Below are positions 1-64,000 of a stretch of 64,000 nucleotides of DNA, one piece after another. The stretch is from an uncultured beta proteobacterium. Lineage in GTDB: Bacteria; Pseudomonadota; Gammaproteobacteria; Burkholderiales; Burkholderiaceae_C. The notes under the pieces were generated by a model, which worked only from the letters and a program-made list of their open reading frames with translations, made no database searches and had not been told where the DNA came from. Both the position numbers and the translations under genes were made by a program. The stretch lies in contig CAIMSP010000153.1 in assembly GCA_903844215.1 (NCBI GenBank), positions 1-64,000 of the forward strand, read 5' to 3'. Position 1 is the first letter of the stretch. Each line of letters begins with the position of its first letter.

Positions 1-146
1 CCTCCGAGTTGATCGTGGCCAACGCACTGCGCTCCACCCTCCAGGTATTTTTCTCGGTTCCCGCTTTTGCACCTGACCTCGCGAAAATCATGCGCAAATA
101 CCGCCGCCATGACCCGCCACCTGATACCGAGCGCATGGCAGCATGA
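1..146 (+). CDS. 3' end of an unidentified gene (partial)
   Basis: An open frame enters from the left edge (first full codon at position 3) and ends with TGA at 144-146, giving the last 47 residues of a protein whose start lies outside the window. The tail begins SELIVANALRSTLQVFF and ends in a charged, proline-containing stretch (KYRRHDPPPDTERMAA). I do not recognise the family from this fragment. It converges on the minus-strand gene ending at 176, leaving only about 30 bases. It could also be a chance open frame. Confidence 0.35.
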   Translation, partial: SELIVANALRSTLQVFFSVPAFAPDLAKIMRKYRRHDPPPDTERMAA

Positions 147-175
147 ACGCTACGGGAGAACTGGGCACTGTCCAG

Positions 176-1438
176 TTAAAACGCGTAGTAGCTGCCGCTG
201 CCCAGCGTCGATGAGCGTCCTTCGAAGCCGAAGAACACGCGTTTGCCGAAGAAGAAGGGCAGGCCCCAGTCGAAACTGCTCCAGTCGCCGCTGGGGCCCG
301 CGAGCGTCGGATAGACCGACCAGCCCGCGTTAGCGAACAGCGTGGCAGCACTGTCCACGGCGAAGGGCACCGTCGCCTGCACGCCGGCCGCGCCAGCGCC
401 CGTGACCGACAGCGTTGCCGTCAACGTCGTGAGTCCGCTCGGGCAGTAAAAGCCGCTGTAATTGGCGTTGCTGCAAGCCGCGATCGCGCTGGAATTGAAG
501 AACAGCCCGTTCGATCCCGAGTCGATGAAGCTGTTGGGCATGGGCACGCCCTGGAGCAGCGTGGTGATATTGCCAGAGGCATCGGTGCTCAGCAGCTTGG
601 CGCCGGAGAGCTGATTGTTGCTTTGTGTGCCGATGCCGAAAATCATCGAGCCGCTGAGCGCGGTGGCGCCCGCGGGCGAGCTGCTGGAGGCGACGCCCGG
701 CAGGTCGATCAACACGCCGTTGTTGTCCTGGGCAAACAGGGCCACGGGGTTTTGCAGCTGCTTGTCCAGCGCGACGGTCACGCCGGTGGCTCTTTTGCAA
801 GCGCTGGTGGCGCAACTGAAGTAACGACCGTTGAGGGCGTTGCTGGCGCAACTGCTGCCGCAGTCCTGCAGGAACAGGCCCACCCCCAGAATGCCCTTGG
901 CGCCCAGCGTGGCGATGGTGTCCATGGGCGTTCCGCTCTGGCAGTTGGCCGACAGCGCGTTGTATGCCGGGTCGCCGATGATCTGGATCGGCACGCTTGA
1001 AGCGGTCTTGCCGCCCAGCGTGATGTCGGCGCTGGCCACCGGCCCCCACATGAAGCTCAGATCGACAAACTGCACGCAGTTGAGCAGCGGCAGTCCGGCG
1101 CTGGTCTGCGGGCTCAGGCCCAGCGGCGCGACCAGCGAGGACAGCAGGCGCAAACCGGAGGAGCCGGTGTCCACCAGCACATGGTCGATGTTCAGGCAGT
1201 TGCTGGTGCCGGGCTGGCACACGGTGACGGTGGTGTACAGCGCGTTCGTGGCATCGACGGATTTTCCCTGTTCGTCCAGGGGCCCGGAATCGACGCTCAG
1301 CGCCAATGTGTTGCTCAATACCGGCGGGGGCGTGACCGGTGGCGCGCTGGTCGAGCCCCCACCCCCGCCGCAGGCCGCGAGCAGACCCGCGAACACGGCT
1401 GCCAAGAGGATCTGCCAGAAGAATTTATTCAAGTACAT
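176..1438 (-). CDS. DUF3443-family lipoprotein with two pepsin-like DTG/DSG motifs
   Basis: A 420-residue exported protein of the DUF3443 family. The N-terminus has a short basic start, a hydrophobic core and a lipobox (GLLAAC at about residues 18-23) followed by a glycine/serine/proline linker, so it is probably a lipoprotein. The body contains VLVDTGSSGLRLL and, much later, SFIDSGSNGLFF. This pair resembles the two catalytic aspartate loops of pepsin-type aspartic proteases; that reading is my inference, as the family is officially of unknown function. Several cysteines suggest disulfides in an exported domain. It overlaps the upstream DUF2844 gene by 14 bases, so the two are almost certainly co-transcribed and translationally coupled. 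Confidence 0.85.
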   Translation of the reverse strand: MYLNKFFWQILLAAVFAGLLAACGGGGGSTSAPPVTPPPVLSNTLALSVDSGPLDEQGKSVDATNALYTTVTVCQPGTSNCLNIDHVLVDTGSSGLRLLSSLVAPLGLSPQTSAGLPLLNCVQFVDLSFMWGPVASADITLGGKTASSVPIQIIGDPAYNALSANCQSGTPMDTIATLGAKGILGVGLFLQDCGSSCASNALNGRYFSCATSACKRATGVTVALDKQLQNPVALFAQDNNGVLIDLPGVASSSSPAGATALSGSMIFGIGTQSNNQLSGAKLLSTDASGNITTLLQGVPMPNSFIDSGSNGLFFNSSAIAACSNANYSGFYCPSGLTTLTATLSVTGAGAAGVQATVPFAVDSAATLFANAGWSVYPTLAGPSGDWSSFDWGLPFFFGKRVFFGFEGRSSTLGSGSYYAF

Positions 1439-1904
1439 CGTTGATGCTCACGCCGCTTGGAATCAGGGAGGGTGCGTAGGCGCTGCCGAAAAAGTTGCCC
1501 ATGCGTCCCATGGAACGCAGCACCAGCCCGTCCTTCTTTAACTGGACCGGCGCCCGGCGCATGCTGGCTCGACCCGCGTCTTTCATCTGTGACTGGAACG
1601 TCGTGGCGTAGCTGCCCAGCAGTGCGCCAAAGTCGGGCAGCACCGGCCCCTTCCAGGAAACCGCGAAGACGATGCCCTCGGCGTTGACGTATTCGCGCAC
1701 GCGGGTTTGCGTGGACAGCACGACTTCCTGCACCGTGTAGCCGATGCTGGCTGGCGCTGTGGCCGCCAGCCGTTTGCTACCGGGGGCGGGCGCTGCGACC
1801 GAGGGTGCGTTGCCCAGCGCCGCGCTGGCGTCACCGAGCGCGCCCGCGAGCAACAGCATCGACAGCAGCCAACGCAACGGGGGCTTGGAAAAATACCGTT
1901 TCAT
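1425..1904 (-). CDS. DUF2844-family secreted protein
   Basis: A 159-residue protein with a clear Sec signal peptide (basic MKRYFSKPPLRW, then a leucine-rich core, cleavage likely after DASA). The mature part matches the DUF2844 pattern: YTVQEVVLSTQTRVREYV, then VFAVSWKGPVLPDF and a GSYATTF segment. Its function is unknown. It is the first gene of a two-gene unit with the DUF3443 lipoprotein downstream, a recurrent pairing in Burkholderiales. The sequence gives no catalytic motif, so it may be a partner, inhibitor or substrate of the pepsin-like neighbour; that is speculation. Confidence 0.8.
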   Translation of the reverse strand: MKRYFSKPPLRWLLSMLLLAGALGDASAALGNAPSVAAPAPGSKRLAATAPASIGYTVQEVVLSTQTRVREYVNAEGIVFAVSWKGPVLPDFGALLGSYATTFQSQMKDAGRASMRRAPVQLKKDGLVLRSMGRMGNFFGSAYAPSLIPSGVSINDVLE

Positions 1905-2021
1905 GGTGTCACCATTTTGCGAGTCAGGCCTGGAGCGTGAAAGTCAAAGCGGCCCATTATGCGTGTCGCGAAGCCAGTCCGTGGCGTGTTCTTCGTGTTG
2001 TGCTGATCGCCCTTGGGGCTT

Positions 2022-3314
2022 TCAATCGGCGCACTTCACCGCCAGCAGCTTGTCGATGCGTCGTCCGTCCAGGTCCACCACTTCAAACATCCAGCCCGCG
2101 CATTCGATGCGCTCGCCCACGGCCGGGAGCTGGCCGCTGACGGCCATGAGCAGGCCGGCCAGGGTGTTGTAGCGGCCGCGGTCTTCGTCGGGTAGTTCCT
2201 CGATGTCCAGACGCGCCTTGATTTCGTTGATCGGCATGAGGCCGTCGAGTAGCCAGGAGCCGTCGGCGCGCTGCGTCGCCCAGGCTTCGGCCGGGCTGTC
2301 GGTCTGCAACTCCCCGGTGATGGCTTCGAGCAAATCGTGCGGCGTCATCAAGCCCTGGACCACGCCGTACTCGTCCACGACAAACACCAGGCGTGCGGAC
2401 TTGGCGCGAAACTGTTCCAGCAGTTCCATGCCGGTGAGCGACTCCGGCACAAAGGAGGCCGGCAGAACTTCGGGCTCGATGCTGCCCGGATACTGCGGCC
2501 CGAGCTTGAGCAAGCGCGCCACGCTGATCACGCCCACCACATGCTCGAGCGAATCGCGGCACACCGGGTACCAGGAGTGGGCCTCGCTTTCGCCGTCGTG
2601 CGCGACCTGTTCCAGGCATTGCGCCACGCTCAGGCTGGCGTCGAGCCACTGCAGATCGGTGCGCGGCACCATGATCGAGGTCAGCGGTCGGTCGTCCAGG
2701 CCAAACACGTTTTGCACCATCTGGTGCTCGTGCTGTTCGATCAGCCCGGCGTCCACGCCTTCTTCCAGGCTGGCAGTGATTTCTTCCTCGGTCACGGGGC
2801 GCCCGGCGGTGGTGTCCACGCGCAGCAGTTTGAGCACCGCATTCGTCGTGGCCGCGAGCAACTTGACGAAGGGCCGCACGCCGGTGGCCAGCCAGAGCAT
2901 GGGGCGCGACACCCAGGCGGCAACGATCTCGGGGTGGAGTTGGCCGATGCGCTTGGGAACGAGCTCACCGAAGATGATGGTGGTGAAGGTGATCAGCGTC
3001 ACGACGATGCCGGTGGCGGTCAATTCCGACGCCTTGTGCGCCAGGCCCAAGGCCTGCAGCCAGATCGACACACCTTCGCTGAAGGCGGCCTCGCCCAAAA
3101 TGCCGTTGAGCATGCCGATCGAGGTGATGCCCACCTGCACCGTGGAGAGAAACTGCGTCGGGTGTTCGAGCAGCTTGAGCGCGGCTTGCGCGCCATGGTC
3201 TCCGTCTTCGGCGCGGGCCGCCAGACGCGGTTTGCGGCTGGCGGCCAGGGCCATTTCGGACATCGCAAACAAGGCGTTGACCAGGGTCAGGAAGGTGATG
3301 AGCAGCAGGTCCAT
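2022..3314 (-). CDS. CNNM/HlyC-type membrane transporter with CBS pair
   Basis: A 430-residue member of the hemolysin-C/CorB (CNNM) family, often called hemolysin family protein YtfL/YfjD. The N-terminal DUF21 membrane domain (about residues 1-190; begins MDLLLITFLTLVNALFAMSE and contains FTTIIFGELVPKRIG) is followed by a CBS pair (about 205-335) and a C-terminal CorC/HlyC domain. Members are linked to Mg2+/Co2+ transport. It is transcribed away from the second CBS-domain gene corC, sharing a short promoter region of about 115 bases, so both halves of a magnesium/cobalt system lie back to back. Confidence 0.88.
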   Translation of the reverse strand: MDLLLITFLTLVNALFAMSEMALAASRKPRLAARAEDGDHGAQAALKLLEHPTQFLSTVQVGITSIGMLNGILGEAAFSEGVSIWLQALGLAHKASELTATGIVVTLITFTTIIFGELVPKRIGQLHPEIVAAWVSRPMLWLATGVRPFVKLLAATTNAVLKLLRVDTTAGRPVTEEEITASLEEGVDAGLIEQHEHQMVQNVFGLDDRPLTSIMVPRTDLQWLDASLSVAQCLEQVAHDGESEAHSWYPVCRDSLEHVVGVISVARLLKLGPQYPGSIEPEVLPASFVPESLTGMELLEQFRAKSARLVFVVDEYGVVQGLMTPHDLLEAITGELQTDSPAEAWATQRADGSWLLDGLMPINEIKARLDIEELPDEDRGRYNTLAGLLMAVSGQLPAVGERIECAGWMFEVVDLDGRRIDKLLAVKCAD

Positions 3315-3430
3315 AGATGAGCGTGTAGGTTACACGTTTTGTCGCTCGCTGCCGTGGCCCGACGGAGCTGGCCTGGTGCTGTCACAGCAATCCGCTATCC
3401 TATGGCTTGCAAAACCAACTCATTCCCACT

Positions 3431-4306
3431 GTGTCAGACCCGAATCCCGCGCGCACCCATGCCGTCTTTCCCGGCAAGGAAGACAAGCGCTCCTTCCTGC
3501 AAAAGGTGGCCGAGTTCATCCACCCCGGACCGGATTCACGCGAGGAACTGATCGACACCTTGGCGCAGGCGGAAGCCAATCAGCTCATCGGCGCCGAGTC
3601 GCGCGTCATGCTCGAAGGCGTGATCCGGTTGGCCGACATGACGGCGGGCGATGTGATGGTGGCCGCGCCGCGCATGGAGCTCATCGACATCGACGCGCCG
3701 TTTGATGAACTGCTCAACGTGGTGATCGATACCGCGCACTCGCGCTTTCCGGTGTACCAGGGCGAGCGCGAAAACATCATCGGCATCCTGCTCGCCAAGG
3801 ACCTGCTCAAGCTGCAACGCGCGCCCGAACTCAACATCCGGGCCTTGCTGCGCGCTGCCGTGTTCGTGCCCGAGACCAAGGGCTTGAACGACTTGCTGCG
3901 CGATTTTCGCGGCAACCGCAATCACCAGGCGATCGTCATCGACGAGTTCGGCCGGGTTGCGGGCCTGATCACGATCGAAGACGTGCTCGAAGAGATCGTG
4001 GGCGAAATCGAGGACGAGTTTGACGAGCAGGGCGACGACGGCGACATCTTTGCGCTGGCCGACAAGACCTGGCGCGTCAGTGGCGACACGCCGATCGCGC
4101 GCGTGAACGAATCCTTTGATGTGACCCTGGTCAGCAGCGACCCGGAGGATGAATTCGAAACCATCGGTGGCCTGATCGCGCACGAGATGGGCCATGTGCC
4201 CAAGCGCGGCGAGTACCTGGTGCTCGGTGGTCTGCGTTTCATGGTGCTGCTCACCCGCGCCGGTGCCGTGAAGTGGTTCAAGGTCGCGCCCGTCACACCG
4301 TCTTGA
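3431..4306 (+). CDS. corC: CorC-type CBS-domain transporter-associated protein
   Basis: A soluble CBS-pair plus CorC/HlyC protein of about 291 residues (YbeX/CorC family), classically linked with Mg2+/Co2+ efflux and recently with ribosome biogenesis. The GTG start at 3431 (VSDPNPARTH) is preferred over an in-frame TTG at 3407 because homologues begin at SDPNP. The CBS pair occupies roughly residues 60-190 (VMVAAPRMELIDID, HSRFPVYQGERENIIGILLAKDLL, VIDEFGRVAGLITIEDVLEEIVGEIEDE). The CorC domain ends the protein. It directly precedes and overlaps lnt, the conserved ybeX-lnt arrangement of Proteobacteria. Confidence 0.92.
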   Translation: MSDPNPARTHAVFPGKEDKRSFLQKVAEFIHPGPDSREELIDTLAQAEANQLIGAESRVMLEGVIRLADMTAGDVMVAAPRMELIDIDAPFDELLNVVIDTAHSRFPVYQGERENIIGILLAKDLLKLQRAPELNIRALLRAAVFVPETKGLNDLLRDFRGNRNHQAIVIDEFGRVAGLITIEDVLEEIVGEIEDEFDEQGDDGDIFALADKTWRVSGDTPIARVNESFDVTLVSSDPEDEFETIGGLIAHEMGHVPKRGEYLVLGGLRFMVLLTRAGAVKWFKVAPVTPS

Positions 4307-5847
4307 ACTTCCTATTGCTTGTGCTCGCCGGCGGTGCCCATGCGCTGAGCATGGCCTGGCCCTTTGCCTTTGCCTTGCCCCAAGGTCAGGCTGTGTGGTG
4401 GTTGCAGTTGGCCTCGCTGGCGCTGTTCTACGGCCAACTGGAGCGCGCCCCCAGCAAGCAAGCCGCAGCCCGAAGCGGCTGGCTGTTTGGGCTGGCCAGC
4501 CTGAGCTCCACCTTTTGGTGGCTGTATATCTCCATGCACACCTATGGCGGACTGTCTTCGGTGCTGTCGGTGCTGGCCGTGCTCCTTCTGGCGGGTGGTC
4601 TGGCGCTGGTTTACGCCGGTGCGGGCGCGATCTTCGCTGCCCTCAGGCCCAGTGGCAGCGCGACGGCTGCGCTGCTGTTTGCCGCCACCTGGACGCTGGC
4701 CGAATTGGCGCGCGGCAGTTGGTTCACCGGCTTTCCCTGGGGCGCCGCCGGCTACGCGCACATCGACGGCTGGCTCGCGGGCTACGCGCCCTGGGTGGGG
4801 GTCTATGGCATCGGCGCCATCGCCGCCTGGATCGCGGCCAGCCTGTGGCAGTGGCTGCGCTGTGGCAACGCACAGCGGCTGATTCTGCTGCTGCTGCTGG
4901 CCCTGCCTGCGCTGCTGGCCCTGAACCCAGGCCCGGCGCCTGCGGCCTCGCCGTTCCTCGCCGTGACGCTGCTGCAGGGGAATATTCCCCAGGACGAAAA
5001 ATTCCAGCCCGGGACCGGCGTGATCGATGCGCTGGCCTGGTATGGCGGCCAGTTGCGCACGGCGAGCACGCCGTTGGTGGTGGCGCCCGAGACCGCCATT
5101 CCCGAGTTGCCGCAGCAATTGCCCGAGGCCTATTGGAAAGATTTGAACGCCAGTTTCGCGGGCGGCACCAAGCCGCGGGCCGCGCTGATCGGCATTCCGC
5201 TGGGCAGCATGCAGCAGGGCTACACCAACTCGGTGCTCGGACTCAAGGGTGGGCAGAGCCAGCCCTACCACTACGACAAGCAGCACCTCGTGCCCTTTGG
5301 CGAGTTCACGCCCACGCTGTTCAAGTGGTTCACGCGGATGATGAATATTCCGCTGGGCGACTTCAATCGCGGCGCGCTGGCGCAACCGGCCTTTGATTGG
5401 CAGGGGCAGCGCCTGGCGCCGAATGTCTGCTACGAGGATCTGTTTGGCGAGGAACTTGGCGCGCGCTTTGCCGACCCGGCAAGCGCCCCGACGATCTTCG
5501 TCAACGTCAGCAACCTGGGCTGGTTTGGCGACTCGGTGGCGATCGATCAGCACCTGGGCATTGCGCGCATGCGCTCGCTGGAGTTCGACCGGCCCAGCTT
5601 GCGCGCCACCAACACCGGTGCCACGGTCATCATCGACCACCGCGGCGTCGTCACCCACACCCTGCCACGCCTGCAGCGCGGCGCGCTCGTGGGCCAGGTG
5701 CAGGGCATGGGGCTGGATGCGGCCAGCGGCTGGGACATCACGCCCTACGCGGCCTGGGTCTCGTGCTGGGGCCTGTGGCCGCTTTGGGGCCTGGCGCTGG
5801 CGCTGGTGGCGCTGGCTTACGGGCAGCGGCGGCGCGCTCGGTACTGA
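4273..5847 (+). CDS. lnt: Apolipoprotein N-acyltransferase
   Basis: Catalyses the last step of lipoprotein maturation, N-acylation of the lipidated N-terminal cysteine, at the periplasmic face of the inner membrane. Six or so hydrophobic helices precede a nitrilase-like domain. The catalytic triad is visible: Glu in VVAPETAIPELP, Lys in YDKQHLVPFGEF and Cys in PNVCYEDLFGEE. A final membrane helix (WVSCWGLWPLWGLALALVALAY) closes the protein. The GTG start at 4273 overlaps corC by 34 bases. A TTG at 4303 that overlaps the corC stop codon would give a length (514) nearer the E. coli enzyme. The two decahaem lipoproteins in this window are among its expected substrates. Confidence 0.95.
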   Translation: MVQGRARHTVLNFLLLVLAGGAHALSMAWPFAFALPQGQAVWWLQLASLALFYGQLERAPSKQAAARSGWLFGLASLSSTFWWLYISMHTYGGLSSVLSVLAVLLLAGGLALVYAGAGAIFAALRPSGSATAALLFAATWTLAELARGSWFTGFPWGAAGYAHIDGWLAGYAPWVGVYGIGAIAAWIAASLWQWLRCGNAQRLILLLLLALPALLALNPGPAPAASPFLAVTLLQGNIPQDEKFQPGTGVIDALAWYGGQLRTASTPLVVAPETAIPELPQQLPEAYWKDLNASFAGGTKPRAALIGIPLGSMQQGYTNSVLGLKGGQSQPYHYDKQHLVPFGEFTPTLFKWFTRMMNIPLGDFNRGALAQPAFDWQGQRLAPNVCYEDLFGEELGARFADPASAPTIFVNVSNLGWFGDSVAIDQHLGIARMRSLEFDRPSLRATNTGATVIIDHRGVVTHTLPRLQRGALVGQVQGMGLDAASGWDITPYAAWVSCWGLWPLWGLALALVALAYGQRRRARY

Positions 5848-5959
5848 GCCCGCGCACGGGGGCCTGTCGGGGCCGTAAAATCGAGGTGCCCGTGCGATGC
5901 AGCCGCATCCGCTCCACCTTCGTTCCGAACCAGCCCTTCGTGGCCTCACGCTTGCACCT

Positions 5960-6865
5960 ATGCTGACGTTCCAACAAATCATCCTGAAATTGCAGTCCTA
6001 CTGGGACGCCCAGGGCTGCGCGCTGCTGCAGCCCTATGACATGGAAGTCGGTGCCGGCACCTCGCACACCGCCACCTTCCTGCGCGCGCTCGGCCCCGAA
6101 CCCTGGAAGGCGGCCTATGTGCAGCCCAGCCGTCGCCCCAAGGACGGGCGCTACGGCGAAAACCCGAACCGCCTGCAGCACTACTACCAGTACCAGGTGG
6201 TGCTCAAGCCGGCGCCCTCGAACATCCTGGACCTGTATCTGGGCAGCCTGGAAGCGCTGGGCTTCGACCTGAAGAAGAACGACATCCGCTTTGTCGAGGA
6301 CGACTGGGAGAACCCCACACTGGGCGCCTGGGGCCTGGGCTGGGAGGTCTGGCTCAACGGCATGGAGGTGACGCAGTTCACCTACTTCCAGCAGGTCGGT
6401 GGCATCGACTGCCGCCCGGTCACGGGCGAAATCACCTACGGTCTGGAACGGCTGGCGATGTACCTGCAAGGCGTGGACAACGTCTACAACCTGCAGTGGA
6501 CCGACAGCATGAGCTACGGTGATGTCTATCTGCAAAACGAGCAGGAGCAGTCGGCCTACAACTTCGAGCACAGCGACGTGGACTTTTTGTTCACCGCCTT
6601 TGCCGCGCACGAAAAGCAGGCCAAGTATTTGATGGAGCAGCAGCTCGCGCTGCCGGCCTACGAGCAAGTCCTCAAGGCCGCCCACAGCTTCAACCTGCTG
6701 GACGCGCGTGGCGCCATTAGCGTGACCGAGCGCGCCGCCTACATGGGTCGCATCCGCAACATTTCGCGCAGCGTGGCGCAAAGCTATTACGACAGCCGCG
6801 AACGCCAGAGCTTCCCGCTGGCACCGCGTGAATGGGTGGCGCAGATGACGAAGAAGGCGGCGTGA
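5960..6865 (+). CDS. glyQ: Glycyl-tRNA synthetase alpha subunit
   Basis: A 301-residue class II catalytic subunit of the heterotetrameric bacterial GlyRS. The ATG at 5960 ([15 protein letters not shown]) matches the family start; upstream in-frame codons are ignored. The hallmark [20 protein letters not shown] and the glycine-site segment [12 protein letters not shown] are intact, as is the C-terminal tail ([12 protein letters not shown]). In most Proteobacteria glyS follows immediately. Here about 1.8 kb of accessory genes separates the two subunits, and nothing in this gene suggests loss of function. Confidence 0.97.
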
Positions 6866-6896
6866 TGAAACAACTCTTTTCCCATGGGAGAATGAA

Positions 6897-7991
6897 ATGA
6901 AGGGTGCGCTCCAGGACATCATCACTCGGCTAAAGTGTTTTCAATACAAAAACGAGGAGCACATCCGACTGGGCGTCGTCTGCAGAGTACTTGAAAAACT
7001 TGGTTGGGATATTTGGAATCCTCAAGAAGTAAACACGGAATTTCAGGCCATGCCACGGGAGGATGCCACGCGAGTCGATATTGCGCTATTTATGCCGCCA
7101 CAGCTTATTCGTCCAGCGGTTTTTGTTGAGATCAAAGCTCATGGGAGGCTGCTCCCCGCACTGGAAGCGGCTGAAATTCAGGTGCGCGATTACAACCGAA
7201 ATAACCAGGCTGATATTTCAGTATTGACCGATGGTCGGTACTGGCGGATGTATCTCTCTAGCGCATCGGGTGAGTTTTCGCAAAAGTGTTTTGAACAAAT
7301 TGACTTGCTTGAAGAGGATGCTGGTTTGGTCGATGCCGAATTGACTCTTGACGCGTTCTTGTCAAAGAAGGCCGTTCTGTCTGGCGCGGCAGTGGAAGAC
7401 GCGAAAAAATATTTGAAGCGAACCGACACCGAAAGAATCATGTACGACGTTTTACCTGTTGCACAGCGCGATGCCGATGAAGATCCCGTGACCAGCCTTG
7501 TCGAATGCTTTCTAAGTCGATGTAATGAACGCGGCGCTGACTGCACTCGGGAGCAAGCGGTTGCCTTCATTAGGACCGCGAAGGCGAGGGTCGTGAGTGC
7601 ACCTGCCCGTGGCACTGTGAAGAACGACCTTGCACTGCCTCTTCGAAGTGCAGGAACCAGACAACTTGTTCACCCCTTTGTGAAGGCTGAGAGTCGGTCT
7701 GTGCGCCGGTTGCAGTTGATCAACAGGCGTGGTGCGAACGCGAGTGGCGAGTTGCTTGAATCAGGGCGATTTGTTGTTTTTGCCGACTCTATTGCTGCGT
7801 CAACAACCGATAAATTTGCAGGTGGCTACCGAAATTTGCGGGCACTCCTTGAACAGGAACGAATCCTTGTACAGAGTAACGGCAATGGAGTGAATTTGTT
7901 TCAACTTTCGCGGAACTACGAATTCGGATCGGCATCGGCAGCCGCAAGTGTTTTTTGCGGTCGGCAGGCAAATGACGGTGAGTGGAAGTGA
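6897..7991 (+). CDS. Free-standing HsdR N-terminal-like nuclease-fold protein
   Basis: A 364-residue protein whose first ~170 residues resemble the N-terminal nuclease domain of type I restriction HsdR subunits (HSDR_N/DUF4268-like). The PD-(D/E)xK pattern is visible as RVDIALFMPP followed by VFVEIKAHG, with YWRMYLSS later in the fold. No helicase motifs and no HsdM or HsdS gene are present, so this is not a complete restriction system. The C-terminal half (about 190-364) has no motif I recognise. Good ribosome-binding site GGGAG at 6886-6890. Its codons are visibly AT-richer than the flanking glyQ and glyS, suggesting horizontal acquisition. It lies in a 1.8-kb pocket between glyQ and glyS with a toxin-antitoxin pair. 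Confidence 0.75.
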   Translation: MKGALQDIITRLKCFQYKNEEHIRLGVVCRVLEKLGWDIWNPQEVNTEFQAMPREDATRVDIALFMPPQLIRPAVFVEIKAHGRLLPALEAAEIQVRDYNRNNQADISVLTDGRYWRMYLSSASGEFSQKCFEQIDLLEEDAGLVDAELTLDAFLSKKAVLSGAAVEDAKKYLKRTDTERIMYDVLPVAQRDADEDPVTSLVECFLSRCNERGADCTREQAVAFIRTAKARVVSAPARGTVKNDLALPLRSAGTRQLVHPFVKAESRSVRRLQLINRRGANASGELLESGRFVVFADSIAASTTDKFAGGYRNLRALLEQERILVQSNGNGVNLFQLSRNYEFGSASAAASVFCGRQANDGEWK

Positions 7992-8049
7992 CGATAGATT
8001 CCCGCTTAGCTTTGCAACGGCCCGAGGAGTCGAAACCGCGAGTAATATT

Positions 8050-8071
8050 TTGTGACACAATTGCGTCACAA
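8050..8071. promoter_or_regulatory. 22-bp near-perfect palindrome, probable toxin-antitoxin operator
   Basis: The arms TTGTGACACAA and TTGCGTCACAA pair at 10 of 11 positions (mismatch 8057/8064), centred between 8060 and 8061. It ends 16 bases before the antitoxin start codon, just upstream of the ribosome-binding site TAGGAG (8075-8080). That is where ribbon-helix-helix antitoxins usually bind to autorepress their operon. Operator identity is inferred from position and symmetry. Confidence 0.6.
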
Positions 8072-8087
8072 GCATAGGAGCACTCTC

Positions 8088-8390
8088 ATGTCCACCACCA
8101 CCTTGCGTCTTGATTCACCGCTGCGCCAGCGCATTCTCGATTTGGCTCAGGCCACGGGTCAGTCTGCGCACAGCTTCATGGTGGATGCGCTGACGCAAAA
8201 AACCGAAGAGGCTGAATGGACTTTGGCGCTGCAACGCGAAGCGGCGCAGCGCGATGCGGACATGCAGGCGACGCAGCTGGGGCTGGATTGGCACGACGTG
8301 AGGGCTTGGGCCCTGGCGCGTGCCGCCAAGAAGCCCGCCCGAGCGCCTGTGCGCAAAAGCCTGGAGCGGATCAAGGCGGCGAGGGCATGA
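8088..8390 (+). CDS. Ribbon-helix-helix antitoxin of a ParE/RelE-type module
   Basis: A 100-residue protein starting at ATG 8088 with a well-placed TAGGAG site. Residues ~1-45 (STTTLRLDSPLRQRILDLAQ, then a second helix around HSFMVDALTQK) fit a ribbon-helix-helix DNA-binding domain. The charged, alanine-rich C-terminal half (to SLERIKAARA) would be the toxin-wrapping tail. The stop codon overlaps the toxin start (ATGA at 8387-8390), the usual antitoxin-first arrangement. A symmetrical operator-like sequence lies immediately upstream. Confidence 0.8.
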   Translation: MSTTTLRLDSPLRQRILDLAQATGQSAHSFMVDALTQKTEEAEWTLALQREAAQRDADMQATQLGLDWHDVRAWALARAAKKPARAPVRKSLERIKAARA

Positions 8391-8677
8391 CGCACATCAT
8401 CTTGTCGGTACAGGTGAAGGCCGACTTTGAGCGTATTTTTGATTTTCTATTCGAGTACGCAGCGGATACCAGCGTGGCGCGCATCCAGGAGATCGTGGCC
8501 GCGATCGACATTTTGCAGACCAGCCCGAAAATGGGGCGACCGGTGGCGCTGGGTCAGCGCGAACTGGTGATTTCCAAGGGCGGCGGCTACCTGGCCTTGT
8601 ACCGTTACGACCCGATCAATGACATCGCCTATGTGCTGAGCGTGAAAAGCCAGCGTGAGCAAGACTACAAAAAATGA
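8387..8677 (+). CDS. ParE/RelE-superfamily toxin
   Basis: A 96-residue toxin of the RelE/ParE superfamily (plasmid-stabilisation type). Visible family features are the two N-terminal helices (VKADFERIFDFLFEYAAD), the central PKMGRPVALGQRELVISKGG and the strand pair YLALYRYDPINDIAYVLSVK ending in SQREQDY. Members inhibit DNA gyrase (ParE) or cleave ribosome-bound mRNA (RelE), and the sequence does not decide which. It starts within the antitoxin stop (ATGA), and its own stop overlaps the glyS start (ATGA at 8674-8677). The toxin is therefore translationally joined to an essential aminoacyl-tRNA synthetase subunit. Confidence 0.82.
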   Translation: MTHIILSVQVKADFERIFDFLFEYAADTSVARIQEIVAAIDILQTSPKMGRPVALGQRELVISKGGGYLALYRYDPINDIAYVLSVKSQREQDYKK

Positions 8678-10812
8678 GCACACAAAATTTACTCGTCGAA
8701 CTGTTCGTTGAAGAACTCCCGCCCAAGGCGCTGAAAACCTTGGGCGAGGCTTTCGCCAACGGCGTTTTTAATGGACTTGAAAAACACCATCTCGTGTTGC
8801 GCGCTGAAGTGGTCAAGCTCCAGTCATTTGCCAGCCCGCGCCGACTCGCGGTTTGGATTCCTGCCGTTCTTGGCGTTGCCGTTAGCCGCGCGTCATCGCA
8901 AAAGCTCATGCCAACCAGCGTCGGGCTGGACGCGCAGGGCAATGCCACGCCGGCCTTGTTGAAAAAGCTCCAGGCGCTGGGCGCGGATGCGTCGGCGGTC
9001 GCCGGCCTGAAGCGCGCGCCCGACGGCAAAGCCGAAGCGCTGTTTTTTGAGAGCATGGTCAAGGGGGCGACGCTGGCCCAGGGGCTGCAAGCGGCGCTGA
9101 CCGAGGCCATCGCCAAACTGCCGATCCCGAAGGTGATGAGCTACCAGTTGGAGAGTGGTTGCGAGTTGCCGGGCTGGAGCAGCGTGAGTTTTGTGCGCCC
9201 CGCCCACGGCCTGGTGGCGCTGCATGGCAGTGACGTCGTGCCGGTGGAGGCGCTGGGCCTGAAGGCCGGCCGTCACACCCAGGGCCACCGCTTTGAAGCG
9301 CGCATCTCGCCGGTGCTGCTGGCCAACGCCGACAGCTACGCCGCCACGCTGGAAGTGGACGGCGCCGTGATCGCGTCGTTCGCCAAGCGCAGGGATGAGA
9401 TTGCCCGGCAACTGGCGCAGGCCGCTGCCAAGCTCGGTGGCGGCTGCAAACCCATCGAGGACGACGCCCTGCTGGACGAGGTGACGGGCCTGGTGGAGCG
9501 GCCCAACGTGCTGCTGTGCCAGTTCGAGCCGCAGTTTCTCGACGTGCCGCAGGAATGCCTGATCCTGACCATGAAGGCGAACCAGAAATACTTCCCGCTG
9601 CTCGACGCCACGGGCAAGCTGACGAACCAATTCCTGGTGGTGAGCAACATCAGCCCGGACGATGCCTCGCAGGTGATCGGCGGCAACGAGCGCGTCGTGC
9701 GCCCGCGCTTGGCCGACGCCAAGTTCTTCTTCGACCAGGACCGCAAGAAGACGCTGGCCTCGCGCGTGGCGGCGCTGGACAAGGTGGTTTATCACAACAA
9801 GCTGGGCAGTCAGGGCGAGAGATCGGCACGCGTGCGCGCCATCGCCCAGGCCATCGGACAACAACTCGGCGGTGCCGCGCTGGCGGCCCAGGCCGACCAG
9901 GCCGCGCTGCTGGCCAAGACCGATCTGCTCACCGACATGGTGGGCGAGTTCCCCGAGTTGCAGGGCATCATGGGCGGCTACTACGCGCGCCACGATGGCC
10001 TGAGCGAAGCCATCGCCTGCGCGATTGAAGACCACTACAAGCCGCGCTTTGCCGGTGACGCCTTGCCGCGCCATCAGGTCGGCATCGTGGTGGCGCTGGC
10101 CGACAAACTCGAAACCCTGGTGGGCATGTTCGGCATCGGCAATCTGCCCACCGGCGACAAGGACCCGTTTGCGCTGCGCCGTCATGCGCTGGGCGTGATT
10201 CGCATGCTGAGCGAAGCCGATCTGGCGCTGGACCTGGGTGCGCTGTTGCGCGCCGCCTACGCGGCGTTCGGTGACAAGCTGCCCGCCGACGCCACGACTG
10301 CGCTGGAGGCACTGCAGCAGTTCATCTACGACCGTCTCGCCGGTTCCCTGCGCGAGCAGGGCTACAGTGCGCGGGAAGTGGACGCCGTGCTGGCCCTGAA
10401 GCCGCAGCGCCTGGGCGACGTGCCCAAGCGCCTGGCAGCGGTGCGCGCCTTCGCCGCGCTGCCCGAAGCGCCGGCCCTGGCGGCGGCGAACAAGCGCATC
10501 GGCAACATCCTGAAAAAAGCCCCGCCGGTGGACCCGCATGTGAGCGAGGTGCTGCTGCAGGAAGCGGCAGAAATGGCGCTGTACGGCGCCATGAAATCGG
10601 CGCTGCCACAGGCCGACGCGCTGTTCGAGGCCGGCGATTACACGGCCTCGCTGCAATCCCTGGCGGCACTGCGCGCACCGGTGGACGCCTTCTTCGACGG
10701 CGTCATGGTCAACGCCGAACAACTCGATTTGCGCCTGAACCGTCAAGGCCTGTTGCAGACCTTGCACAACGCCATGAACCGGGTCGCGGACCTGTCCAAG
10801 CTGGCGGCATGA
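8674..10812 (+). CDS. glyS: Glycyl-tRNA synthetase beta subunit
   Basis: The 712-residue tRNA-binding beta subunit of heterotetrameric GlyRS. The N-terminus (STQNLLVELFVEELPPKALK) and the internal MKANQKYFPLLD and NERVVRPRLADAKFFFDQDRKK blocks are family hallmarks, and the length is normal. The start overlaps the toxin stop codon (ATGA), so it is read as the last gene of antitoxin-toxin-glyS, an unusual position. Its partner glyQ ends 1.8 kb upstream. Whether glyS also has its own promoter inside the toxin-antitoxin genes cannot be read here. Confidence 0.97.
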   Translation: MSTQNLLVELFVEELPPKALKTLGEAFANGVFNGLEKHHLVLRAEVVKLQSFASPRRLAVWIPAVLGVAVSRASSQKLMPTSVGLDAQGNATPALLKKLQALGADASAVAGLKRAPDGKAEALFFESMVKGATLAQGLQAALTEAIAKLPIPKVMSYQLESGCELPGWSSVSFVRPAHGLVALHGSDVVPVEALGLKAGRHTQGHRFEARISPVLLANADSYAATLEVDGAVIASFAKRRDEIARQLAQAAAKLGGGCKPIEDDALLDEVTGLVERPNVLLCQFEPQFLDVPQECLILTMKANQKYFPLLDATGKLTNQFLVVSNISPDDASQVIGGNERVVRPRLADAKFFFDQDRKKTLASRVAALDKVVYHNKLGSQGERSARVRAIAQAIGQQLGGAALAAQADQAALLAKTDLLTDMVGEFPELQGIMGGYYARHDGLSEAIACAIEDHYKPRFAGDALPRHQVGIVVALADKLETLVGMFGIGNLPTGDKDPFALRRHALGVIRMLSEADLALDLGALLRAAYAAFGDKLPADATTALEALQQFIYDRLAGSLREQGYSAREVDAVLALKPQRLGDVPKRLAAVRAFAALPEAPALAAANKRIGNILKKAPPVDPHVSEVLLQEAAEMALYGAMKSALPQADALFEAGDYTASLQSLAALRAPVDAFFDGVMVNAEQLDLRLNRQGLLQTLHNAMNRVADLSKLAA

Positions 10813-10858
10813 GCGCTATGCACCTGCGCGCAGCATTTCACGTTGAACTTGGCTCGCC

Positions 10859-11275
10859 ATGAATCCGGCTCTCGATCAGGAACTTGTTGACGCCGCAATC
10901 GCCCTGGCACTGCGGAGATACCCCGTGGGCGAGGCCATCGTTGCCGCCCTGCGCACCAATTCAGGAAAAATTCTCACGAGTGTGTGTGCGCAGGCGAGGG
11001 TCGATTCGGCAAACCTTTGCGCGGAAACAGGGTCTATCTGTGAAGCCCACAAAATCGACGAATCGGTCGTCGCCAGCGCCTGTCTTTATCGAGAGTCTGA
11101 ACTGTTTCCATTTCGTGTTCTTCCCGCTTGCGGGATTTGTCAGGAACGTTTGGCCTACTGGGGTTTGAATGTTCAGATTGCGGTACCCTTGAATGAAGTC
11201 GGTAACGAGAAAATATGGCAAGCCAAAACGTTACGGCAGCTTCGCCCCTTCTATTGGGGTGAGGCGGTCGACTAG
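10859..11275 (+). CDS. Cytidine-deaminase-like zinc protein
   Basis: A 138-residue protein of the cytidine deaminase fold. The two zinc-site motifs are present in the order and spacing of small CDA/blasticidin-deaminase proteins: CAETGSICEAHK (Cys-Ala-Glu, residues about 56-58) and PACGICQERL (Cys-x-x-Cys, about 104-107). The substrate cannot be read; free cytidine, a modified nucleoside or a nucleoside antibiotic are all possible. The first residues (MNPALDQELVDAAIALALRR) form the usual leading helix. It lies after glyS in a small group of accessory genes before gmhB. Confidence 0.7.
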   Translation: MNPALDQELVDAAIALALRRYPVGEAIVAALRTNSGKILTSVCAQARVDSANLCAETGSICEAHKIDESVVASACLYRESELFPFRVLPACGICQERLAYWGLNVQIAVPLNEVGNEKIWQAKTLRQLRPFYWGEAVD

Positions 11276-11325
11276 CCCGAAGCACCGAATGCACCGAATC
11301 CCAATCACCGCGCAATTCAAACAAC

Positions 11326-11640
11326 ATGCCCACGCAACTGGATATTGACCGCTTCACCCTGGCGTTTCATCGCCTGGCGGTACCGCGTCTGCAAAGTGAG
11401 CCGGGACTGGTGCAACGTGCTTTGCAGACGCTGGACCGGTGGCGCGAGCAGCGTGGCCTGGATGCGCGCGATGTCTACGGACAGGAATGGCGGGAACTTT
11501 TGAGCGGTGACCTCGGGCGACTGGAGCAAGCAGTTTGCGCAGAAGATGCGCACGCTGCAACTCTGCGCGGCACCTCTCCTTTAGGTTTTGTGTTGTCACC
11601 GCAAGAGCGCACCGCCGCGCGCCGGGCCGCAGGCTTGTGA
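11326..11640 (+). CDS. Small hypothetical protein, likely partner of the DUF6036 gene
   Basis: A 104-residue protein I do not recognise. It is mostly helical by composition, rich in Arg, Leu and Glu, with a tryptophan pair (DRWREQRGL and YGQEWRELL). It ends four bases before the DUF6036 nucleotidyltransferase starts, so the two form a compact two-gene unit of the kind seen in antitoxin/toxin or substrate/modifier pairs. No DNA-binding motif is clear. A function as antitoxin is inference from position only. Confidence 0.6.
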   Translation: MPTQLDIDRFTLAFHRLAVPRLQSEPGLVQRALQTLDRWREQRGLDARDVYGQEWRELLSGDLGRLEQAVCAEDAHAATLRGTSPLGFVLSPQERTAARRAAGL

Positions 11641-11643
11641 AGC

Positions 11644-12180
11644 ATGCAACGCTCTGAAGTCGAACACGTGCTACGCGCCGCCGCAGCGATCTCGCAGGAG
11701 AAGTCGTTCGTTTTGGTCGGCAGCCAGGCGGTGTTGCTGCTGCTCGAGAAACCACCTGCGGCCTTGCTGCTGTCGGCCGAGTTGGATCTTTATCCCGCGC
11801 TGCACCCGGAAAAATCTGACCTGATTGATGGTGCGATTGGCGCCTTGTCAACGTTCCATGACACCTTCGGTTACCACGCTGACGGAGTCGGACCCGAAAC
11901 TGCGGTCATGCCGCCAGACTGGATGCGGCGTGCGCACCTGACCTACTTGGGTGAAGTGACGGCGATCTGTCCGGAGTTGCACGATCTCGCAGTATCCAAG
12001 TGCGTCGCCGGCAGGGACAAGGATGCGGACTTTGTGCGGGTGCTGATTCAGGCGGGTCTGTTGGACTTCAATACATTGAAAGAGCGTATCGGAATGCTTG
12101 ACAAAGAATCTTGTTCTGTACAACAAACCCTCGACTGGGCTGAACGACGCAGGAATGAAGCAATGGAGTTCAAACCATGA
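11644..12180 (+). CDS. DUF6036-type nucleotidyltransferase-fold protein
   Basis: A 178-residue protein resembling the DUF6036/MNT-like nucleotidyltransferases often found in toxin-antitoxin or defence contexts. The glycine-serine loop FVLVGSQAVLLLLE (about 20-33) and the following acidic strand SAELDLYP (about 40-47) correspond to the GS...(D/E)xD metal site. A helix with LHDLAVSKCVAGRDKDADFV (about 113-132) is typical of this group. It follows a 104-residue partner by four bases and overlaps gmhB by ATGA at its end. The target is unknown. Confidence 0.65.
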   Translation: MQRSEVEHVLRAAAAISQEKSFVLVGSQAVLLLLEKPPAALLLSAELDLYPALHPEKSDLIDGAIGALSTFHDTFGYHADGVGPETAVMPPDWMRRAHLTYLGEVTAICPELHDLAVSKCVAGRDKDADFVRVLIQAGLLDFNTLKERIGMLDKESCSVQQTLDWAERRRNEAMEFKP

Positions 12181-12722
12181 AGCTCATCATCCTCGACCGC
12201 GACGGCACCATCAACGCCGACAGCGACGATTTCGTCAAATCGCCCGAGGAGTGGATACCGCTGCCCGGCGCGCTCGAGGCCATTGCCAAGCTCAATCACG
12301 CCGGCTGGCATGTGGTGGTGGCGTCGAACCAGTCGGGGCTGGGGCGCGGGCTGTTCGACGTGGCGGCACTCAACGCCATGCACGCCAAGATGAACAAGCT
12401 GCTGGCGGCGCAGGGCGGGCGCATCGACGCGGTGTTCTATTGCCCGCATTCGGCCGACGAACATTGCCACTGCCGCAAACCCGCGCCCGGTCTGTTTGAG
12501 CAGATCGGCGAGCGCTACAACGTGGACCTGAAAGACGTGGCCGTGGTGGGCGACAGCCAGCGCGACTTGACCGGTGGCGCCGCCGTGGGTTGCGCGCCGC
12601 ACCTGGTGCTCACCGGCAAGGGCGCACAGTACCGTGGCCGAGAATTGCCAAGCGGATTTCCCCCCGGCACGAAGGTGCACGAGGACCTGATGGCCTTTGC
12701 CGATTTCATTCTTTCGCGTTAG
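12177..12722 (+). CDS. gmhB: D-glycero-D-manno-heptose-1,7-bisphosphate 7-phosphatase
   Basis: A 181-residue HAD phosphatase of ADP-heptose biosynthesis for the lipopolysaccharide inner core. HAD motifs are LDRDGTINAD (nucleophile and acid Asp), VASNQSGLGRG, KPAPGLF (Lys) and VVGDSQRDLTGG. The GmhB zinc knuckle is visible in YCPHSADEHCHCRKPAPG. It starts within the stop of the preceding DUF6036 gene, and the acyltransferase gene follows by seven bases, so gmhB and the plsC-like gene probably share an operon, as in other Burkholderiales. Confidence 0.93.
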   Translation: MKLIILDRDGTINADSDDFVKSPEEWIPLPGALEAIAKLNHAGWHVVVASNQSGLGRGLFDVAALNAMHAKMNKLLAAQGGRIDAVFYCPHSADEHCHCRKPAPGLFEQIGERYNVDLKDVAVVGDSQRDLTGGAAVGCAPHLVLTGKGAQYRGRELPSGFPPGTKVHEDLMAFADFILSR

Positions 12723-12729
12723 GTTTTTC

Positions 12730-13464
12730 ATGCGACTGCTTCGTTCCCTGCTGCACTTTTTCTGGATGGGTGTGACGGTCATTCCCTGGGCCCTGGCCGT
12801 GGTGCTGACGGCCCCCTTTGTCAGTCGCGACACCGTGTACAAGATGTGCGCTGCCTGGCTCACGCTGGCGGTGAACAGCGGCACGCTCTTGCTGGGCATT
12901 CACAACCGCGTCAGCGGCATGGAAAACCTGCCGACCGAGAAGACCAGTCCGGCGGTTCTGCTGGTGAAACACCAGTCCACCTGGGAGACTTTTTCCATGG
13001 TGGCGCTGATGCCGCATCCGCTGGCCTTTGTGTTCAAGCGCGAACTGCTCTACATCCCGTTCTTCGGCTGGGCCATGGGCCGCATGGACATGATTCACAT
13101 CGACCGCAGCCAGCGCGCGCAGGCGTTCAACAAGGTGGTGGAGCAGGGCAAGCGACTGCTCGCGCGCGGCACCTGGGTCATCATGTTTCCGGAAGGCACG
13201 CGCATTGCGCGCGGCCAAAAGGGCCACTACAAAACCGGCGGCACGCGTCTGGCCATCGAGACCGGTGCGCCGGTCATTCCGGTGGCCGTGACCTCGGCCA
13301 AATGCTGGCCGCGCAAGGCCTTCCTCAAAACCCCGGGCGTGGTTGACATCTCGATTGGCAAGCCCATTCCCAGCGCCGGGCGCCAGCCCGAGGAGTTGAT
13401 GCGCGAGGTCGAGGCCTGGATCGAAGCCGAGATGCGCCGCCTCGACCCGCAGGCCTACCGCTGA
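12730..13464 (+). CDS. 1-acyl-sn-glycerol-3-phosphate acyltransferase (PlsC-like)
   Basis: A 244-residue membrane-associated acyltransferase that would convert lysophosphatidic acid to phosphatidic acid. Start ATG 12730 (MRLLRSLLHFFWMGVTVIPW) puts a hydrophobic helix at the N-terminus. Motif I reads KHQSTWETF, with Glu where many relatives have Asp in the HX4D box; motif III is MFPEGTRIARG and motif IV GAPVIPVAV. It lies 7 bases after gmhB and 8 bases before the YgjP-like peptidase gene, a compact envelope-related unit. Confidence 0.9.
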   Translation: MRLLRSLLHFFWMGVTVIPWALAVVLTAPFVSRDTVYKMCAAWLTLAVNSGTLLLGIHNRVSGMENLPTEKTSPAVLLVKHQSTWETFSMVALMPHPLAFVFKRELLYIPFFGWAMGRMDMIHIDRSQRAQAFNKVVEQGKRLLARGTWVIMFPEGTRIARGQKGHYKTGGTRLAIETGAPVIPVAVTSAKCWPRKAFLKTPGVVDISIGKPIPSAGRQPEELMREVEAWIEAEMRRLDPQAYR

Positions 13465-13471
13465 GATCCCC

Positions 13472-14431
13472 ATGGCCTTGCTGCAGCGACTGTTTCAGTA
13501 CACGCTGGATTTGTTTGATCCGCAGCCGCAGCCCGTTGCCCCGGTCAAGCCGAAGCGGGCCCGGGCGGTGACACCGAAACGCGCAAAAATCAGCACCCCG
13601 CAAGACGCCGCGCCCGCGATGGCGCCGGCCGAGGACCTGTGGCGCGGCGGCTCGGATGAATCCGCGTTTCGCCATCCCCGCGCCAGCCGCGAGCTGCGTC
13701 TGGGTGAGACCCTGGTGGCCTACGAGTTCAAGCGCGGCAAGCGGCGCACCATCGGCTTTTCGGTCGGACCCGATGGCCTGGCGGTGAGCGCCCCCAAGTG
13801 GTCGCCGCTGTACGAAGTGGACGCGGCGGTGCGCGAGAAGGCCGACTGGATCTTGAAGAAACTGCAGCAGTCGCGCCAGCGCCAGGCACGCCTGGAGTCG
13901 GCGCGCATCGAGTGGAAGGACGGCGCGACGCTGCCGTTCCTGGGGGACGCGGTGACGCTGGTGCTGGACCCCAGCCATGCGTTTTTGGCCGTGGGCGCCG
14001 AGCTCAAATCCGAGGCGGATGCGGTCTCAGGCGAGCTGCGACGCACGCTGCACATCGGTCTGGCGCGCCAGGCCACGCAGCAGCAGATTCGCGACGCGGT
14101 GCAGGCCTGGCTCATGCGCCAGGCCAAGCGCGTCTTTGCCGAGCGCCTGAACCACTACGCACCGCAGCTCGGTGTGCAGTGGCAGCGCTTGTCGCTGAGC
14201 AATGCCGGCACGCGCTGGGGCAGTGCCAAGTCCGACGGCTCGATTCGCCTGAATTGGCGCTTGATTCACTTCAAACTCAGCGTCATCGATTACGTGGTGG
14301 CGCATGAGCTCAGCCACCTGCGCGTGATGGACCACAGTCCGCGCTTTTGGGACACGGTGCGCACCGTGGTTCCCGACTACGCTGCGCTGCGCGGCCAGCT
14401 CAAGGACGACGGGCTGCCGCGCTGGCAATGA
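13472..14431 (+). CDS. YgjP/SprT-like M48-type metallopeptidase (DUF45)
   Basis: A 319-residue member of the YgjP-like (DUF45) family. The zinc-binding HELSHLRVMDHSPRFW (about 272-287) gives HExxH-type ligands and the third His, and NAGTRWGSAKSDGSIRLNWRL is the family signature. The first ~70 residues are a proline- and lysine-rich extension not found in all members. The substrate is unknown. It closes the gmhB-plsC operon and converges on the MBL-fold gene. Confidence 0.87.
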   Translation: MALLQRLFQYTLDLFDPQPQPVAPVKPKRARAVTPKRAKISTPQDAAPAMAPAEDLWRGGSDESAFRHPRASRELRLGETLVAYEFKRGKRRTIGFSVGPDGLAVSAPKWSPLYEVDAAVREKADWILKKLQQSRQRQARLESARIEWKDGATLPFLGDAVTLVLDPSHAFLAVGAELKSEADAVSGELRRTLHIGLARQATQQQIRDAVQAWLMRQAKRVFAERLNHYAPQLGVQWQRLSLSNAGTRWGSAKSDGSIRLNWRLIHFKLSVIDYVVAHELSHLRVMDHSPRFWDTVRTVVPDYAALRGQLKDDGLPRWQ

Positions 14432-14459
14432 AGAATGGCCGTCGCGCCCCGCCACAACC

Positions 14460-15533
14460 TCAGGTCGCTGCAAGGGCAAAGCGATACACGCCGTCGCCAT
14501 CGAGTGAGCGCTGCAGCCGGCCCTCAAACCACAGCGCATGCAGATGCGCCACCGACTCGCCCATGGCAAAGGTGGTCTGGTGCAGATCGAGCGCGCGCTT
14601 GAACAGCACCATCAGCATGTCGGCGGCGCTGTGCGGGCGTTCGCTGCAGGCCTGCAGCACCTCGGCCAGGCGGTCGCGGTGGTGTTGCGCCAGTTGGTCC
14701 AGGCGCGTGTGCAGCCCTCGGAAGGGTTTGCCGTGCGAGGGCAGCGTGAGCGTGTCGGGGTCGAGTGCGCGGTATCGTTCCAGTGAGGTGAGGAACAGCT
14801 TGAGCGGGTTCGATTCGGGCTCGATGTCATAGACGCTGACATTCGTGGAGATGCGCGGCAGCACCATGTCGCCTGAGATCAGCATCTTGGTCTGGGCGCA
14901 ATACAGCGCAATGTGTTCCGGCGCGTGGCCGTAGCCGCTGATGCAGCGCCAATGCGTGCGCTGCGCGCCGCTGCCGATGGCGATCAGGTCGCCGTCCATC
15001 ATGCGCCGGTAGCTCGGCGGCACGGCCGGCACCATGCTCGGGTAATAGCCCATGCGCGCGCGGATTTTTTCCAGGTCTTGCGGGTCGCTCAGGCCATGCG
15101 CGGCAAAGAACCGGGCCGCAGCCTCGCCACCGAAACCGGTGGTGCTGAGGCAGGCCATGCGCGCGGCGTTGTAGTCGGTGGAGCTGATCCACAGCGGCGC
15201 TTGCCAGCGCTCGCACAGCCAGGAGGCCAGGCCGATGTGGTCCGGGTGCATGTGGGTCACGATCACGCGCAGTATCGGCAGGCCGTCGAGCTCGTTGGCA
15301 AACACCGATTCCCACTGGGCCTTGGATTCTTCCTTGCTGATGCAGCAGTCAACCACGCTCCAGCCCTGGCGCCCGTCAAGCTCATCGCGCAGCAGCCACA
15401 GGTTGATGTGGTTCAGCGCGAACGGCAGTCCCATGCGCAGCCATTTCACGCCGGGCGCCAGTTCCAGCGCGCGGCCGACGGCGGGCAGTTCGTCGCCCCA
15501 GGGGTAGTGGAGCTGGTTTTCGAGTTCGTTCAT
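14460..15533 (-). CDS. MBL-fold metallo-hydrolase
   Basis: A 357-residue metallo-beta-lactamase-fold hydrolase. The metal site is complete: THMHPDHIG, then GYGHAPEHIAL, LISGDMVLPRIS and LTLPSHGKPF. The C-terminal ~90 residues are helical, as in LACTB2-like hydrolases. It is divergent from the LiuR-like regulator, and the 24-bp palindrome at 15567-15590 lies 34 bases before its start codon, so it is probably controlled with the acyl-CoA genes. A thioester hydrolase role would suit the setting but is inference. Confidence 0.85.
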   Translation of the reverse strand: MNELENQLHYPWGDELPAVGRALELAPGVKWLRMGLPFALNHINLWLLRDELDGRQGWSVVDCCISKEESKAQWESVFANELDGLPILRVIVTHMHPDHIGLASWLCERWQAPLWISSTDYNAARMACLSTTGFGGEAAARFFAAHGLSDPQDLEKIRARMGYYPSMVPAVPPSYRRMMDGDLIAIGSGAQRTHWRCISGYGHAPEHIALYCAQTKMLISGDMVLPRISTNVSVYDIEPESNPLKLFLTSLERYRALDPDTLTLPSHGKPFRGLHTRLDQLAQHHRDRLAEVLQACSERPHSAADMLMVLFKRALDLHQTTFAMGESVAHLHALWFEGRLQRSLDGDGVYRFALAAT

Positions 15534-15566
15534 GGATCTTGGAGCGGGTGTTGAGTCTGGTTCATA

Positions 15567-15590
15567 ATTGACGTTTACGTAAACGTCAAT
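15567..15590. promoter_or_regulatory. Perfect 24-bp palindrome, probable LiuR-type operator
   Basis: The half ATTGACGTTTAC is followed directly by its exact reverse complement GTAAACGTCAAT. Operators of MerR-family LiuR/AcdR regulators of leucine and acyl-CoA catabolism have this TTGACGTnnACGTCAA shape. It lies between the MBL-fold gene (start 15533, minus) and the MerR gene (start 15704, plus), placed to control both directions. Confidence 0.75.
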
Positions 15591-15703
15591 GGAGTGATCG
15601 TCATTGTAGGTGGGCTTGGCCCGCCAGCCTGTCTTTAATCCGTTGAGGACCGAGCCCGCGCTGCGCGTGGCTTTGGACTGTCCCGCAAGAAGAGTTGAAA
15701 TTC

Positions 15704-16099
15704 ATGAGCATCACCTACACCATCAGCGACCTGGCCAAAGAATTCGATCTGACGACCCGGGCGATTCGCTTCTATGAAGACATGGGTCTGTTGCAGCCCG
15801 AGCGCTCCGGTCCGGGTGGCCGCAACCGCGTTTACTCGACGCGGGACCGGGCACGCCTGAAGCTCACGCTGCGCGCCAAGCGCCTGGGCTTGAGCCTGAC
15901 CGAGGCCAAAGACATCATCGACATGTACGACAGCCCGCGCGACACCGGCGCGCAACTGAAGAAGTTCCTGCAGGTGCTGGCCTTGCATCGAGTGCAACTG
16001 GAAGATCAGATGGCCGACCTGCAGGCCAACCTGGAAGAGGTCAAGGAGCACGAGCGCGAAACCCGCGCGCTGCTGGCCAAGGCGCAGAAGAAGGCATGA
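15704..16099 (+). CDS. liuR: LiuR-like MerR-family transcriptional regulator
   Basis: A 131-residue MerR-family regulator. The winged helix reads TYTISDLAKEFDLTTRAIRF, then YEDMGLLQPERSG and GRNRVYSTRDRARLKL. A coiled-coil dimerisation helix runs from about residue 80 to the lysine-rich end. No cysteine metal site is present, which fits the LiuR/AcdR branch that senses acyl-CoA state rather than metals. ATG 15704 is chosen over a TTG nine bases earlier. A perfect palindrome lies 114 bases upstream, and the thioesterase and isovaleryl-CoA dehydrogenase genes follow. Confidence 0.88.
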   Translation: MSITYTISDLAKEFDLTTRAIRFYEDMGLLQPERSGPGGRNRVYSTRDRARLKLTLRAKRLGLSLTEAKDIIDMYDSPRDTGAQLKKFLQVLALHRVQLEDQMADLQANLEEVKEHERETRALLAKAQKKA

Positions 16100-16608
16100 A
16101 CGCCGCCGCGCCGCCCCAAGGCGAGAAGGTCCCCTCCGGGGGGCAGCGAAGTACGCGCAGCGACGAGCCTGCGGGGCCGCAGCCCCACGAACTGTTTGAA
16201 CGCGTGCGCCTGAGCTTCGAGCGCCAGGGCTTGATGCGCCACCTGGGTGCGACGCTGCTGCGCGTCGAGCCCGGGCGGTGCGAACTGGCGCTGCCGTACT
16301 CGGAGCGCGTGACGCAGCAGCAGGGCGGCTTTCACGGCGGCGCCATCGGTGCGCTGGCCGACATCGCCGGCGGCTACGCGGCGCTGACCATGGCGCCAGA
16401 GGGCATGGAAGTCGTGAGCGTGGAATACAAGATCAACTTTCTGGCCGCGTTCAAGGACGGCGAGCTGCGCGCTGTCGGGCGCGTGCTCAAGGGCGGACGC
16501 CGCCTCATCGTGACCAGCGCCGAGGTGCAGCACGTCGCCCCCGACGGCACGGTCTCGCCCTGCGCCGTGCTGCAACAAACCGTGATGCCGGTGCCCCAAA
16601 CCTATTGA
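16096..16608 (+). CDS. PaaI-like hotdog-fold thioesterase
   Basis: A 170-residue hotdog thioesterase. The active-site segment QQGGFHGGAIGALADIAGGY (about 75-94) and VVSVEYKINFLAAF are typical of PaaI/4HBT proteins that hydrolyse acyl- or aryl-CoA. The start overlaps the regulator stop (ATGA). Residues ~8-32 (EKVPSGGQRSTRSDEPAG) do not belong to the fold and appear to be encoded by a G/C-rich interspersed repeat (16120-16185). The true start could therefore lie later, but no good alternative start with a ribosome-binding site is visible. Confidence 0.85.
   Translation: MNAAAPPQGEKVPSGGQRSTRSDEPAGPQPHELFERVRLSFERQGLMRHLGATLLRVEPGRCELALPYSERVTQQQGGFHGGAIGALADIAGGYAALTMAPEGMEVVSVEYKINFLAAFKDGELRAVGRVLKGGRRLIVTSAEVQHVAPDGTVSPCAVLQQTVMPVPQTY
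16120..16185. repeat. Dispersed G/C-rich repeat inside the 5' end of the thioesterase gene
   Basis: The stretch contains GTCCCCTCCGGGGGGCAGCG followed by CGCGCAGCGACGAGCCTGCG. This resembles short interspersed repeats that I recall from intergenic regions of Comamonadaceae genomes. CCCCTCCGGGG is itself a small hairpin. Only one copy is seen in this window, so the assignment rests on memory of related genomes. Confidence 0.35.
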
Positions 16609-16626
16609 TACCCAAAGGAGAATGCC

Positions 16627-17808
16627 ATGAACAACCTGCCCGGACTGAACTTTCAACTCGGCGAAGACATCGACGCGCTACGCGACGCGGTGCGTGAATT
16701 CGCTGAAGGCGAGATCGCGCCGCGCGCGGCCGAGATCGACCGACTGGATCAGTTTCCCATGGACCTGTGGCGCAAGATGGGCGAGCTCGGCGTGCTCGGC
16801 ATCACCGTGGGCGAGGAGTACGGCGGCGCCAACATGGGCTACCTGGCGCACATGATCGCGATGGAAGAGATCTCCCGCGCCTCGGCCTCGGTGGGCCTGA
16901 GCTACGGCGCGCACAGCAACCTGTGCGTGAACCAGATCCGGCGCAACGGCACGCCCGAGCAACGCAGCAAGTACTTGCCAAAACTCATCACGGGCGAGCA
17001 TGTGGGGGCGCTGGCCATGAGCGAGCCCGGCGCCGGTTCCGACGTGCTCAGCATGAAGCTCAAGGCACAGGACAAGGGCGGCTACTACCTGCTCAACGGC
17101 AGCAAGATGTGGATCACCAACGGGCCCGACGCCGACACGCTGGTGGTGTACGCCAAGACCGAGCCCGAACTGGGCGCGCGCGGCGTGACGGCCTTCCTGA
17201 TCGAGAAGAGCATGGCCGGCTTTGGCGTGGCGCAAAAGCTCGACAAGCTGGGCATGCGCGGCAGCCACACGGGTGAGCTGGTGTTCGACAACGTCGAAGT
17301 GCCCGAGTCCCAGATCCTGGGCGGCCTGAACATGGGCGCCAAGGTGCTGATGAGCGGGCTGGACTACGAGCGCGCGGTGCTCACCGGTGGCCCGCTGGGC
17401 ATCATGCAATCGGTGATGGACAGCGTCATCCCCTACATCCACGACCGCAAGCAGTTCGGCCAGAGCATCGGCGAATTCCAGCTGATCCAGGGCAAGGTGG
17501 CCGACATGTACACCGTGCTCCAGGCCGGGCGCTCCTTTGCCTATACCGTCGCCAAAAACCTCGATCTGCTGGGCGTGGAGCATGTGCGCCAGGTGCGCAA
17601 AGACTGCGCCTCGGTGATCCTGTGGTGCGCCGAAAAAGCCACCTGGATGGCGGGCGAAGGCGTGCAAATCTTCGGCGGCAACGGCTACATCAACGACTAC
17701 CCGCTGGGCCGTTTGTGGCGCGACGCCAAGCTGTATGAAATCGGCGCCGGCACCTCGGAGATACGGCGCATGCTCATTGGACGCGAACTGTTTTCGGAGA
17801 CGATGTGA
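16627..17808 (+). CDS. ivd: Isovaleryl-CoA dehydrogenase
   Basis: A 393-residue flavin acyl-CoA dehydrogenase for leucine degradation. Family signatures are [20 protein letters not shown] (FAD binding), [11 protein letters not shown] and the C-terminal [20 protein letters not shown]. The catalytic Glu sits in [19 protein letters not shown], the isovaleryl-CoA position rather than the more distal Glu of short-chain enzymes. A good AAAGGAG site (16614-16620) precedes the ATG. It follows liuR and the thioesterase. The usual liuBCD genes (methylcrotonyl-CoA carboxylase) are not in this window. Confidence 0.93.
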
Positions 17809-18359
17809 ACTTGCCTGACGTACCCGTACTGCATGGCGCACGTTGCGTTCTGCGTCCGCTGGTTCCCAGTGACGCGCCGTCTTTGCAGCGCCACGCCGAC
17901 GCCCTGGCGGTGAGCCGCAATCTGTTTGATGGTTTCCCCAGCCCCTATACGCTGGCCGATGCCCAAGGCTGGTGTGACGTCGGCTGCCGTTCTGCGGCCA
18001 TGGGATACGTCTGGGGTATCGATGTGGATGGGCAGATCATCGGTTGCAATTCCGTGCGGCCGGACAGCGGCTGGCTGCGCTGCAACGCCGAGGTCGGCTA
18101 CTGGATCGGGCAGGATTTTTGGCGCCGTGGCATCACCTCGGAGGCGCTTGCGCTGGTCACCGCCTGGGCCTGGTCGAACCTGCCCGAGGTGCAGCGTCTG
18201 TATGCGCCGATCTTCGCGTGGAACGAGGGCTCGCAGGCGGTGGCACGCAAGTGCGGTTACTTCAAGGAAGCCGAGTTGCGCCGCAGTGCCATCAAGAATG
18301 GGCAGGTGATCGACCGCGTGCAGTGGGCCAGCATTCGCTCCGATACGCCAGCGCGTTAA
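17805..18359 (+). CDS. GNAT-family N-acetyltransferase (RimJ/RimL-like)
   Basis: A 184-residue GNAT protein resembling the RimJ/RimL ribosomal-protein or small-molecule acetyltransferases. Features are [20 protein letters not shown] at the start, then the acetyl-CoA region [20 protein letters not shown] (Q/RxxGxG/A-type loop) and the C-terminal [19 protein letters not shown]. The GTG start overlaps the ivd stop (GTGA at 17805-17808), so it is translationally coupled to ivd. The substrate is unknown. Confidence 0.85.
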
Positions 18360-18368
18360 CATGCCGCC

Positions 18369-19022
18369 ATGAGTCAAACGCTGCAACACCTCTTCGACAA
18401 CAACATCCAATGGGCCGCGCGCATGCAGCGCGAGCGCCCGGGATTTTTCGGCAAGCTGGCACAGCAGCAAAGTCCCAAATACCTGTGGATTGGTTGCTCC
18501 GACAGCCGCGTCCCGGCGAATGAAATCACCGGTCTGGATCCGGGTGAGGTGTTCGTGCACCGCAACGTGGCCAACGTCGTGGTGCACTCGGATCTGAACG
18601 CCTTGTCGGTGATCCAGTACGCGGTGGATGCGCTCAAGGTCGAGCACATCATGGTGGTGGGGCATTACGGCTGCGGCGGTGTGCTGGCGGCGGCGCGCGG
18701 CACGCGCATCGGCCTGGCGGACAACTGGCTGCGCCATGTACAGGACGTGCGGCTGCGCCATCGCCAGCGCCTGAACCACCTGCCGCAGGCCGAGCTTGAA
18801 GACGCGCTGTGCGAAATGAACGTGATCGAACAGGTGGGCAACGTGGCCCTGTCCAACGTGATGCAGGACGCCTGGAGTCGCGGGCAGAAGGTGACGGTGC
18901 ACGGCTGGATCTACGGCCTCTCGGACGGGCTGGTGAAGGACCTCGATGTCACCATGGGCAGTTCGTCCGACGTGGTGGACGTGTTCCGCCGCGCCTTCAA
19001 GCGCTACCCGCGCGGCCTTTGA
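18369..19022 (+). CDS. can: Beta-class carbonic anhydrase
   Basis: A 217-residue cytosolic zinc enzyme interconverting CO2 and bicarbonate, of the E. coli Can type. Zinc ligands are in WIGCSDSRVPANEI (Cys, Asp-Arg dyad) and VGHYGCGGVLAA (His and Cys). FVHRNVANVVVHSDLN is also characteristic. It starts 9 bases after the acetyltransferase stop. In an acyl-CoA region it may supply bicarbonate for biotin-dependent carboxylases; that link is inference. Confidence 0.93.
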   Translation: MSQTLQHLFDNNIQWAARMQRERPGFFGKLAQQQSPKYLWIGCSDSRVPANEITGLDPGEVFVHRNVANVVVHSDLNALSVIQYAVDALKVEHIMVVGHYGCGGVLAAARGTRIGLADNWLRHVQDVRLRHRQRLNHLPQAELEDALCEMNVIEQVGNVALSNVMQDAWSRGQKVTVHGWIYGLSDGLVKDLDVTMGSSSDVVDVFRRAFKRYPRGL

Positions 19023-19059
19023 AACGCTCGCTTGTTTTGCATTCTTTGAAAGGAAAATC

Positions 19060-20241
19060 ATGTCTGATTCCATCGTGATCGTTGGCGCTGCCCGCACCCC
19101 CATGGGCAGTTTTCAGGGTGACTTCGCCTCTCTTGCGGCGCATGACCTGGGCGGCGCCGCGATCCGCGCCGCAGTGCTGCGCGCAGGCGTTGCGCCAGAA
19201 CGGGTGGAGGAAGTGCTGTTTGGCAACTGCCTGATGGCCGGCCAGGGCCAGGCGCCGGCGCGCCAGGCGGCGTTCAAGGGCGGGCTGCCCATCAGCGCGG
19301 GCGCAGTCACCTTGTCCAAGATGTGCGGCTCGGCCATGCGCGCGGCCATGTTCGGCCACGACATGCTGCTCGCCGGCAGCGCCGAGGTGCTGGTGGCCGG
19401 TGGCATGGAGAGCATGACGAACGCGCCTTACCTGCTGCCCAAGGCGCGCGCCGGTTACCGCATCGGCCACGACCGCATCTTCGACCACATGATGCTCGAC
19501 GGTCTGGAAGACGCCTACGAGCCGGGGCGTTCCATGGGCACCTTCGGCGAAGACTGCGCCGCCAAATACGGCTTCACGCGTGAAGCCCAGGATGCCTTCG
19601 CCATCGCCAGCGTGCAGCGGGCGCAGGCGGCGACGCAGTCGGGCGCGTTCGCCGACGAGATCACAGCGGTGACGGTGAAGGGCCGCGCCGGCGACAAAGT
19701 GATTGCCATCGACGAAGGTCCGGGCAAGGTCAAGCTGGACAAAATACCCGCGCTCAAACCCGCGTTCAAGAAGGACGGAACCATCACGGCGGCCAGCAGC
19801 TCGTCCATCAACGACGGCGCTGCGGCCTTGGTGCTGATGAAGGCCAGCACCGCCACGCGACTCGGGCTGACGCCGCTGGCGCGCATCGTGGCGCATGCGA
19901 CGCACGCGCAGGAACCCAACTGGTTCGCCACCGCACCGGTGGGCGCGACGCAAAAAGTGCTGGCCAAGTCGGGCTGGAGCGCGAGCCAGGTCGATCTGTG
20001 GGAAGTGAACGAAGCTTTCGCCGTGGTGCCGATGGCGCTGATGCACGAGTTGAAGCTGAGCCACGACATCGTCAACGTCAACGGCGGTGCCTGCGCCCTG
20101 GGACACCCCATCGGTGCCAGCGGTGCGCGCATCATGGTCACGCTGCTGTATGCCCTCAAGGCGCGCGGTCTCAAGCGCGGCCTGGCCACGCTGTGCATCG
20201 GCGGCGGGGAAGCCACCGCCGTGACGCTGGAACTTCTCTGA
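19060..20241 (+). CDS. Acetyl-CoA C-acetyltransferase (thiolase)
   Basis: A 393-residue thiolase. ATG 19060 follows the AAAGGAAAA site and gives the canonical IVIVGAARTPMGSF. Catalytic residues are Cys in VTLSKMCGSAMRAA, His in GGACALGHPIGASGARI and Cys in LCIGGGEATAV. It could serve in the last step of leucine/acetoacetate breakdown or in acetoacetyl-CoA formation for polyhydroxybutyrate; the neighbours (ivd, acyl-CoA dehydrogenase) favour catabolism. Confidence 0.93.
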   Translation: MSDSIVIVGAARTPMGSFQGDFASLAAHDLGGAAIRAAVLRAGVAPERVEEVLFGNCLMAGQGQAPARQAAFKGGLPISAGAVTLSKMCGSAMRAAMFGHDMLLAGSAEVLVAGGMESMTNAPYLLPKARAGYRIGHDRIFDHMMLDGLEDAYEPGRSMGTFGEDCAAKYGFTREAQDAFAIASVQRAQAATQSGAFADEITAVTVKGRAGDKVIAIDEGPGKVKLDKIPALKPAFKKDGTITAASSSSINDGAAALVLMKASTATRLGLTPLARIVAHATHAQEPNWFATAPVGATQKVLAKSGWSASQVDLWEVNEAFAVVPMALMHELKLSHDIVNVNGGACALGHPIGASGARIMVTLLYALKARGLKRGLATLCIGGGEATAVTLELL

Positions 20242-20284
20242 ACCGCTGTTCGTGTCCGACCCCTTGCAACCACAAAGAGACCCC

Positions 20285-21517
20285 ATGATGAACCCTTGCA
20301 ACTCAGCCTTTCGCCGCAGCAGCGCAGCACTTTTCTTGTCCGCATGCTTTCTGACCCCGAGCTGGGGCCAGTCACGGGACGCCGCGCTGCTGAGCGCGGC
20401 CACAGCCGAGCAGGCGGCCGTGGTGCAGACGCTGGAGCGCCTGGTGAACATCGAGACCGGCACCGGCGACGCGCAAGGCCTGACGGCCATGGCGCAACTG
20501 CTGGAAGCCGAACTCAAGGCCCTGGGCGCGACCGTGACGCGTCATCCGGCGCAGGCCGGCGTGGTGGGCGAGAACCTGGTGGGACGCATCCTGGGTAAGG
20601 GCCGCAAGAAGCTGCTGCTGATGGCGCACATGGACACCGTGTACGTGCGCGGCACGCTGGTCAAGGCGCCGTTTCGCGTCGACGGCAACCGCGCCTTCGG
20701 CCCCGGCATTGCGGACGACAAGAGCGGCATCGCGATGATTCTGCACACGCTGAAACTGCTCAAGAGCCGTGGCTTTCAAGACTACGGGCAAATCACCGTG
20801 CTGTTCAACACCGATGAAGAGCGCGGCTCCTTCGGCTCGCGCGAACTGATACAGCGCGAAGCCAATGCCCACGACCTGGCGCTGTCCTTCGAGCCCACGC
20901 TGGCGCTCAAGGAGATGCTCACGCTGGGGACGGCGGGCATCGTTTACTACAAGGTGAACATCCAGGGCCTGGCCGCGCACGCCGGCGCCAACCCCGAGAT
21001 GGGCGTGAACGCGCTGGTGGAAGCCTCGGACGTGGTGCTGCGCACGCTGGACCTGGACGACAAGGCGCGCGACCTGCGCTTCAACTGGACCGTGGGCAAG
21101 TCCGGCGCCGTGCCCAACATCATTCCCAACGAGGCCTATCTGGAGGCCAATATCCGCTACGCGCGCAAGGACGATCTGGAGCAACTGCTCAAGACGCTGG
21201 AGAGCCGCATCCAAGGCCAAAAGAAGCTGGCCAAGTCGCAGATCAAGATCACCGTGGACTTTGGTCGCCCGGCCTTCAAGGCGGACGCGGCCGGCATCCA
21301 ACTGGTGGAACGCGCCGTGGCCATCTACAAGGAGCTCGGTGTGGAACTCAGCGTGGTGCCCAGCACCGGCGGCGGCACCGACGCGGCCTACGCCGCGCTG
21401 GACGGCAAGCCGGTGATTGAAAGCCTGGGCCTGCCCGGCTTTGGTTATCACAGCGATCAGGCCGAGTACGTGATGATCGACGCCATCCCGCGCCGCCTGT
21501 ATTTGCCGCGCGCATGA
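20285..21517 (+). CDS. Secreted M20-family metallopeptidase (glutamate carboxypeptidase type)
   Basis: A 410-residue M20 zinc peptidase with a signal peptide (SSAALFLSACFLTPSWGQS, cleavage near residue 31). Zinc and catalytic residues are in LMAHMDTVYVRG, FGPGIADDKSG, NTDEERGSFGSRE and STGGGTDAAYA. This pattern matches carboxypeptidase G2-like enzymes that release C-terminal glutamate. The start 20285 is chosen for position of the signal peptide; ATG 20288 is equally possible. It sits between the thiolase and an acyl-CoA dehydrogenase without an obvious functional link. Confidence 0.88.
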   Translation: MMNPCNSAFRRSSAALFLSACFLTPSWGQSRDAALLSAATAEQAAVVQTLERLVNIETGTGDAQGLTAMAQLLEAELKALGATVTRHPAQAGVVGENLVGRILGKGRKKLLLMAHMDTVYVRGTLVKAPFRVDGNRAFGPGIADDKSGIAMILHTLKLLKSRGFQDYGQITVLFNTDEERGSFGSRELIQREANAHDLALSFEPTLALKEMLTLGTAGIVYYKVNIQGLAAHAGANPEMGVNALVEASDVVLRTLDLDDKARDLRFNWTVGKSGAVPNIIPNEAYLEANIRYARKDDLEQLLKTLESRIQGQKKLAKSQIKITVDFGRPAFKADAAGIQLVERAVAIYKELGVELSVVPSTGGGTDAAYAALDGKPVIESLGLPGFGYHSDQAEYVMIDAIPRRLYLPRA

Positions 21518-21547
21518 TCATGGATTTGTCCAAAGAGAAGTAAACCC

Positions 21548-22681
21548 ATGCTGCTCAGCCAAGACCAGGAAATGATTCGCGACGCGGTGCGCGCTTTTTC
21601 GCAGGAGCAACTCTGGCCGCATGCCGCGCGCTGGGACCGCGAGCACCACTTTCCCAAGGAAGCGCATCAGGGCTTGGCCGCGCTGGGCGCCTATGGCATC
21701 TGCGTGCCCGAAGAATGGGGCGGCGCGCAACTCGACTATCTGACGCTGGCGCTGGTGCTGGAAGAAGTCGCAGCCGGCGATGGCGGCACCAGCACGGCGA
21801 TCTCGGTCACCAACTGCCCGGTCAACGCGATCCTGATGAAGCACGGCAACGACGCGCAGAAGCGCCAGTGGCTCACACCCTTGGCCCAGGGCGAGATGCT
21901 GGGCGCGTTCTGCCTGACCGAGCCGCATGTCGGATCCGACGCCTCGGGCCTGCGCACCACGGCGGTGAAGGACGGCGACGGCTATGTGCTCAACGGCGTC
22001 AAGCAGTTCATCACCAGCGGCCAAAATGGCGACGTGGCCATCGTCATCGCCGTCACCGACAAGGGCGCGGGCAAGAAGGGCATGAGCGCCTTCCTGGTGC
22101 CGACCAAGGCCCAGGGCTATGTCGTGGCGCGGCTTGAAGACAAGCTCGGGCAGCACAGCAGCGACACCGCGCAGATCAACCTGGACCAGTGCCGCATCCC
22201 GGCCGAAAACCTGATCGGGGCCGAGGGCGAGGGCTACCGCATCGCCCTGGGTGGGCTCGAGGGTGGGCGCATCGGCATCGCCGCGCAAAGCGTGGGCATG
22301 GCGCGCAGCGCCTTTGAATGCGCGCTGGCGTATGCGAAAGAGCGCCAGAGCTTTGGCACGGCGATCTTCAACCACCAGGCCGTGGGTTTTCGCTTGGCGG
22401 ACTGCGCCACGCAGATCGAAGCCGCGCGCCAGTTGATCTGGCACGCTGCCAGTCTGCGCGACGCCGGTCGCCCCTGTTTGAAGGAAGCCGCGATGGCGAA
22501 ACTGTTCGCCAGTGAGATGGCTGAGCAGGTTTGCAGCGCCGCCATCCAGACGCTGGGCGGCTACGGCGTGGTGAACGACTTTCCGCTGGAGCGCATCTAC
22601 CGCGACGTGCGCGTGTGCCAAATCTACGAGGGCACCTCGGACGTGCAGAAGATGCTGATTCAGCGGGCGCTGGCAGGTTGA
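21548..22681 (+). CDS. Acyl-CoA dehydrogenase
   Basis: A 377-residue flavin acyl-CoA dehydrogenase of the short/branched-chain type. Signatures are [34 protein letters not shown], the [14 protein letters not shown] segment and the C-terminal [20 protein letters not shown] with the Glu of [10 protein letters not shown]. Candidate substrates are isobutyryl-, 2-methylbutyryl- or short straight-chain acyl-CoA. It lies 30 bases after the peptidase gene and is probably part of the branched-chain catabolism region. Confidence 0.9.
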
Positions 22682-22702
22682 AATTCGAGCGTTGAAGGTG
22701 GC

Positions 22703-23107
22703 ATGACCGACATCGATTGCCCCTGCGGCCAGCGCGATGCGCGCCAGCGCCCTCTTGCCTATGCGGCCTGCTGTGGTCGCTACCTGGAGCATTTCGCGAC
22801 CGCGCCGGCGCCCGACGCACCGAGCCTGATGCGCTCGCGCTACAGCGCCTTTGTGCTGGAACGGCGCGACTATCTGCTGGCGACTTGGCACGCGAGTTCG
22901 CGGCCTGCAGCGCTGACCTTCGAGCCCGGCGTGAAATGGCTGGGGCTGGAACTGCGTGGCCACCAACTGACGGACGCGGACCACGGCGCAGTCGAGTTTG
23001 TGGCGCGCCAGCGTGGCGCCACGGGCCGCGCCCAGCGCCTGCACGAGCGCAGCCGCTTCGTGCGCGAACAGGGGCGCTGGTTTTATATCGATGGCGACGT
23101 GACATGA
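22703..23107 (+). CDS. YchJ-family protein with SEC-C-like zinc motif
   Basis: A 134-residue UPF0225/YchJ-type protein. The cysteine-rich N-terminus (CPCGQRDARQ, then YAACCGRYLE) is the SEC-C-like metal site. The rest is the NTF2-like fold with SLMRSRYSAFVLERRDYLLA and the terminal RFVREQGRWFYIDGDV. The molecular role is unknown. It lies between the acyl-CoA dehydrogenase and HAD genes. Confidence 0.88.
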   Translation: MTDIDCPCGQRDARQRPLAYAACCGRYLEHFATAPAPDAPSLMRSRYSAFVLERRDYLLATWHASSRPAALTFEPGVKWLGLELRGHQLTDADHGAVEFVARQRGATGRAQRLHERSRFVREQGRWFYIDGDVT

Positions 23108-23146
23108 TGGCCGCTATCAAAAACAAAGTAATGGACGCATGAACCG

Positions 23147-23809
23147 ATGAAATACGACGCCGTGTTGTTTGACTGTGATGGCGTGCTGGTTGACTCCGAG
23201 GGCATCACCAACGAGGTGCTGCGGGTCATGCTGCACGAGCGCGGCTGGAGCCTGAGTCCGCAGCAGTGCATGGACATCTTTTTGGGCCGGGCCGTGAAGG
23301 ACCAGCAGGCCCGCATCGAGCAGCACACGGGCCAGCCCTTGACGGCGCAGTGGATGCAGCAGTTTCGCGATCGGCGCGACCAGCGGCTGCATGCCGAGCT
23401 CGTGGCGATACCGAATGCGCTGCAGGCGGTGCAGGAAATTCACCGTGACTATGACGGACGCATCGCCTGTGCTTCCGGCGCCGACCGCGGCAAGCTGGTG
23501 CTGCAGCTCAACAAGGTGGGGCTTATGCCGTACTTTGAAGGCCGCATCTTCAGCGGCCACGAGTTGCCGCGCTCCAAGCCCCATCCCGACGTGTACCTGG
23601 CTGCGGCGGCCGCGCTCGGCTTTGCGGCCAGCGCCTGCGCCGTGATCGAGGACACGACCACGGGCGCGCGCGCCGGTCTGGCCGCCGGCGCCACGGTGTT
23701 GGGTTATTGCCCCTGCGGCATCGGTCACAGCACGGCGCAGCAGTTTCGCGAGTTGGGTGTGCAGCAAATCTTCACCGACATGGAACAGCTCGCCCCGTTG
23801 CTGCGATGA
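23147..23809 (+). CDS. HAD-IA hydrolase (phosphoglycolate/beta-phosphoglucomutase-like)
   Basis: A 220-residue HAD subfamily IA protein. Motif I is VLFDCDGVLVDSEG, motif II CASGADRGK, motif III SKPHPDVYLAAA and motif IV AVIEDTTTGARAG. The helical cap lies between residues ~18 and 85. The substrate is likely a small sugar or acid phosphate and cannot be read from the motifs. The start at 23147 follows a weak ribosome-binding site. Confidence 0.87.
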   Translation: MKYDAVLFDCDGVLVDSEGITNEVLRVMLHERGWSLSPQQCMDIFLGRAVKDQQARIEQHTGQPLTAQWMQQFRDRRDQRLHAELVAIPNALQAVQEIHRDYDGRIACASGADRGKLVLQLNKVGLMPYFEGRIFSGHELPRSKPHPDVYLAAAAALGFAASACAVIEDTTTGARAGLAAGATVLGYCPCGIGHSTAQQFRELGVQQIFTDMEQLAPLLR

Positions 23810-23855
23810 TTTTCTGGCCGCACCCGGGTGGGCCGGGTTTGGGCACAATCGGGGC

Positions 23856-24770
23856 ATGAACGCCAAGCCCCTTTCCCTGCCGACGCCCCGCACCCTGCTC
23901 TGGGCGTCGATCGCGGTGGCGGTGGTCACGATTGTGATGAAGACCATGGCCTGGTACATCACCGACTCGGTGGGCCTGCTGTCGGACGCGATGGAGTCTT
24001 TCGTGAACCTGGCGAGTGCCATCTTTGCGCTGATGATGGTCACCATTGCGCAGCGGCCGGCGGACGATGAGCACCCCTACGGGCACCACAAGGCCGAGTA
24101 CTTTTCATCCGGCTTTGAAGGCGTGCTGATCATCGGCGCAGCGGCGGCCATCATCTGGGCCGCCGGGCACCGGTTCTTCGATCCGCAGCCGGTGGTGCAG
24201 CTGGGCTGGGGCCTGCTGCTCTCGGTCGTGAGCTCGGCACTCAATGGGCTGCTCGCCTGGGTCATGTTCAAGGCCGCGAAGCAGCACCGCTCGATCGCGC
24301 TGGAGGCCGACGCCAAGCATCTGGTGACCGATGTCTGGACTTCGGTCGGCGTGGTGCTTGGCTTGATCGGCGTGCTGCTCACCGGCTGGCTCTGGCTGGA
24401 CGCGTTGGTGGCCATCGGCGTGGCGCTGAACATCATGAAGGAAGGCGTGCACCTGATGTGGCGTTCGTCCCAGGGTCTGATGGACGAGGCGGTGGAGCCC
24501 GAGGTGCTGGCGGACATCCAGAAAATTCTGCACGACTTTGATCACCACACCATCCGCTTTGACCACCTGAACACGCGCAAGGCGGGCCAACGGCGCTTTG
24601 TTGACATGCACATGCACATGCCTTCGAACTGGTCGCTGGGCCGTGCTGCAGCCGTGCGCGCCAGCGTGGAGCAGGCGCTGATGAGCGCGGTGCCGGGGCT
24701 GCGGGCCACGATCCAGTTGCTTCCCAGCGACGTGGAAGCGCATTTCGACGATGCCAAGGATTTGATTTGA
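23856..24770 (+). CDS. Cation diffusion facilitator (FieF/ZitB-like metal exporter)
   Basis: A 304-residue CDF transporter exporting divalent cations (Zn, Fe, Co, Mn or Cd) against protons. Metal-site residues are visible in [19 protein letters not shown] (transmembrane helix 2) and [19 protein letters not shown] (helix 5), with [14 protein letters not shown] between them. The cytoplasmic C-terminal domain carries [15 protein letters not shown]. In an organism with a metal-reduction conduit an iron or manganese export role would be apt but is not shown. The last codons overlap dtd. Confidence 0.9.
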
Positions 24771-25222
24771 AGGCCCTGGTGCAACGGGTCCGCTGCGCCC
24801 AAGTGCTGATCGAGGGCCAGGACGTGGGGCGTATCGATGCCGGTCTGCTGGTGCTGCTGTGCGCGCTGCAGGGCGACACGCCAGTCCAGGCCGACAAGCT
24901 TTTGAGCAAGTTGCTCAAGCTGCGCATCTTCAGCGATGACGCGGGCAAGATGAACCGCTGTGTGCAGGACCTGGACGGTCAAGGTTTGCGTGGTGGCCTG
25001 CTGATCGTGAGCCAGTTCACGCTGGCGGCCGACACCTCGGGGGGCAACCGCCCCAGTTTCACGCAGGCCGCCGCGCCCGAGGCGGGGCGGCGCTTGTACG
25101 ACTACTTTGTGGCACAGGCGCGGTCCTCACATGGCAGCGTTCAGACCGGGGTCTTCGGCGCTGACATGCAGGTGCATCTGGTGAACGACGGGCCGGTGAC
25201 GCTGATGCTGGAAGTGGCTTAG
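24767..25222 (+). CDS. dtd: D-aminoacyl-tRNA deacylase
   Basis: A 151-residue proofreading enzyme that hydrolyses D-amino acids from mischarged tRNA. The active-site motifs [17 protein letters not shown] and [11 protein letters not shown] are intact. The start is TTG at 24767, overlapping the stop of the cation exporter (TTGA), giving MKALVQRV, the family N-terminus. Normal length for Dtd1. Confidence 0.94.
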
Positions 25223-25245
25223 CGCGCTGCGCACGCGGCCGAGTC

Positions 25246-25536
25246 TCAGGTGGGCGCCGTGCCGCGCTTGAGGGTCCAGTCGCCGACGTAGTCGAAGGCG
25301 TAGGTCAACGCCGAATCCATGGCCTGCTCGATATCGTGGCGCTCCTTTTCCGTCAGATAGAACACCAGGTCCACCTCGTGCCGCACGTAGCGCACGGGCA
25401 TGCGGTTCAGCGCCACGCAGGCCACGTCGGCCAGCATCTCGGCCGTGAACCCGGGGTGCTCGGCGCTGCGGTGCAGCACTTCCTCGAAGACGAGGCGCTC
25501 GTAGTAGTTGTGCACCTGTTCAAAATTGACGGCCAT
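25246..25536 (-). CDS. ComFB-like late competence protein
   Basis: A 96-residue protein of the ComFB family (NYYERLVFEEVLHRS, then DVACVALNRMPVRYVRHEVD and LVFYLTEKER). The family is named from the Bacillus competence operon; in Gram-negative bacteria its role is open, and cyanobacterial homologues bind cyclic di-nucleotides. It stands alone on the minus strand upstream of ybeY, with a decent ribosome-binding site (GAGGAG read on the minus strand just before the start). Confidence 0.85.
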   Translation of the reverse strand: MAVNFEQVHNYYERLVFEEVLHRSAEHPGFTAEMLADVACVALNRMPVRYVRHEVDLVFYLTEKERHDIEQAMDSALTYAFDYVGDWTLKRGTAPT

Positions 25537-25589
25537 GATTTGCTCCTCATTGGTTCTGTGTCGGCCTGCAGCCCCAGGAAATCCAAGTC

Positions 25590-26048
25590 TCAGGCAGTGT
25601 AGGGATTATCGACGCCCAGCGCCGCCAAAATCTGCACCTCGCGCGCTTCCATCGCCTGCGCGTCGGCGTCGCCGGTTTCATGCTCCCAGCCCTGGGCGTG
25701 CAGCGTGCCGTGCACCAGCAGATGCGCGTAGTGCGCCTGCAAGGTTCGGCCCTGCTCGCGCGCTTCACGCTCCACCACCGGCGCGCACAGCACCAGGTCG
25801 GCCGTGACCAGGGGTTGCTGCGTGTAGTCGAAGGTCAGCACATTGGTGGCGTAGTCCTTGTGGCGGTAATCGCGGTTCAAGCGCTGGCCTTCTTCGGCAT
25901 CCACGATGCGCACCGTGATTTCCGCGTCACAGTCCAAAGACCGGCGAATGCAGCGCGCCACCCATTGCCGCGCCAGCGCCGCGCGGTGCGGGCCAACACC
26001 CGAGTCCAGCGCAAACTGCAGTGAGAGTTGGAGTTTTTTGAGCGTCAT
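25590..26048 (-). CDS. ybeY: Endoribonuclease YbeY (rRNA maturation)
   Basis: A 152-residue single-strand-specific RNase involved in 16S rRNA 3'-end processing and ribosome quality control. The zinc motif HLLVHGTLHAQGWEHETG (H-G-x-L-H-x5-H) is complete. RIVDAEEGQRLNRDYRHKDYATNVLTF is the conserved front region. It overlaps the upstream phoH gene by four bases, the conserved phoH-ybeY pair. Confidence 0.95.
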   Translation of the reverse strand: MTLKKLQLSLQFALDSGVGPHRAALARQWVARCIRRSLDCDAEITVRIVDAEEGQRLNRDYRHKDYATNVLTFDYTQQPLVTADLVLCAPVVEREAREQGRTLQAHYAHLLVHGTLHAQGWEHETGDADAQAMEAREVQILAALGVDNPYTA

Positions 26049-26980
26049 TTGCGGCCTCGTTCGGCGTAGGCATCGACGATGCGCGCCACCAGTGGGTGGC
26101 GCACCACGTCGGCGCTGGTGAAATGCGTGATGGCGATGCCCTTGACCCGCTTGAGGACCTGTTCGGCTTCAATCAGGCCGCTGACCTGGGTCTTGGGCAG
26201 ATCGATCTGACTCACGTCGCCGGTGACCACCACCTTGGCGCCAAAACCGGTGCGCGTGAGGAACATCTTCATCTGCTCGGGCGTGGTGTTTTGCGCCTCG
26301 TCCAGGATGATGAAGGCGTTGTTCAGCGTGCGTCCGCGCATGAAGGCCAGCGGCGCGACTTCGATCGCCTGGCGCTCGAACGCCTTGGCCACCTTGTCAA
26401 AGCCCATCAGGTCATAGAGCGCGTCGTACAGTGGACGCAGATAGGGGTCCACCTTCTGGCTCAGGTCGCCGGGAAGAAAACCCAGCTTCTCGCCCGCTTC
26501 CACGGCCGGGCGCGTGAGCACGATGCGCTGCACTGCGCTGCGTTCCAGCGCGTCCACGGCGCAGGCCACGGCCAGATAGGTTTTGCCGGTTCCCGCCGGG
26601 CCGATGCCAAAGGTGATGTCGTGGTTGGCGATGTTGTCCAGGTAGATGCTTTGCGTCGGCGTGCGCGCGCGCAGGTCGGCGCGCCGCGTGAGCAGCGCCA
26701 TGCCGGCGTCGTCGGTCTCGCCCATCGAGGCGTCGCCGGCCAGCATCAACTGCACTTTGACGGCGTCGATCGGGCGCGCAGCCATTTCATACAGCGCCTG
26801 CAGCACTTCCATGGCCCGCGTGGCCCGGGCCTTGCCTCCGTCCACCTTGAACTGTTCATGCCGATGCGCAATGCTCACCTGCAATGCCGCTTCGATGCTG
26901 CGCAGGTGGGCGTCCGTGGGGCCGCACAAATGGGTCAGGCGGGCGTTGTTGGGTGGGGAGAAAGTGTGTCTGAGAATCAA
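26045..26980 (-). CDS. phoH: PhoH-family ATPase
   Basis: A 311-residue PhoH-like P-loop ATPase. Walker A is GIGPAGTGKTYLAV and Walker B is AFIILDEAQNTTPEQ, with TRTGFGAKVVVTGDVSQIDL following. The N-terminal ~60 residues are a KH-like RNA-binding segment. Co-occurrence with ybeY supports a role in RNA metabolism. It is divergent from ruvA with 57 bases between. Confidence 0.93.
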   Translation of the reverse strand: MILRHTFSPPNNARLTHLCGPTDAHLRSIEAALQVSIAHRHEQFKVDGGKARATRAMEVLQALYEMAARPIDAVKVQLMLAGDASMGETDDAGMALLTRRADLRARTPTQSIYLDNIANHDITFGIGPAGTGKTYLAVACAVDALERSAVQRIVLTRPAVEAGEKLGFLPGDLSQKVDPYLRPLYDALYDLMGFDKVAKAFERQAIEVAPLAFMRGRTLNNAFIILDEAQNTTPEQMKMFLTRTGFGAKVVVTGDVSQIDLPKTQVSGLIEAEQVLKRVKGIAITHFTSADVVRHPLVARIVDAYAERGRK

Positions 26981-27037
26981 GCTGATAATCCTGCGAAGTA
27001 GGGCTCATCATAGACAACAACGAATGAGGAGGATGGT

Positions 27038-27610
27038 GTGATCGGAAAACTCAGCGGCATCTTGCTGGAAAAAAATCCACCGCAGGTGCTGATCGACTGC
27101 CATGGCGTGGGCTACGAAGTGGACGTGCCCATGAGCACCTTTTACAACCTGCCGGCGCTGGGCGAGAAGCTGGCGCTGCTGACGCATTTTGTGGTGCGCG
27201 AAGACGCGCAAATCCTTTATGGATTTGCCACGGCCCAGGAACGCTCGGCCTTTAGGCAACTGATCAAGATCTCGGGTGTGGGGCCGCGCATGGCTTTGGG
27301 CGTGCTCAGCGGCATGAGCGTGGCCGACATCGCCCAGGCCGTGACGGCGCAGGACGCAGGACGGCTGGTGAAGATCCCGGGCATCGGCAAGAAGACCGCC
27401 GAGCGCTTGCTGCTGGAGCTCAAGGGCAAGTTCGGGCCCGATCTGGGAATCGCTGCAAGCCCCACCAGCGACGCCCAGGCCGACATCCTGCAAGCCCTGG
27501 TGGCGCTGGGCTACAGCGACAAGGAAGCCGCTCTGGCGCTCAAGGCCCTGCCCGAAGGCGTGGCCGTGGGCGAGGGCATCAAGCTCGCGCTCAAGGCCTT
27601 GGCACGCTGA
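27038..27610 (+). CDS. ruvA: Holliday junction branch migration protein RuvA
   Basis: A 190-residue Holliday-junction-binding subunit. GTG start at 27038 with a strong GAGGAGG site (27026-27032). OB fold ([20 protein letters not shown]), the two helix-hairpin-helix motifs ([37 protein letters not shown]) and the flexible linker to domain III ([19 protein letters not shown]) are all present. Its partner ruvB starts 2.8 kb downstream beyond two minus-strand genes, rather than adjacent. Confidence 0.96.
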
Positions 27611-27617
27611 GTCCGGC

Positions 27618-28949
27618 CTACTTTCCGTTCAGCAGGCTTCGGTCTTCCGGTTCCGGGCTGCGTCGCCCAGACTCCTTGGGCGCGGTCTTCGCCTCTGAAG
27701 GGCCCTTGAATTCGGTGGGTGCCCTGGGTGTTGCAGGCGCACGGGGTGCAACCGAGCGCTCACCGCCGCTGGGCGCCGTGCCCGGTCCCCGACCTTCGTT
27801 GCCGGGTCCACGCCCTGGCTCGGCATGCGGTGCTGGCGCGGCAGGCGGTCTGGGCGCCGCTGGGGCGGTCACCCCAGGCGCGGCACCGCCCTGTTCCGGG
27901 CGACCGCGCCCGGCATTGCGTTGCTCGGACGGGTCGGCGGGTTGGCGCGCTGCGGCGGGCTCGGGCTGCACCCTGGCGTTGGGCACTTGGCCTCGGTATT
28001 CGGGTTTGGCTTCAGGCCGTTTCTCTGGCTGGCGCTCGGGGCGCTGATTTGGCCGGTGCTCGGGCCGCTGTTCAGGCCGCGTGGGGGGCGTCGGCTGCGA
28101 CCTTGGGGGCGGGTTGGTGTACGGAACATCGCGCCGATGATCCGGGTCGTGGCGCCATTCCTGATGCGTTTGACCAGGGTGGGCACGCGGGTCGTTCCAC
28201 TGCGGATGCGGCAGCACGTTGACGCGCGATTGCCCCCAGTTCACCTGGCCAAAGAAGAAGTTGATTCCGACATTCACGCCCGAGCCGACGTAGAAGCCGG
28301 ATCTTGATCCAGGGCGTTGGGTATAGCCGGGCCAGGGGTTCCAGCGCATGGGCGCATAGCCGGGCCACCACCAACGGCCATACACCACCAGTGGGTCGTA
28401 GTAGGGCACGTAAATCACCTCGGGATTGACGGGTTCGAGCACCAGCAAGGGCCCGTTCTGCAGCACCCGAAGCTGCTCATTGGAACGCAATTGGCCTGCA
28501 GCATAAGCGCGCTGGCGCAGCATTTGCACCGTCCCCCAGACCTGCGTCTGCTGCGTCAAAAACGCATTCCCCAGGCGCTGCGTCCAGTCGGGTGCGCTGT
28601 CCATCATTTGCAAAATCTGCGGGAACGCCATCAGCGACTGCACGCTGGCATCCCAGCCGCGCTGCCCCACCGAGCGCACAGCTTCTTGCGGCGCAACCCC
28701 CGGCAGGGCGCGTGACCAGCGTGCGGCCTCGGCCACCTCCGCCGGATAGGTCGCCGCCATCAGGATCTGCGCCAGCAGGGAATCCGGGTACAGCGCAATC
28801 GGTGCCAGCATTGCGTCCAGATCCTGCTGGCTGAAGCTGTATTGGACGCTGCCGGCTTCGGCCACCACATAGGTTTGCGCCTGGACCGTTTGCAGACAGG
28901 CGAGGGCCGTCACGGACAAGACCAAGCAGTGATAAAACGATTTTTTCAT
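27618..28949 (-). CDS. DUF3300 exported protein with long low-complexity tail
   Basis: A 443-residue protein starting at ATG 28949 with a signal peptide (MKKSFYHCLVLSVTALACLQ, cleavage after VQAQ). The DUF3300 domain (about 30-250) shows LDAMLAPIALYPDSLLAQIL, AAYPAEV-like blocks and VNPEVIYVPYYDPLVVYG. From about residue 260 to the end it is arginine-, proline- and glutamate-rich with repeated RPEQRPE/NQRPER-type units and is probably disordered. Function unknown; an envelope role is likely. It converges with ruvA (7 bases apart). Confidence 0.85.
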   Translation of the reverse strand: MKKSFYHCLVLSVTALACLQTVQAQTYVVAEAGSVQYSFSQQDLDAMLAPIALYPDSLLAQILMAATYPAEVAEAARWSRALPGVAPQEAVRSVGQRGWDASVQSLMAFPQILQMMDSAPDWTQRLGNAFLTQQTQVWGTVQMLRQRAYAAGQLRSNEQLRVLQNGPLLVLEPVNPEVIYVPYYDPLVVYGRWWWPGYAPMRWNPWPGYTQRPGSRSGFYVGSGVNVGINFFFGQVNWGQSRVNVLPHPQWNDPRAHPGQTHQEWRHDPDHRRDVPYTNPPPRSQPTPPTRPEQRPEHRPNQRPERQPEKRPEAKPEYRGQVPNARVQPEPAAARQPADPSEQRNAGRGRPEQGGAAPGVTAPAAPRPPAAPAPHAEPGRGPGNEGRGPGTAPSGGERSVAPRAPATPRAPTEFKGPSEAKTAPKESGRRSPEPEDRSLLNGK

Positions 28950-29098
28950 GATGTACTCCTGCCCAGACAACGGCCCGCGTCGCACCAGGGATGACGCCAA
29001 GGCGCCAGGCCGCACGAAGAAAGCGGCAACTTTACCTTCGCGAAACCATATGGGGGATGGCGCGCCTGGATTCAAGCGCGGACTTTGCGTGCCAGCGC

Positions 29099-30226
29099 TT
29101 ACTGAGCCTCGCGCACCACGCGCCCAAAGCTGGGTTGGGTGGGTCGGGCGTTGTTCGGGAAGAGCCGCGAGAACAGGGCGAGCTGCTCGCGGCTCAAGCT
29201 CATGGGCTGGCGCAGCACCAGCCACAGCACGCCTTCGGTGCAGGGCGGCGTGGTGAGCGAACCGATGAACTGGTAATAGCGCATGTCCTTGGGCAGGGTT
29301 TCATTCAGGTCGATCAGCCCGTCGGGCAGATTCACACGGTCGCCCATGTCCAGCGGCATGTGGGTCCAGACCTTCTGGATCATGGCGCTGGCTTCACCCG
29401 GATCAAACAGCACCGCCAGCACGGCCAATTGGCCTTGGGCATTCTGGTGCACCAGGTGCGCCACCATGGCAAAACCCTTGTAGTTCAGCCGTTCTTCTGC
29501 CGGATGATGAAAGTGGAACTGCACCAGCTTGTAGGTGGAGCCGCGCACCGTGAGCGTGTTCTCGCCTTGAAGGTCCACCTGAATCGTGTGGCCGTTGTTC
29601 GTGACCGAGCCCTTGCTGGGCAGGTAACTGATTTGCAGCGGCTCGGCCGGCCCCAGCAAGGTGCTGGATTCCTCGATGTGAATGGGCGACTGGCGTTTGC
29701 CGATGGCACACAGATTGAACGCGGGTTGCAGTTGCCCCCAGGCCTGCGGGCCGGTCTCGCCCTCATAGCTCCAGTGCGCGGCCGCGTGCGGCTCGTGCGC
29801 TGCGGCCAAGGCGTGGCCACTTGAAACCCGGGCCTTGGCTTTGGCTTCGGCTGGCGCCGCGTGGCCCTTGACCGAGCTGGCCGGCGCCGTGCCATTGGCG
29901 CTGGCGGGAGCGGCTTTTGCGCCGACAGCGACGGCCACTGGGGGCTTCTTCTTGCCGTTGGCGGCATTGCTCTGTTCAATCGCCTCGCGGATTTGCTTGG
30001 CGACGGCGCTGCGGATGTTGATGATGGGCGGCGGCTCGGCTCCTGCCGGCGCGCTTGCTGCCGCGCTGGCGGGCGCAGCGGGATGCGCCTGCGCCGGTGC
30101 GGCCCGGCGCATGGGATTGGCCAGCGCGGACTCATTGGCCCAGGCCGGTGGCACTTGCAACAGCCCGGCCCAGGCCAACAGCCCGGGCAGTGTGCAGCGC
30201 CGTAGGTTCATGCAAAGGTGGTTCAT
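29099..30226 (-). CDS. Alpha-class carbonic anhydrase with long Ala/Pro-rich N-terminal region
   Basis: A 375-residue exported alpha-type carbonic anhydrase. A signal peptide (to about AWA, residue 30) is followed by ~110 residues rich in Ala, Pro and Lys, then the catalytic domain from about residue 145 (HWSYEGETGPQAWGQL). Zinc histidines are in VQFHFHHPAEERL (two) and MVAHLVHQN (one); SLTTPPCTEGVLW completes the site. It would act in the periplasm, complementing the cytosolic beta-class enzyme at 18369-19022. A second in-frame ATG at 30211 is an alternative start. Confidence 0.9.
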   Translation of the reverse strand: MNHLCMNLRRCTLPGLLAWAGLLQVPPAWANESALANPMRRAAPAQAHPAAPASAAASAPAGAEPPPIINIRSAVAKQIREAIEQSNAANGKKKPPVAVAVGAKAAPASANGTAPASSVKGHAAPAEAKAKARVSSGHALAAAHEPHAAAHWSYEGETGPQAWGQLQPAFNLCAIGKRQSPIHIEESSTLLGPAEPLQISYLPSKGSVTNNGHTIQVDLQGENTLTVRGSTYKLVQFHFHHPAEERLNYKGFAMVAHLVHQNAQGQLAVLAVLFDPGEASAMIQKVWTHMPLDMGDRVNLPDGLIDLNETLPKDMRYYQFIGSLTTPPCTEGVLWLVLRQPMSLSREQLALFSRLFPNNARPTQPSFGRVVREAQ

Positions 30227-30378
30227 AAATGGATAGGCCTCGAAGCGGTGCTGGGGTTTTTGCGAAACATTCGCGCGACCGAGCTTGTCTGGTTTATCGA
30301 CATCTGAGGACCTGACTTGAGCGCGCGGCGTGGCGCTATAGTCAGCCCTGTCTTAGCCTTGACCCTCGAACCCACGCC

Positions 30379-31440
30379 GTGAGCATACAGACCGACGATT
30401 TTTCCGCACCGCTGGTGCCCCGCATGGTGTCGGCAGCGCCGCTGTCGCCCAATGAGGAGGCGATCGAGCGCGCGCTGCGCCCCAAGCTGTTCGATCAGTA
30501 CGTGGGCCAGACCAAGGTGCGCGAGCAGTTGGAAATCTTCATCGGTGCGGCGAAGAAGCGCGGCGAGGCGCTGGACCACGTGCTGCTGTTTGGCCCGCCC
30601 GGCCTGGGCAAGACCACGCTCTCACACATCATCGCGCATGAACTTGGCGTGAACCTGCGCCAGACCAGCGGCCCGGTGCTGGAAAAGCCCAAGGACCTGG
30701 CCGCGCTGCTGACCAACCTAGAGAAGAACGACGTTTTGTTCATCGACGAAATCCATCGTCTGAGTCCGGTGGTGGAGGAAATTCTCTATCCTGCGCTGGA
30801 GGACTACCAGATCGACATCATGATCGGCGAAGGCCCGGCGGCGCGCTCCATCAAGCTCGATCTGCAGCCCTTCACGCTGGTGGGCGCGACCACGCGTGCG
30901 GGCATGTTGACGAACCCGCTGCGCGACCGCTTCGGCATCGTGTCGCGCCTGGAGTTCTATACGCCCGATGAATTGGCGCGCATCGTGCGGCGCAGCGCCG
31001 GCTTGCTCAAGGTGCCGACCGACGACGACGGCGGATTTGAAATCGCGCGCCGATCGCGCGGCACGCCGCGCATCGCGAACCGCTTGCTACGTCGGGTGCG
31101 CGACTACGCCGACGTCAAGGGCGTGGGCGCGATCACGTTGGACATCGCGAACCGGGCGCTGGCCATGCTGGACGTGGACCCACAGGGCTTTGACGTGATG
31201 GACCGCAAGCTGCTCGAAGCCGTGATCCACCGCTTCGACGGCGGCCCGGTGGGTCTGGACAATATCGCCGCCAGCATTGGCGAGGAGCGCGACACGATCG
31301 AAGACGTGATCGAGCCCTACCTGATCCAGCAAGGCTACCTGCAGCGCACGCCGCGCGGGCGCATTGCCACGCTGGCCGCCTATCGCCATCTCGGTGTCGC
31401 GCCGCCCTCGGCCGTGGGCGAACTGTTCAACGGCAAATGA
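30379..31440 (+). CDS. ruvB: Holliday junction branch migration helicase RuvB
   Basis: A 353-residue AAA+ motor of the RuvAB complex. Walker A is [14 protein letters not shown], Walker [13 protein letters not shown] and the sensor region [19 protein letters not shown]. The C-terminal winged helix has [22 protein letters not shown] start at 30379. It is separated from ruvA by the DUF3300 and alpha-carbonic-anhydrase genes on the opposite strand, so it needs its own promoter. Confidence 0.97.
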
Positions 31441-31456
31441 GGCGACCTGCGGCGAG

Positions 31457-32104
31457 CTAAACCGTTTCGTCGCGCGCGCTTTCAGCAAGGTGCGCGGTGT
31501 CGCCCCAGCCCACCAGGCTCAGACCCTGTTCGGTCCAGAGCAGTCGGTTGATGGCGGTGTTGCCCAGGTCCCAGTCGCGCCGGATGGTCAGATCCTGACG
31601 GGTCGCGGCCCGATACAGCAAGTCGATCACGCCGCCGTGCGTCACCCACACGATTTGTTCCCCGGTGTGGCGCCGCGCCAGCGCGTCCAGCGTGGGCAAG
31701 ACGCGGGCGTAGAGGTCCCGCAGCGATTCGCCGCCGACGGGCGCGAACTCGGGGTCGCGCTCACGCCAGGACTTGGCTTGCTGCGGCCATTGGCGCTCGA
31801 TCTCGTCGTAGGTCAGGCCCTGGAAGGCGCCATAGTGGCGCTCGCGCAGTCGGGTGTCGGTCTGCAGTGCCACGCCGGTGGCGTCGGCGACGGCCTGCGC
31901 CGTGACCTGCGCGCGCTCCAGGTCGCTGGCGTAGATCGCGGCGATGGGCTCGCGCGCCAGTGCCTGGCCCAGTCGTTGCGCCTGCTCTCGCCCGGTGTCA
32001 TTCAGCGCGATATCGATCTGTCCCTGGATGCGCTGCGCCTTGTTCCACTCGGTTTCGCCATGGCGGATGAGCAGCAGGCGCGTCGGTTCCGGTGCCGCGC
32101 TCAT
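31457..32104 (-). CDS. Histidine-phosphatase (phosphoglycerate-mutase-like) protein
   Basis: A 215-residue histidine phosphatase. The catalytic [15 protein letters not shown] with its nucleophilic His, the second Arg in [12 protein letters not shown], the acid Glu in [11 protein letters not shown] and the second His in [12 protein letters not shown] are present. Members include CobC-like and GpmB-like phosphatases, and the substrate cannot be assigned. It overlaps the upstream ttcA gene by four bases, so the two are co-transcribed. Confidence 0.88.
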
Positions 32105-33075
32105 GACGGGCTCAGTTCGATGGCGATCTTGCGCGCGCCTGGCTGCGCAGCCAAGGGCATGGGCGCCCGCGCGGGCAGGGGAAGTTCCTCGGCGTCAAAA
32201 GCCTTGTCGCCATCGACGCTTGCCACGCCCGTGGTTTTGAGTCCGCGAAAGTCGTGCTGGCGCGGGTCCATCAAGTGCGAGGGAACGACGTTTTGCAGCG
32301 CGGTCAGCATGGTTTCGGTGCGTCCCGGGTATTGCTTTTCCCACTCGCGCAGCATGTTGCCGATCTGCTTGCGCTGCAGGTTTTCCTGGCTGCCGCAAAG
32401 CGAGCACGGGATGATGGGATAGGCCTGCTGCTGGGCCCAGCGTTCCAGGTCCGTTTCGGCGACGTAGGCCAGGGGGCGGATGATCATGTGGTCGCCGTCG
32501 TCGCTCACCAGCTTGGCCGGCATGGCCTTGAGCTTGCCGCCAAAGAACATGTTCAGGAAGAAGGTCTGCAGCATGTCGTCGCGGTGGTGCCCGAGCGCAA
32601 TCTTGGTCACGCCCAACTCGTCCGCAACGCGGTACAGAATGCCGCGGCGCAGGCGGCTGCACAGGCTGCACATGGTCTTGCCTTCGGGCACGACGCGCTT
32701 CACGATGGAATAGGTGTCCTGGGTTTCGATGTGGTATGGCACGCCGAGCTTTTTCAGGTAGTCGGGCAGGATGTGGTCGGGGAATCCGGGCTGCTTCTGG
32801 TCCAGATTGACCGCCACCAGGTCGAAGTGGATGGGCGCGCGCGCCTGCAGCTTGAGCAGGATGTCGAGCAAGCCGTAGCTGTCCTTGCCGCCCGACACGC
32901 ACACCATCACCTTGTCGCCTTCCTCGATCATGTGGTAGTCGATGATGGCCTGCCCCACCTGGTGGCACAAACGCTTTTCCAGCTTGTGGGCCTCGCGCTC
33001 GGCGCGCAGCGCCGCCTCGCGCGGTGTGGGCGCAGTGCCTGCGGCGGCGTCGGTTTGAGTTCCAGTGGGATTCAT
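32101..33075 (-). CDS. ttcA: tRNA 2-thiocytidine(32) synthetase
   Basis: A 324-residue PP-loop ATPase that thiolates cytidine 32 of tRNA using a [4Fe-4S] cluster. The P-loop [14 protein letters not shown] and the two cluster CxxC motifs [10 protein letters not shown] and [11 protein letters not shown] are present. ATG 33075 ([13 protein letters not shown]) is taken as the start; an upstream in-frame start would add residues not typical of the family. A tandemly spaced 15-base repeat lies in the divergent region toward the methyltransferase gene. Confidence 0.95.
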
Positions 33076-33106
33076 GGCAAGGCGGTTCAAAAGAGGAGGG
33101 GAGTCG

Positions 33107-33182
33107 AAAAATCGGCCGCACGCCACTCAGGTCGGACGGGGATTGCGCAGCAGCCTAGGTTAATGCAAAAAATCGGCCGCAC
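33107..33182. repeat. Two direct copies of a 15-base sequence in a divergent promoter region
   Basis: AAAAATCGGCCGCAC occurs at 33107-33121 and again at 33168-33182, 61 bases apart, between ttcA (minus) and the rlmI-like gene (plus). The spacing is close to six helical turns, so a regulator-binding role is possible, but no regulator is known from the sequence. Confidence 0.5.
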
Positions 33183-33192
33183 AATCGCTGCC

Positions 33193-34374
33193 ATGAAAAC
33201 CATACGATTACGTGAGGGGAAAGAGCGCTCCTTGCTGCGCCGCCACCCCTGGATCTTTGAATCAGCCATCGCCAAAGGCGGAGCCGACGCGGGCGAGACC
33301 GTGCGTGTGGAGTCGCACGCGGGCGAGTTTCTGGCCTGGGCCGCGTTCAGCCCCGAGTCAAAAATTCGGGCTCGCGCCTGGAGCTTTGACGAAAGCCAGC
33401 GCATCGACAATGAACTGTTTGCGGCCAAGGTGGCGCAATCGATCCAGGCCAGATCGCGCTTTGACATCCAGAGCGACGGGCTGCGGCTGATCCACGGTGA
33501 GTCCGACGGCCTGCCCGGCCTGGTGGTGGACCGGTACGGCGACACGCTGGTGGCACAGTTCCTCTCCAGCGGCGTCGAGCGCTGGAAGGCGGTGCTGGCC
33601 GACGCCTTGCTGCACAGCACCGGTCTGACGCGCTTGTACGAGCGCAGCGACACCAGCGCGCGCAAGCTCGAAGGTCTGTTGCCCAGCGCCGGCTGGTTGC
33701 GCGGCAGCGGCCCGACCGAGTTGACGCTGCGTGAACACGAATGGCAGCTCGGCCTGGATATCGCCACCGGCCACAAGACCGGCTTCTACCTGGATCAGCG
33801 CGACAGCCGCAAGCAGTTTGCCGAACACGCCCGCCGACTCGGTTTCGAGCGCGTGCTGAACTGCTTTTGCTACACCGGGGGCTTCAGCGTCGCCGCGCTG
33901 CACGGCGGCGCGCGCCACGTCACCTCCATTGACTCGTCGGCACCGGCGCTGGAACGCGCCCAGGCGAATGTGGCGCTGAACGGCTTTGCTGCGGAGCGCG
34001 CTGATTTCCTGGATGCCGATGTGAATGCCTCGCTGCGGCACTTCATCGAGCAGGGAAGGACCTTCGACGCCATCGTGCTTGATCCGCCGAAGTTTGCGCC
34101 CACCGCGGCGCACGCGGACCGGGCCGCCAGGGCCTACAAGGACATCAACCGGCTGGCGTTCAAGTTGCTTGAGCCCGGTGGCGTGCTCTTCACCTTCTCC
34201 TGCTCGGGCGGGATCAGCGCCGACCTGTTTCACAAGATCGTGGCCTCGGCCGGCATCGACGCCGGCGTGGACGGCTACATCAGCCAGCGTTTGGGCGGCG
34301 CCCCCGACCACCCGATGACCATCAATTTTCCCGAAGGCGAATACCTCAAGGGCTTGGTGGTGATGCGAAAATAA
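33193..34374 (+). CDS. rlmI: RlmI-like 23S rRNA (cytosine-5) methyltransferase
   Basis: A 393-residue SAM-dependent methyltransferase of the RlmI/YccW family, which in E. coli makes m5C1962 of 23S rRNA. The N-terminal PUA-like domain begins LREGKERSLLRRHPWIFESA. The SAM-binding region is VLNCFCYTGGFSVAALHGGA, and the target-site motif is IVLDPPKFAPTAAHADRA. FTFSCSGGIS is the position of the conserved C-terminal cysteine motif. ATG 33193 is the family start. Confidence 0.88.
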   Translation: MKTIRLREGKERSLLRRHPWIFESAIAKGGADAGETVRVESHAGEFLAWAAFSPESKIRARAWSFDESQRIDNELFAAKVAQSIQARSRFDIQSDGLRLIHGESDGLPGLVVDRYGDTLVAQFLSSGVERWKAVLADALLHSTGLTRLYERSDTSARKLEGLLPSAGWLRGSGPTELTLREHEWQLGLDIATGHKTGFYLDQRDSRKQFAEHARRLGFERVLNCFCYTGGFSVAALHGGARHVTSIDSSAPALERAQANVALNGFAAERADFLDADVNASLRHFIEQGRTFDAIVLDPPKFAPTAAHADRAARAYKDINRLAFKLLEPGGVLFTFSCSGGISADLFHKIVASAGIDAGVDGYISQRLGGAPDHPMTINFPEGEYLKGLVVMRK

Positions 34375-34438
34375 GGGTTAGTACGGATACGGCGGCGCAG
34401 ATCGCTACACTGCTCGCTCCGAATTTGAAAGAAATGCC

Positions 34439-35476
34439 ATGAGTCTGATTCCCGCCACCATCCTGACCGGCTTCCTGGGGTCCGGAAAAACCACGCTGCT
34501 CAAGCGCGTGCTGAGCGAAGCCCACGGCCAGAAGATCGCCGTGATCGAGAACGAGTTCGGCGAAGAGAACATCGACAACGAGATTCTGGTGAGCGACGCG
34601 AACGAGCAGATCATCCAGATGAACAACGGCTGCATCTGCTGCACCATCCGCGAAGACCTGCGCGCCACGCTGCAGGATCTGGCTGAAAAGAGGCGCAAGG
34701 GGGAGTTGAAGTTCGATCGCGTCGTGATTGAGACCACGGGTCTGGCCGACCCCGGTCCGGTGGCGCAAACCTTCTTCATGGACGATGAGATTGCGCAGAG
34801 CTACCTGCTCGATTCGATCCTAACGCTGGTGGACGCCAAGCACGCCATGCAGCAACTCGACGACCGACAAGAGGCGCGGCGACAGGTTGGATTTGCCGAT
34901 CAGATCTTCATCAGCAAGACCGATCTGGTGGACCCGCAGGCAGTGGACGCTTTGAGGCACCGTCTCAAGCACATGAACCCGCGCGCGCCGCTCAAGGCCG
35001 TGCATTTCGGAGAGGTGGCGCTGGCCGACGTGTTTGACCTGCGCGGCTTCAATCTCAACGCCAAGCTCGACGTCGATCCGGATTTTCTGAAGGACGAGTC
35101 ACACGAGCACGATCATGAGCACGGCGAGCACTGCGATCATCCCTCGCACCAGCACGCGCACCATCACGCGCACGACGACGACGTGAAGAGCTTTGTCTTT
35201 CGCTCGGAACGCGCGTTCGATCCGGCCAAGCTGGAAGACTTTCTGGGCGCCATCGTGAATATCTATGGCCCGCGTCTGCTGCGCTACAAGGGCGTGCTGC
35301 ACATGACGGGAACCGAGCGCAAGGTGATCTTTCAGGGCGTGCACCAGTTGATGGGCAGCGACCTCGGACCGGCCTGGGGCAGCGCAGAAGCGCGCACCAG
35401 CAAGATGGTTTTCATAGGAATCGATTTGCCCAAAGACATCCTGCTGCAGGGTTTGGAGCAATGCCTGAGCGCATAA
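34439..35476 (+). CDS. COG0523 (CobW/YjiA) GTPase with histidine-rich insert, putative metallochaperone
   Basis: A 345-residue G3E GTPase. Walker A is TGFLGSGKTTLLKRV, the metal motif CxCC is NNGCICCTIRE, and Walker B/NKxD-like segments include FISKTDLVDPQ. A strongly histidine-rich loop at about residues 220-245 (HEHDHEHGEHCDHP and HQHAHHHAH) precedes the CobW C-terminal domain (SFVFRSERAFDPAKLEDFL). Such proteins deliver zinc or other metals. It lies just upstream of a DksA whose zinc finger is degenerate, a pairing known from zinc-starvation regulons in other Proteobacteria. Confidence 0.88.
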   Translation: MSLIPATILTGFLGSGKTTLLKRVLSEAHGQKIAVIENEFGEENIDNEILVSDANEQIIQMNNGCICCTIREDLRATLQDLAEKRRKGELKFDRVVIETTGLADPGPVAQTFFMDDEIAQSYLLDSILTLVDAKHAMQQLDDRQEARRQVGFADQIFISKTDLVDPQAVDALRHRLKHMNPRAPLKAVHFGEVALADVFDLRGFNLNAKLDVDPDFLKDESHEHDHEHGEHCDHPSHQHAHHHAHDDDVKSFVFRSERAFDPAKLEDFLGAIVNIYGPRLLRYKGVLHMTGTERKVIFQGVHQLMGSDLGPAWGSAEARTSKMVFIGIDLPKDILLQGLEQCLSA

Positions 35477-35743
35477 GCCGCCCGGGCTTGGCGTGGTGCT
35501 GTCGGCCAGTTGACACTTTTAACTCGAACATAAGACCAAATGATTGTCTCGCTTCTGCAACTCATGGGTTTTGGACTGGGCAAGTCGCTACAATCGCGCG
35601 CCGACTCTGATTCCGGAAAAACCAACACATCGCGCGAACCAGGCGCTCGCGGCGGGGCTAGCAAGGGTCCTGCGCTGAACCACAGCCGCTTGTCCGATCG
35701 CGATCAAGAACCGGCACTGACAGCACCACCGAGGAGACCTGAA

Positions 35744-36946
35744 GTGAAGACACAGCCCGTTAAAAAAGCCAAGGCGAGCCCCAAAGCGCCGGCGTCGGCA
35801 GCCAAAAAGACCGCCAAAGTCGCGCCCAAAGCAGCCCCCAAAGCAGCCCCCAAGGCGCCAGCAAAGAGCGTGTCCAAGCCGCTTGTTAAGTCCTCTGCCC
35901 GGCCCGTCGCAGGCAAAGTTGCGGTCAAGGCGGTGTCCAAGCCGGCGCCCAAAAAATCGGTTGCCAAGCCTGTAAGCAAGCCTGCAAGCAAGCCAGCGTC
36001 CAAGGTCGCCGCCAAGGTCGCCGCCAAGCCCGTGGCGCGCGCTGCGGTTCCTGTCAAGAAACTGCCGGTCGCGCCCTCCAAGCCAGCGCCGAAGAGCAAG
36101 CCCAGTGCCGTGGCAGCCAAGCCGACTCAAGCCATCAAGTCATCCGCGACCCCGGTTGCGCCAAAAGCCGCTGTCAAGCCAGCGGTGAAAACCAAAGCTG
36201 CGCCGCCGTTGCCAGTGAACCCCAAGAAAAAAGAGATTCCCGTTTTGTCCACTTCGATTACCTCCGCTGAAAAGAAACCCAGCAAAGCTGAACCTGAAAA
36301 GGCTGCGGTCGCGGCTGTCGCTCCCGTCGCCGCTGTTCCCGCCCGAAGCCCTCGGGTCTCATCGCGCCTGGCTCAACTGACGGTGCCGTCCATGGCATCG
36401 ATCCCCGCCGTGGCGTCCACTGCGGCCAAAGCCAGCTATGGACATTCCACCCCACCGGCGCTGCCGACGCCGCCTCACTTTGTGCCGGTCAAGAAAGACC
36501 CGAAGCTGGTGAACAACTGGAAGACCAAACCGGTGGCCCAGTGGACCGACGAAGAAGTCGTCGCCATGCCCGATTCGGAATACATGAATGAAGGTCAAAT
36601 GGCTTTCTTTCGCCTCAAGCTGGCCCAACTCAAACGCGACATCCTGTCGAACGCAGGGGAGACCACCGAGCATTTGCGTGAAGAAACCGTGGTGGTTCCC
36701 GATCCGGCGGACCGTGCCACGATCGAAGAGGAGCACGCGCTGGAATTGCGCACACGCGATCGCGAACGCAAACTTCTCAAGAAGATTGAGCAATCGATGG
36801 CCCGCATCGATGCCGGCGACTACGGCTATTGCGATGAAACCGGCGAGGCCATTGGCGTGAGCCGACTGCTGGCGCGCCCCACGGCGACCCTGTCGCTGGA
36901 AGCGCAGCAGCGGCGCGAGCTCAAGCAAAAGATGTTTGGCGATTAA
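35744..36946 (+). CDS. dksA: DksA-like RNA polymerase-binding factor with histone-H1-like tail and degenerate zinc finger
   Basis: About 400 residues: a long Lys/Ala/Pro-rich, H1-like N-terminal region (to about residue 235) and a C-terminal DksA domain. The coiled coil runs through NEGQMAFFRLKLAQLKRDIL, with the DPADRAT acidic tip and the returning helix. The zinc-finger region reads YGYCDETGEAIGVSRLL and ATLSLEAQQRREL: only one of the four usual cysteines remains, so it probably works without zinc. GTG 35744 with GAGGAG seven bases upstream is preferred over an open frame reaching ATG 35540. It would mediate the ppGpp-dependent stringent response. Confidence 0.88.
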   Translation: MKTQPVKKAKASPKAPASAAKKTAKVAPKAAPKAAPKAPAKSVSKPLVKSSARPVAGKVAVKAVSKPAPKKSVAKPVSKPASKPASKVAAKVAAKPVARAAVPVKKLPVAPSKPAPKSKPSAVAAKPTQAIKSSATPVAPKAAVKPAVKTKAAPPLPVNPKKKEIPVLSTSITSAEKKPSKAEPEKAAVAAVAPVAAVPARSPRVSSRLAQLTVPSMASIPAVASTAAKASYGHSTPPALPTPPHFVPVKKDPKLVNNWKTKPVAQWTDEEVVAMPDSEYMNEGQMAFFRLKLAQLKRDILSNAGETTEHLREETVVVPDPADRATIEEEHALELRTRDRERKLLKKIEQSMARIDAGDYGYCDETGEAIGVSRLLARPTATLSLEAQQRRELKQKMFGD

Positions 36947-36983
36947 AGCGCGCCAGCTTTCCCCTGCTTCAACCCAGCGCATC

Positions 36984-38711
36984 ATGGCCACCGGCGACAA
37001 CGTCACCCTGCTCAGCAAGGTCGTGAGTTTCGTGACGCGTCCGGTGCTGGGCCGGGCGGCCGCTTTCGAAGCCGCTCAGACGGCGCCCGAGGACGTGGAC
37101 AAGGCCACGATGCAGGCCATGATGGACCGCAGGCTGCACAACGATGTGGTGCGCAAACGCGAGTTCGAATTGCTGCGCCAGATGCGCAAGCGTGAACCGC
37201 AGGCCGGCAACATGGACTTGAACGAGCGCACCTCGATGTTTCCGCCGAGCATGCTGTCGCAACCGGATGGGCGCGCGCAGACGATCAAGAAGATCGACGA
37301 GATCGAGCAGCAGATGTCGCAGCAGTGGTGGAAGGGCAAACAGATCAAGGGCGCGTTTGGCGGGTCCAGGTCGGTGCCGTTAGCGGATGAAGCGCCCGAG
37401 CCGTCCGACTCGGGCAGTCTGGTCTGGGAACCGGCCCCCGACCGGGGGGCTGTGCGCGCGCCGGCCAGCGCGCCGCCGGCTGCCACTCCCGGCCCGACGT
37501 CGGCCAGAATGGAAGCGAGCCTGTACGACGAGTCGCAGTCGCCTGCGCCGAGCGAGTTTCTCGCGACCCAGAGAGAAGAATTCACGGCCGATTCCCAAAT
37601 CGAGGACGCTGCCATTCTGTTTGCCAATGGCCATTTCGAAGGCGCTGCACAGTTTTTGCTCGCCCTGTTGGGGAAAACCGAGCTGCCGGCCGAGCAGGAG
37701 CAAATTTGGATGACGCTGTTTGACTTGTTCCGCGTCACCGGTGACCGGACCCGGTTTGAGGGCGCGGCCATCGATTTTGCCGCCCGCCTTGGGCGATCGG
37801 CGCCGCAATGGGGTTTGGCGCTTGAAGTCCAGCAGCAAGCATTGGCGCCGGAAATCCAGGTGGCCTCGGCCGGACAGACCCAGCGCTGGGTGTCCCCTTC
37901 CTTGCTGGATGCGCAGGCACTGGCCAAGCTCAAGGCGGCGTCGAGCCAGGGCAGCGCAGCCTGGACTTTGGATTGGTCGCCACTGACCTGGGTGGACGAT
38001 GCCGTTCTGCCGGGAATGCTTGAGCTGTTTGCCGACTGGTGCAAGAGCAAGCGGCCATTGCGCTTCGAGGGCAGCCAGCAGCTGGATGAACTGCTGGCGC
38101 AAGCCACAAGCGCAGGCCGTGCCAGCGTGCTGCAGGATTGGTGGCTGTGGCGCCTGTCCTATCTGCGTCTGAGCCGCCGGGAAGAAGATTTTGAACGGGT
38201 CGCCCTGGACTACTGCATCACCTACGAGATGTCACCTCCAGCCTGGGAGGCGCCGCTGTGTGATTTCCGCAGCAGCGAGCGCGATGCCTGCGACTTGGCA
38301 TTCAATCATTCGTCGCCGCTGATCGTGGGCGACGAGCTGCTGAACACGCTGGCGGCACGGTCTTCACGCGCCACGCCTGCCGAGCCTGCGCAGGCGCCCT
38401 CGACGAGTGCGGTGCCCAGGACGGAAGACAGTTTTGCGGTGGTTGAGCTGTCCGCCGAATTGCTCGGAAACGCCACGGCTGCGTTGGCCATTTTGGATGG
38501 CGCTCGAGGTGACTTGAGCAAGTTGGTGATCGACTGCAGGAATCTTGTGCGGGTGGACTTTCTGGCCGCCGGCGACCTGCTGAATTGGGCTGCTGCGCGC
38601 AACGCCGAAGGCTGCAAGGTCGAGTTCAAAAACCTGAACCGACTGGTGGCCACTTTCTTCGCCGTGATCGGCATTGACGAATTCGTGCGCATCATTCCTC
38701 CGGTGCACTGA
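36984..38711 (+). CDS. Large cytoplasmic protein with C-terminal STAS-like domain
   Basis: A 575-residue protein with no confident full-length family. The last ~95 residues (FAVVELSAELLGNATAALAI, then LVIDCRNLVRVDFLAAGDLL and KVEFKNLNRLVATFFAVIGI) fit a STAS/MlaB-like domain used in anti-sigma antagonists and lipid-transport complexes. The front half has basic and glutamine-rich helices (VVRKREFELLRQMRKREPQ) and a Ser/Pro-rich linker at about 130-185. It lies between dksA and hslV, a conserved place in Burkholderiales as far as I recall. No signal peptide. Confidence 0.7.
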   Translation: MATGDNVTLLSKVVSFVTRPVLGRAAAFEAAQTAPEDVDKATMQAMMDRRLHNDVVRKREFELLRQMRKREPQAGNMDLNERTSMFPPSMLSQPDGRAQTIKKIDEIEQQMSQQWWKGKQIKGAFGGSRSVPLADEAPEPSDSGSLVWEPAPDRGAVRAPASAPPAATPGPTSARMEASLYDESQSPAPSEFLATQREEFTADSQIEDAAILFANGHFEGAAQFLLALLGKTELPAEQEQIWMTLFDLFRVTGDRTRFEGAAIDFAARLGRSAPQWGLALEVQQQALAPEIQVASAGQTQRWVSPSLLDAQALAKLKAASSQGSAAWTLDWSPLTWVDDAVLPGMLELFADWCKSKRPLRFEGSQQLDELLAQATSAGRASVLQDWWLWRLSYLRLSRREEDFERVALDYCITYEMSPPAWEAPLCDFRSSERDACDLAFNHSSPLIVGDELLNTLAARSSRATPAEPAQAPSTSAVPRTEDSFAVVELSAELLGNATAALAILDGARGDLSKLVIDCRNLVRVDFLAAGDLLNWAAARNAEGCKVEFKNLNRLVATFFAVIGIDEFVRIIPPVH

Positions 38712-38774
38712 TCGCGCTTGGACGTCGCTCCAGCCTCTGGCCGCGTCACTTTCAATCCCCAACTGGCAATCACT

Positions 38775-39320
38775 ATGGAACAGTTTCACGGCACCACCAT
38801 CGTCAGCGTGCGGCGCAGGACCGCCAATGGCATCCAGGTGGCGATCGGCGGCGATGGTCAGGTGACACTGGGCAACATCGTCGTCAAGGGCACGGCGCGC
38901 AAGGTGCGCAAGCTGCACCATGACAAGGTGCTGGCCGGTTTTGCCGGTGCCACCGCCGACGCCTTCACGCTGTTCGAACGCTTCGAAGCCAAACTGGAAA
39001 AGCACCAGGGCCATCTGGTTCGGGCGGCAATCGAGCTGACCAAGGATTGGCGCACCGACCGCGTGTTGCGGCGCCTCGAGGCGATGCTGGCCGTGGCCGA
39101 CATGGAGGCCTCGCTCATCATCACCGGCAGCGGCGACGTGCTCGAACCCGAACACGGAATCATCTCCATCGGCTCTGGTGGTGCCTATGCCCAGGCCGCA
39201 GCCAAGGCGCTGCTGGACAACACCGAGCTGACGCCCGCCGAGATCGTGAAGAAATCGCTGGAAATTGCCGGCGAGTTGTGCATCTACACGAACATGAACC
39301 ACACGATTGAAACGCTGTAA
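38775..39320 (+). CDS. hslV: ATP-dependent protease peptidase subunit HslV
   Basis: A 181-residue proteasome-like threonine peptidase of HslVU. The short propeptide MEQFHG precedes TTIVSVRRR, so the catalytic Thr is residue 7. [20 protein letters not shown] and the C-terminal NMNHTIETL are typical. ATG 38775 is the start; hslU follows by three bases. Confidence 0.96.
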
Positions 39321-39323
39321 TCC

Positions 39324-40667
39324 ATGTCGTCCATGACCCCGCAAGAAATCGTCGGCGAACTCGATCGCCACATCGTCGGACAAAATCAGGCCAAGCGCGC
39401 CGTCGCCATCGCCTTGCGCAACCGCTGGCGCAGGCAGCAGGTCGAGCCCGGACTGCGCGCCGAGATCACGCCCAAGAACATTCTCATGATCGGTCCCACG
39501 GGTGTGGGCAAGACCGAGATTGCGCGCCGCCTGGCACGCCTGGCCGACGCGCCCTTCATCAAGGTCGAAGCCACCAAGTTCACCGAGGTGGGCTATGTAG
39601 GAAAGGACGTGGATTCCATCATCCGTGATCTGGCCGAAGTGGCGGTGAAGCTCACGCGTGAGACCGAAATGAAAAAGGTGCGCGCGCGCGCCGAGGACGC
39701 CGCCGAGGAGCGCATCCTCGACATCCTGGTGCCGCCTGCGCGCTCCAGCGGAGACTTCGGTCTGGGCCAGAGCATGCCGGGCGCAGGCGACAGCACGGCG
39801 CGCCAAGTGTTTCGCAAGAAGTTGCGCGAAGGCGAACTGGCCGACAAGGAGATTGAAATCGACGTGGCCGACAGCAAGCCGCAGCTCGAAATCATGGGGC
39901 CCGCTGGAATGGAGGAGATGACCGAGCAACTGCGCGGCATGTTCAGCCAGATGGGGCAGACCAAGCGCCAGACGCGCCGGCTCAAAATCAGCGAAGCGCT
40001 CAAGCTGCTGGTCGAGGAAGAGGCGGCCAAGCTGGTGAACGAGGAGGAGATTCGAGCCCAGGCGATTCACAGCGCCGAACAAAACGGCATTGTCTTCATC
40101 GACGAAATCGACAAGGTGACCTCGCGCTCGGAGTCGGGCAGCGCCGAGGTCTCGCGCCAGGGCGTGCAGCGCGATCTGCTGCCACTGGTGGAGGGAACGG
40201 CGGTGTCGACCAAGTACGGCACCATCAAGACCGACCACATCCTGTTCATCGCGTCCGGCGCCTTTCACCTGGCCAAGCCCAGCGATCTGATTCCCGAACT
40301 GCAGGGCCGTTTCCCGATTCGGGTGGAACTGCAGTCGCTCTCGATCCAGGACTTCGAGGCCATCCTCACGCAAACCCATGCTTCGCTGGTCAGGCAATAC
40401 CAGGCCCTGCTGGCCACCGAGCGCGTGCACCTGGAGTTCACGCCCGAGGGCATCCGGCGCCTGGCCAGCATCGCGTATGAAGTGAATGAGCGCACCGAAA
40501 ACATCGGCGCGCGCCGCTTGTCCACCGTGATGGAGCGGCTGCTGGACGAGGTCAGCTTTGACGCCGCCAACCTGGGCGACCAAAGCATCCACGTGGACGC
40601 GGCCTATGTGGATGCGCGCCTCAAGGAGTTGAGCCAGAATGAAGACTTGTCACGGTATATTCTGTGA
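39324..40667 (+). CDS. hslU: ATP-dependent protease ATPase subunit HslU
   Basis: A 447-residue AAA+ unfoldase partner of HslV. Walker A is [20 protein letters not shown], Walker [16 protein letters not shown], and the pore motif is [15 protein letters not shown]. The C-terminal EDLSRYIL inserts into HslV. Normal length and operon position directly after hslV. Confidence 0.97.
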
Positions 40668-40695
40668 TCCACCGAATTCAGACTGACCCTTCTCC

Positions 40696-41628
40696 ATGCG
40701 CTCCGTGCTGCAACAACGAACCCTCAAATCCCTGACCCGCGCCGTTGGCGTCGGTCTGCACAGCGGGCAGCGGGTGGAGCTCACGCTGCGGCCCGCGCCA
40801 CCCGACACCGGCATCATCTTTCGCCGCATCGACCTGGCCGAGCCGGTGGAGATCGCGATTTCGGCGCTGGCGGTGACCGACACGCGCATGGCGACCACGA
40901 TCTCGCACAAGGGCGCCAGGGTGCTCACGGTCGAGCACCTGATGTCGGCCTGTTCCGGTCTTGGCGTGGACAACCTGTATGTGGACATCACGGCCGAAGA
41001 GGTGCCGATTCTGGATGGCTCCGCCTCCTCCTTTGTCTATCTGCTGCAAAGCGCGGGCATCGCGCTGCAGGCGGCGCCCAAGCGCTTCATCCGCGTGAAG
41101 GAAGCGGTGGAGGTGCGTCAGGGCCAGGGCGAGTCCCTCAAGTGGGCGCGGCTGGATCCCTTTCATGGCTACAAGCTGCGCTTCGAGATCGACTTCAACC
41201 ATCCGGCGGTGGACTCCACCGGACAAAGCGTCGAGTTCGACCTGAGCACCGGCTCCTACAGCCGCGACATCGCCCGCGCGCGCACCTTTGGCTTCACCAA
41301 GGACGTGGAGATGATGCGCGCCAACGGCCTGGCACTGGGCGGCGGTCTGGACAACGCGGTCGTGATGGACGACTACAAGGTGCTCAATGCCGAAGGCCTG
41401 CGTTACGGCGACGAGTTCGTCAAGCACAAGATCCTGGACGCCATGGGCGACCTGTACCTGATCGGCAAACCCCTGCTCGCCGCCTACAGCGCGTTTCGCT
41501 CCGGGCATGCGCTCAACAACCTGCTGCTGCGCGAGTTGCTGGCCCAACCGCAGGCCTGGGACGTGGTGAGCTTTGAGGACGAGAAGCTCGCCCCTACCGG
41601 ATTTTCGCAACTCGCGAGGGCTTGGTAA
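40696..41628 (+). CDS. lpxC: UDP-3-O-acyl-N-acetylglucosamine deacetylase
   Basis: A 310-residue zinc deacetylase, the committed step of lipid A synthesis. Zinc and catalytic motifs are [12 protein letters not shown], the [16 protein letters not shown] pair (His, Asp) and [16 protein letters not shown]. The start [13 protein letters not shown] is the family N-terminus. Located after hslU by 28 bases. Confidence 0.97.
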
Positions 41629-41804
41629 TGCTACTTTTTCGCGCTGCCGTTCTCTTGCTGCTGCTGGCTGCGGGCGTGTCGTTCGCGCTCTTTGTCGGAA
41701 CAGGCGAGCCGCGCTATAAACAATTCGGCCTGCGCACGCTCAAGTGGTTGTTAATCGCTGCGGGTTGCTTCTTCGCGGTGCTGATTCTGGAGAGAATCGC
41801 CTGA
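41628..41804 (+). CDS. Small two-helix membrane protein
   Basis: A 58-residue protein whose ATG shares a base with the lpxC stop (TAATG), so it is translationally coupled to lpxC. Two hydrophobic helices (LFRAAVLLLLLAAGVSFALF and LKWLLIAAGCFFAVLILERI) flank a short basic loop (GEPRYKQFGLRT). I do not recognise a function. Its position suggests a link to lipid A synthesis or LpxC turnover, which is speculation. Confidence 0.7.
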   Translation: MLLFRAAVLLLLLAAGVSFALFVGTGEPRYKQFGLRTLKWLLIAAGCFFAVLILERIA

Positions 41805-41833
41805 GCTTGGCGCTCGCGAACTGCACGCTACCC

Positions 41834-41918
41834 TGTCGGCTCACGCTGCGCTGACCCGACCTACGGGTGGGCATGCGCACAAGACGTAGGGCGGGCTAGC
41901 GCAGGGCGTAACCCGACA
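41834..41918. repeat. REP-like imperfect inverted repeat
   Basis: Two arms of about 32-34 bases face each other: 41834-41865 (TGTCGGCTCACGCTGCGCTG, ending CTACG) and 41885-41918 (CGTAGGGCGGGCTAGCGCAG, ending CCCGACA). They are imperfect reverse complements around a 19-base loop. This is the shape of widespread proteobacterial repetitive palindromes of the GTCGGGTTACGC type. It fills the space between the lpxC unit and rquA, which converge here, and could also act as a bidirectional transcription end. Confidence 0.7.
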
Positions 41919-41924
41919 ATCGAC

Positions 41925-42650
41925 CTACCTCGTGATCACGACCTTCTGGTACAGACCGCCAAAGTAGGTCTGCTTTTCCACCTTCGTGAAGGGCACGCCG
42001 GCGGGCAGCCAGTCGGCGATCTCGCCGCGCCACATGTCCATCGCAAACGGTTCGAGCGTGCTGAGTATGGGCACCATGAGGTAGCGCCAGGGGCTGCTGG
42101 CCACGGGCTTGTGGTAGTCGACAAAAATCAGTTTGCCACCGGGCTTGGTCACGCGCAGCGCCTCGGCGATGGTCTTGCGGCGCGCCTGCGCGGGCTGCTC
42201 GTGCAGCAGGAAGAAGACCACGACGGCGTCGTGACTGGCGTCTTCGAAATGCAGTTCCGTGGAGTCCTGCAGCAGCATGCGCACCTGGCTGGGCCGGCTC
42301 AGCTTGGTCTGCAGGTTCTTGATCTGGATCGGTGCCACATCGACCACGTCGAGTTGCCCCTCAGGAGCCAGTCGCCGCAGCAGGTGCTCGGTGAAGTCGC
42401 CATAGACGCAGGCGACCTGCAGCACCTTGCCATGGATCACGTCGCCCATTTCCTGCAGCGCCGCGTCGCGCAGCCGCGCAAAGTTGCCCCACAGGATCAG
42501 ATTGACCAGCCACTGACGCTCGAAAATGCGCACGGCATTCGGGTGCAGATAGGCCCACCAATAGGTCTTCTGAAGGTACTCGGGAATGACGACCGGGGCC
42601 AGGCCGGGCGCGGCGGTTTCGGCAATTGCCGCAGATTCTTTTGGACTCAC
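41925..42650 (-). CDS. rquA: Rhodoquinone biosynthesis methyltransferase-like protein RquA
   Basis: About 241 residues from the GTG at 42650, which has a GAGGT site. The class I methyltransferase-like fold carries RquA hallmarks rather than those of UbiG/UbiE: YLQKTYWWAYLHPNAV, FERQWLVNLILWGNFARLRD, and VLQVACVYGDFTEHLL where a GxGxG loop is normally found, then FFLLHEQPAQARRKT and GKLIFVDYHKP. In Rhodospirillum RquA converts ubiquinone to rhodoquinone by exchanging a ring methoxy for an amino group taken from SAM. Rhodoquinone is the low-potential donor for fumarate reduction, and here rquA is the last gene behind frdABCD. Confidence 0.88.
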   Translation of the reverse strand: MSPKESAAIAETAAPGLAPVVIPEYLQKTYWWAYLHPNAVRIFERQWLVNLILWGNFARLRDAALQEMGDVIHGKVLQVACVYGDFTEHLLRRLAPEGQLDVVDVAPIQIKNLQTKLSRPSQVRMLLQDSTELHFEDASHDAVVVFFLLHEQPAQARRKTIAEALRVTKPGGKLIFVDYHKPVASSPWRYLMVPILSTLEPFAMDMWRGEIADWLPAGVPFTKVEKQTYFGGLYQKVVITR

Positions 42651-42768
42651 GCAATGACCTCGGGAAAACGTTGAAAAATCAACCCAGGCAGTTGGCCCGG
42701 GCACGTCGAAGGTTCAGGCCGCACGCAAGGCGCGGCACCGAAGTATCGCCGGATTTCCAAATTGCAGC

Positions 42769-43110
42769 TCAGAGACGCAGCAGCAGCAGCGCCGACAGCA
42801 CGGTGCCCGCCGCCGCGACGAGGTAGGCCAGCACCGCGACCCGTCCGTCCTGACGCAGACCGAAGTCGTACAGCGTGACGCGCAAGCGGTGCGCTGCGTG
42901 CCAGAGAAAGAGCGAGATCACCCCGAGCAGGAACAGCTTGCCGAACCAGTGGCCGGCAAAGGCATGCATCCTGTCGTAGCTGAACAGGCTCGGTGCGTGT
43001 CCCAGCGACACCAGCACAAACAGCAGCGCCAGTGCCGGCGCCAGGAAGGCCGCCAGCGTGCCGCCTGCAGCAAACAGGCTCCAGAAGATGGGTTTGTTTG
43101 ACTTGGCCAT
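42769..43110 (-). CDS. frdD: Fumarate reductase membrane anchor subunit D
   Basis: A 113-residue inner-membrane anchor with three hydrophobic helices. The start MAKSNKPIFWSLFAAGGTLA resembles E. coli FrdD (PVFWGLFGAGG), followed by the loop LFSYDRMHAFAGHWFGKLF and the second-helix HAAHRLRVTLYD. It lies two bases after frdC. With FrdC it forms the quinol-binding site of quinol:fumarate reductase. The clear FrdD pattern argues against a succinate dehydrogenase SdhD. Confidence 0.88.
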   Translation of the reverse strand: MAKSNKPIFWSLFAAGGTLAAFLAPALALLFVLVSLGHAPSLFSYDRMHAFAGHWFGKLFLLGVISLFLWHAAHRLRVTLYDFGLRQDGRVAVLAYLVAAAGTVLSALLLLRL

Positions 43111-43112
43111 GG

Positions 43113-43505
43113 TTACAGCACTCCCGCAAAAAACAGCACCACGAGCGAGGCAACAGCCCATACAGCGTAGTGCGCACCGACGATGTATTTACCCGCCAGG
43201 AACTCTTCACCAATCTGCACCGGCATGGCCTTGGGCGTGACGTTGAACCAGTTGGTGGCGTTGTGCACGGAAAAGAGCAGCACGATGAACAGGCCCAGAA
43301 AGCTCCATGGCCCTTTGAGCGCCGCCATGAAGGATTCAAATGCCACCGGACCGGCCGCCAAGCGCTCCAGCGTGCACAGCATCAGCAGTGCAAAGGCGCC
43401 GATCGGGATGCAGGTCACTTCGCGCGACATGTAGCGCATATAGCGCGGGTGTTTCAAATACCAGCCGGTCTTGGAGACCTCACGGACATAAGGTTTGCGG
43501 CTCAT
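43113..43505 (-). CDS. frdC: Fumarate reductase membrane anchor subunit C
   Basis: A 130-residue anchor with three helices. MSRKPYVREVSKTGWYLKHP and YMRYMSREVTCIPIG align by eye with the E. coli FrdC start (RKPYVRP...W, RFYMLREGT). The motif VHNATNWFNVTPKAMPVQIG occupies the place of E. coli LHTKTWFELAPKA, which borders the quinone site. It overlaps frdB by ATGA. Conserved haem-ligand histidines of SdhC are not obvious, fitting a haem-less type. Confidence 0.88.
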   Translation of the reverse strand: MSRKPYVREVSKTGWYLKHPRYMRYMSREVTCIPIGAFALLMLCTLERLAAGPVAFESFMAALKGPWSFLGLFIVLLFSVHNATNWFNVTPKAMPVQIGEEFLAGKYIVGAHYAVWAVASLVVLFFAGVL

Positions 43506-44254
43506 GATTTGCCTTTCGGTAACAGACGTTCCTTGTACCAATCCAGGGTGCTGGCCACCTTGACCTGCTGCAGCGCGCCCGCAGGATCGACTGCCTTGGG
43601 GCAGACTTCGGAGCAGGCACCGACAAAGGAGCACTCCCACACGCCTTCGTTCGTGGCAATGACTTCCTGGCGCTCGTCGCGCCCGCCGTCGCGTGAATCC
43701 AGGTTGTAGCGGTGCGCCAGCGTGATCGCCGCCGGGCCGATGAATTTCGGCTGCAGCGAATACTCCGGGCAGGCCGCGTAGCACAGCATGCAGTTGATGC
43801 ACATCGAGAACTGCCGGTACTTCATCAACTGCGCCGGCGTCTGCTTGTACTCGCCCTGCTCGATCGTGCGCTTCTCCTTAGGGATCAGATAGGGCTTGAC
43901 GCGCTTGAGCTTGTCGATGAAGTCGTCCGCCACCGTCACCAGATCGCGCTCGATCGGGAAGTTGGCCAGCGGCTCGACCCGGATCACGCCCTCGTAGTCG
44001 CGCAGAAAGGCGTGGCACGAGAGTTTGGGCTCGCCGTTGATCATCATGCCGCAGCTGCCGCAGACCGCCATGTGGCAGGACCAGCGGTAGGCCAGCGTCG
44101 GGTCCAGGCTTTCCTTGACGGCGTTGAGCGCGTCCAGCACGACCCACTCCTCGTTGCACTCCACTTCGTATTTCTGAAAGTGCGGCGCGCTGTCGGTTTC
44201 GGGGTCATAGCGCAGCACTTCAAGCTGGACCATGCGCTTTTTCAATTGGCTCAT
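43502..44254 (-). CDS. frdB: Fumarate reductase iron-sulfur subunit
   Basis: A 250-residue electron-transfer subunit with three clusters. The [2Fe-2S] ligands are in SCHMAVCGSCGMMINGEPKL plus the following Cys, the [4Fe-4S] ligands in MCINCMLCYAACPEY, and the [3Fe-4S] region in CSFVGACSEVCPKAVDP. The length and cluster spacing are normal. Its start overlaps the frdA stop and its stop overlaps frdC, so frdA-frdB-frdC are tightly coupled. Confidence 0.93.
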   Translation of the reverse strand: MSQLKKRMVQLEVLRYDPETDSAPHFQKYEVECNEEWVVLDALNAVKESLDPTLAYRWSCHMAVCGSCGMMINGEPKLSCHAFLRDYEGVIRVEPLANFPIERDLVTVADDFIDKLKRVKPYLIPKEKRTIEQGEYKQTPAQLMKYRQFSMCINCMLCYAACPEYSLQPKFIGPAAITLAHRYNLDSRDGGRDERQEVIATNEGVWECSFVGACSEVCPKAVDPAGALQQVKVASTLDWYKERLLPKGKS

Positions 44255-46008
44255 TTGTGGTCTCCCGAGTAGTCACGCACGCCCGGAGGCGACTTGGTGA
44301 TCACCACGTCCAGGTAGTCCAGACGCGGCGGCTGCAGGCCCTGGAAATAGGCCATGCTGTGGCGCAGGAAGCTCTTGTCGTCGCGCTCCACGAAGTCCAG
44401 GCGCTGGTGCGCGCCGCGCGACTCCTTGCGCGCCAGTGCGCTCACCGTCAGTGCCTCGGCGCAGTCCAGCATCGAGCCCAGTTCCAGAACCTGGAACAGG
44501 TCGGTGTTGAAGACGTTGCTCTTGTCGTGCAGGATGATCTGTCCGTAACGCTGGCGCAGCTCGGCGATCTTGGCGACGGCTTCCTCCAGACCCTTCTCTT
44601 CGCGATACAGGCCTGCGTTCTTTTCCATCGTGTCCATCATCTCCTTGCGTAGGCCCGACATGGACTCGGTGCCGTTGGTGCGCGAGAAGATCTCCCGGAT
44701 GCGCGCTTGCGACTCCTTGGCGCGCGCCTCCAGCACCGCCGTGTTGGGCGCGGGCTGTTGGCGCAGATGTTCGATGGCGGAGAGGGCCGCGCTCTTGCCG
44801 AACACCAGCAGTTCCACCAGCGAATTCGATCCCAGGCGGTTCGCGCCGTTCAGGCTCACGCAGGCGCATTCGCCGGCCGCAAACAGCCCTGGCAACTGCG
44901 TGGCCGCCTTGGTGTTGGTGGAGATGCCGCCCATCATGTAGTGCACCACCGGGCGGATTGGAATGGCGTCCTTGACGATGTCCACGCCCAGATAGGCAAT
45001 GCCGAGTTCGCGCACCAGCGGCAGTCGCTCGTCGATGTATTTCTCACCCAGATGGCGCATGTCGAGCATCACGCATTCGCCCCAGGGCGTGGTCACGGTA
45101 TTGCCCTTTTGCAGCTCGTGCCAGTAGGCCTGGCTCACGCGGTCGCGCGGGCCCAGTTCCATGGTCTTGAGCTGCGGCTTGCCCAGCGGCGTCTCCGGGC
45201 CCATGCCGTAGTCCTGCAGGTAGCGCCGGCCGTTCTTGTTCAAGAGCACGCCGCCCTCGCCGCGGCAAGCTTCGGTCAACAGGCTGCCGGTGTTGGGCAA
45301 GCCGGTGGGGTGGTACTGCACGAACTCCATGTCCTTGAGCGGCACGCCCGCGCGGTAGGCCAGCGCCATGCCGTCGCCGGTCTTGATCGCGCCATTGGTG
45401 CTGAACGGGAACATGCGCCCCGCGCCGCCGCCGGCAATGATCACCGACTTGGCGTGGAACTGCTTGATCATGCCGCTGCGCATCTCCATCGCCGTGAGGC
45501 CCTGGCAGCGCCCGTCTTCCACCAGCAGGTCGAGCGCGTAGTACTCGTCAAAGCGCTGGATGGTGGGGAATTGCAGCGTCGTCTGGAACAGCGTGTGCAA
45601 GATGTGGAAGCCCGACTTGTCGGCGGCAAACCAGGTGCGCTGCTTCTTCATTCCGCCAAAGGGGCGCACCGCCACGGAACCATCCTCTTCGCGGTTCCAC
45701 GGGCAGCCCCAGTGCTCCAGTTGCAGCAATTCCTTGGGCGCTTCGTGCACGAAATATTCAACGCAGTCCTGGTCCGAGAGCCAGTCGCCCCCGCCCACCG
45801 TGTCGTCGAAGTGCAGGTCGTAGCTGTCGTCGGCCTTGATCACGCCGGCAGCGCCCCCTTCGGCCGCGCAGGTGTGGCTGCGCATCGGATAGACCTTGGA
45901 GATCAGCGCAATGCGCAGCGTGGGGTCGGTCTCGGCCAAGGCGATGGCAGCGCGTAATCCCGCGCCTCCGGCACCGACGATGGCGACATCGCAGTTGACT
46001 ATTTCCAT
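44251..46008 (-). CDS. frdA: Fumarate reductase flavoprotein subunit
   Basis: A 585-residue FAD-containing catalytic subunit. The dinucleotide fold is CDVAIVGAGGAGLRAAIALA; the covalent FAD histidine is in MRSHTCAAEGGAAGVI. The active-site region includes HPTGLPNTGSLLTEACRGEG and the capping-domain Arg near LTEACRGEGG. HYMMGGISTNTKAATQLPGL and CACVSLNGANRLGSNSL are typical. The same sequence class can run either way, so the fumarate-reducing direction is inferred from the FrdC/FrdD anchors and the adjacent rquA. Confidence 0.92.
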   Translation of the reverse strand: MEIVNCDVAIVGAGGAGLRAAIALAETDPTLRIALISKVYPMRSHTCAAEGGAAGVIKADDSYDLHFDDTVGGGDWLSDQDCVEYFVHEAPKELLQLEHWGCPWNREEDGSVAVRPFGGMKKQRTWFAADKSGFHILHTLFQTTLQFPTIQRFDEYYALDLLVEDGRCQGLTAMEMRSGMIKQFHAKSVIIAGGGAGRMFPFSTNGAIKTGDGMALAYRAGVPLKDMEFVQYHPTGLPNTGSLLTEACRGEGGVLLNKNGRRYLQDYGMGPETPLGKPQLKTMELGPRDRVSQAYWHELQKGNTVTTPWGECVMLDMRHLGEKYIDERLPLVRELGIAYLGVDIVKDAIPIRPVVHYMMGGISTNTKAATQLPGLFAAGECACVSLNGANRLGSNSLVELLVFGKSAALSAIEHLRQQPAPNTAVLEARAKESQARIREIFSRTNGTESMSGLRKEMMDTMEKNAGLYREEKGLEEAVAKIAELRQRYGQIILHDKSNVFNTDLFQVLELGSMLDCAEALTVSALARKESRGAHQRLDFVERDDKSFLRHSMAYFQGLQPPRLDYLDVVITKSPPGVRDYSGDHK

Positions 46009-46070
46009 AATTTCCTTTCGATCACCGCAGTGATTTCAACCCAACAAGACACCCGGAAGTGAGGCCGCTG

Positions 46071-46090
46071 CGGGGTGATTCCTCACCCCG
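46071..46090. terminator. Hairpin between the CbcL-like gene and frdA
   Basis: CGGGGTGA, the loop TTCC and TCACCCCG make a perfect 8-bp stem. It lies 13 bases after the stop of the cytochrome gene on the minus strand. No U-tract follows, so it is more likely a partial terminator or a processing/stabilising hairpin than a strong terminator. If so, frd genes may be partly read through from upstream. Confidence 0.5.
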
Positions 46091-46102
46091 GAAGCTCACG
46101 CA

Positions 46103-48091
46103 TTAACCCTTGAAGAACCCGATCCCTACCAGTGTCAGCAGCGTCAAGCCGATCGTGATCAGGCAAAAGCCCAGAACCTTGGATGCTGCCAGCTTGGCCG
46201 GTGACGGCGCGTCCACCAGGAGCTTCTCCAACTCGCCACTGTCGAGCAGGCGCTGGTATTCAACGCCGTGGTCGTGTTTGAACTCTTCCAGCGAGAAGGT
46301 GCCGGTGAACATCACCACTTCCAGCGGGAACTTGTCCGGACGGAAATGGTTGTTGAAGAAGTGCACCGTGAACAGGAACACCACCGCTAGGAACGCTTCC
46401 TCACCGTGGAAGATCGCGGCCACGTTGAACACCCAGCCCGGCAGGAAGGCGCCGAAGAAGCCCGGCAGCCACATGATCAGGCCACTCACGCCGATGATCG
46501 TGACACCCCAGAACGGAGCCCAGTAGTCAAACTTCTCCCAGTAGGTCCAGCGGTCGAACTTGGGACGAGGACCCTGGCCAAAGAACCACTTGAACATGGC
46601 GATCATGTCGCGTCCGTCTTGCAGGTTGGGAATCATCGAGTTCGGACCGAACAACTCAAAGGTTTTCCAGTTGCGCGCGATGCCCCAGACCATGTAGATC
46701 AGGTGCCAGAAGAACACGCCGGCAAAGATCACTGCCGCCACACGGTGAATCAAACCAGCGGCGTGAGGTCCGCCCAGCGCCGACATGATGACCGGTGCCC
46801 AGGCCACATCCGGATAGAACAGCGGCATGCCGGTGAGCGTCAGCGTCATCAGACTCAGGGCAAAGGTCAGGTGGGCAATGCGCCAGGTGCGACTGAAACG
46901 CTGAACGTGCTTGCCCTTCATGTGCGCTGGCACAGAGTCGGCCTTGATGTGTGGCTTGCCGGCGCGCTGCTGGCGCTCCTTCCATTCGCGGTAGAACCAC
47001 AGCGCGGTGTGCAGCCAGAAGAAGCCGAATGTCCCCACCAGCAGTTGCACCATGATCTGCCACGCCACCCAGATTTGTGGGTACTTCTTGAAGTCATGCG
47101 AGTTGCCGTGCGGCTGGAAGCTGGCGAAGCCGACGGGCACTTCGGGCAAGCCCTTCTTGGCGTTGTGGCAGGTGCGGCAGGTCGCCATGCGATTGTCCTT
47201 TGAAACCTTGGACTTGGGGTCGTCGGCGCGCAAGATCTGGTGGCTGCCGTGGCAGTCAAAACACTTGGCCGTGTAGGCGTAGCCCAGGGAGCTGATGCGC
47301 CCGTGGAAGGTGTCTTTGTAGGACTCAAGCTTCTCGGTGTGGCAGTTGCCGCAATTCGCCGAGACCGTCAGCTTGAACGCGTCACCGGACGTATTGGTGA
47401 TGCCGTGCGCGGTATGGCAGTCGGAGCAGACGGCCGCTTGCGCCAGCATCTTCTTGGCATTCTCTTGGCCGTGCACCGAGCCGTTATAGGCTTCGAGCTG
47501 CTCGGTATGGCAGGCCGCACCGCAGACCGTGGGGATGCTCAAGCGCCATTGGTTGTGCTGAGGCGTGTTCTTGGGCGGAACGTTGAAGCTGTGCGTGTCG
47601 TGGCAGTTGTCGCAAGCCGCATTCGGCTTGGTCTTGTCATCCGCATTCGGGCGTGCATGGAAGGACTTGCGGTAGGCCTCGATGTTCTTGGCCACCACGC
47701 CCAGGCGTGGCCTTTCCGCTTCCTTGCCGCGCTTGACCGTCTGCTCCCACAGCTCCTGGTGACAGTTCGCGCAATCCACCTTCTTGAGTGGCTGAGTCGC
47801 GTTCTTGGTATGGGAGTTGCCCTTTTCGGCGCTGTCGGTGATGTCGGTGTGGCAGGCCACGCACTGCATGTTGGCGTGCACGCTCTGGCCGAATTTGTCG
47901 CCCGCAATGCTGCGCAGCGTGCGCGCCTTGCCCTCTGGTCCGGGGGGCACTTCAAGTTTGCCTTTCTTGCCGTCGTGGCAGGTGAGGCAAGTGCCATTGT
48001 CCAGCGTGGGCTCGGCGCCGGCCGGTAAAGCCGAGAACAGCGTTGCGAAAAATGCCAGCGCAATCCAGATTTTGAAACGTTGAAACCGCAT
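46103..48091 (-). CDS. CbcL-like inner-membrane multihaem cytochrome c / cytochrome b fusion
   Basis: A 662-residue protein. After a signal peptide (to about residue 26) comes a periplasmic multihaem domain (30-330) with eight CxxCH motifs (e.g. CLTCH, CVACH, CANCH, CDNCH, CSDCH, CGNCH, CFDCH, CRTCH) plus one CxxxCH (CGAACH). The C-terminal half has about six membrane helices with histidines placed as in HydC/FdnI-type dihaem cytochrome b (AHLTFALSLMTL, LIHRVAAVIFAGVFFWHLIY, TVHFFNNHF). Nine c haems fused to a dihaem b domain matches the plan of Geobacter CbcL, an inner-membrane quinol oxidase for low-potential extracellular acceptors. A CymA-type donor is absent from the window. GGAG site before ATG 48091. 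Confidence 0.85.
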   Translation of the reverse strand: MRFQRFKIWIALAFFATLFSALPAGAEPTLDNGTCLTCHDGKKGKLEVPPGPEGKARTLRSIAGDKFGQSVHANMQCVACHTDITDSAEKGNSHTKNATQPLKKVDCANCHQELWEQTVKRGKEAERPRLGVVAKNIEAYRKSFHARPNADDKTKPNAACDNCHDTHSFNVPPKNTPQHNQWRLSIPTVCGAACHTEQLEAYNGSVHGQENAKKMLAQAAVCSDCHTAHGITNTSGDAFKLTVSANCGNCHTEKLESYKDTFHGRISSLGYAYTAKCFDCHGSHQILRADDPKSKVSKDNRMATCRTCHNAKKGLPEVPVGFASFQPHGNSHDFKKYPQIWVAWQIMVQLLVGTFGFFWLHTALWFYREWKERQQRAGKPHIKADSVPAHMKGKHVQRFSRTWRIAHLTFALSLMTLTLTGMPLFYPDVAWAPVIMSALGGPHAAGLIHRVAAVIFAGVFFWHLIYMVWGIARNWKTFELFGPNSMIPNLQDGRDMIAMFKWFFGQGPRPKFDRWTYWEKFDYWAPFWGVTIIGVSGLIMWLPGFFGAFLPGWVFNVAAIFHGEEAFLAVVFLFTVHFFNNHFRPDKFPLEVVMFTGTFSLEEFKHDHGVEYQRLLDSGELEKLLVDAPSPAKLAASKVLGFCLITIGLTLLTLVGIGFFKG

Positions 48092-48165
48092 GAAAACATC
48101 TCCGAAAACAAGTGCGCCGAGTGTACCTGTCAGTGCCTTGAAAATGGATGCGGACTGAGCGTGCC

Positions 48166-48179
48166 ATGACTTGGATCAA
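48166..48179 (-). promoter_or_regulatory. FNR/Anr-like box upstream of the CbcL-like gene
   Basis: Read on the minus strand the sequence is TTGATCCAAGTCAT, 13 bases of match out of 14 at the defined positions of the Anr/Dnr-type TTGAT-N4-GTCAA (last base differs). It lies 75 bases before the start codon at 48091, a normal activator position. No FNR gene is in this window. Confidence 0.5.
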
Positions 48180-48331
48180 ATTGCGGCACCGTCTTCAATT
48201 GATCCTGTGCAACTGCGGGGGCAAGCTTTGCCGCAGCGCATGAGGAACAGCGCCGAGTCCACGTCTGCGCAAGAGGGCGGTTTGGCGCAGCGCGCAGCGA
48301 CCGTCAGCGCAGGACGGCAACTGCGCCTGGG

Positions 48332-48733
48332 CTATTTCTTCTGCATGCGCTTGGCAGCGTTGTTCGCGGCGACCAGTTGGCTGATGCCCGAATACTTTTC
48401 TTCGGACAAGACCTTGTGCGTTAGCAGCCAACTCTTGCTGCCATAAGGACGCCCGGCCACGATCTTGGCGGCCTCGGCGTCGCCGATGCCCGGCAACTTC
48501 ATCAACTCGTCCTTGCTGGCGCTGTTGATATCCACCTTCTTGATCTTGGCGGCCGCCTTGCGCTTGGCCTGGGTCTCCTGACGTCGCGCCGCACTCTCTT
48601 TGCTGGCCAGGGCCTTGCTGGCTGCCGCTGCGGGCGTGGGCGCGCTGGCGGGCGCATCGGCCGCCAGCGCCGGGCCGGCGCTCGACGCGGCCAGCGCGAG
48701 CGACAGGGCTATTGAAATGAATCGCATGTTCAT
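48332..48733 (-). CDS. Exported helix-hairpin-helix (ComEA-like) protein
   Basis: A 133-residue protein with a signal peptide (MRFISIALSLALAASSAGPA, cleavage near ALAA), an Ala/Pro-rich and basic linker, and a C-terminal HhH domain (VDINSASKDELMKLPGIGDA, then GSKSWLLTHKVLSEEKY). The ComEA family binds double-stranded DNA in the periplasm for natural transformation. Here it sits between two multihaem cytochrome genes with the same direction, after an intrinsic terminator, so it may just be a passenger. No comEC or pilus gene is nearby. Confidence 0.83.
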   Translation of the reverse strand: MNMRFISIALSLALAASSAGPALAADAPASAPTPAAAASKALASKESAARRQETQAKRKAAAKIKKVDINSASKDELMKLPGIGDAEAAKIVAGRPYGSKSWLLTHKVLSEEKYSGISQLVAANNAAKRMQKK

Positions 48734-48788
48734 AAAACTCTTTCTGTGCCAACCGTGTTGGCATCAAGCGCTGGCACACCGGCCAGCT

Positions 48789-48831
48789 AAAAAAAGGAAT
48801 AACCCGGATGCGTTGCCGTATCCGGGTTATT
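48789..48831 (-). terminator. Intrinsic terminator after the second decahaem lipoprotein gene
   Basis: AATAACCCGGAT (48798-48809) and ATCCGGGTTATT (48820-48831) form a perfect 12-bp stem with a 10-base loop. On the minus strand the stem is followed by CC and a run of seven T (48789-48795). It is placed 58 bases after the stop codon at 48889 and should end the transcript of that gene. Confidence 0.88.
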
Positions 48832-48888
48832 GGCGGGTGTCAGACGGGACGCGGCAAGCCGTGTCCCATCAGGGCTCCCGAACAGGGT

Positions 48889-51699
48889 TTACTGGTGCAC
48901 CACCTGCACGTCAGCCACCTTGCCTGCGCCGTGGCAGGTGAGGCAGGTTTCTTTGACCAGCAGAGCGTCGCTGCGCTTGGCATTGATCGAGCCGTAGCCG
49001 ATGTTCTTCATGTGCAGCTGCGCCTTGGCCGTGTCATGGCAGGAGAAGCAAGCCGCCGTGATGGGTGAGGTCACCAGATTGTCTGGTTGGCTCGTCATCT
49101 TGCCGGTCACTGCATCAAATGCGGGGCCGGCCGCGCCGTAGGTCGTTCCCGACACCACGTAGGGCGACAACACCGTGGTCGCATTGGTCGTGAGCGTTCC
49201 CTTGGCCGTCATGCTGTACAGCATGTTGTCCTGGAACGTGGCCAGCGCCGTGGCCGAGACACTTGACGTGATCGGTGTCAAGTCGCTGCTGCTGCTACGG
49301 GTGTAGATCGCGCCATAGTTGACCACGTCGGGCAGGTGACAGGCTTCGCACTTGCTGATGCCGCCAGGATAGCGAACGCCGGCTGCCAGGTTGTTCTCCC
49401 AGCTGTACATCACAGTGCGCTTCGAGGTCAGACCCGCATTCGCATGGATGCCGTGGACGAAGGTGCTGGCATTGGCGGACCAACCCGAACTGCCCGTCAC
49501 AGGGTTGTGGCAGAAGTTGCAGGTTTGAGCGTCGTTGCGTTGACCGCCGTGGAAGGCCGCTTCAGCAAACACGCCCAGCTTCTCGTGGCAGCTGTTGCAG
49601 CGGGCATTTTCAACCAGCATGCGACGGCTGGTGGAGCCGCTGGCAACCTTCCAGACGTTGGGAGCCGCCACCACCAGACCACCGATGGTGGTCGTCGCGC
49701 TGTACGGGAACTTGGTCAGGTTGATCTGGGTCAGCGGCTGTGTCGCAGGCAGCGAATAGGTGTAACCAATGCCTGCCGTCACCATCTTCGCCGTGGCAGG
49801 GATGGCCACGCCGGTGAGGGTTGCGGTGTAGAAGCCGTTGGCGTCCGGTGTGGCCGAGAGTGTGCCCGCACCGGTACCCGTTGCCGTGCCGTTCCACAGG
49901 TTCTTGATGTAGCCACTCACGTTGGCGTTGAAGTCCGAAGGAGCGACGACGCCATCCTGCTCAGCATTGAAGCGCACATACACGCTTGGAGATCCGACAA
50001 AGCCGTCCCAGAGTTCTGTCTTCACGCCAGCGGCGTAGGTGTTGAACGCCACCGCCGTGCCATTTTGCAGAATCTTGAACTTCACCACAGCGTGCTTGCT
50101 GGCATCCACCGTCACCGTGTCCATGAGGTAGGTGATGGCCACCGCGCCCACCGGGAGGTGGTCGGTGTAGGCGGCAATGGACGCCGCATTGGTGTTGCCA
50201 ATCGCGGTGCCGGCAGCGACTGCAGCCAGAGCAGCGTCAGAGGTCGGTGTCACAGGCACGTGATAGGCGGCCACGTCAGCGGCTTCGTGGCAGGTGCTGC
50301 ACTTGCTGTCGTCCGTGTAGCCCTTGCCTGCCAGGTGACCCTTGATGTCGCCGCTCAGTGTCACGCCCGAACCGTCGGTGAAGTTGATGCCGTCGTGGCA
50401 AGAGCCGCAAGCCAGACGTGAGGGCTTGGCCTTCCAGTTGTCGCCGTTGACCTGCTTGACTGCAGTCTTGGCCGTGGCGGAGCCGTCATGGCACTTGACG
50501 CAATTGCGCTGATCCTGTGGATAGGCAATTTCATTCGGTGTCACGCCGCCCATGTTGTAGTTCTGCTTGACCAGACCTTCACCTTGGTGGAGCTTGTGGA
50601 TCCAGCGCGGGAAGTCGAAGTTGCTGAAGGTGGTGGCACCGTCAACCGTCTTGGCCGCGGAGTCGCGTACCGTGAGGCCACCTACCAGCGGGTAGTTGCC
50701 GTTGGCGTCAAGCGCGGGGTTGGCGTAGCCGTACTTGATCTGCGCCGTGTGGCAGGTCACGCACAGGTTCGGGTCCTTGCGGCCGTGCACCAGGGCACCG
50801 GCGTGGCAGGACTGGCATGCATCCACCTTGGTGATGACCCGCGTTTCGGTCACGGCCGCGCCGTCCGGACGGAAGTCCAGGTAGGCGGCGACCGGGTTGG
50901 TCGAAGCCACGGTGGCTTTCACGGTCACGCCGTCGGGCGTGTTGGTGCCGGTACCAGGCATGGTGCTCTGGAGCTGCATGGCAACACGGTGCGTGAGGGT
51001 CGCGTCATAGTTGAGGTCACCCAGATCAGCCGCCTTATTGTTGCCGGTGTAGGTGCCGCCGTCCACGATGGCCTTGGCGCCGGTGGCGCCGCTGACGCTG
51101 CGGTAAAAGGTGTAGGTGTAGCTGCCGTCACCGTTGTCCACCATCGTGCCTTGGTTGTCTGTGGTTGGCAGACGCTGGGCCGCGGGGTTTGTGACGCTGT
51201 GGTCGGTCGCGCTCTTGAAGGTCGGTGTCGAGGTGACGATGTACGTGACCCAATGGCTTGGGGCATCAACCGTGGCTGGAACCAGCTTGGCGACCGTGAA
51301 GCCAAAGTGCGGGTAGGAAGCCGCCGTGGCCGTGCTGTTGGGGTTCAAGGAGGCGGTGGCCAGGCCCGTGATGGGGTTGCTCCTTTCGTCCAGCACCTTG
51401 AAGGTGACGACGGGCTTGCCGTCCGCGCCGATCGTGGCCTTGGTGACCTGTGCGGACCACTTCATGGCCTTCCACTGGTCTGGCGTCACGTCGGCCATCT
51501 TGGTGACTGCGGTCAGGTTCTGACCTGCTGCACCGGCAGCGCCAGCGGCGCCGGCAGCGCCAGCGGCGCCGGCAGCACCGGGGGCGCCGTCGCTACCGCC
51601 GCCGCAACCTGCGAGGGCCACAGCCAGCAGACTCGCTGCGGCCAAATTAACCCAATGTGTAGGTAGCCTACATTTGCTTGATAACTCGGAATACTTCAT
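48889..51699 (-). CDS. OmcA/MtrC-family decahaem outer-membrane lipoprotein with collagen-like linker
   Basis: A 936-residue lipoprotein with ten CxxCH haem motifs, in two groups of five (CQSCH, CVTCH, CVKCH, CGSCH, CSTCH; then CNSCH, CNFCH, CEACH, CFSCH, CLTCH). This is the two-pentahaem plan with beta-barrel-like domains between, as in cell-surface MtrC/OmcA that pass electrons to metals, humics or electrodes. Lipobox ALAGC gives lipidated Cys32. Residues 38-59 are Gly-x-y triplets (GAPGAAGAAGAAG...), a collagen-like stalk. ATG 51699 has a strong AAGGAG site. It has its own upstream region with an FNR-like box and its own terminator, so it forms a separate unit from mtrCAB. Confidence 0.93.
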   Translation of the reverse strand: MKYSELSSKCRLPTHWVNLAAASLLAVALAGCGGGSDGAPGAAGAAGAAGAAGAAGAAGQNLTAVTKMADVTPDQWKAMKWSAQVTKATIGADGKPVVTFKVLDERSNPITGLATASLNPNSTATAASYPHFGFTVAKLVPATVDAPSHWVTYIVTSTPTFKSATDHSVTNPAAQRLPTTDNQGTMVDNGDGSYTYTFYRSVSGATGAKAIVDGGTYTGNNKAADLGDLNYDATLTHRVAMQLQSTMPGTGTNTPDGVTVKATVASTNPVAAYLDFRPDGAAVTETRVITKVDACQSCHAGALVHGRKDPNLCVTCHTAQIKYGYANPALDANGNYPLVGGLTVRDSAAKTVDGATTFSNFDFPRWIHKLHQGEGLVKQNYNMGGVTPNEIAYPQDQRNCVKCHDGSATAKTAVKQVNGDNWKAKPSRLACGSCHDGINFTDGSGVTLSGDIKGHLAGKGYTDDSKCSTCHEAADVAAYHVPVTPTSDAALAAVAAGTAIGNTNAASIAAYTDHLPVGAVAITYLMDTVTVDASKHAVVKFKILQNGTAVAFNTYAAGVKTELWDGFVGSPSVYVRFNAEQDGVVAPSDFNANVSGYIKNLWNGTATGTGAGTLSATPDANGFYTATLTGVAIPATAKMVTAGIGYTYSLPATQPLTQINLTKFPYSATTTIGGLVVAAPNVWKVASGSTSRRMLVENARCNSCHEKLGVFAEAAFHGGQRNDAQTCNFCHNPVTGSSGWSANASTFVHGIHANAGLTSKRTVMYSWENNLAAGVRYPGGISKCEACHLPDVVNYGAIYTRSSSSDLTPITSSVSATALATFQDNMLYSMTAKGTLTTNATTVLSPYVVSGTTYGAAGPAFDAVTGKMTSQPDNLVTSPITAACFSCHDTAKAQLHMKNIGYGSINAKRSDALLVKETCLTCHGAGKVADVQVVHQ
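51533..51586. repeat. 18-base in-frame tandem repeat encoding collagen-like triplets
   Basis: CCGGCAGCGCCAGCGGCG occurs at 51533-51550 and 51551-51568, with a third diverged copy at 51569-51586. Each unit adds two Gly-Ala-Ala triplets to the N-terminal linker of the decahaem lipoprotein. Changes in copy number would keep the frame and alter linker length. Confidence 0.8.
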
Positions 51700-52164
51700 T
51701 GATAGCTCCTTAGGCGTAAATGCCATTACTGCGATTTCACACTTTTCTCACTTTTTCAAGTGGGGAGTTTACGAGTGCACGATTCGAAAAGTTTGCTCTA
51801 GATCAATCTTTGTCGGGATGGAAAAAGCGGAATTCGAAGGGATGCGAGAACGCAACAATCAGCGCCGAATCGGCAGTGGTGTCTGCCGTTATTGGGCCCT
51901 GATATGGGCCGCAGTGAGCGCGCTAATTCATAGATATCAATATTCGGCGCAGGCGACACAGCGCACGCTATCCATCGCGCACACGCCTGCTGCGCGCCAG
52001 CATCAGGACCCGGCGTGAACCTCCGTCGCGAGTGGCACGCGAAACGATGAATGTGAAAAGCAATTGTCACATCCACCGCGCAAGCGCTTGCGCCAGTGAA
52101 GCCCCACGCAGGGGGTCAACGAAAGCGTTGCCCCAAGCGTGTATTGAGCTGCGTGGCGGCTGCG
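51700..52164. other. 465-base non-coding region between the second decahaem gene and mtrB
   Basis: No convincing gene is seen; short open frames here lack family resemblance and ribosome-binding sites. It holds the AAGGAG ribosome-binding site and FNR-like box for the gene starting at 51699. Toward mtrB it holds an inverted repeat ATGTGA-N10-TCACAT (52051-52072) and a 16-base palindrome (GCGCAAGC/GCTTGCGC, 52078-52093). It is less GC-rich near the promoter, as expected. Confidence 0.6.
51793..51806 (-). promoter_or_regulatory. FNR/Anr-like box upstream of the second decahaem lipoprotein gene
   Basis: On the minus strand it reads TTGATCTAGAGCAA, which differs from TTGAT-N4-ATCAA at one defined position. 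It is about 94 bases before the start codon at 51699. Function is inferred from similarity and from like boxes before two other genes of this block. Confidence 0.5.
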
Positions 52165-54360
52165 TTAAGGCAGTTGGTGGATGTAGGTCACACCGATGAC
52201 GCTGACGCTTTGCGTCGGCTTTTGCGACACCGTGGAGCCATCCGAATAGACGTAGGGAACGCCGTTGTAGCCCCAGGCCCAATCGTTGAAGCTGGAGCGT
52301 TGGTGCATCAGGTCCATGCGCACGGCGGAACGTTTGTCCAAGGTGTACTTGCCAAACAACTTCAAAGCCGTCTGGCGAAAGACGATATCGGGAAGGCCAC
52401 CGCTCGCGGCCAGCAAGGCTGCGCTGTAGGCGTCGGCGCTCGCGTCCAGTTTCTGCGCGTACACGCTCCGGTCATCGATGTAAGACAGGCTGCCACCCAC
52501 TTCAAGCGTGCCCATGGGTTTGCCGGTGAAGCCCAGGCCGATCATGGTGCTGCTGTTGTCATACGCCAGCACATAGGCTGCAGCGCGCGCCTGATTCAGC
52601 CTTTGCGTTCCTTGCGACGCGAAGGCGGTCAAGCCCCATTTGTCCGAGAGCGCGTAGCCCGCATCGACGCTGAACTGGCCCATGCGGCTGCTGCGGATTC
52701 CGTAGTTGCTGGGGGCGCTGTAGCTGTCGCTGCCGGTTTCGGCGCTGAACTGAAGGGTCAGGGCTTCGCTGGGAACCCAGTCAACAAAAATCTTCGCCTT
52801 GTCGCGCTGGCGATTGGCCAGCGTTGGCATGAAGACGGCCGAGGATGCGAAACCCGTGATCGGATCGGCCGGGTTGCTGACCTCGGTGACGCCCAGCCCG
52901 CTGTTGTCCTTCAACCAGTTCGAGCCGCGGCGTTGGCTGCTGCTGACGCTGACGGCACCACTGAAATCCTGCGACATCATGCGCCGCAGCTCGGCCGTGC
53001 CACCGCTCTCGCTGGTTGTCTGGCGCAGCGCGCTGACGCCCGATATGGCGCTGCTTGCCGTGAACACACCGCGGTCAATGGTTTCGTAATCCGCGACCAC
53101 GCGCCCGCGGTAGTCACTGCTGAACTGCCATGTCGCCTGCAATTTGCCCTTGGCCTTGCGATTGGGCAGGAGACGGTTGGTGTAGACGTCAGTGCCTTCC
53201 ACGTTGTAGCGCGCGATCGGTGTTTCGTCCTGCTTGTCTTCATAGCGCACGTCAGCCAGCAGCGTGAGCTTGGGCAGGGGTCGCGAAGTCAGTCCGACTT
53301 TGACCAGGGTGGTGTTGACCTGCGCGCCCAGATTGGTGACGCCGGCCGGCGCGCCAGCGAGGCCCGCTGCCGCAAAATCCTGGTGTTGTGTGGCTGCGGT
53401 GTAGGCCAGCTTGAGCGTGGCCCGGGTGCTCGGCGTGAAGTCGTAGCTGCCGCTCAAATCGACCTGCTGCGCCTGATTGTCCGGCGGCAAGGCCACAGGC
53501 TGGCTCAGGAGCGACTGAAACCCGGCGCTCAGCGGCGACGCAGCGCCGGTGAGCGAGTTGTTCAAGCTGCCCGCAATGGTGGCGCTCAGCGTGCTGTTGC
53601 TGTTGCGGTAGAACGAGCCGTAGTAGCCCAAGCTGAAGCGCAATTGCGGTGCGGCGTAGGCCATGCGCGCCTCCATTTGCACATGGCTGGAATGGATGGG
53701 CTCGGGCAGCATCAGCGCGGCCCAGCCGGTATTGACCAACGTGGTGCCCAGACAGCCCGGCGCAATCACGCTCGGGCAGTTCATGCCGATGCCAAAGAGG
53801 CGCGCCCCTTCCTTGTTCTCCTGCTTCAGGCTCATGTCAAACTGAAGCGCGGGCGAAATCACTTTGCTAAACCCCAGACCCAGGCGCGTGCGCTTGGTTT
53901 TGAGTTCCAGGTCCGAACCCAGACCGGCGGCCACATTCACCACCTGCGGTGTCGTGCTGCCAGCGCCAGTAAGGCCGGTGTTCACGGTGTTGCTGTCATA
54001 GCGCACGAGTTCGCCGTAGTCGGCGCTGAGCTTCCAGTTGCCCGGGTTTTTCCAGACGGCACTCAGTTCGCGGGTGTCACCCAGCAAATCGGTGCCCAGG
54101 ACCTGGATCCAGTTGGCGTTTTCTTCATCGCGCAGCCCGTACTCGATGCCGACCGAGCCGACGATCTTGCGATCAGGGCGCAATCCGTTGTACTGGCCAA
54201 ACAGTTGGCGGTCGGCGCTGGAGCCGCCAAGCGCCCCGATGCCGACGGTGACAACGCCTTCCTCGGCCGCGGTCTGTGCCAGTGCCGGGACGAAGGCTGC
54301 GCAAAGTGCCAATGACAGCAGGCTGCGGTGAAAACGGTGTGTGGGTTCGGATGTGTACAT
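52165..54360 (-). CDS. mtrB: MtrB/PioB-family decahaem-associated outer-membrane beta-barrel
   Basis: A 731-residue outer-membrane protein. A signal peptide (HRSLLSLALCAAFVPALAQ) is followed by GVVTVGIGALGGSSADRQLF and YNGLRPDRKIVGSVGIEY, then many alternating amphipathic strands (e.g. GVNYLDLS-like repeats, RATLKLAYTAATQH, VRYEDKQDETPIARYNVEGT). MtrB/PioB pores sheath the MtrA cytochrome and join it to the surface MtrC. The mature N-terminus lacks the CxxC seen in Shewanella MtrB. The last residues (GVTYIHQLP) end in Pro rather than the usual aromatic. It starts 16 bases after the mtrA stop with a GGAGAA site. Confidence 0.92.
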   Translation of the reverse strand: MYTSEPTHRFHRSLLSLALCAAFVPALAQTAAEEGVVTVGIGALGGSSADRQLFGQYNGLRPDRKIVGSVGIEYGLRDEENANWIQVLGTDLLGDTRELSAVWKNPGNWKLSADYGELVRYDSNTVNTGLTGAGSTTPQVVNVAAGLGSDLELKTKRTRLGLGFSKVISPALQFDMSLKQENKEGARLFGIGMNCPSVIAPGCLGTTLVNTGWAALMLPEPIHSSHVQMEARMAYAAPQLRFSLGYYGSFYRNSNSTLSATIAGSLNNSLTGAASPLSAGFQSLLSQPVALPPDNQAQQVDLSGSYDFTPSTRATLKLAYTAATQHQDFAAAGLAGAPAGVTNLGAQVNTTLVKVGLTSRPLPKLTLLADVRYEDKQDETPIARYNVEGTDVYTNRLLPNRKAKGKLQATWQFSSDYRGRVVADYETIDRGVFTASSAISGVSALRQTTSESGGTAELRRMMSQDFSGAVSVSSSQRRGSNWLKDNSGLGVTEVSNPADPITGFASSAVFMPTLANRQRDKAKIFVDWVPSEALTLQFSAETGSDSYSAPSNYGIRSSRMGQFSVDAGYALSDKWGLTAFASQGTQRLNQARAAAYVLAYDNSSTMIGLGFTGKPMGTLEVGGSLSYIDDRSVYAQKLDASADAYSAALLAASGGLPDIVFRQTALKLFGKYTLDKRSAVRMDLMHQRSSFNDWAWGYNGVPYVYSDGSTVSQKPTQSVSVIGVTYIHQLP

Positions 54361-54376
54361 GATGGTTCTCCGTACC

Positions 54377-55312
54377 TCAGCGCGACAGAAGCTGGGGTGT
54401 CGGGTTCGTGGCCGACGGATTGTTGGAGCCGTGAATTTGCGTGTGGCAGTTCAGACAACTGCGGCCTTGCCAGAGGTTGACAACGTTCTTGCCGCTGGCG
54501 CTGCTGCTGCTCACGCCGCTTTGCCCGCCTACGGCGCCAATGCCACCGGCCACGTGCGGCGTGTGGCACTGCTGGCACAGCAGGGGCGCGCGTGCCTTGA
54601 GCATGCCGGCGACCGTGCTGCCGTGTGCGTTGTGGCAGTTGGCGCAATCTTCTGCCACGGGTTCATGCTGGTGCACGAACGGGCCGCGCTTCTCGGCGTG
54701 GCAGGTGTAGCAGGTGTCATTGGTGCTGTCGCGTTTGGCCAATTTGGGGCCGGCCGAGCCGTGCACATTGTGGCAGTCCGAGCAGGTCATCTTGCCTTCG
54801 GGGATGGGGTGGTGCGATGGCTTATTGATCTGGGCGCGCTGTTCCTTGTGGCAGGTGAAGCAGACCTGAGTCTGCGTGGCCTTGGCCAGCACCTTGTCGC
54901 GGTTGCCGTGGATCTTGTGGCAGCTGTTGCAGGCCAGGTCGGCATTGTCGTGCTGGCTGCCGGCCCACAAAGCGCGTTTGGGGTCTTTGTTGTGGCAGGT
55001 CAAGCAGACCGCGCTGCGCTCATTTGCGGGCAGGGCGAACTGGCGAATGAACAGGCGGTCAGGGTGCGGCCGCTCCGAAACGCCACTGGGCTTTTTCGCG
55101 TGCGTCGGACTTTCGCCGTGGCAGGTGATGCAGTCGGGAACACGTTTGTCGGCCGAAAATCCATGCGCCGACTTGCTCATGTCCGGTAGGTCTTCTTCGT
55201 CGTGGCAGGTCACACACAGTGCCGCCCCGGTGGGATTGGCGGCCCACGCCTGCTGCCCCAGCAGCCCGATCAGACTCAGCCCGGCGACGAGCAATAAACG
55301 TTTGATTTGCAT
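54377..55312 (-). CDS. mtrA: MtrA/DmsE-family periplasmic decahaem cytochrome c
   Basis: A 311-residue periplasmic cytochrome. ATG 55312 (MQIKRLLLVAGLSL) follows GGAGGG, and the signal peptide ends after AWA. Ten CxxCH motifs are evenly spread (CVTCH, CITCH, CLTCH, CNSCH, CFTCH, CSDCH, CYTCH, CANCH, CQQCH, CLNCH), with HKIHG, HNVHG and HNAHG pairs giving distal ligands. It would thread the MtrB barrel and wire the periplasm to the surface. The C-terminus has a Ser/Gly-rich insert before the last haem. It lies between mtrC and mtrB, the same order as Shewanella mtrCAB. Confidence 0.94.
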   Translation of the reverse strand: MQIKRLLLVAGLSLIGLLGQQAWAANPTGAALCVTCHDEEDLPDMSKSAHGFSADKRVPDCITCHGESPTHAKKPSGVSERPHPDRLFIRQFALPANERSAVCLTCHNKDPKRALWAGSQHDNADLACNSCHKIHGNRDKVLAKATQTQVCFTCHKEQRAQINKPSHHPIPEGKMTCSDCHNVHGSAGPKLAKRDSTNDTCYTCHAEKRGPFVHQHEPVAEDCANCHNAHGSTVAGMLKARAPLLCQQCHTPHVAGGIGAVGGQSGVSSSSASGKNVVNLWQGRSCLNCHTQIHGSNNPSATNPTPQLLSR

Positions 55313-55416
55313 GCCAAATCCCTCCAGAACGAACTTCGACCCGCTGAACCAGCTGGTGGTCATAAAAAATGGCGGGGCCGAGAGCGGCCCGCCGGTGTAC
55401 CTTGCCTTGGCCACGG

Positions 55417-57987
55417 CTACTTCTGACCGTGGACCAGGTCCACGCTCTTGAAGCCGCCGCTGGCGTGGCAGTCGTCACAGGTTTCGCGCGGCGCCGCAGC
55501 GAGCTGCGCCTGCGTCTTGTCGCCAAAGGCGCCGCCACCGAAGCTCACGACGTGGTCCATGGCCTTGGTCGAGTCGTGGCAGGCGGTGCAGGTGGCCGCC
55601 TTGGGCGAGATCACCAGCCAATGATTTGGATTCAAGTCCGTGGTGGTGGCCAAAGGATTGGCCGTTGTCGGTGCCGCAATCAGCGGCTTCTTCACAACCG
55701 CGCCCAGCGTACCCTGGTCCTTCTTAAAGGAGTTGTTCACGTGACAGGCATTGCAGTTGAGGCCGACCTGCGGGTACGCCACTTCGGCCGCGTAGTTCTC
55801 CACACTGCTGAGTCCGATGACGCCGCCTTGGCCCGGGCCGACGGTGCCGATGGCGCGGCCGTAGCTATCCGTCATTGGCGTTGTCCAGGGTGCTATCGGC
55901 GTGCCGCCGGGATTGGTGAACGCGCCCTGCGTCGTGTTGCCATGGGTAAACGGATAGACGCGTTTGGAGTTGCCGTGGATGCCGTGGATCATGCGTTTGA
56001 ACTGGTACGACTCGTTCAGTGCCAGGCCGTTCGTCATGATGGTTGACGACATCTTGTTGGCGTCATGGCACACCACGCAGGCCTCCACCGTGTTGCGTGC
56101 GCCGCCGTGGAAGGCCTCGGCCAGCGTGTTCGAACCCGAGGTCGTGCCCAAGGCGCCGTGGCAGACATTGCACTTTTCGGTCGCGACGATGGTTCGGCGC
56201 GGCAGCAGCGTGCCGCTGAGCGCAAGTTCGGTCGCGGTGTGCTGCACCACTGTGTTGATCAACACTGTCGGTACCACCTCGGGCCGGGGCGAGGTGCCTG
56301 AGGCGGCCGCCAATTTGCGCTCCTTGATCTGTCCGATGCTGACCACGCGCGCGGTTCCGCTGGCGACGGCGGTGGCGCTGTCGTCCGGCAGCGGGATGCT
56401 CACCGTGTAGTGATTGCTGCCGTCGTTCACACCCGTGTAGGCATAGGCGTTGGCGTTGCTGCCACCATTGTTGTTGGCGGAGTATTCGGTCACCACCGCC
56501 GACTGTCCCACCATGTTCTGGTAGCCGAGATAGAAGCGCAGGTTGCCGAACTTGGTGGTGTTGGCGCAGGTGATGGTCGTCGTGCCGGTGCAATCGGAGG
56601 TCACCAGGTTGTAGGCGGCGTTGCCATTGGTCGGGTCGGACAGGAAATACTTGACCGACACGCTACGCGCCTTGTGGTCAGCGGTGTCATTGAAGGTGAC
56701 GCTCTCGATGTTCATCTTGTACTTGGCAGCGTTCTCCTCGTTCTGGTTCCAATGCACGGCCTCGGCCGAGACGACCGAGCCCGGGGCATGGCACTTGAGA
56801 CACTGGCTGTTCGGCAAGTCCTTGGCCAGCGCCCCAGTACCAATGGTGGTGCTGGCAATCCCCTGGTGGGTTGTGTCCCAGTTGGAGCCGACCTTGCTGG
56901 CGTGGCAACTCAGGCAGGCTTCCTTGCTGGGCCGGGTCTTCCAGTTGTCGCCCTGAGGCGTGGCCGCGTTGGCGCCCGAGTGACACTTGCTGCAGTTGCG
57001 CAGGTCTTGCGGGAAGCCGACCTCGGCGTAGCTGTGTTTGCTGTTCTGGTAGCCCCAGATCGTGTAGTCCTCGCCGCCTGTGGCGAGCTTGCTGTAGAGC
57101 AACTTGCCGGCGTGGATCTTGTGCACCATGGTGGCCAGAGTCAGCACGTTGCCGCTGTTGGCGTCGGTGGTTCCTGGGTTGTGGCACATGACGCAGAACT
57201 GGGTATCGACCCGTCCGCCGCCGTGCAGCGCGAGCTTCTCGTGGCAGCCATTGCACGAGGACACGTCGGTCATCTTGCGCGTCTTGCTGGGGTCGGTGAC
57301 GGCCACGGACTTGCCGTTGGCGTCGAGGGTGAAGTCGAAATAAGGATTGACCAAGACGGATTCGCCCGCAGCATTCTTGTAGCTGAGTTGGATGGCGACG
57401 CGATGCGTCCGGTTGGGTTCAAACACGACGCCGTTGGTGAGCGCTGGATTCTTGATGTCGGTCTTGAAACTGTAGGTGTAATAGCCACCAGCGTTGTACA
57501 CGAGTTGTGCGGCGAGCAGCGCCGCGTCGGTCTGTTTGGCGTCGGTGGTCGCTTGCATGGCGCTCGCCTGAGCGGGCACGCCGCCCGGGCCGACACCGGC
57601 GCTTGCCGTCTCCTTGCGATAGATGTAGTTCACCCATTGGTCGGGGTCGCCACTGCTGCCCGGAACCAGTTTGGCAATGGCCAGGCTCACGTTCGTGATG
57701 GTCAGATCCGTTTTGAGCTTGCCGTCAGAGAACACGGCAAAATTCACTTTGGGCGGGCTGTCGATGGTGACCGCAGGAACGCCAGCGCTTTGCAAGACGG
57801 TAAAAGGCGCAGAACTGTTGCTTGCCGTGTCGTTTGTTGCCAGCGCGCTGGCAGTCACCAGCGCGTCGAGCACGGAGCCTGCAGCGGGTGGCGGGGTCGA
57901 GCCAGCGCCGCCACCGCCGCCACCGCAGCCCGCCATTGCAAGCGCGACCAAACCGGCTGTACCCCATCGAAACAATGTGTTTTTCAT
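55417..57987 (-). CDS. mtrC: OmcA/MtrC-family decahaem outer-membrane lipoprotein
   Basis: An 856-residue cell-surface cytochrome. Lipobox LAMAGC (lipidated Cys about residue 21) is followed by a glycine run. Ten CxxCH motifs form two pentahaem groups: CNGCH, CVMCH, CSKCH, CLSCH, CLKCH, then after a ~220-residue beta domain CNVCH, CVVCH, CNACH, CTACH, CDDCH. It is the first decahaem gene of the mtrCAB unit, with mtrA 104 bases downstream. It differs from the paralogue at 48889-51699 in length and in lacking the collagen-like linker. ATG 57987 has a GGAGAAG site. Confidence 0.94.
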   Translation of the reverse strand: MKNTLFRWGTAGLVALAMAGCGGGGGGAGSTPPPAAGSVLDALVTASALATNDTASNSSAPFTVLQSAGVPAVTIDSPPKVNFAVFSDGKLKTDLTITNVSLAIAKLVPGSSGDPDQWVNYIYRKETASAGVGPGGVPAQASAMQATTDAKQTDAALLAAQLVYNAGGYYTYSFKTDIKNPALTNGVVFEPNRTHRVAIQLSYKNAAGESVLVNPYFDFTLDANGKSVAVTDPSKTRKMTDVSSCNGCHEKLALHGGGRVDTQFCVMCHNPGTTDANSGNVLTLATMVHKIHAGKLLYSKLATGGEDYTIWGYQNSKHSYAEVGFPQDLRNCSKCHSGANAATPQGDNWKTRPSKEACLSCHASKVGSNWDTTHQGIASTTIGTGALAKDLPNSQCLKCHAPGSVVSAEAVHWNQNEENAAKYKMNIESVTFNDTADHKARSVSVKYFLSDPTNGNAAYNLVTSDCTGTTTITCANTTKFGNLRFYLGYQNMVGQSAVVTEYSANNNGGSNANAYAYTGVNDGSNHYTVSIPLPDDSATAVASGTARVVSIGQIKERKLAAASGTSPRPEVVPTVLINTVVQHTATELALSGTLLPRRTIVATEKCNVCHGALGTTSGSNTLAEAFHGGARNTVEACVVCHDANKMSSTIMTNGLALNESYQFKRMIHGIHGNSKRVYPFTHGNTTQGAFTNPGGTPIAPWTTPMTDSYGRAIGTVGPGQGGVIGLSSVENYAAEVAYPQVGLNCNACHVNNSFKKDQGTLGAVVKKPLIAAPTTANPLATTTDLNPNHWLVISPKAATCTACHDSTKAMDHVVSFGGGAFGDKTQAQLAAAPRETCDDCHASGGFKSVDLVHGQK

Positions 57988-58176
57988 TTCTTCTCCGTCG
58001 TTTGTGTGCTCAACGACCTACCACGAACCACTGACCCGCCACCGGTGCAACGCCAGTCCAACCGGCCAACGAGAAACGGTCAGCAAGACAATCAATTCCG
58101 GCTGGATACGGCTCCAGCCCTGTTGTCGGCGCGCTGACCGTCGGTTTGGCCGTATGACCTCACGGCAGGCGGGAAC

Positions 58177-58521
58177 CTACTGGGAAAGAATCCAGTCGGC
58201 CAGATTCTTCAGCGCAGCGGCGTCCTTGGTGTCGATGACCTTGTGGTCTTCTTCACTGCCGTCATCCAGCTTGACCTTGGGGCCGGTCGTCATATTCTTG
58301 ATTGCCGAAGCCTGACCGTCGGCCTTGCCTTTGTACTTGGCGGCGATCTTCTTCAGGGACGGTCCCTTCTTGGTCTTGTCCACCGAGTGGCATTTGGTGC
58401 AATCGTTCTTCTTGAACAGGGCTTGAGCAGCGTCTGCATCCACGGCGGCCTGGGCCGGTGTGACGCTGGCGATTGCAAGAATCAGCGAGGCGCTGAGAAG
58501 GGAAAGAGAAGGCAATTTCAT
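58177..58521 (-). CDS. Periplasmic monohaem cytochrome c
   Basis: A 114-residue class I-like cytochrome. Signal peptide to about TPAQA (residue 25), haem motif CTKCH in KKNDCTKCHSVDKTKKGPSL, and a candidate distal Met in IKNMTTGPK. It is small, lysine-rich and likely a mobile electron carrier. It heads the mtrCAB-directed unit on the minus strand (189 bases before mtrC), so it could shuttle electrons between the CbcL-like protein and MtrA, or to other reductases; the partner is inference. Confidence 0.88.
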   Translation of the reverse strand: MKLPSLSLLSASLILAIASVTPAQAAVDADAAQALFKKNDCTKCHSVDKTKKGPSLKKIAAKYKGKADGQASAIKNMTTGPKVKLDDGSEEDHKVIDTKDAAALKNLADWILSQ

Positions 58522-58843
58522 GAAATGGCTCCAGAGCAAGGTTAATCGGATGGTTGACTCGTGGCCCGAGTTTGCCGTCTGGCCGTGGAAGGGGTCAAGG
58601 GACTGTGCTGATTTCAGACGCTGATCTGTTAGAAATATGATCTATGTCAAGCTTGCGCCACTTTCCAAAGGCCGCCGCCAGAGTGCTTAAACGGCCAAAA
58701 ATCGGCCAACTATCCGGTGAAACGACGCCCCCATGCGCCTTGGCGAGCCCATCCCGTGGTCCAAGTCATGGGTCGGCTGCCCGGCGCCCATGTCGTAAGA
58801 TCGGGTTTTTGAATTTTGGCTCTCACCGCTTGCGAATCCGCCC
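58522..58843. other. Divergent intergenic region between the cytochrome unit and ccmABCDEFG
   Basis: This 322-base region has no convincing gene. It must contain the promoter for the minus-strand cytochrome unit and the one for the plus-strand ccm operon. An FNR-like box is at 58637-58650. GGCC-AAAAATC-GGCC (58692-58706) is a small hairpin on the ccm side. Confidence 0.6.
58637..58650 (-). promoter_or_regulatory. FNR/Anr-like box upstream of the cytochrome c-mtrCAB unit
   Basis: Minus strand reads TTGACATAGATCAT, one mismatch (last base) to TTGAC-N4-ATCAA. It lies about 116 bases before the cytochrome c start at 58521 and about 194 before ccmA, so it could act in either direction. Inferred from pattern and recurrence in the block. 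Confidence 0.45.
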
Positions 58844-59476
58844 TTGAATACCGCGCCGACACTTTCCTTTTCCAAGCTCGGCTGCAGTCGGGGAGGGCGA
58901 CAACTCTTCAGCGACGTTGACTGCCTGCTCGAAGCCGGTCGCTGGCTTTATGTGGCCGGGGCCAACGGCGTGGGCAAGACCAGCCTGCTGCGCATGGTGT
59001 GCGGCCTGGCGCCGACGGAAGCGGGTCAGATCCTCTGGAATGGCACGCCCATCCACAAGCAAGCCGACGCCTACCGCCAGGACCTGTGCTACCTGGGACA
59101 CCTCAATGCGCTGCAAGAATCCATGACGGTCGATGAGAATCTGCGCTTCACTGCGGCGCTGGGCGGCGTGTCCATCGATGCCGCGCAAACGCAGCAGGTG
59201 CTCAGGCATTTCGGCGTTCCGGGGCGCGGCGGCCAGTTGGTGCGCCATCTCTCGCAGGGTCAAAAGCGCCGCGTGGCCTTGTCTCGCCTGGCCTTGAGTC
59301 CGGCCCGGCTGTGGGTGCTGGACGAGCCCTTTGTGGCCATGGACGAAGCCGGCGTGCGCATGCTGGCCGACCTGATTGCGGCGCATCTGGGCAAGGGCGG
59401 GCTGGCGGTGCTCACCAGCCACCAACAGGTGGACATTGGCGACATCCCCGCCCAGATGCTGGAGTTGCACGCATGA
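58844..59476 (+). CDS. ccmA: Cytochrome c biogenesis ATP-binding protein CcmA
   Basis: A 210-residue ABC ATPase of the haem-handling CcmABCD complex. Walker A is VAGANGVGKTSLLRM, the signature is LSQGQKRRVALSRL and Walker B is LWVLDEPFVAMDEAG. The start is TTG at 58844 (MNTAPTLSFSKLGCSRGG). It opens the ccm operon, which is divergent from the multihaem cluster whose products need it. Its stop overlaps ccmB (ATGA). Confidence 0.95.
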   Translation: MNTAPTLSFSKLGCSRGGRQLFSDVDCLLEAGRWLYVAGANGVGKTSLLRMVCGLAPTEAGQILWNGTPIHKQADAYRQDLCYLGHLNALQESMTVDENLRFTAALGGVSIDAAQTQQVLRHFGVPGRGGQLVRHLSQGQKRRVALSRLALSPARLWVLDEPFVAMDEAGVRMLADLIAAHLGKGGLAVLTSHQQVDIGDIPAQMLELHA

Positions 59477-60156
59477 ACAAGCTCGGCATGGCGCAAGTGA
59501 TGCTGGCCGTGCTCAAGCGCGAAGTGTCGGTGGCGCTGCGGCAAAAAGGCGAGGTGCTCACGCCCTTGGTGTTCTTCGTCGTGATCGCCAGCCTGTTTCC
59601 GCTGGGCATCGGCCCCGAGGCGGCGCTGCTGCAGCGCATGGCGCCGGGCGTGCTGTGGGTCAGTGCCCTGCTCGCTGCCATGTTGTCACTGCAGCGCCTG
59701 TTTGCCACCGATTACGCCGACGGCTCGCTGGAGCAGATGGCGCTTTCGACCACACCCTTGGGGCTGCTGGTGCTGGCCAAGGCGCTGTCGCACTTCCTGC
59801 TTTCGGGCTTGCCGCTGGTGCTGATGGCGCCGGTGCTCGGGCTGCAGTTCGGCCTGGACGGCCGCGCTCTGGGTATATTGATGCTGTCGCTGCTGCTGGG
59901 CACGCCCACGCTGAGCCTGATCGGCAGCATTGGCGCGGCGCTGACTTTGGGCGTGCGCGGTGCAGGGGTATTGCTGTCGCTGTTAATTTTGCCCCTGTAT
60001 ATTCCCGTTCTGATCTTTGGCGCGGGTGCGGTGGAAGCCGACGCCGCCGGCATGGGCGCTGGCGGTCACCTGTCTTTGTTGGCAGCGCTGTTGGTGCTCT
60101 CGGCATTTTTCGCGCCCCTGGCCACCACCACCGCATTGAGGATTTCCCTGGAATGA
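59473..60156 (+). CDS. ccmB: Haem exporter permease CcmB
   Basis: A 227-residue permease with six hydrophobic helices. The N-terminus MAQVMLAVLKREVSVALRQK and the segment RLFATDYADGSLEQMALST are CcmB signatures. It forms the membrane part with CcmA and CcmC to release haem-loaded CcmE. Overlaps ccmA and ccmC by ATGA. Confidence 0.95.
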   Translation: MNKLGMAQVMLAVLKREVSVALRQKGEVLTPLVFFVVIASLFPLGIGPEAALLQRMAPGVLWVSALLAAMLSLQRLFATDYADGSLEQMALSTTPLGLLVLAKALSHFLLSGLPLVLMAPVLGLQFGLDGRALGILMLSLLLGTPTLSLIGSIGAALTLGVRGAGVLLSLLILPLYIPVLIFGAGAVEADAAGMGAGGHLSLLAALLVLSAFFAPLATTTALRISLE

Positions 60157-60893
60157 ACATTCGCGATATTCACTGGTTCAAGTTTGCCTCGCCGCAGAAC
60201 TTCTACACCTTGGCCGGGCGCATGTGGCCCTGGTTTGCCGCGCTGGCGACGCTGCTCACGGCGCTGGGTCTGTGGATTTCCTTCTTCGTGGCGCCCGTGG
60301 ATGCGCAGCAAGGTCAGGGCTACCGCATCATCTTCGTGCATGTGCCGGCGTCGCAGATGTCGATGTTCATCTACCTGGTGATGGCCGGTTGGGCCGGCTT
60401 TGGCCTGGCCTTCAATACCCGGCTGTCGGGCATGATGGCGTCGGCGTTGGCGCCCACGGGCGCGCTGTTTGCGTTTCTCTCGCTGGTCACCGGTGCCCTG
60501 TGGGGCAAGCCGATGTGGGGCGCCTGGTGGGTCTGGGACGCGCGTCTCACCTCCGAGCTGATTCTGCTGTTCCTGTACCTGGGATTTTTGGCGCTGCAGT
60601 CCAGCATCGACGACCCGCGTCGCGCCGACAAAGCCTGCGCCGTGCTGGCGCTGGTCGGTTCGGTGAACGTTCCCATCATCTATTTTTCGGTCAAGTGGTG
60701 GAATACCTTGCACCAGGGCGCATCGGTGTCCATGACCAAGTCGCCGACCATGGCATCGACCATGCTGTGGGGCATGCTGATCATGGTCGTGGCATTCTGG
60801 ATGTACGCCATCGCGATCGCGCTGGCCCGGGTGCGCAACATCATTCTTGAACGTGAACGTCATACCGAGTGGGTGAAACATGCAGTGGAATAG
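60153..60893 (+). CDS. ccmC: Haem-handling protein CcmC
   Basis: A 246-residue membrane protein that attaches haem to CcmE. The tryptophan-rich WWD motif is WGAWWVWDARLTSELIL, with haem-ligand histidines in FVHVPASQMSMF and WWNTLHQG. Six helices. It starts inside the ccmB stop; its last codons overlap the start of ccmD by 14 bases. Confidence 0.95.
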   Translation: MNIRDIHWFKFASPQNFYTLAGRMWPWFAALATLLTALGLWISFFVAPVDAQQGQGYRIIFVHVPASQMSMFIYLVMAGWAGFGLAFNTRLSGMMASALAPTGALFAFLSLVTGALWGKPMWGAWWVWDARLTSELILLFLYLGFLALQSSIDDPRRADKACAVLALVGSVNVPIIYFSVKWWNTLHQGASVSMTKSPTMASTMLWGMLIMVVAFWMYAIAIALARVRNIILERERHTEWVKHAVE

Positions 60894-61059
60894 CGTCAGT
60901 GAATTTTTCGCCATGGGAGGCTATGCCTTCTATGTATGGGGCAGTTTTGGCCTCACGGCTCTGGTGATGGTGGGCGAGCCCTTGCTCATCCGCGCCCAGC
61001 GCAAAGCCACCTTGGCCAATCTGCGCAACCAAATTCAGTCAGAAAGCAGTTCCTCATGA
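60880..61059 (+). CDS. ccmD: Haem exporter small subunit CcmD
   Basis: A 59-residue single-helix protein: [20 protein letters not shown], then a helix through [13 protein letters not shown] and a basic tail ([14 protein letters not shown]). GGYAFYVW is the CcmD signature. It helps release haem-CcmE from CcmABC. It overlaps ccmC (14 bases) and ccmE (ATGA at 61056-61059). Confidence 0.92.
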
Positions 61060-61499
61060 AACCTCGTCACAAACGCGCTGCCATCATCGTCGGCGGGTTG
61101 GCCGCATTGGCGGTGGCCGCCTACTTCGTGCTCAACGCCTTCAACAGCAACCTGGTGTTCTTCTTCTCGCCAACGCAAGTGGCTGCGGGCGAAGCGCCGA
61201 AGAACCGGACCTTTCGCATCGGTGGCCTGGTCAAGGAAGGTTCGGTCAAGCGCGACAGCCTGACCGTCAACTTCGTCGTCACCGACAAGTCCAAGGAAAT
61301 GGCCGTGGCCTTCACCGGCATCCTTCCCGACCTGTTCAAGGAAGGCAAGGGCGTGGTGGCGCAGGGCAAGCTGGGTGACGACGGCAAATTTGTCGCCACC
61401 GAAGTGCTGGCCAAGCACGACGAGAACTACATGCCGCCCGAAGCGCAGCAAGCCCTGGACCAAGCCCAGGTGCAAAAGACCATCAAATCCTTGAAGTAG
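61056..61499 (+). CDS. ccmE: Periplasmic haem chaperone CcmE
   Basis: A 147-residue membrane-anchored chaperone that binds haem covalently and passes it to CcmF. One N-terminal helix ([20 protein letters not shown]) precedes an OB-fold with [16 protein letters not shown]. The haem-binding His and nearby Tyr are in [12 protein letters not shown]. ccmF follows by eight bases. Confidence 0.95.
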
Positions 61500-61507
61500 G
61501 ACGCAAC

Positions 61508-63475
61508 ATGATTCCTGAAATTGGTCATTTTTCACTCATCCTTGCGCTGTTTGTGGCGTTCGCGCTGGGCACCTTGAGCGTCGTCGGGGGCCAGCAGGGG
61601 CGAGCCGACTGGATGGCGCTGGCCCGGCCCGGTGCGCAGGTGCTTTGGGTGCTCTCGGGGATTGCCTTTCTGAGCTTGACCTATGCCTTCTACACCAACG
61701 ACTTCTCGGTCCTGTATGTGGCGCAACACTCGAATTCGCTGCTGCCCGACATCTACCGCATCGCCGCAGTCTGGGGCGGCCACGAGGGTTCGCTGCTGCT
61801 GTGGCTGTTGATGCTGACGTCGTGGATGATGGCGGTGTCGATCTTCTCGCGCCAGTTGCCCGACGTGATGGTGTCGCGCGTGCTGGGTGTGCTGGGACTG
61901 GTGGCGGTGGGTTTCCTGCTGTTCATGCTGATCACCTCCAATCCGTTTCTGCGCCTGGCCGAGATTCCGGAAAACGGCAAGGATTTGAACCCGATGCTGC
62001 AGGATCCGGGCCTGGTGTTTCACCCGCCCATGCTGTACATGGGCTATGTCGGCATGGCCGTGCCCTTTGCCTTCTCCATCGCGGCCCTGCTCAACGGCCG
62101 GCTGGACGCGGCTTGGGCGCGCTGGTCGCGTCCCTGGGCCACGGCGGCGTGGATTTGCCTGACCATCGGCATTGCCATGGGCTCGGAGTGGGCCTACTAC
62201 GTGCTCGGCTGGGGCGGTTGGTGGTTCTGGGACCCGGTGGAAAACGCTTCCTTCCTGCCCTGGCTGGTGGGCACGGCCTTGATCCACTCGCTGGCGGTCA
62301 CGGAAAAGCGCGGCCTGTTCAGAAACTGGACCATCATGCTGGCCATCGTGGCGTTCTCGCTCAGTCTGTTGGGAACCTTCCTGGTGCGCTCGGGTGTGCT
62401 GACCTCGGTCCACGCCTTTGCCACCGATCCCAAACGCGGCGTCTTCATTTTGCTGTTCCTGTTTTGCGTGGTGGGCGGCTCGCTGGCGCTGTTTGCGCTG
62501 CGCGCCGGCAAGGTGCAGTCGGGCGGCTCGTTCGCGCTGGTGTCGCGCGAGAGTTTCCTGCTGCTGAACAACGTGCTGTTGACCACGGCCGCTGCGGCCG
62601 TGCTGCTGGGCACGCTGTACCCGCTGATCGTGGACGCGGTGGGCGGGGGCAAGCTCTCGGTCGGACCGCCTTACTTCAACGCCGTCTTCACCCCGATCAT
62701 GATGCCGGCCTTGTTCTTCATGGTGATTGGCTCCTACGCGCGCTGGAAGACCGACAGCGTGGCCGAGATGGTGCAAAAGCTGCGCCCGGTGGCCATTATT
62801 TCGGTGCTTGCGGGATGTCTGGCGCCGCTGCTGGCGGGCGAGTGGTCCTGGTTGGTGTCGCTCAGCCTGTCGCTGGCGTTCTGGATCGTGCTGGGCACGG
62901 CGCAGCAGGTCTATCGCCAGATCAAGAACACGGCGAACTGGAAGTCCACACCGATCTCGTTCTGGGGCATGCATGTGGCGCACATCGGTGTCGCGGTGTT
63001 CGTCATCGGCGTCACCATGGTCAAGGGCTATGAAACCGAACGAGACGTGCGCATGGTGTTGGGCGACACGGTTTCCGTGGGCGGCTACACCTTCCGCTTG
63101 ACGGGCATACGCAAGGAACCCGGCCCCAACTACAGCGCCGACGTCGGTGACGTCGAGTTGAGCCGTGATGGCAAAGTGCTGCGCACCCTGCACCCGGAAA
63201 AGCGCGCGTATTTTTCCTCCAGCATGCCGATGACGCAGGCCGCCATCGACACCAGCCTGGTTCGCGATGTCTATGTGTCGCTGGGTGAGCCGCTTGAAGG
63301 CGGAACGCAACCGGCCTGGGCCATGCGCGTGTACCACAAGCCCTTCGTCAGTTGGATCTGGGCTGGCTGCCTGATGATGGCGCTGGGCGGACTCATGGCG
63401 GCACTGGATCGGCGCTATCGCCGCAAGGTCGCAGCCAGCGCGGCCAAAGTTCTGGACAAAGGTGTTGCGGCATGA
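61508..63475 (+). CDS. ccmF: Haem lyase subunit CcmF
   Basis: A 655-residue membrane protein that ligates haem to CxxCH apocytochromes with CcmH. The WWD motif is WGGWWFWDPVENASFLPW. Haem-ligand histidines are in WGGHEGSLLLW and TALIHSLAVTEKRGLF, with many helices before a ~110-residue periplasmic domain near the C-terminus (GDTVSVGGYTFRLTGI). The TTG/ATG choices agree on MIPEIGHFSLIL. It overlaps ccmG by ATGA. Confidence 0.96.
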   Translation: MIPEIGHFSLILALFVAFALGTLSVVGGQQGRADWMALARPGAQVLWVLSGIAFLSLTYAFYTNDFSVLYVAQHSNSLLPDIYRIAAVWGGHEGSLLLWLLMLTSWMMAVSIFSRQLPDVMVSRVLGVLGLVAVGFLLFMLITSNPFLRLAEIPENGKDLNPMLQDPGLVFHPPMLYMGYVGMAVPFAFSIAALLNGRLDAAWARWSRPWATAAWICLTIGIAMGSEWAYYVLGWGGWWFWDPVENASFLPWLVGTALIHSLAVTEKRGLFRNWTIMLAIVAFSLSLLGTFLVRSGVLTSVHAFATDPKRGVFILLFLFCVVGGSLALFALRAGKVQSGGSFALVSRESFLLLNNVLLTTAAAAVLLGTLYPLIVDAVGGGKLSVGPPYFNAVFTPIMMPALFFMVIGSYARWKTDSVAEMVQKLRPVAIISVLAGCLAPLLAGEWSWLVSLSLSLAFWIVLGTAQQVYRQIKNTANWKSTPISFWGMHVAHIGVAVFVIGVTMVKGYETERDVRMVLGDTVSVGGYTFRLTGIRKEPGPNYSADVGDVELSRDGKVLRTLHPEKRAYFSSSMPMTQAAIDTSLVRDVYVSLGEPLEGGTQPAWAMRVYHKPFVSWIWAGCLMMALGGLMAALDRRYRRKVAASAAKVLDKGVAA

Positions 63476-63999
63476 AGGCGAAGGCGCTGATTCCCCTGGG
63501 CCTGTTTCTGCTGCTGGTGGTGTTCCTGGCCGTTGGCCTGACGCGCGACCCGCACGAACTCCCCTCGGCGCTGCTTGACAAGCCCGCGTCGCTGTTCACC
63601 GCGCCGCTGTTGGACGCGCCGGAGAAATCCTTCTCGTCCAAGTCCATGCTGGGCAAGGTCTGGATCCTCAACACCTGGGCTTCGTGGTGCGTGACCTGCC
63701 GCCAGGAGCACCCGATCCTGCTGGAGTTGTCCAAGTCCAAGGCCGTTCCCATCATCGGCCTGGACTGGCGCGACAAGGACGTGGATGGACTGAAATGGCT
63801 GGCCCGTTTTGGCAACCCGTATGACGTGGTGGTGAGTGACAACAGCGCGCGCATCGGCATCGATTTCGGCGTCACGGCCGCGCCCGAGAGCTTTGTCATC
63901 GACAAGACCGGCGTGATTCGCTACAAGCAAAACGGCATGATCACGGAAGAAGCGCTGCGCGACAAGATTCTGCCGCTGATCCGGGAGTTGCAAAAATGA
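63472..63999 (+). CDS. ccmG: Thiol:disulfide interchange protein CcmG/DsbE
   Basis: A 175-residue periplasmic thioredoxin-fold protein that keeps apocytochrome cysteines reduced. The redox motif is ASWCVTCRQEHP and the cis-Pro loop is AAPESFVIDKTG. A single N-terminal helix (ALIPLGLFLLLVVFLAVGL) anchors it. Its stop codon overlaps the next start (ATGA at 63996-63999). Confidence 0.95.
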   Translation: MKAKALIPLGLFLLLVVFLAVGLTRDPHELPSALLDKPASLFTAPLLDAPEKSFSSKSMLGKVWILNTWASWCVTCRQEHPILLELSKSKAVPIIGLDWRDKDVDGLKWLARFGNPYDVVVSDNSARIGIDFGVTAAPESFVIDKTGVIRYKQNGMITEEALRDKILPLIRELQK

Positions 64000-64000
64000 A
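63996..64000 (+). CDS. ccmH: Probable ccmH start codon (truncated by window end)
   Basis: An ATG at 63996 overlaps the ccmG stop in the same ATGA style as the other ccm junctions. ccmH is the expected next gene, but only five bases are visible, so this is a positional inference. Confidence 0.35.

Follow-up and report, generated by a model that had tools for sequence, protein, structure and literature searches.

The window analysed here, a stretch of 64,000 nt from one genome (G000), encodes both genes of glycyl-tRNA synthetase, the essential two-subunit enzyme (glyQ, glyS) that charges tRNA with glycine, and profile matches indicate that both genes are intact (Table 1). Between them lie an HsdR_N-like gene, an operator-like site, and a small antitoxin gene directly 5′ of a small toxin gene, which is the gene order of a type II toxin–antitoxin (TA) system. 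A first-pass annotation of this DNA had placed a TA pair between glyQ and glyS, and reading frames and family matches bear this out; the successive ATGA overlaps that it described, joining antitoxin to toxin and toxin to glyS, can be read directly in the letters. It had also called glyS translationally fused to the pair. The overlap stands but the fusion does not, as the genes only overlap; from the position of their stop and start codons, toxin and glyS are probably translationally coupled.

Directly 3′ of glyS, positions 10859-12180 form a second accessory-looking stretch of lower GC (0.55-0.62), holding a cytidine-deaminase-like ORF (16.5 bits, below the cut-off of 25), a 104 aa ORF that matches no Pfam family and a gene for a DUF6036 nucleotidyltransferase (36 bits, cut-off 23.6). 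In the congener G004 (L080), a GmhB-like ORF, labelled by eye, begins 5 nt past the glyS match.

Table 1. Features between and including glyQ and glyS, in window coordinates
Feature	Position	Strand	Basis
glyQ, glycyl-tRNA synthetase alpha subunit	5960..6865	+	TIGR00388 514.8 bits, PF02091 495.7 bits
HsdR_N-like protein, 364 aa, C-terminal DUF4357 / PDC-S14-like region	6897..7991	+	labels below cut-off
operator-like site, 22 nt: adjacent 11-nt palindromes TTGTGACACAA and TTGCGTCACAA	8050..8071	+	
antitoxin, 100 aa, probably ribbon-helix-helix (CopG/ParD-like)	8088..8390	+	homologue and profile matches
ATGA overlap, antitoxin stop/toxin start	8387..8390	+	seen directly in sequence
toxin, RelE/ParE superfamily, 96 aa	8387..8677	+	PF05016 35.1 bits, cut-off 23
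ATGA overlap, toxin stop/glyS start	8674..8677	+	seen directly; kept in G003 and G001
glyS, glycyl-tRNA synthetase beta subunit	8674..10812	+	TIGR00211 760.2 bits

The toxin–antitoxin pair and its operator-like site

The toxin scores above the cut-off of the ParE_toxin family (PF05016; Table 1), which upholds its earlier description as a ParE-RelE toxin. The same family was matched by 18/18 proteins aligned with it, and the toxin profile found chain 7etr_C among the PDB chains at 6.3e-18; against RelE_StbE it reached 17.7 bits, under the cut-off of 27.9. Toxins of the ParE type typically act through gyrase inhibition. The antitoxin is less straightforward: taken alone, the window protein has no significant Pfam match, and its previous label as a ribbon-helix-helix (RHH) antitoxin is made probable by relatives, in that 14 of the 20 proteins aligned with the antitoxin match RHH_1 at E 0.01 or better and its profile matches solved CopG-family antitoxins (chains 7etr_A, 1.5e-11, and 6iya_A, 1.2e-7). 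Its score against a RelB-like model was 21.7 bits (cut-off 50).

Two congeners, G003 and G001, carry the pair at the same place. The toxin/glyS overlap is common to all three species, and the antitoxin/toxin overlap is lost in G003, in which the two genes are 2 nt apart. By Nei-Gojobori counts for the three pairs among these genomes, dN/dS is 0.13-0.20 for the toxin, 0.14-0.15 for the antitoxin and 0.12-0.21 for glyS, and the dS of the TA genes (0.41-1.05) spans that of glyS (0.54-0.74), which together point to vertical descent with the locus and to purifying selection on both proteins. A decayed toxin, named beforehand as a finding that would undo the first-pass reading, was looked for and can be ruled out, the frame being open in three species at the dN/dS given.

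Type II TA operons are typically autorepressed at a palindromic operator, and an operator-like element precedes the antitoxin gene here: two palindromic boxes, TTGTGACACAA and TTGCGTCACAA, with 16 nt between their 3′ end and the antitoxin start. G000, G003 and G001 share the first box unchanged, and for each of them 1/300 mononucleotide shuffles of the 80 nt upstream was equally palindromic. The antitoxin may bind at 8050-8071. A promoter scan of 6700-8900 gave no sigma-70-like match at the operator, which counts against the explanation favoured below. Its sole match lies inside the toxin gene, where a strong separate glyS promoter had been proposed as a possible objection; with 9/12 matches, and 0.9 such matches expected in shuffles, it is at chance level and no good candidate for one.

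Gain and loss of inserts within the source genus

Five genomes of the source genus were compared, G000 and its congeners G001, G002, G003 and G004. The spacing of glyQ and glyS in these close relatives, a check suggested at the outset, gave a divided answer: the gap is 639 nt in G003 and 643 nt in G001, the two of four congeners with the TA, whereas G002 and G004 lack it at the junction and have 13 and 14 nt from glyQ stop to glyS start. As glyS places G004 nearest to G003 (dS 0.44), the absence of the TA from G004, and probably from G002 too, is best read as loss. The spacer of G002 (L004) is TGAGCAAGACAAGACC, and its GAGCAAGAC matches the 3′ end of the toxin gene and occurs in 0/69 named spacers, so it is possibly a deletion scar; the spacer of G004 (L005) resembles the ordinary spacers of other genera.

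These clean short junctions do not support the earlier suggestion that the insertion is addictive, if this is taken to mean irreversible. The module could still be anchored by its position, in that deletions of the TA would damage the glyS start or leave free toxin, and the existence of three species with both proteins intact, together with the stop-start overlap with glyS, fits this. The same two congeners, and a pattern of divergence best read as loss, speak against it, and we regard such anchoring as unlikely.

The HsdR_N-like gene has only glyQ and the antitoxin gene as direct neighbours, and it differs from the flanking genes in composition (GC 0.50-0.53 vs about 0.62-0.69). All of its family labels fall below the cut-off (HSDR_N_2, 24.2 bits against 25; HSDR_N, 23.7 against 25.1; DUF4357, 24.1 against 38.4) and no helicase family was matched, so that the protein is not assigned to HsdR of type I restriction systems. 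PADLOC matched it to PDC-S14 at 5.3e-14 over residues 264-359 only (model positions 201-293 of 320), which is a partial match for a protein of 364 aa and falls short of membership by the whole model; on this C-terminal likeness, it may be a phage-defence gene. Relatives of the protein were sought in phage and plasmid collections with no match, and in 150 family genomes with six weak partial matches besides itself. At the junction, the gene is present in G000 only and absent in G001, G002, G003 and G004. A joint insertion of the HsdR_N-like gene and the TA is ruled out, since G003 and G001 carry the TA without it; this makes the HsdR_N-like gene a later, second insert, and the single accessory pocket of the first-pass annotation resolves into two layers.

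Toxin–antitoxin modules at glyQ/glyS across the family

From a family sample of 299 genomes, 183 glyQ/glyS pairs in 182 genomes were surveyed (G134 was counted twice for its two glyQ/glyS copies). For 112 pairs the two genes were placed on the same contig and strand by the matches listed; another 74 junctions were retrieved, 71 of which gave a gap, G155 was dropped for a nonsensical gap and G293 was read separately. G113, G103, G207 (junction unreadable) and G071 were left out. The matches behind the census are the best 150 or so per listing, given best first, so that it favours near relatives. Among the matches listed, the gap is at least 150 nt in 22/183 junctions, and a TA lies in 14 of these 22, that is, at 14/183 junctions in nine genera (by genus labels). 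The ParE type is found at the junction in G000, G003 and G001, i.e., the source genus, and the VapBC type in eight other genera (G031, G046, G019, G027, G138, G224, G293, G089, G264, G013 and G009); VapB and VapC were assigned partly by Pfam and for the rest by alignment or by eye, and the VapB of G089 is just under the MazE cut-off (23.6 vs 24.7). Because these unrelated TA pairs occupy the same spot in different genera, the glyQ/glyS junction appears to have served repeatedly as a landing site, and not by a single accident.

The other eight of the 22 long gaps hold no TA. They contain a type IIG-like restriction-modification gene (G042), YdjM (G068), a YdjM-like gene by eye (G082), ABM (G209), HATPase/DUF4325 (G234) or no clear gene (G295, G180); the eighth, G039, has a 78 aa ORF that is antitoxin-like by eye and without Pfam match, and was left out of the TA count. 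In G042, the insert between glyQ and glyS (L075:162-4163) codes for a type IIG-like restriction-modification protein of 1334 aa (Eco57I, 81.4 bits). An ABM (antibiotic biosynthesis monooxygenase) gene recurs at glyQ/glyS in L126, L139, L097, L064, L072 and L073, preceding a VapBC pair in L072 and L073 (by Pfam; L073 by eye), and a gene for a YdjM-type membrane protein recurs there in L065, L142, L107 and L216 (by Pfam; L216 by eye).

Two other gene pairs served as controls in 80 family genomes, which were chosen to include the 16 with long gaps among the 112 pairs. The pheS/pheT junction was readable in 78/80 and rpsB/tsf in 79/80. A TA was found in 0/78 pheS/pheT junctions, where three of the four gaps of at least 150 nt were read and G067 (229 nt) was left out; the others are 680 nt twice (one genus), with an ORF matching no Pfam family over the cut-off, and 245 nt, without a TA. 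The rpsB/tsf junctions likewise gave 0/79, judged by the distance between matches, of which the widest, 330 nt, is too short for a TA pair. Fisher's exact test, with relatedness ignored, gave p 1.5e-4 for 14/183 vs 0/157 and, again ignoring relatedness, p 0.013 against pheS/pheT alone. That the controls are two gene pairs only was counted against the favoured explanation. So was a second survey, in which the 80 named loci listed as closest in glyS had a TA at glyQ/glyS in 0/80; seven of these 80 have gaps of at least 150 nt, with ABM in three, YdjM in two, DUF6678 in one and no gene in one (this set overlaps the family sample, L080 being G004).

The junction may thus be simply permissive, as the ABM, YdjM, DUF6678 and restriction-modification inserts suggest: free spacing would tolerate any small gene, and TAs would be frequent there as common mobile genes with no functional link to glyS. 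The eight long family gaps with varied other contents or no clear gene, and the seven long named gaps with no TA among them, agree with this. It explains less readily that 14 of the 22 long gaps contain a TA, that two other tight essential pairs show none, that the toxin is under purifying selection and that its stop-start overlap with glyS is kept; we hold this explanation to be possible, though somewhat doubtful.

A VapC profile, built from eight gap VapCs and applied at E 1e-15, found 27 places in 26/299 family genomes, and 14 of these adjoin glyQ or glyS. Since the profile rows are themselves gap VapCs, those eight and the near copy in G138 match by construction, and the independent yield is five of the other 18 places (G013, G009, G207, G086 and G154). 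G207, G086 and G154 add three further genera; in G086, VapC adjoins glyS alone, glyQ being off that locus, and the case was counted on VapC. In 310 genomes from the order, 0/26 VapC hits lay near glyQ or glyS, and no VapC at E 1e-15 was found in the four source-genus genomes searched (G000, G001, G003 and G004). With G207, G086 and G154 added to the 14 census junctions, there are 17 TA carriers, in nine of which the toxin overlaps glyS by ATGA (scored by script in G000, G003, G001, G046, G031, G086 and G013, and from the printed letters in G027 and G154); the remaining eight toxins stop 6-22 nt before glyS.

ParE and VapBC are unrelated, so there were certainly at least two origins at the junction. 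A tree of the 27 VapC proteins requires four changes of the label 'beside glyQ/glyS' to separate the 14 gap VapCs from the 13 others, and a single clade of the 14 is not rejected (AU p 0.309); the VapBC modules are possibly one old insertion followed by many losses.

Known relatives and persistence of the module

The closest parallel in the literature is ParESO-CopASO, on prophage CP4So of Shewanella oneidensis (PMC8706911), which likewise has an RHH antitoxin gene 5′ of a gene for a ParE-fold toxin; chains A and C of 7etr, matched by the antitoxin and toxin profiles here, correspond to that complex. According to that paper, CopASO binds its own promoter at two inverted repeats, and the operator-like site resembles this arrangement in its pair of short inverted repeats, spaced by about one turn of DNA, but the letters differ (GTANTAC N3 GTANTAC there, a TTGTGNCACAA-type box twice here). 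Whereas ParESO-CopASO, as described, sits on a prophage, the module here, known from its sequence, is embedded in the operon of an essential aminoacyl-tRNA synthetase and overlaps glyS.

Pairs of the same ParE/CopG kind elsewhere share the toxin family at no more than 55% identity in the family outside the source genus and no more than 51.5% on plasmids. Among the 30 ParE loci read, only those of the three source-genus genomes lie beside glyQ or glyS, and 0/27 outside the genus do so; in place of the operator boxes found here, a TAGCAC-N-GTGCTA repeat is present within the upstream 80 nt in 11/17 of the homologous ParE pairs elsewhere in the family. The VapBC modules of the other genera (MazE/AbrB-type antitoxin, PIN toxin) share the junction, and in 6/14 (G046, G027, G031, G086, G013 and G154) also the ATGA overlap with glyS, but their toxin and antitoxin families are unrelated to those of the module in the window. 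They have a palindrome of their own, GTAGAWAC-N-TCTAC, in 9/14 loci, before vapB where this was read; it was not matched in the other 5/14, which counts against the favoured explanation. Searches of open-access literature gave no report of TA modules at glyQ/glyS; in three papers that name glyQ or glyS alongside TA systems (PMC5175181, PMC8522696 and PMC7470980), the passages concerned treat glyS as the target in an assay or as a gene that was cloned.

One way to connect these modules to the enzyme is through regulation. If the antitoxin fell, the TA operon would be derepressed and the beta subunit of the synthetase (GlyRS) would rise, which would tie glycyl-tRNA supply to the toxin switch. 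The toxin/glyS overlap, the upstream operator-like site, the lack of a good separate glyS promoter and the recurrence with unrelated TA types all agree with such a device. Set against this, the module is absent from two congeners, and the toxins belong to different classes, ParE fold here and PIN domain elsewhere, so that no shared target points to tRNA-Gly; we consider the device improbable. A related proposal, that the junction is a true docking site where unrelated TAs are repeatedly captured and kept because their autorepressed promoter joins the control of GlyRS beta, linking TA state to glycyl-tRNA charging, seems to us slightly less doubtful, and still quite unlikely.

We favour, with moderate confidence, the explanation that self-promoting TA cassettes are tolerated within the glyQS operon and have become coupled to it. 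A type II module of the CopA-ParE kind would have entered the glyQ/glyS junction before the sampled species of the genus split, and would then have been passed on at this site, with losses in some lineages. It would have brought its own autorepressed promoter, the RHH antitoxin binding the two palindromic boxes. Transcripts of glyS could thus arise at the TA promoter as well as by read-through from glyQ, and translation of glyS would begin at the toxin stop codon (ATGA). As such a cassette promotes itself and hands translation on, the essential downstream gene would not be starved, and this sparing of glyS may be why TA modules, ParE here and VapBC elsewhere, are found and persist in many genera. 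The HsdR_N-like gene would have arrived later, on the 5′ side of the operator, and the TA promoter that follows it may be what allows it to be tolerated.

The TA families concerned are each known, and the value of the locus lies in unrelated modules meeting at one junction of an essential tRNA-synthetase operon. This amounts to a natural experiment on the persistence of chromosomal TAs, in which different genera, and congeners free of the module, can be compared with regard to position, self-promotion and coupling to an essential gene; about half of the TA modules at the junction end in a stop-start overlap with glyS.
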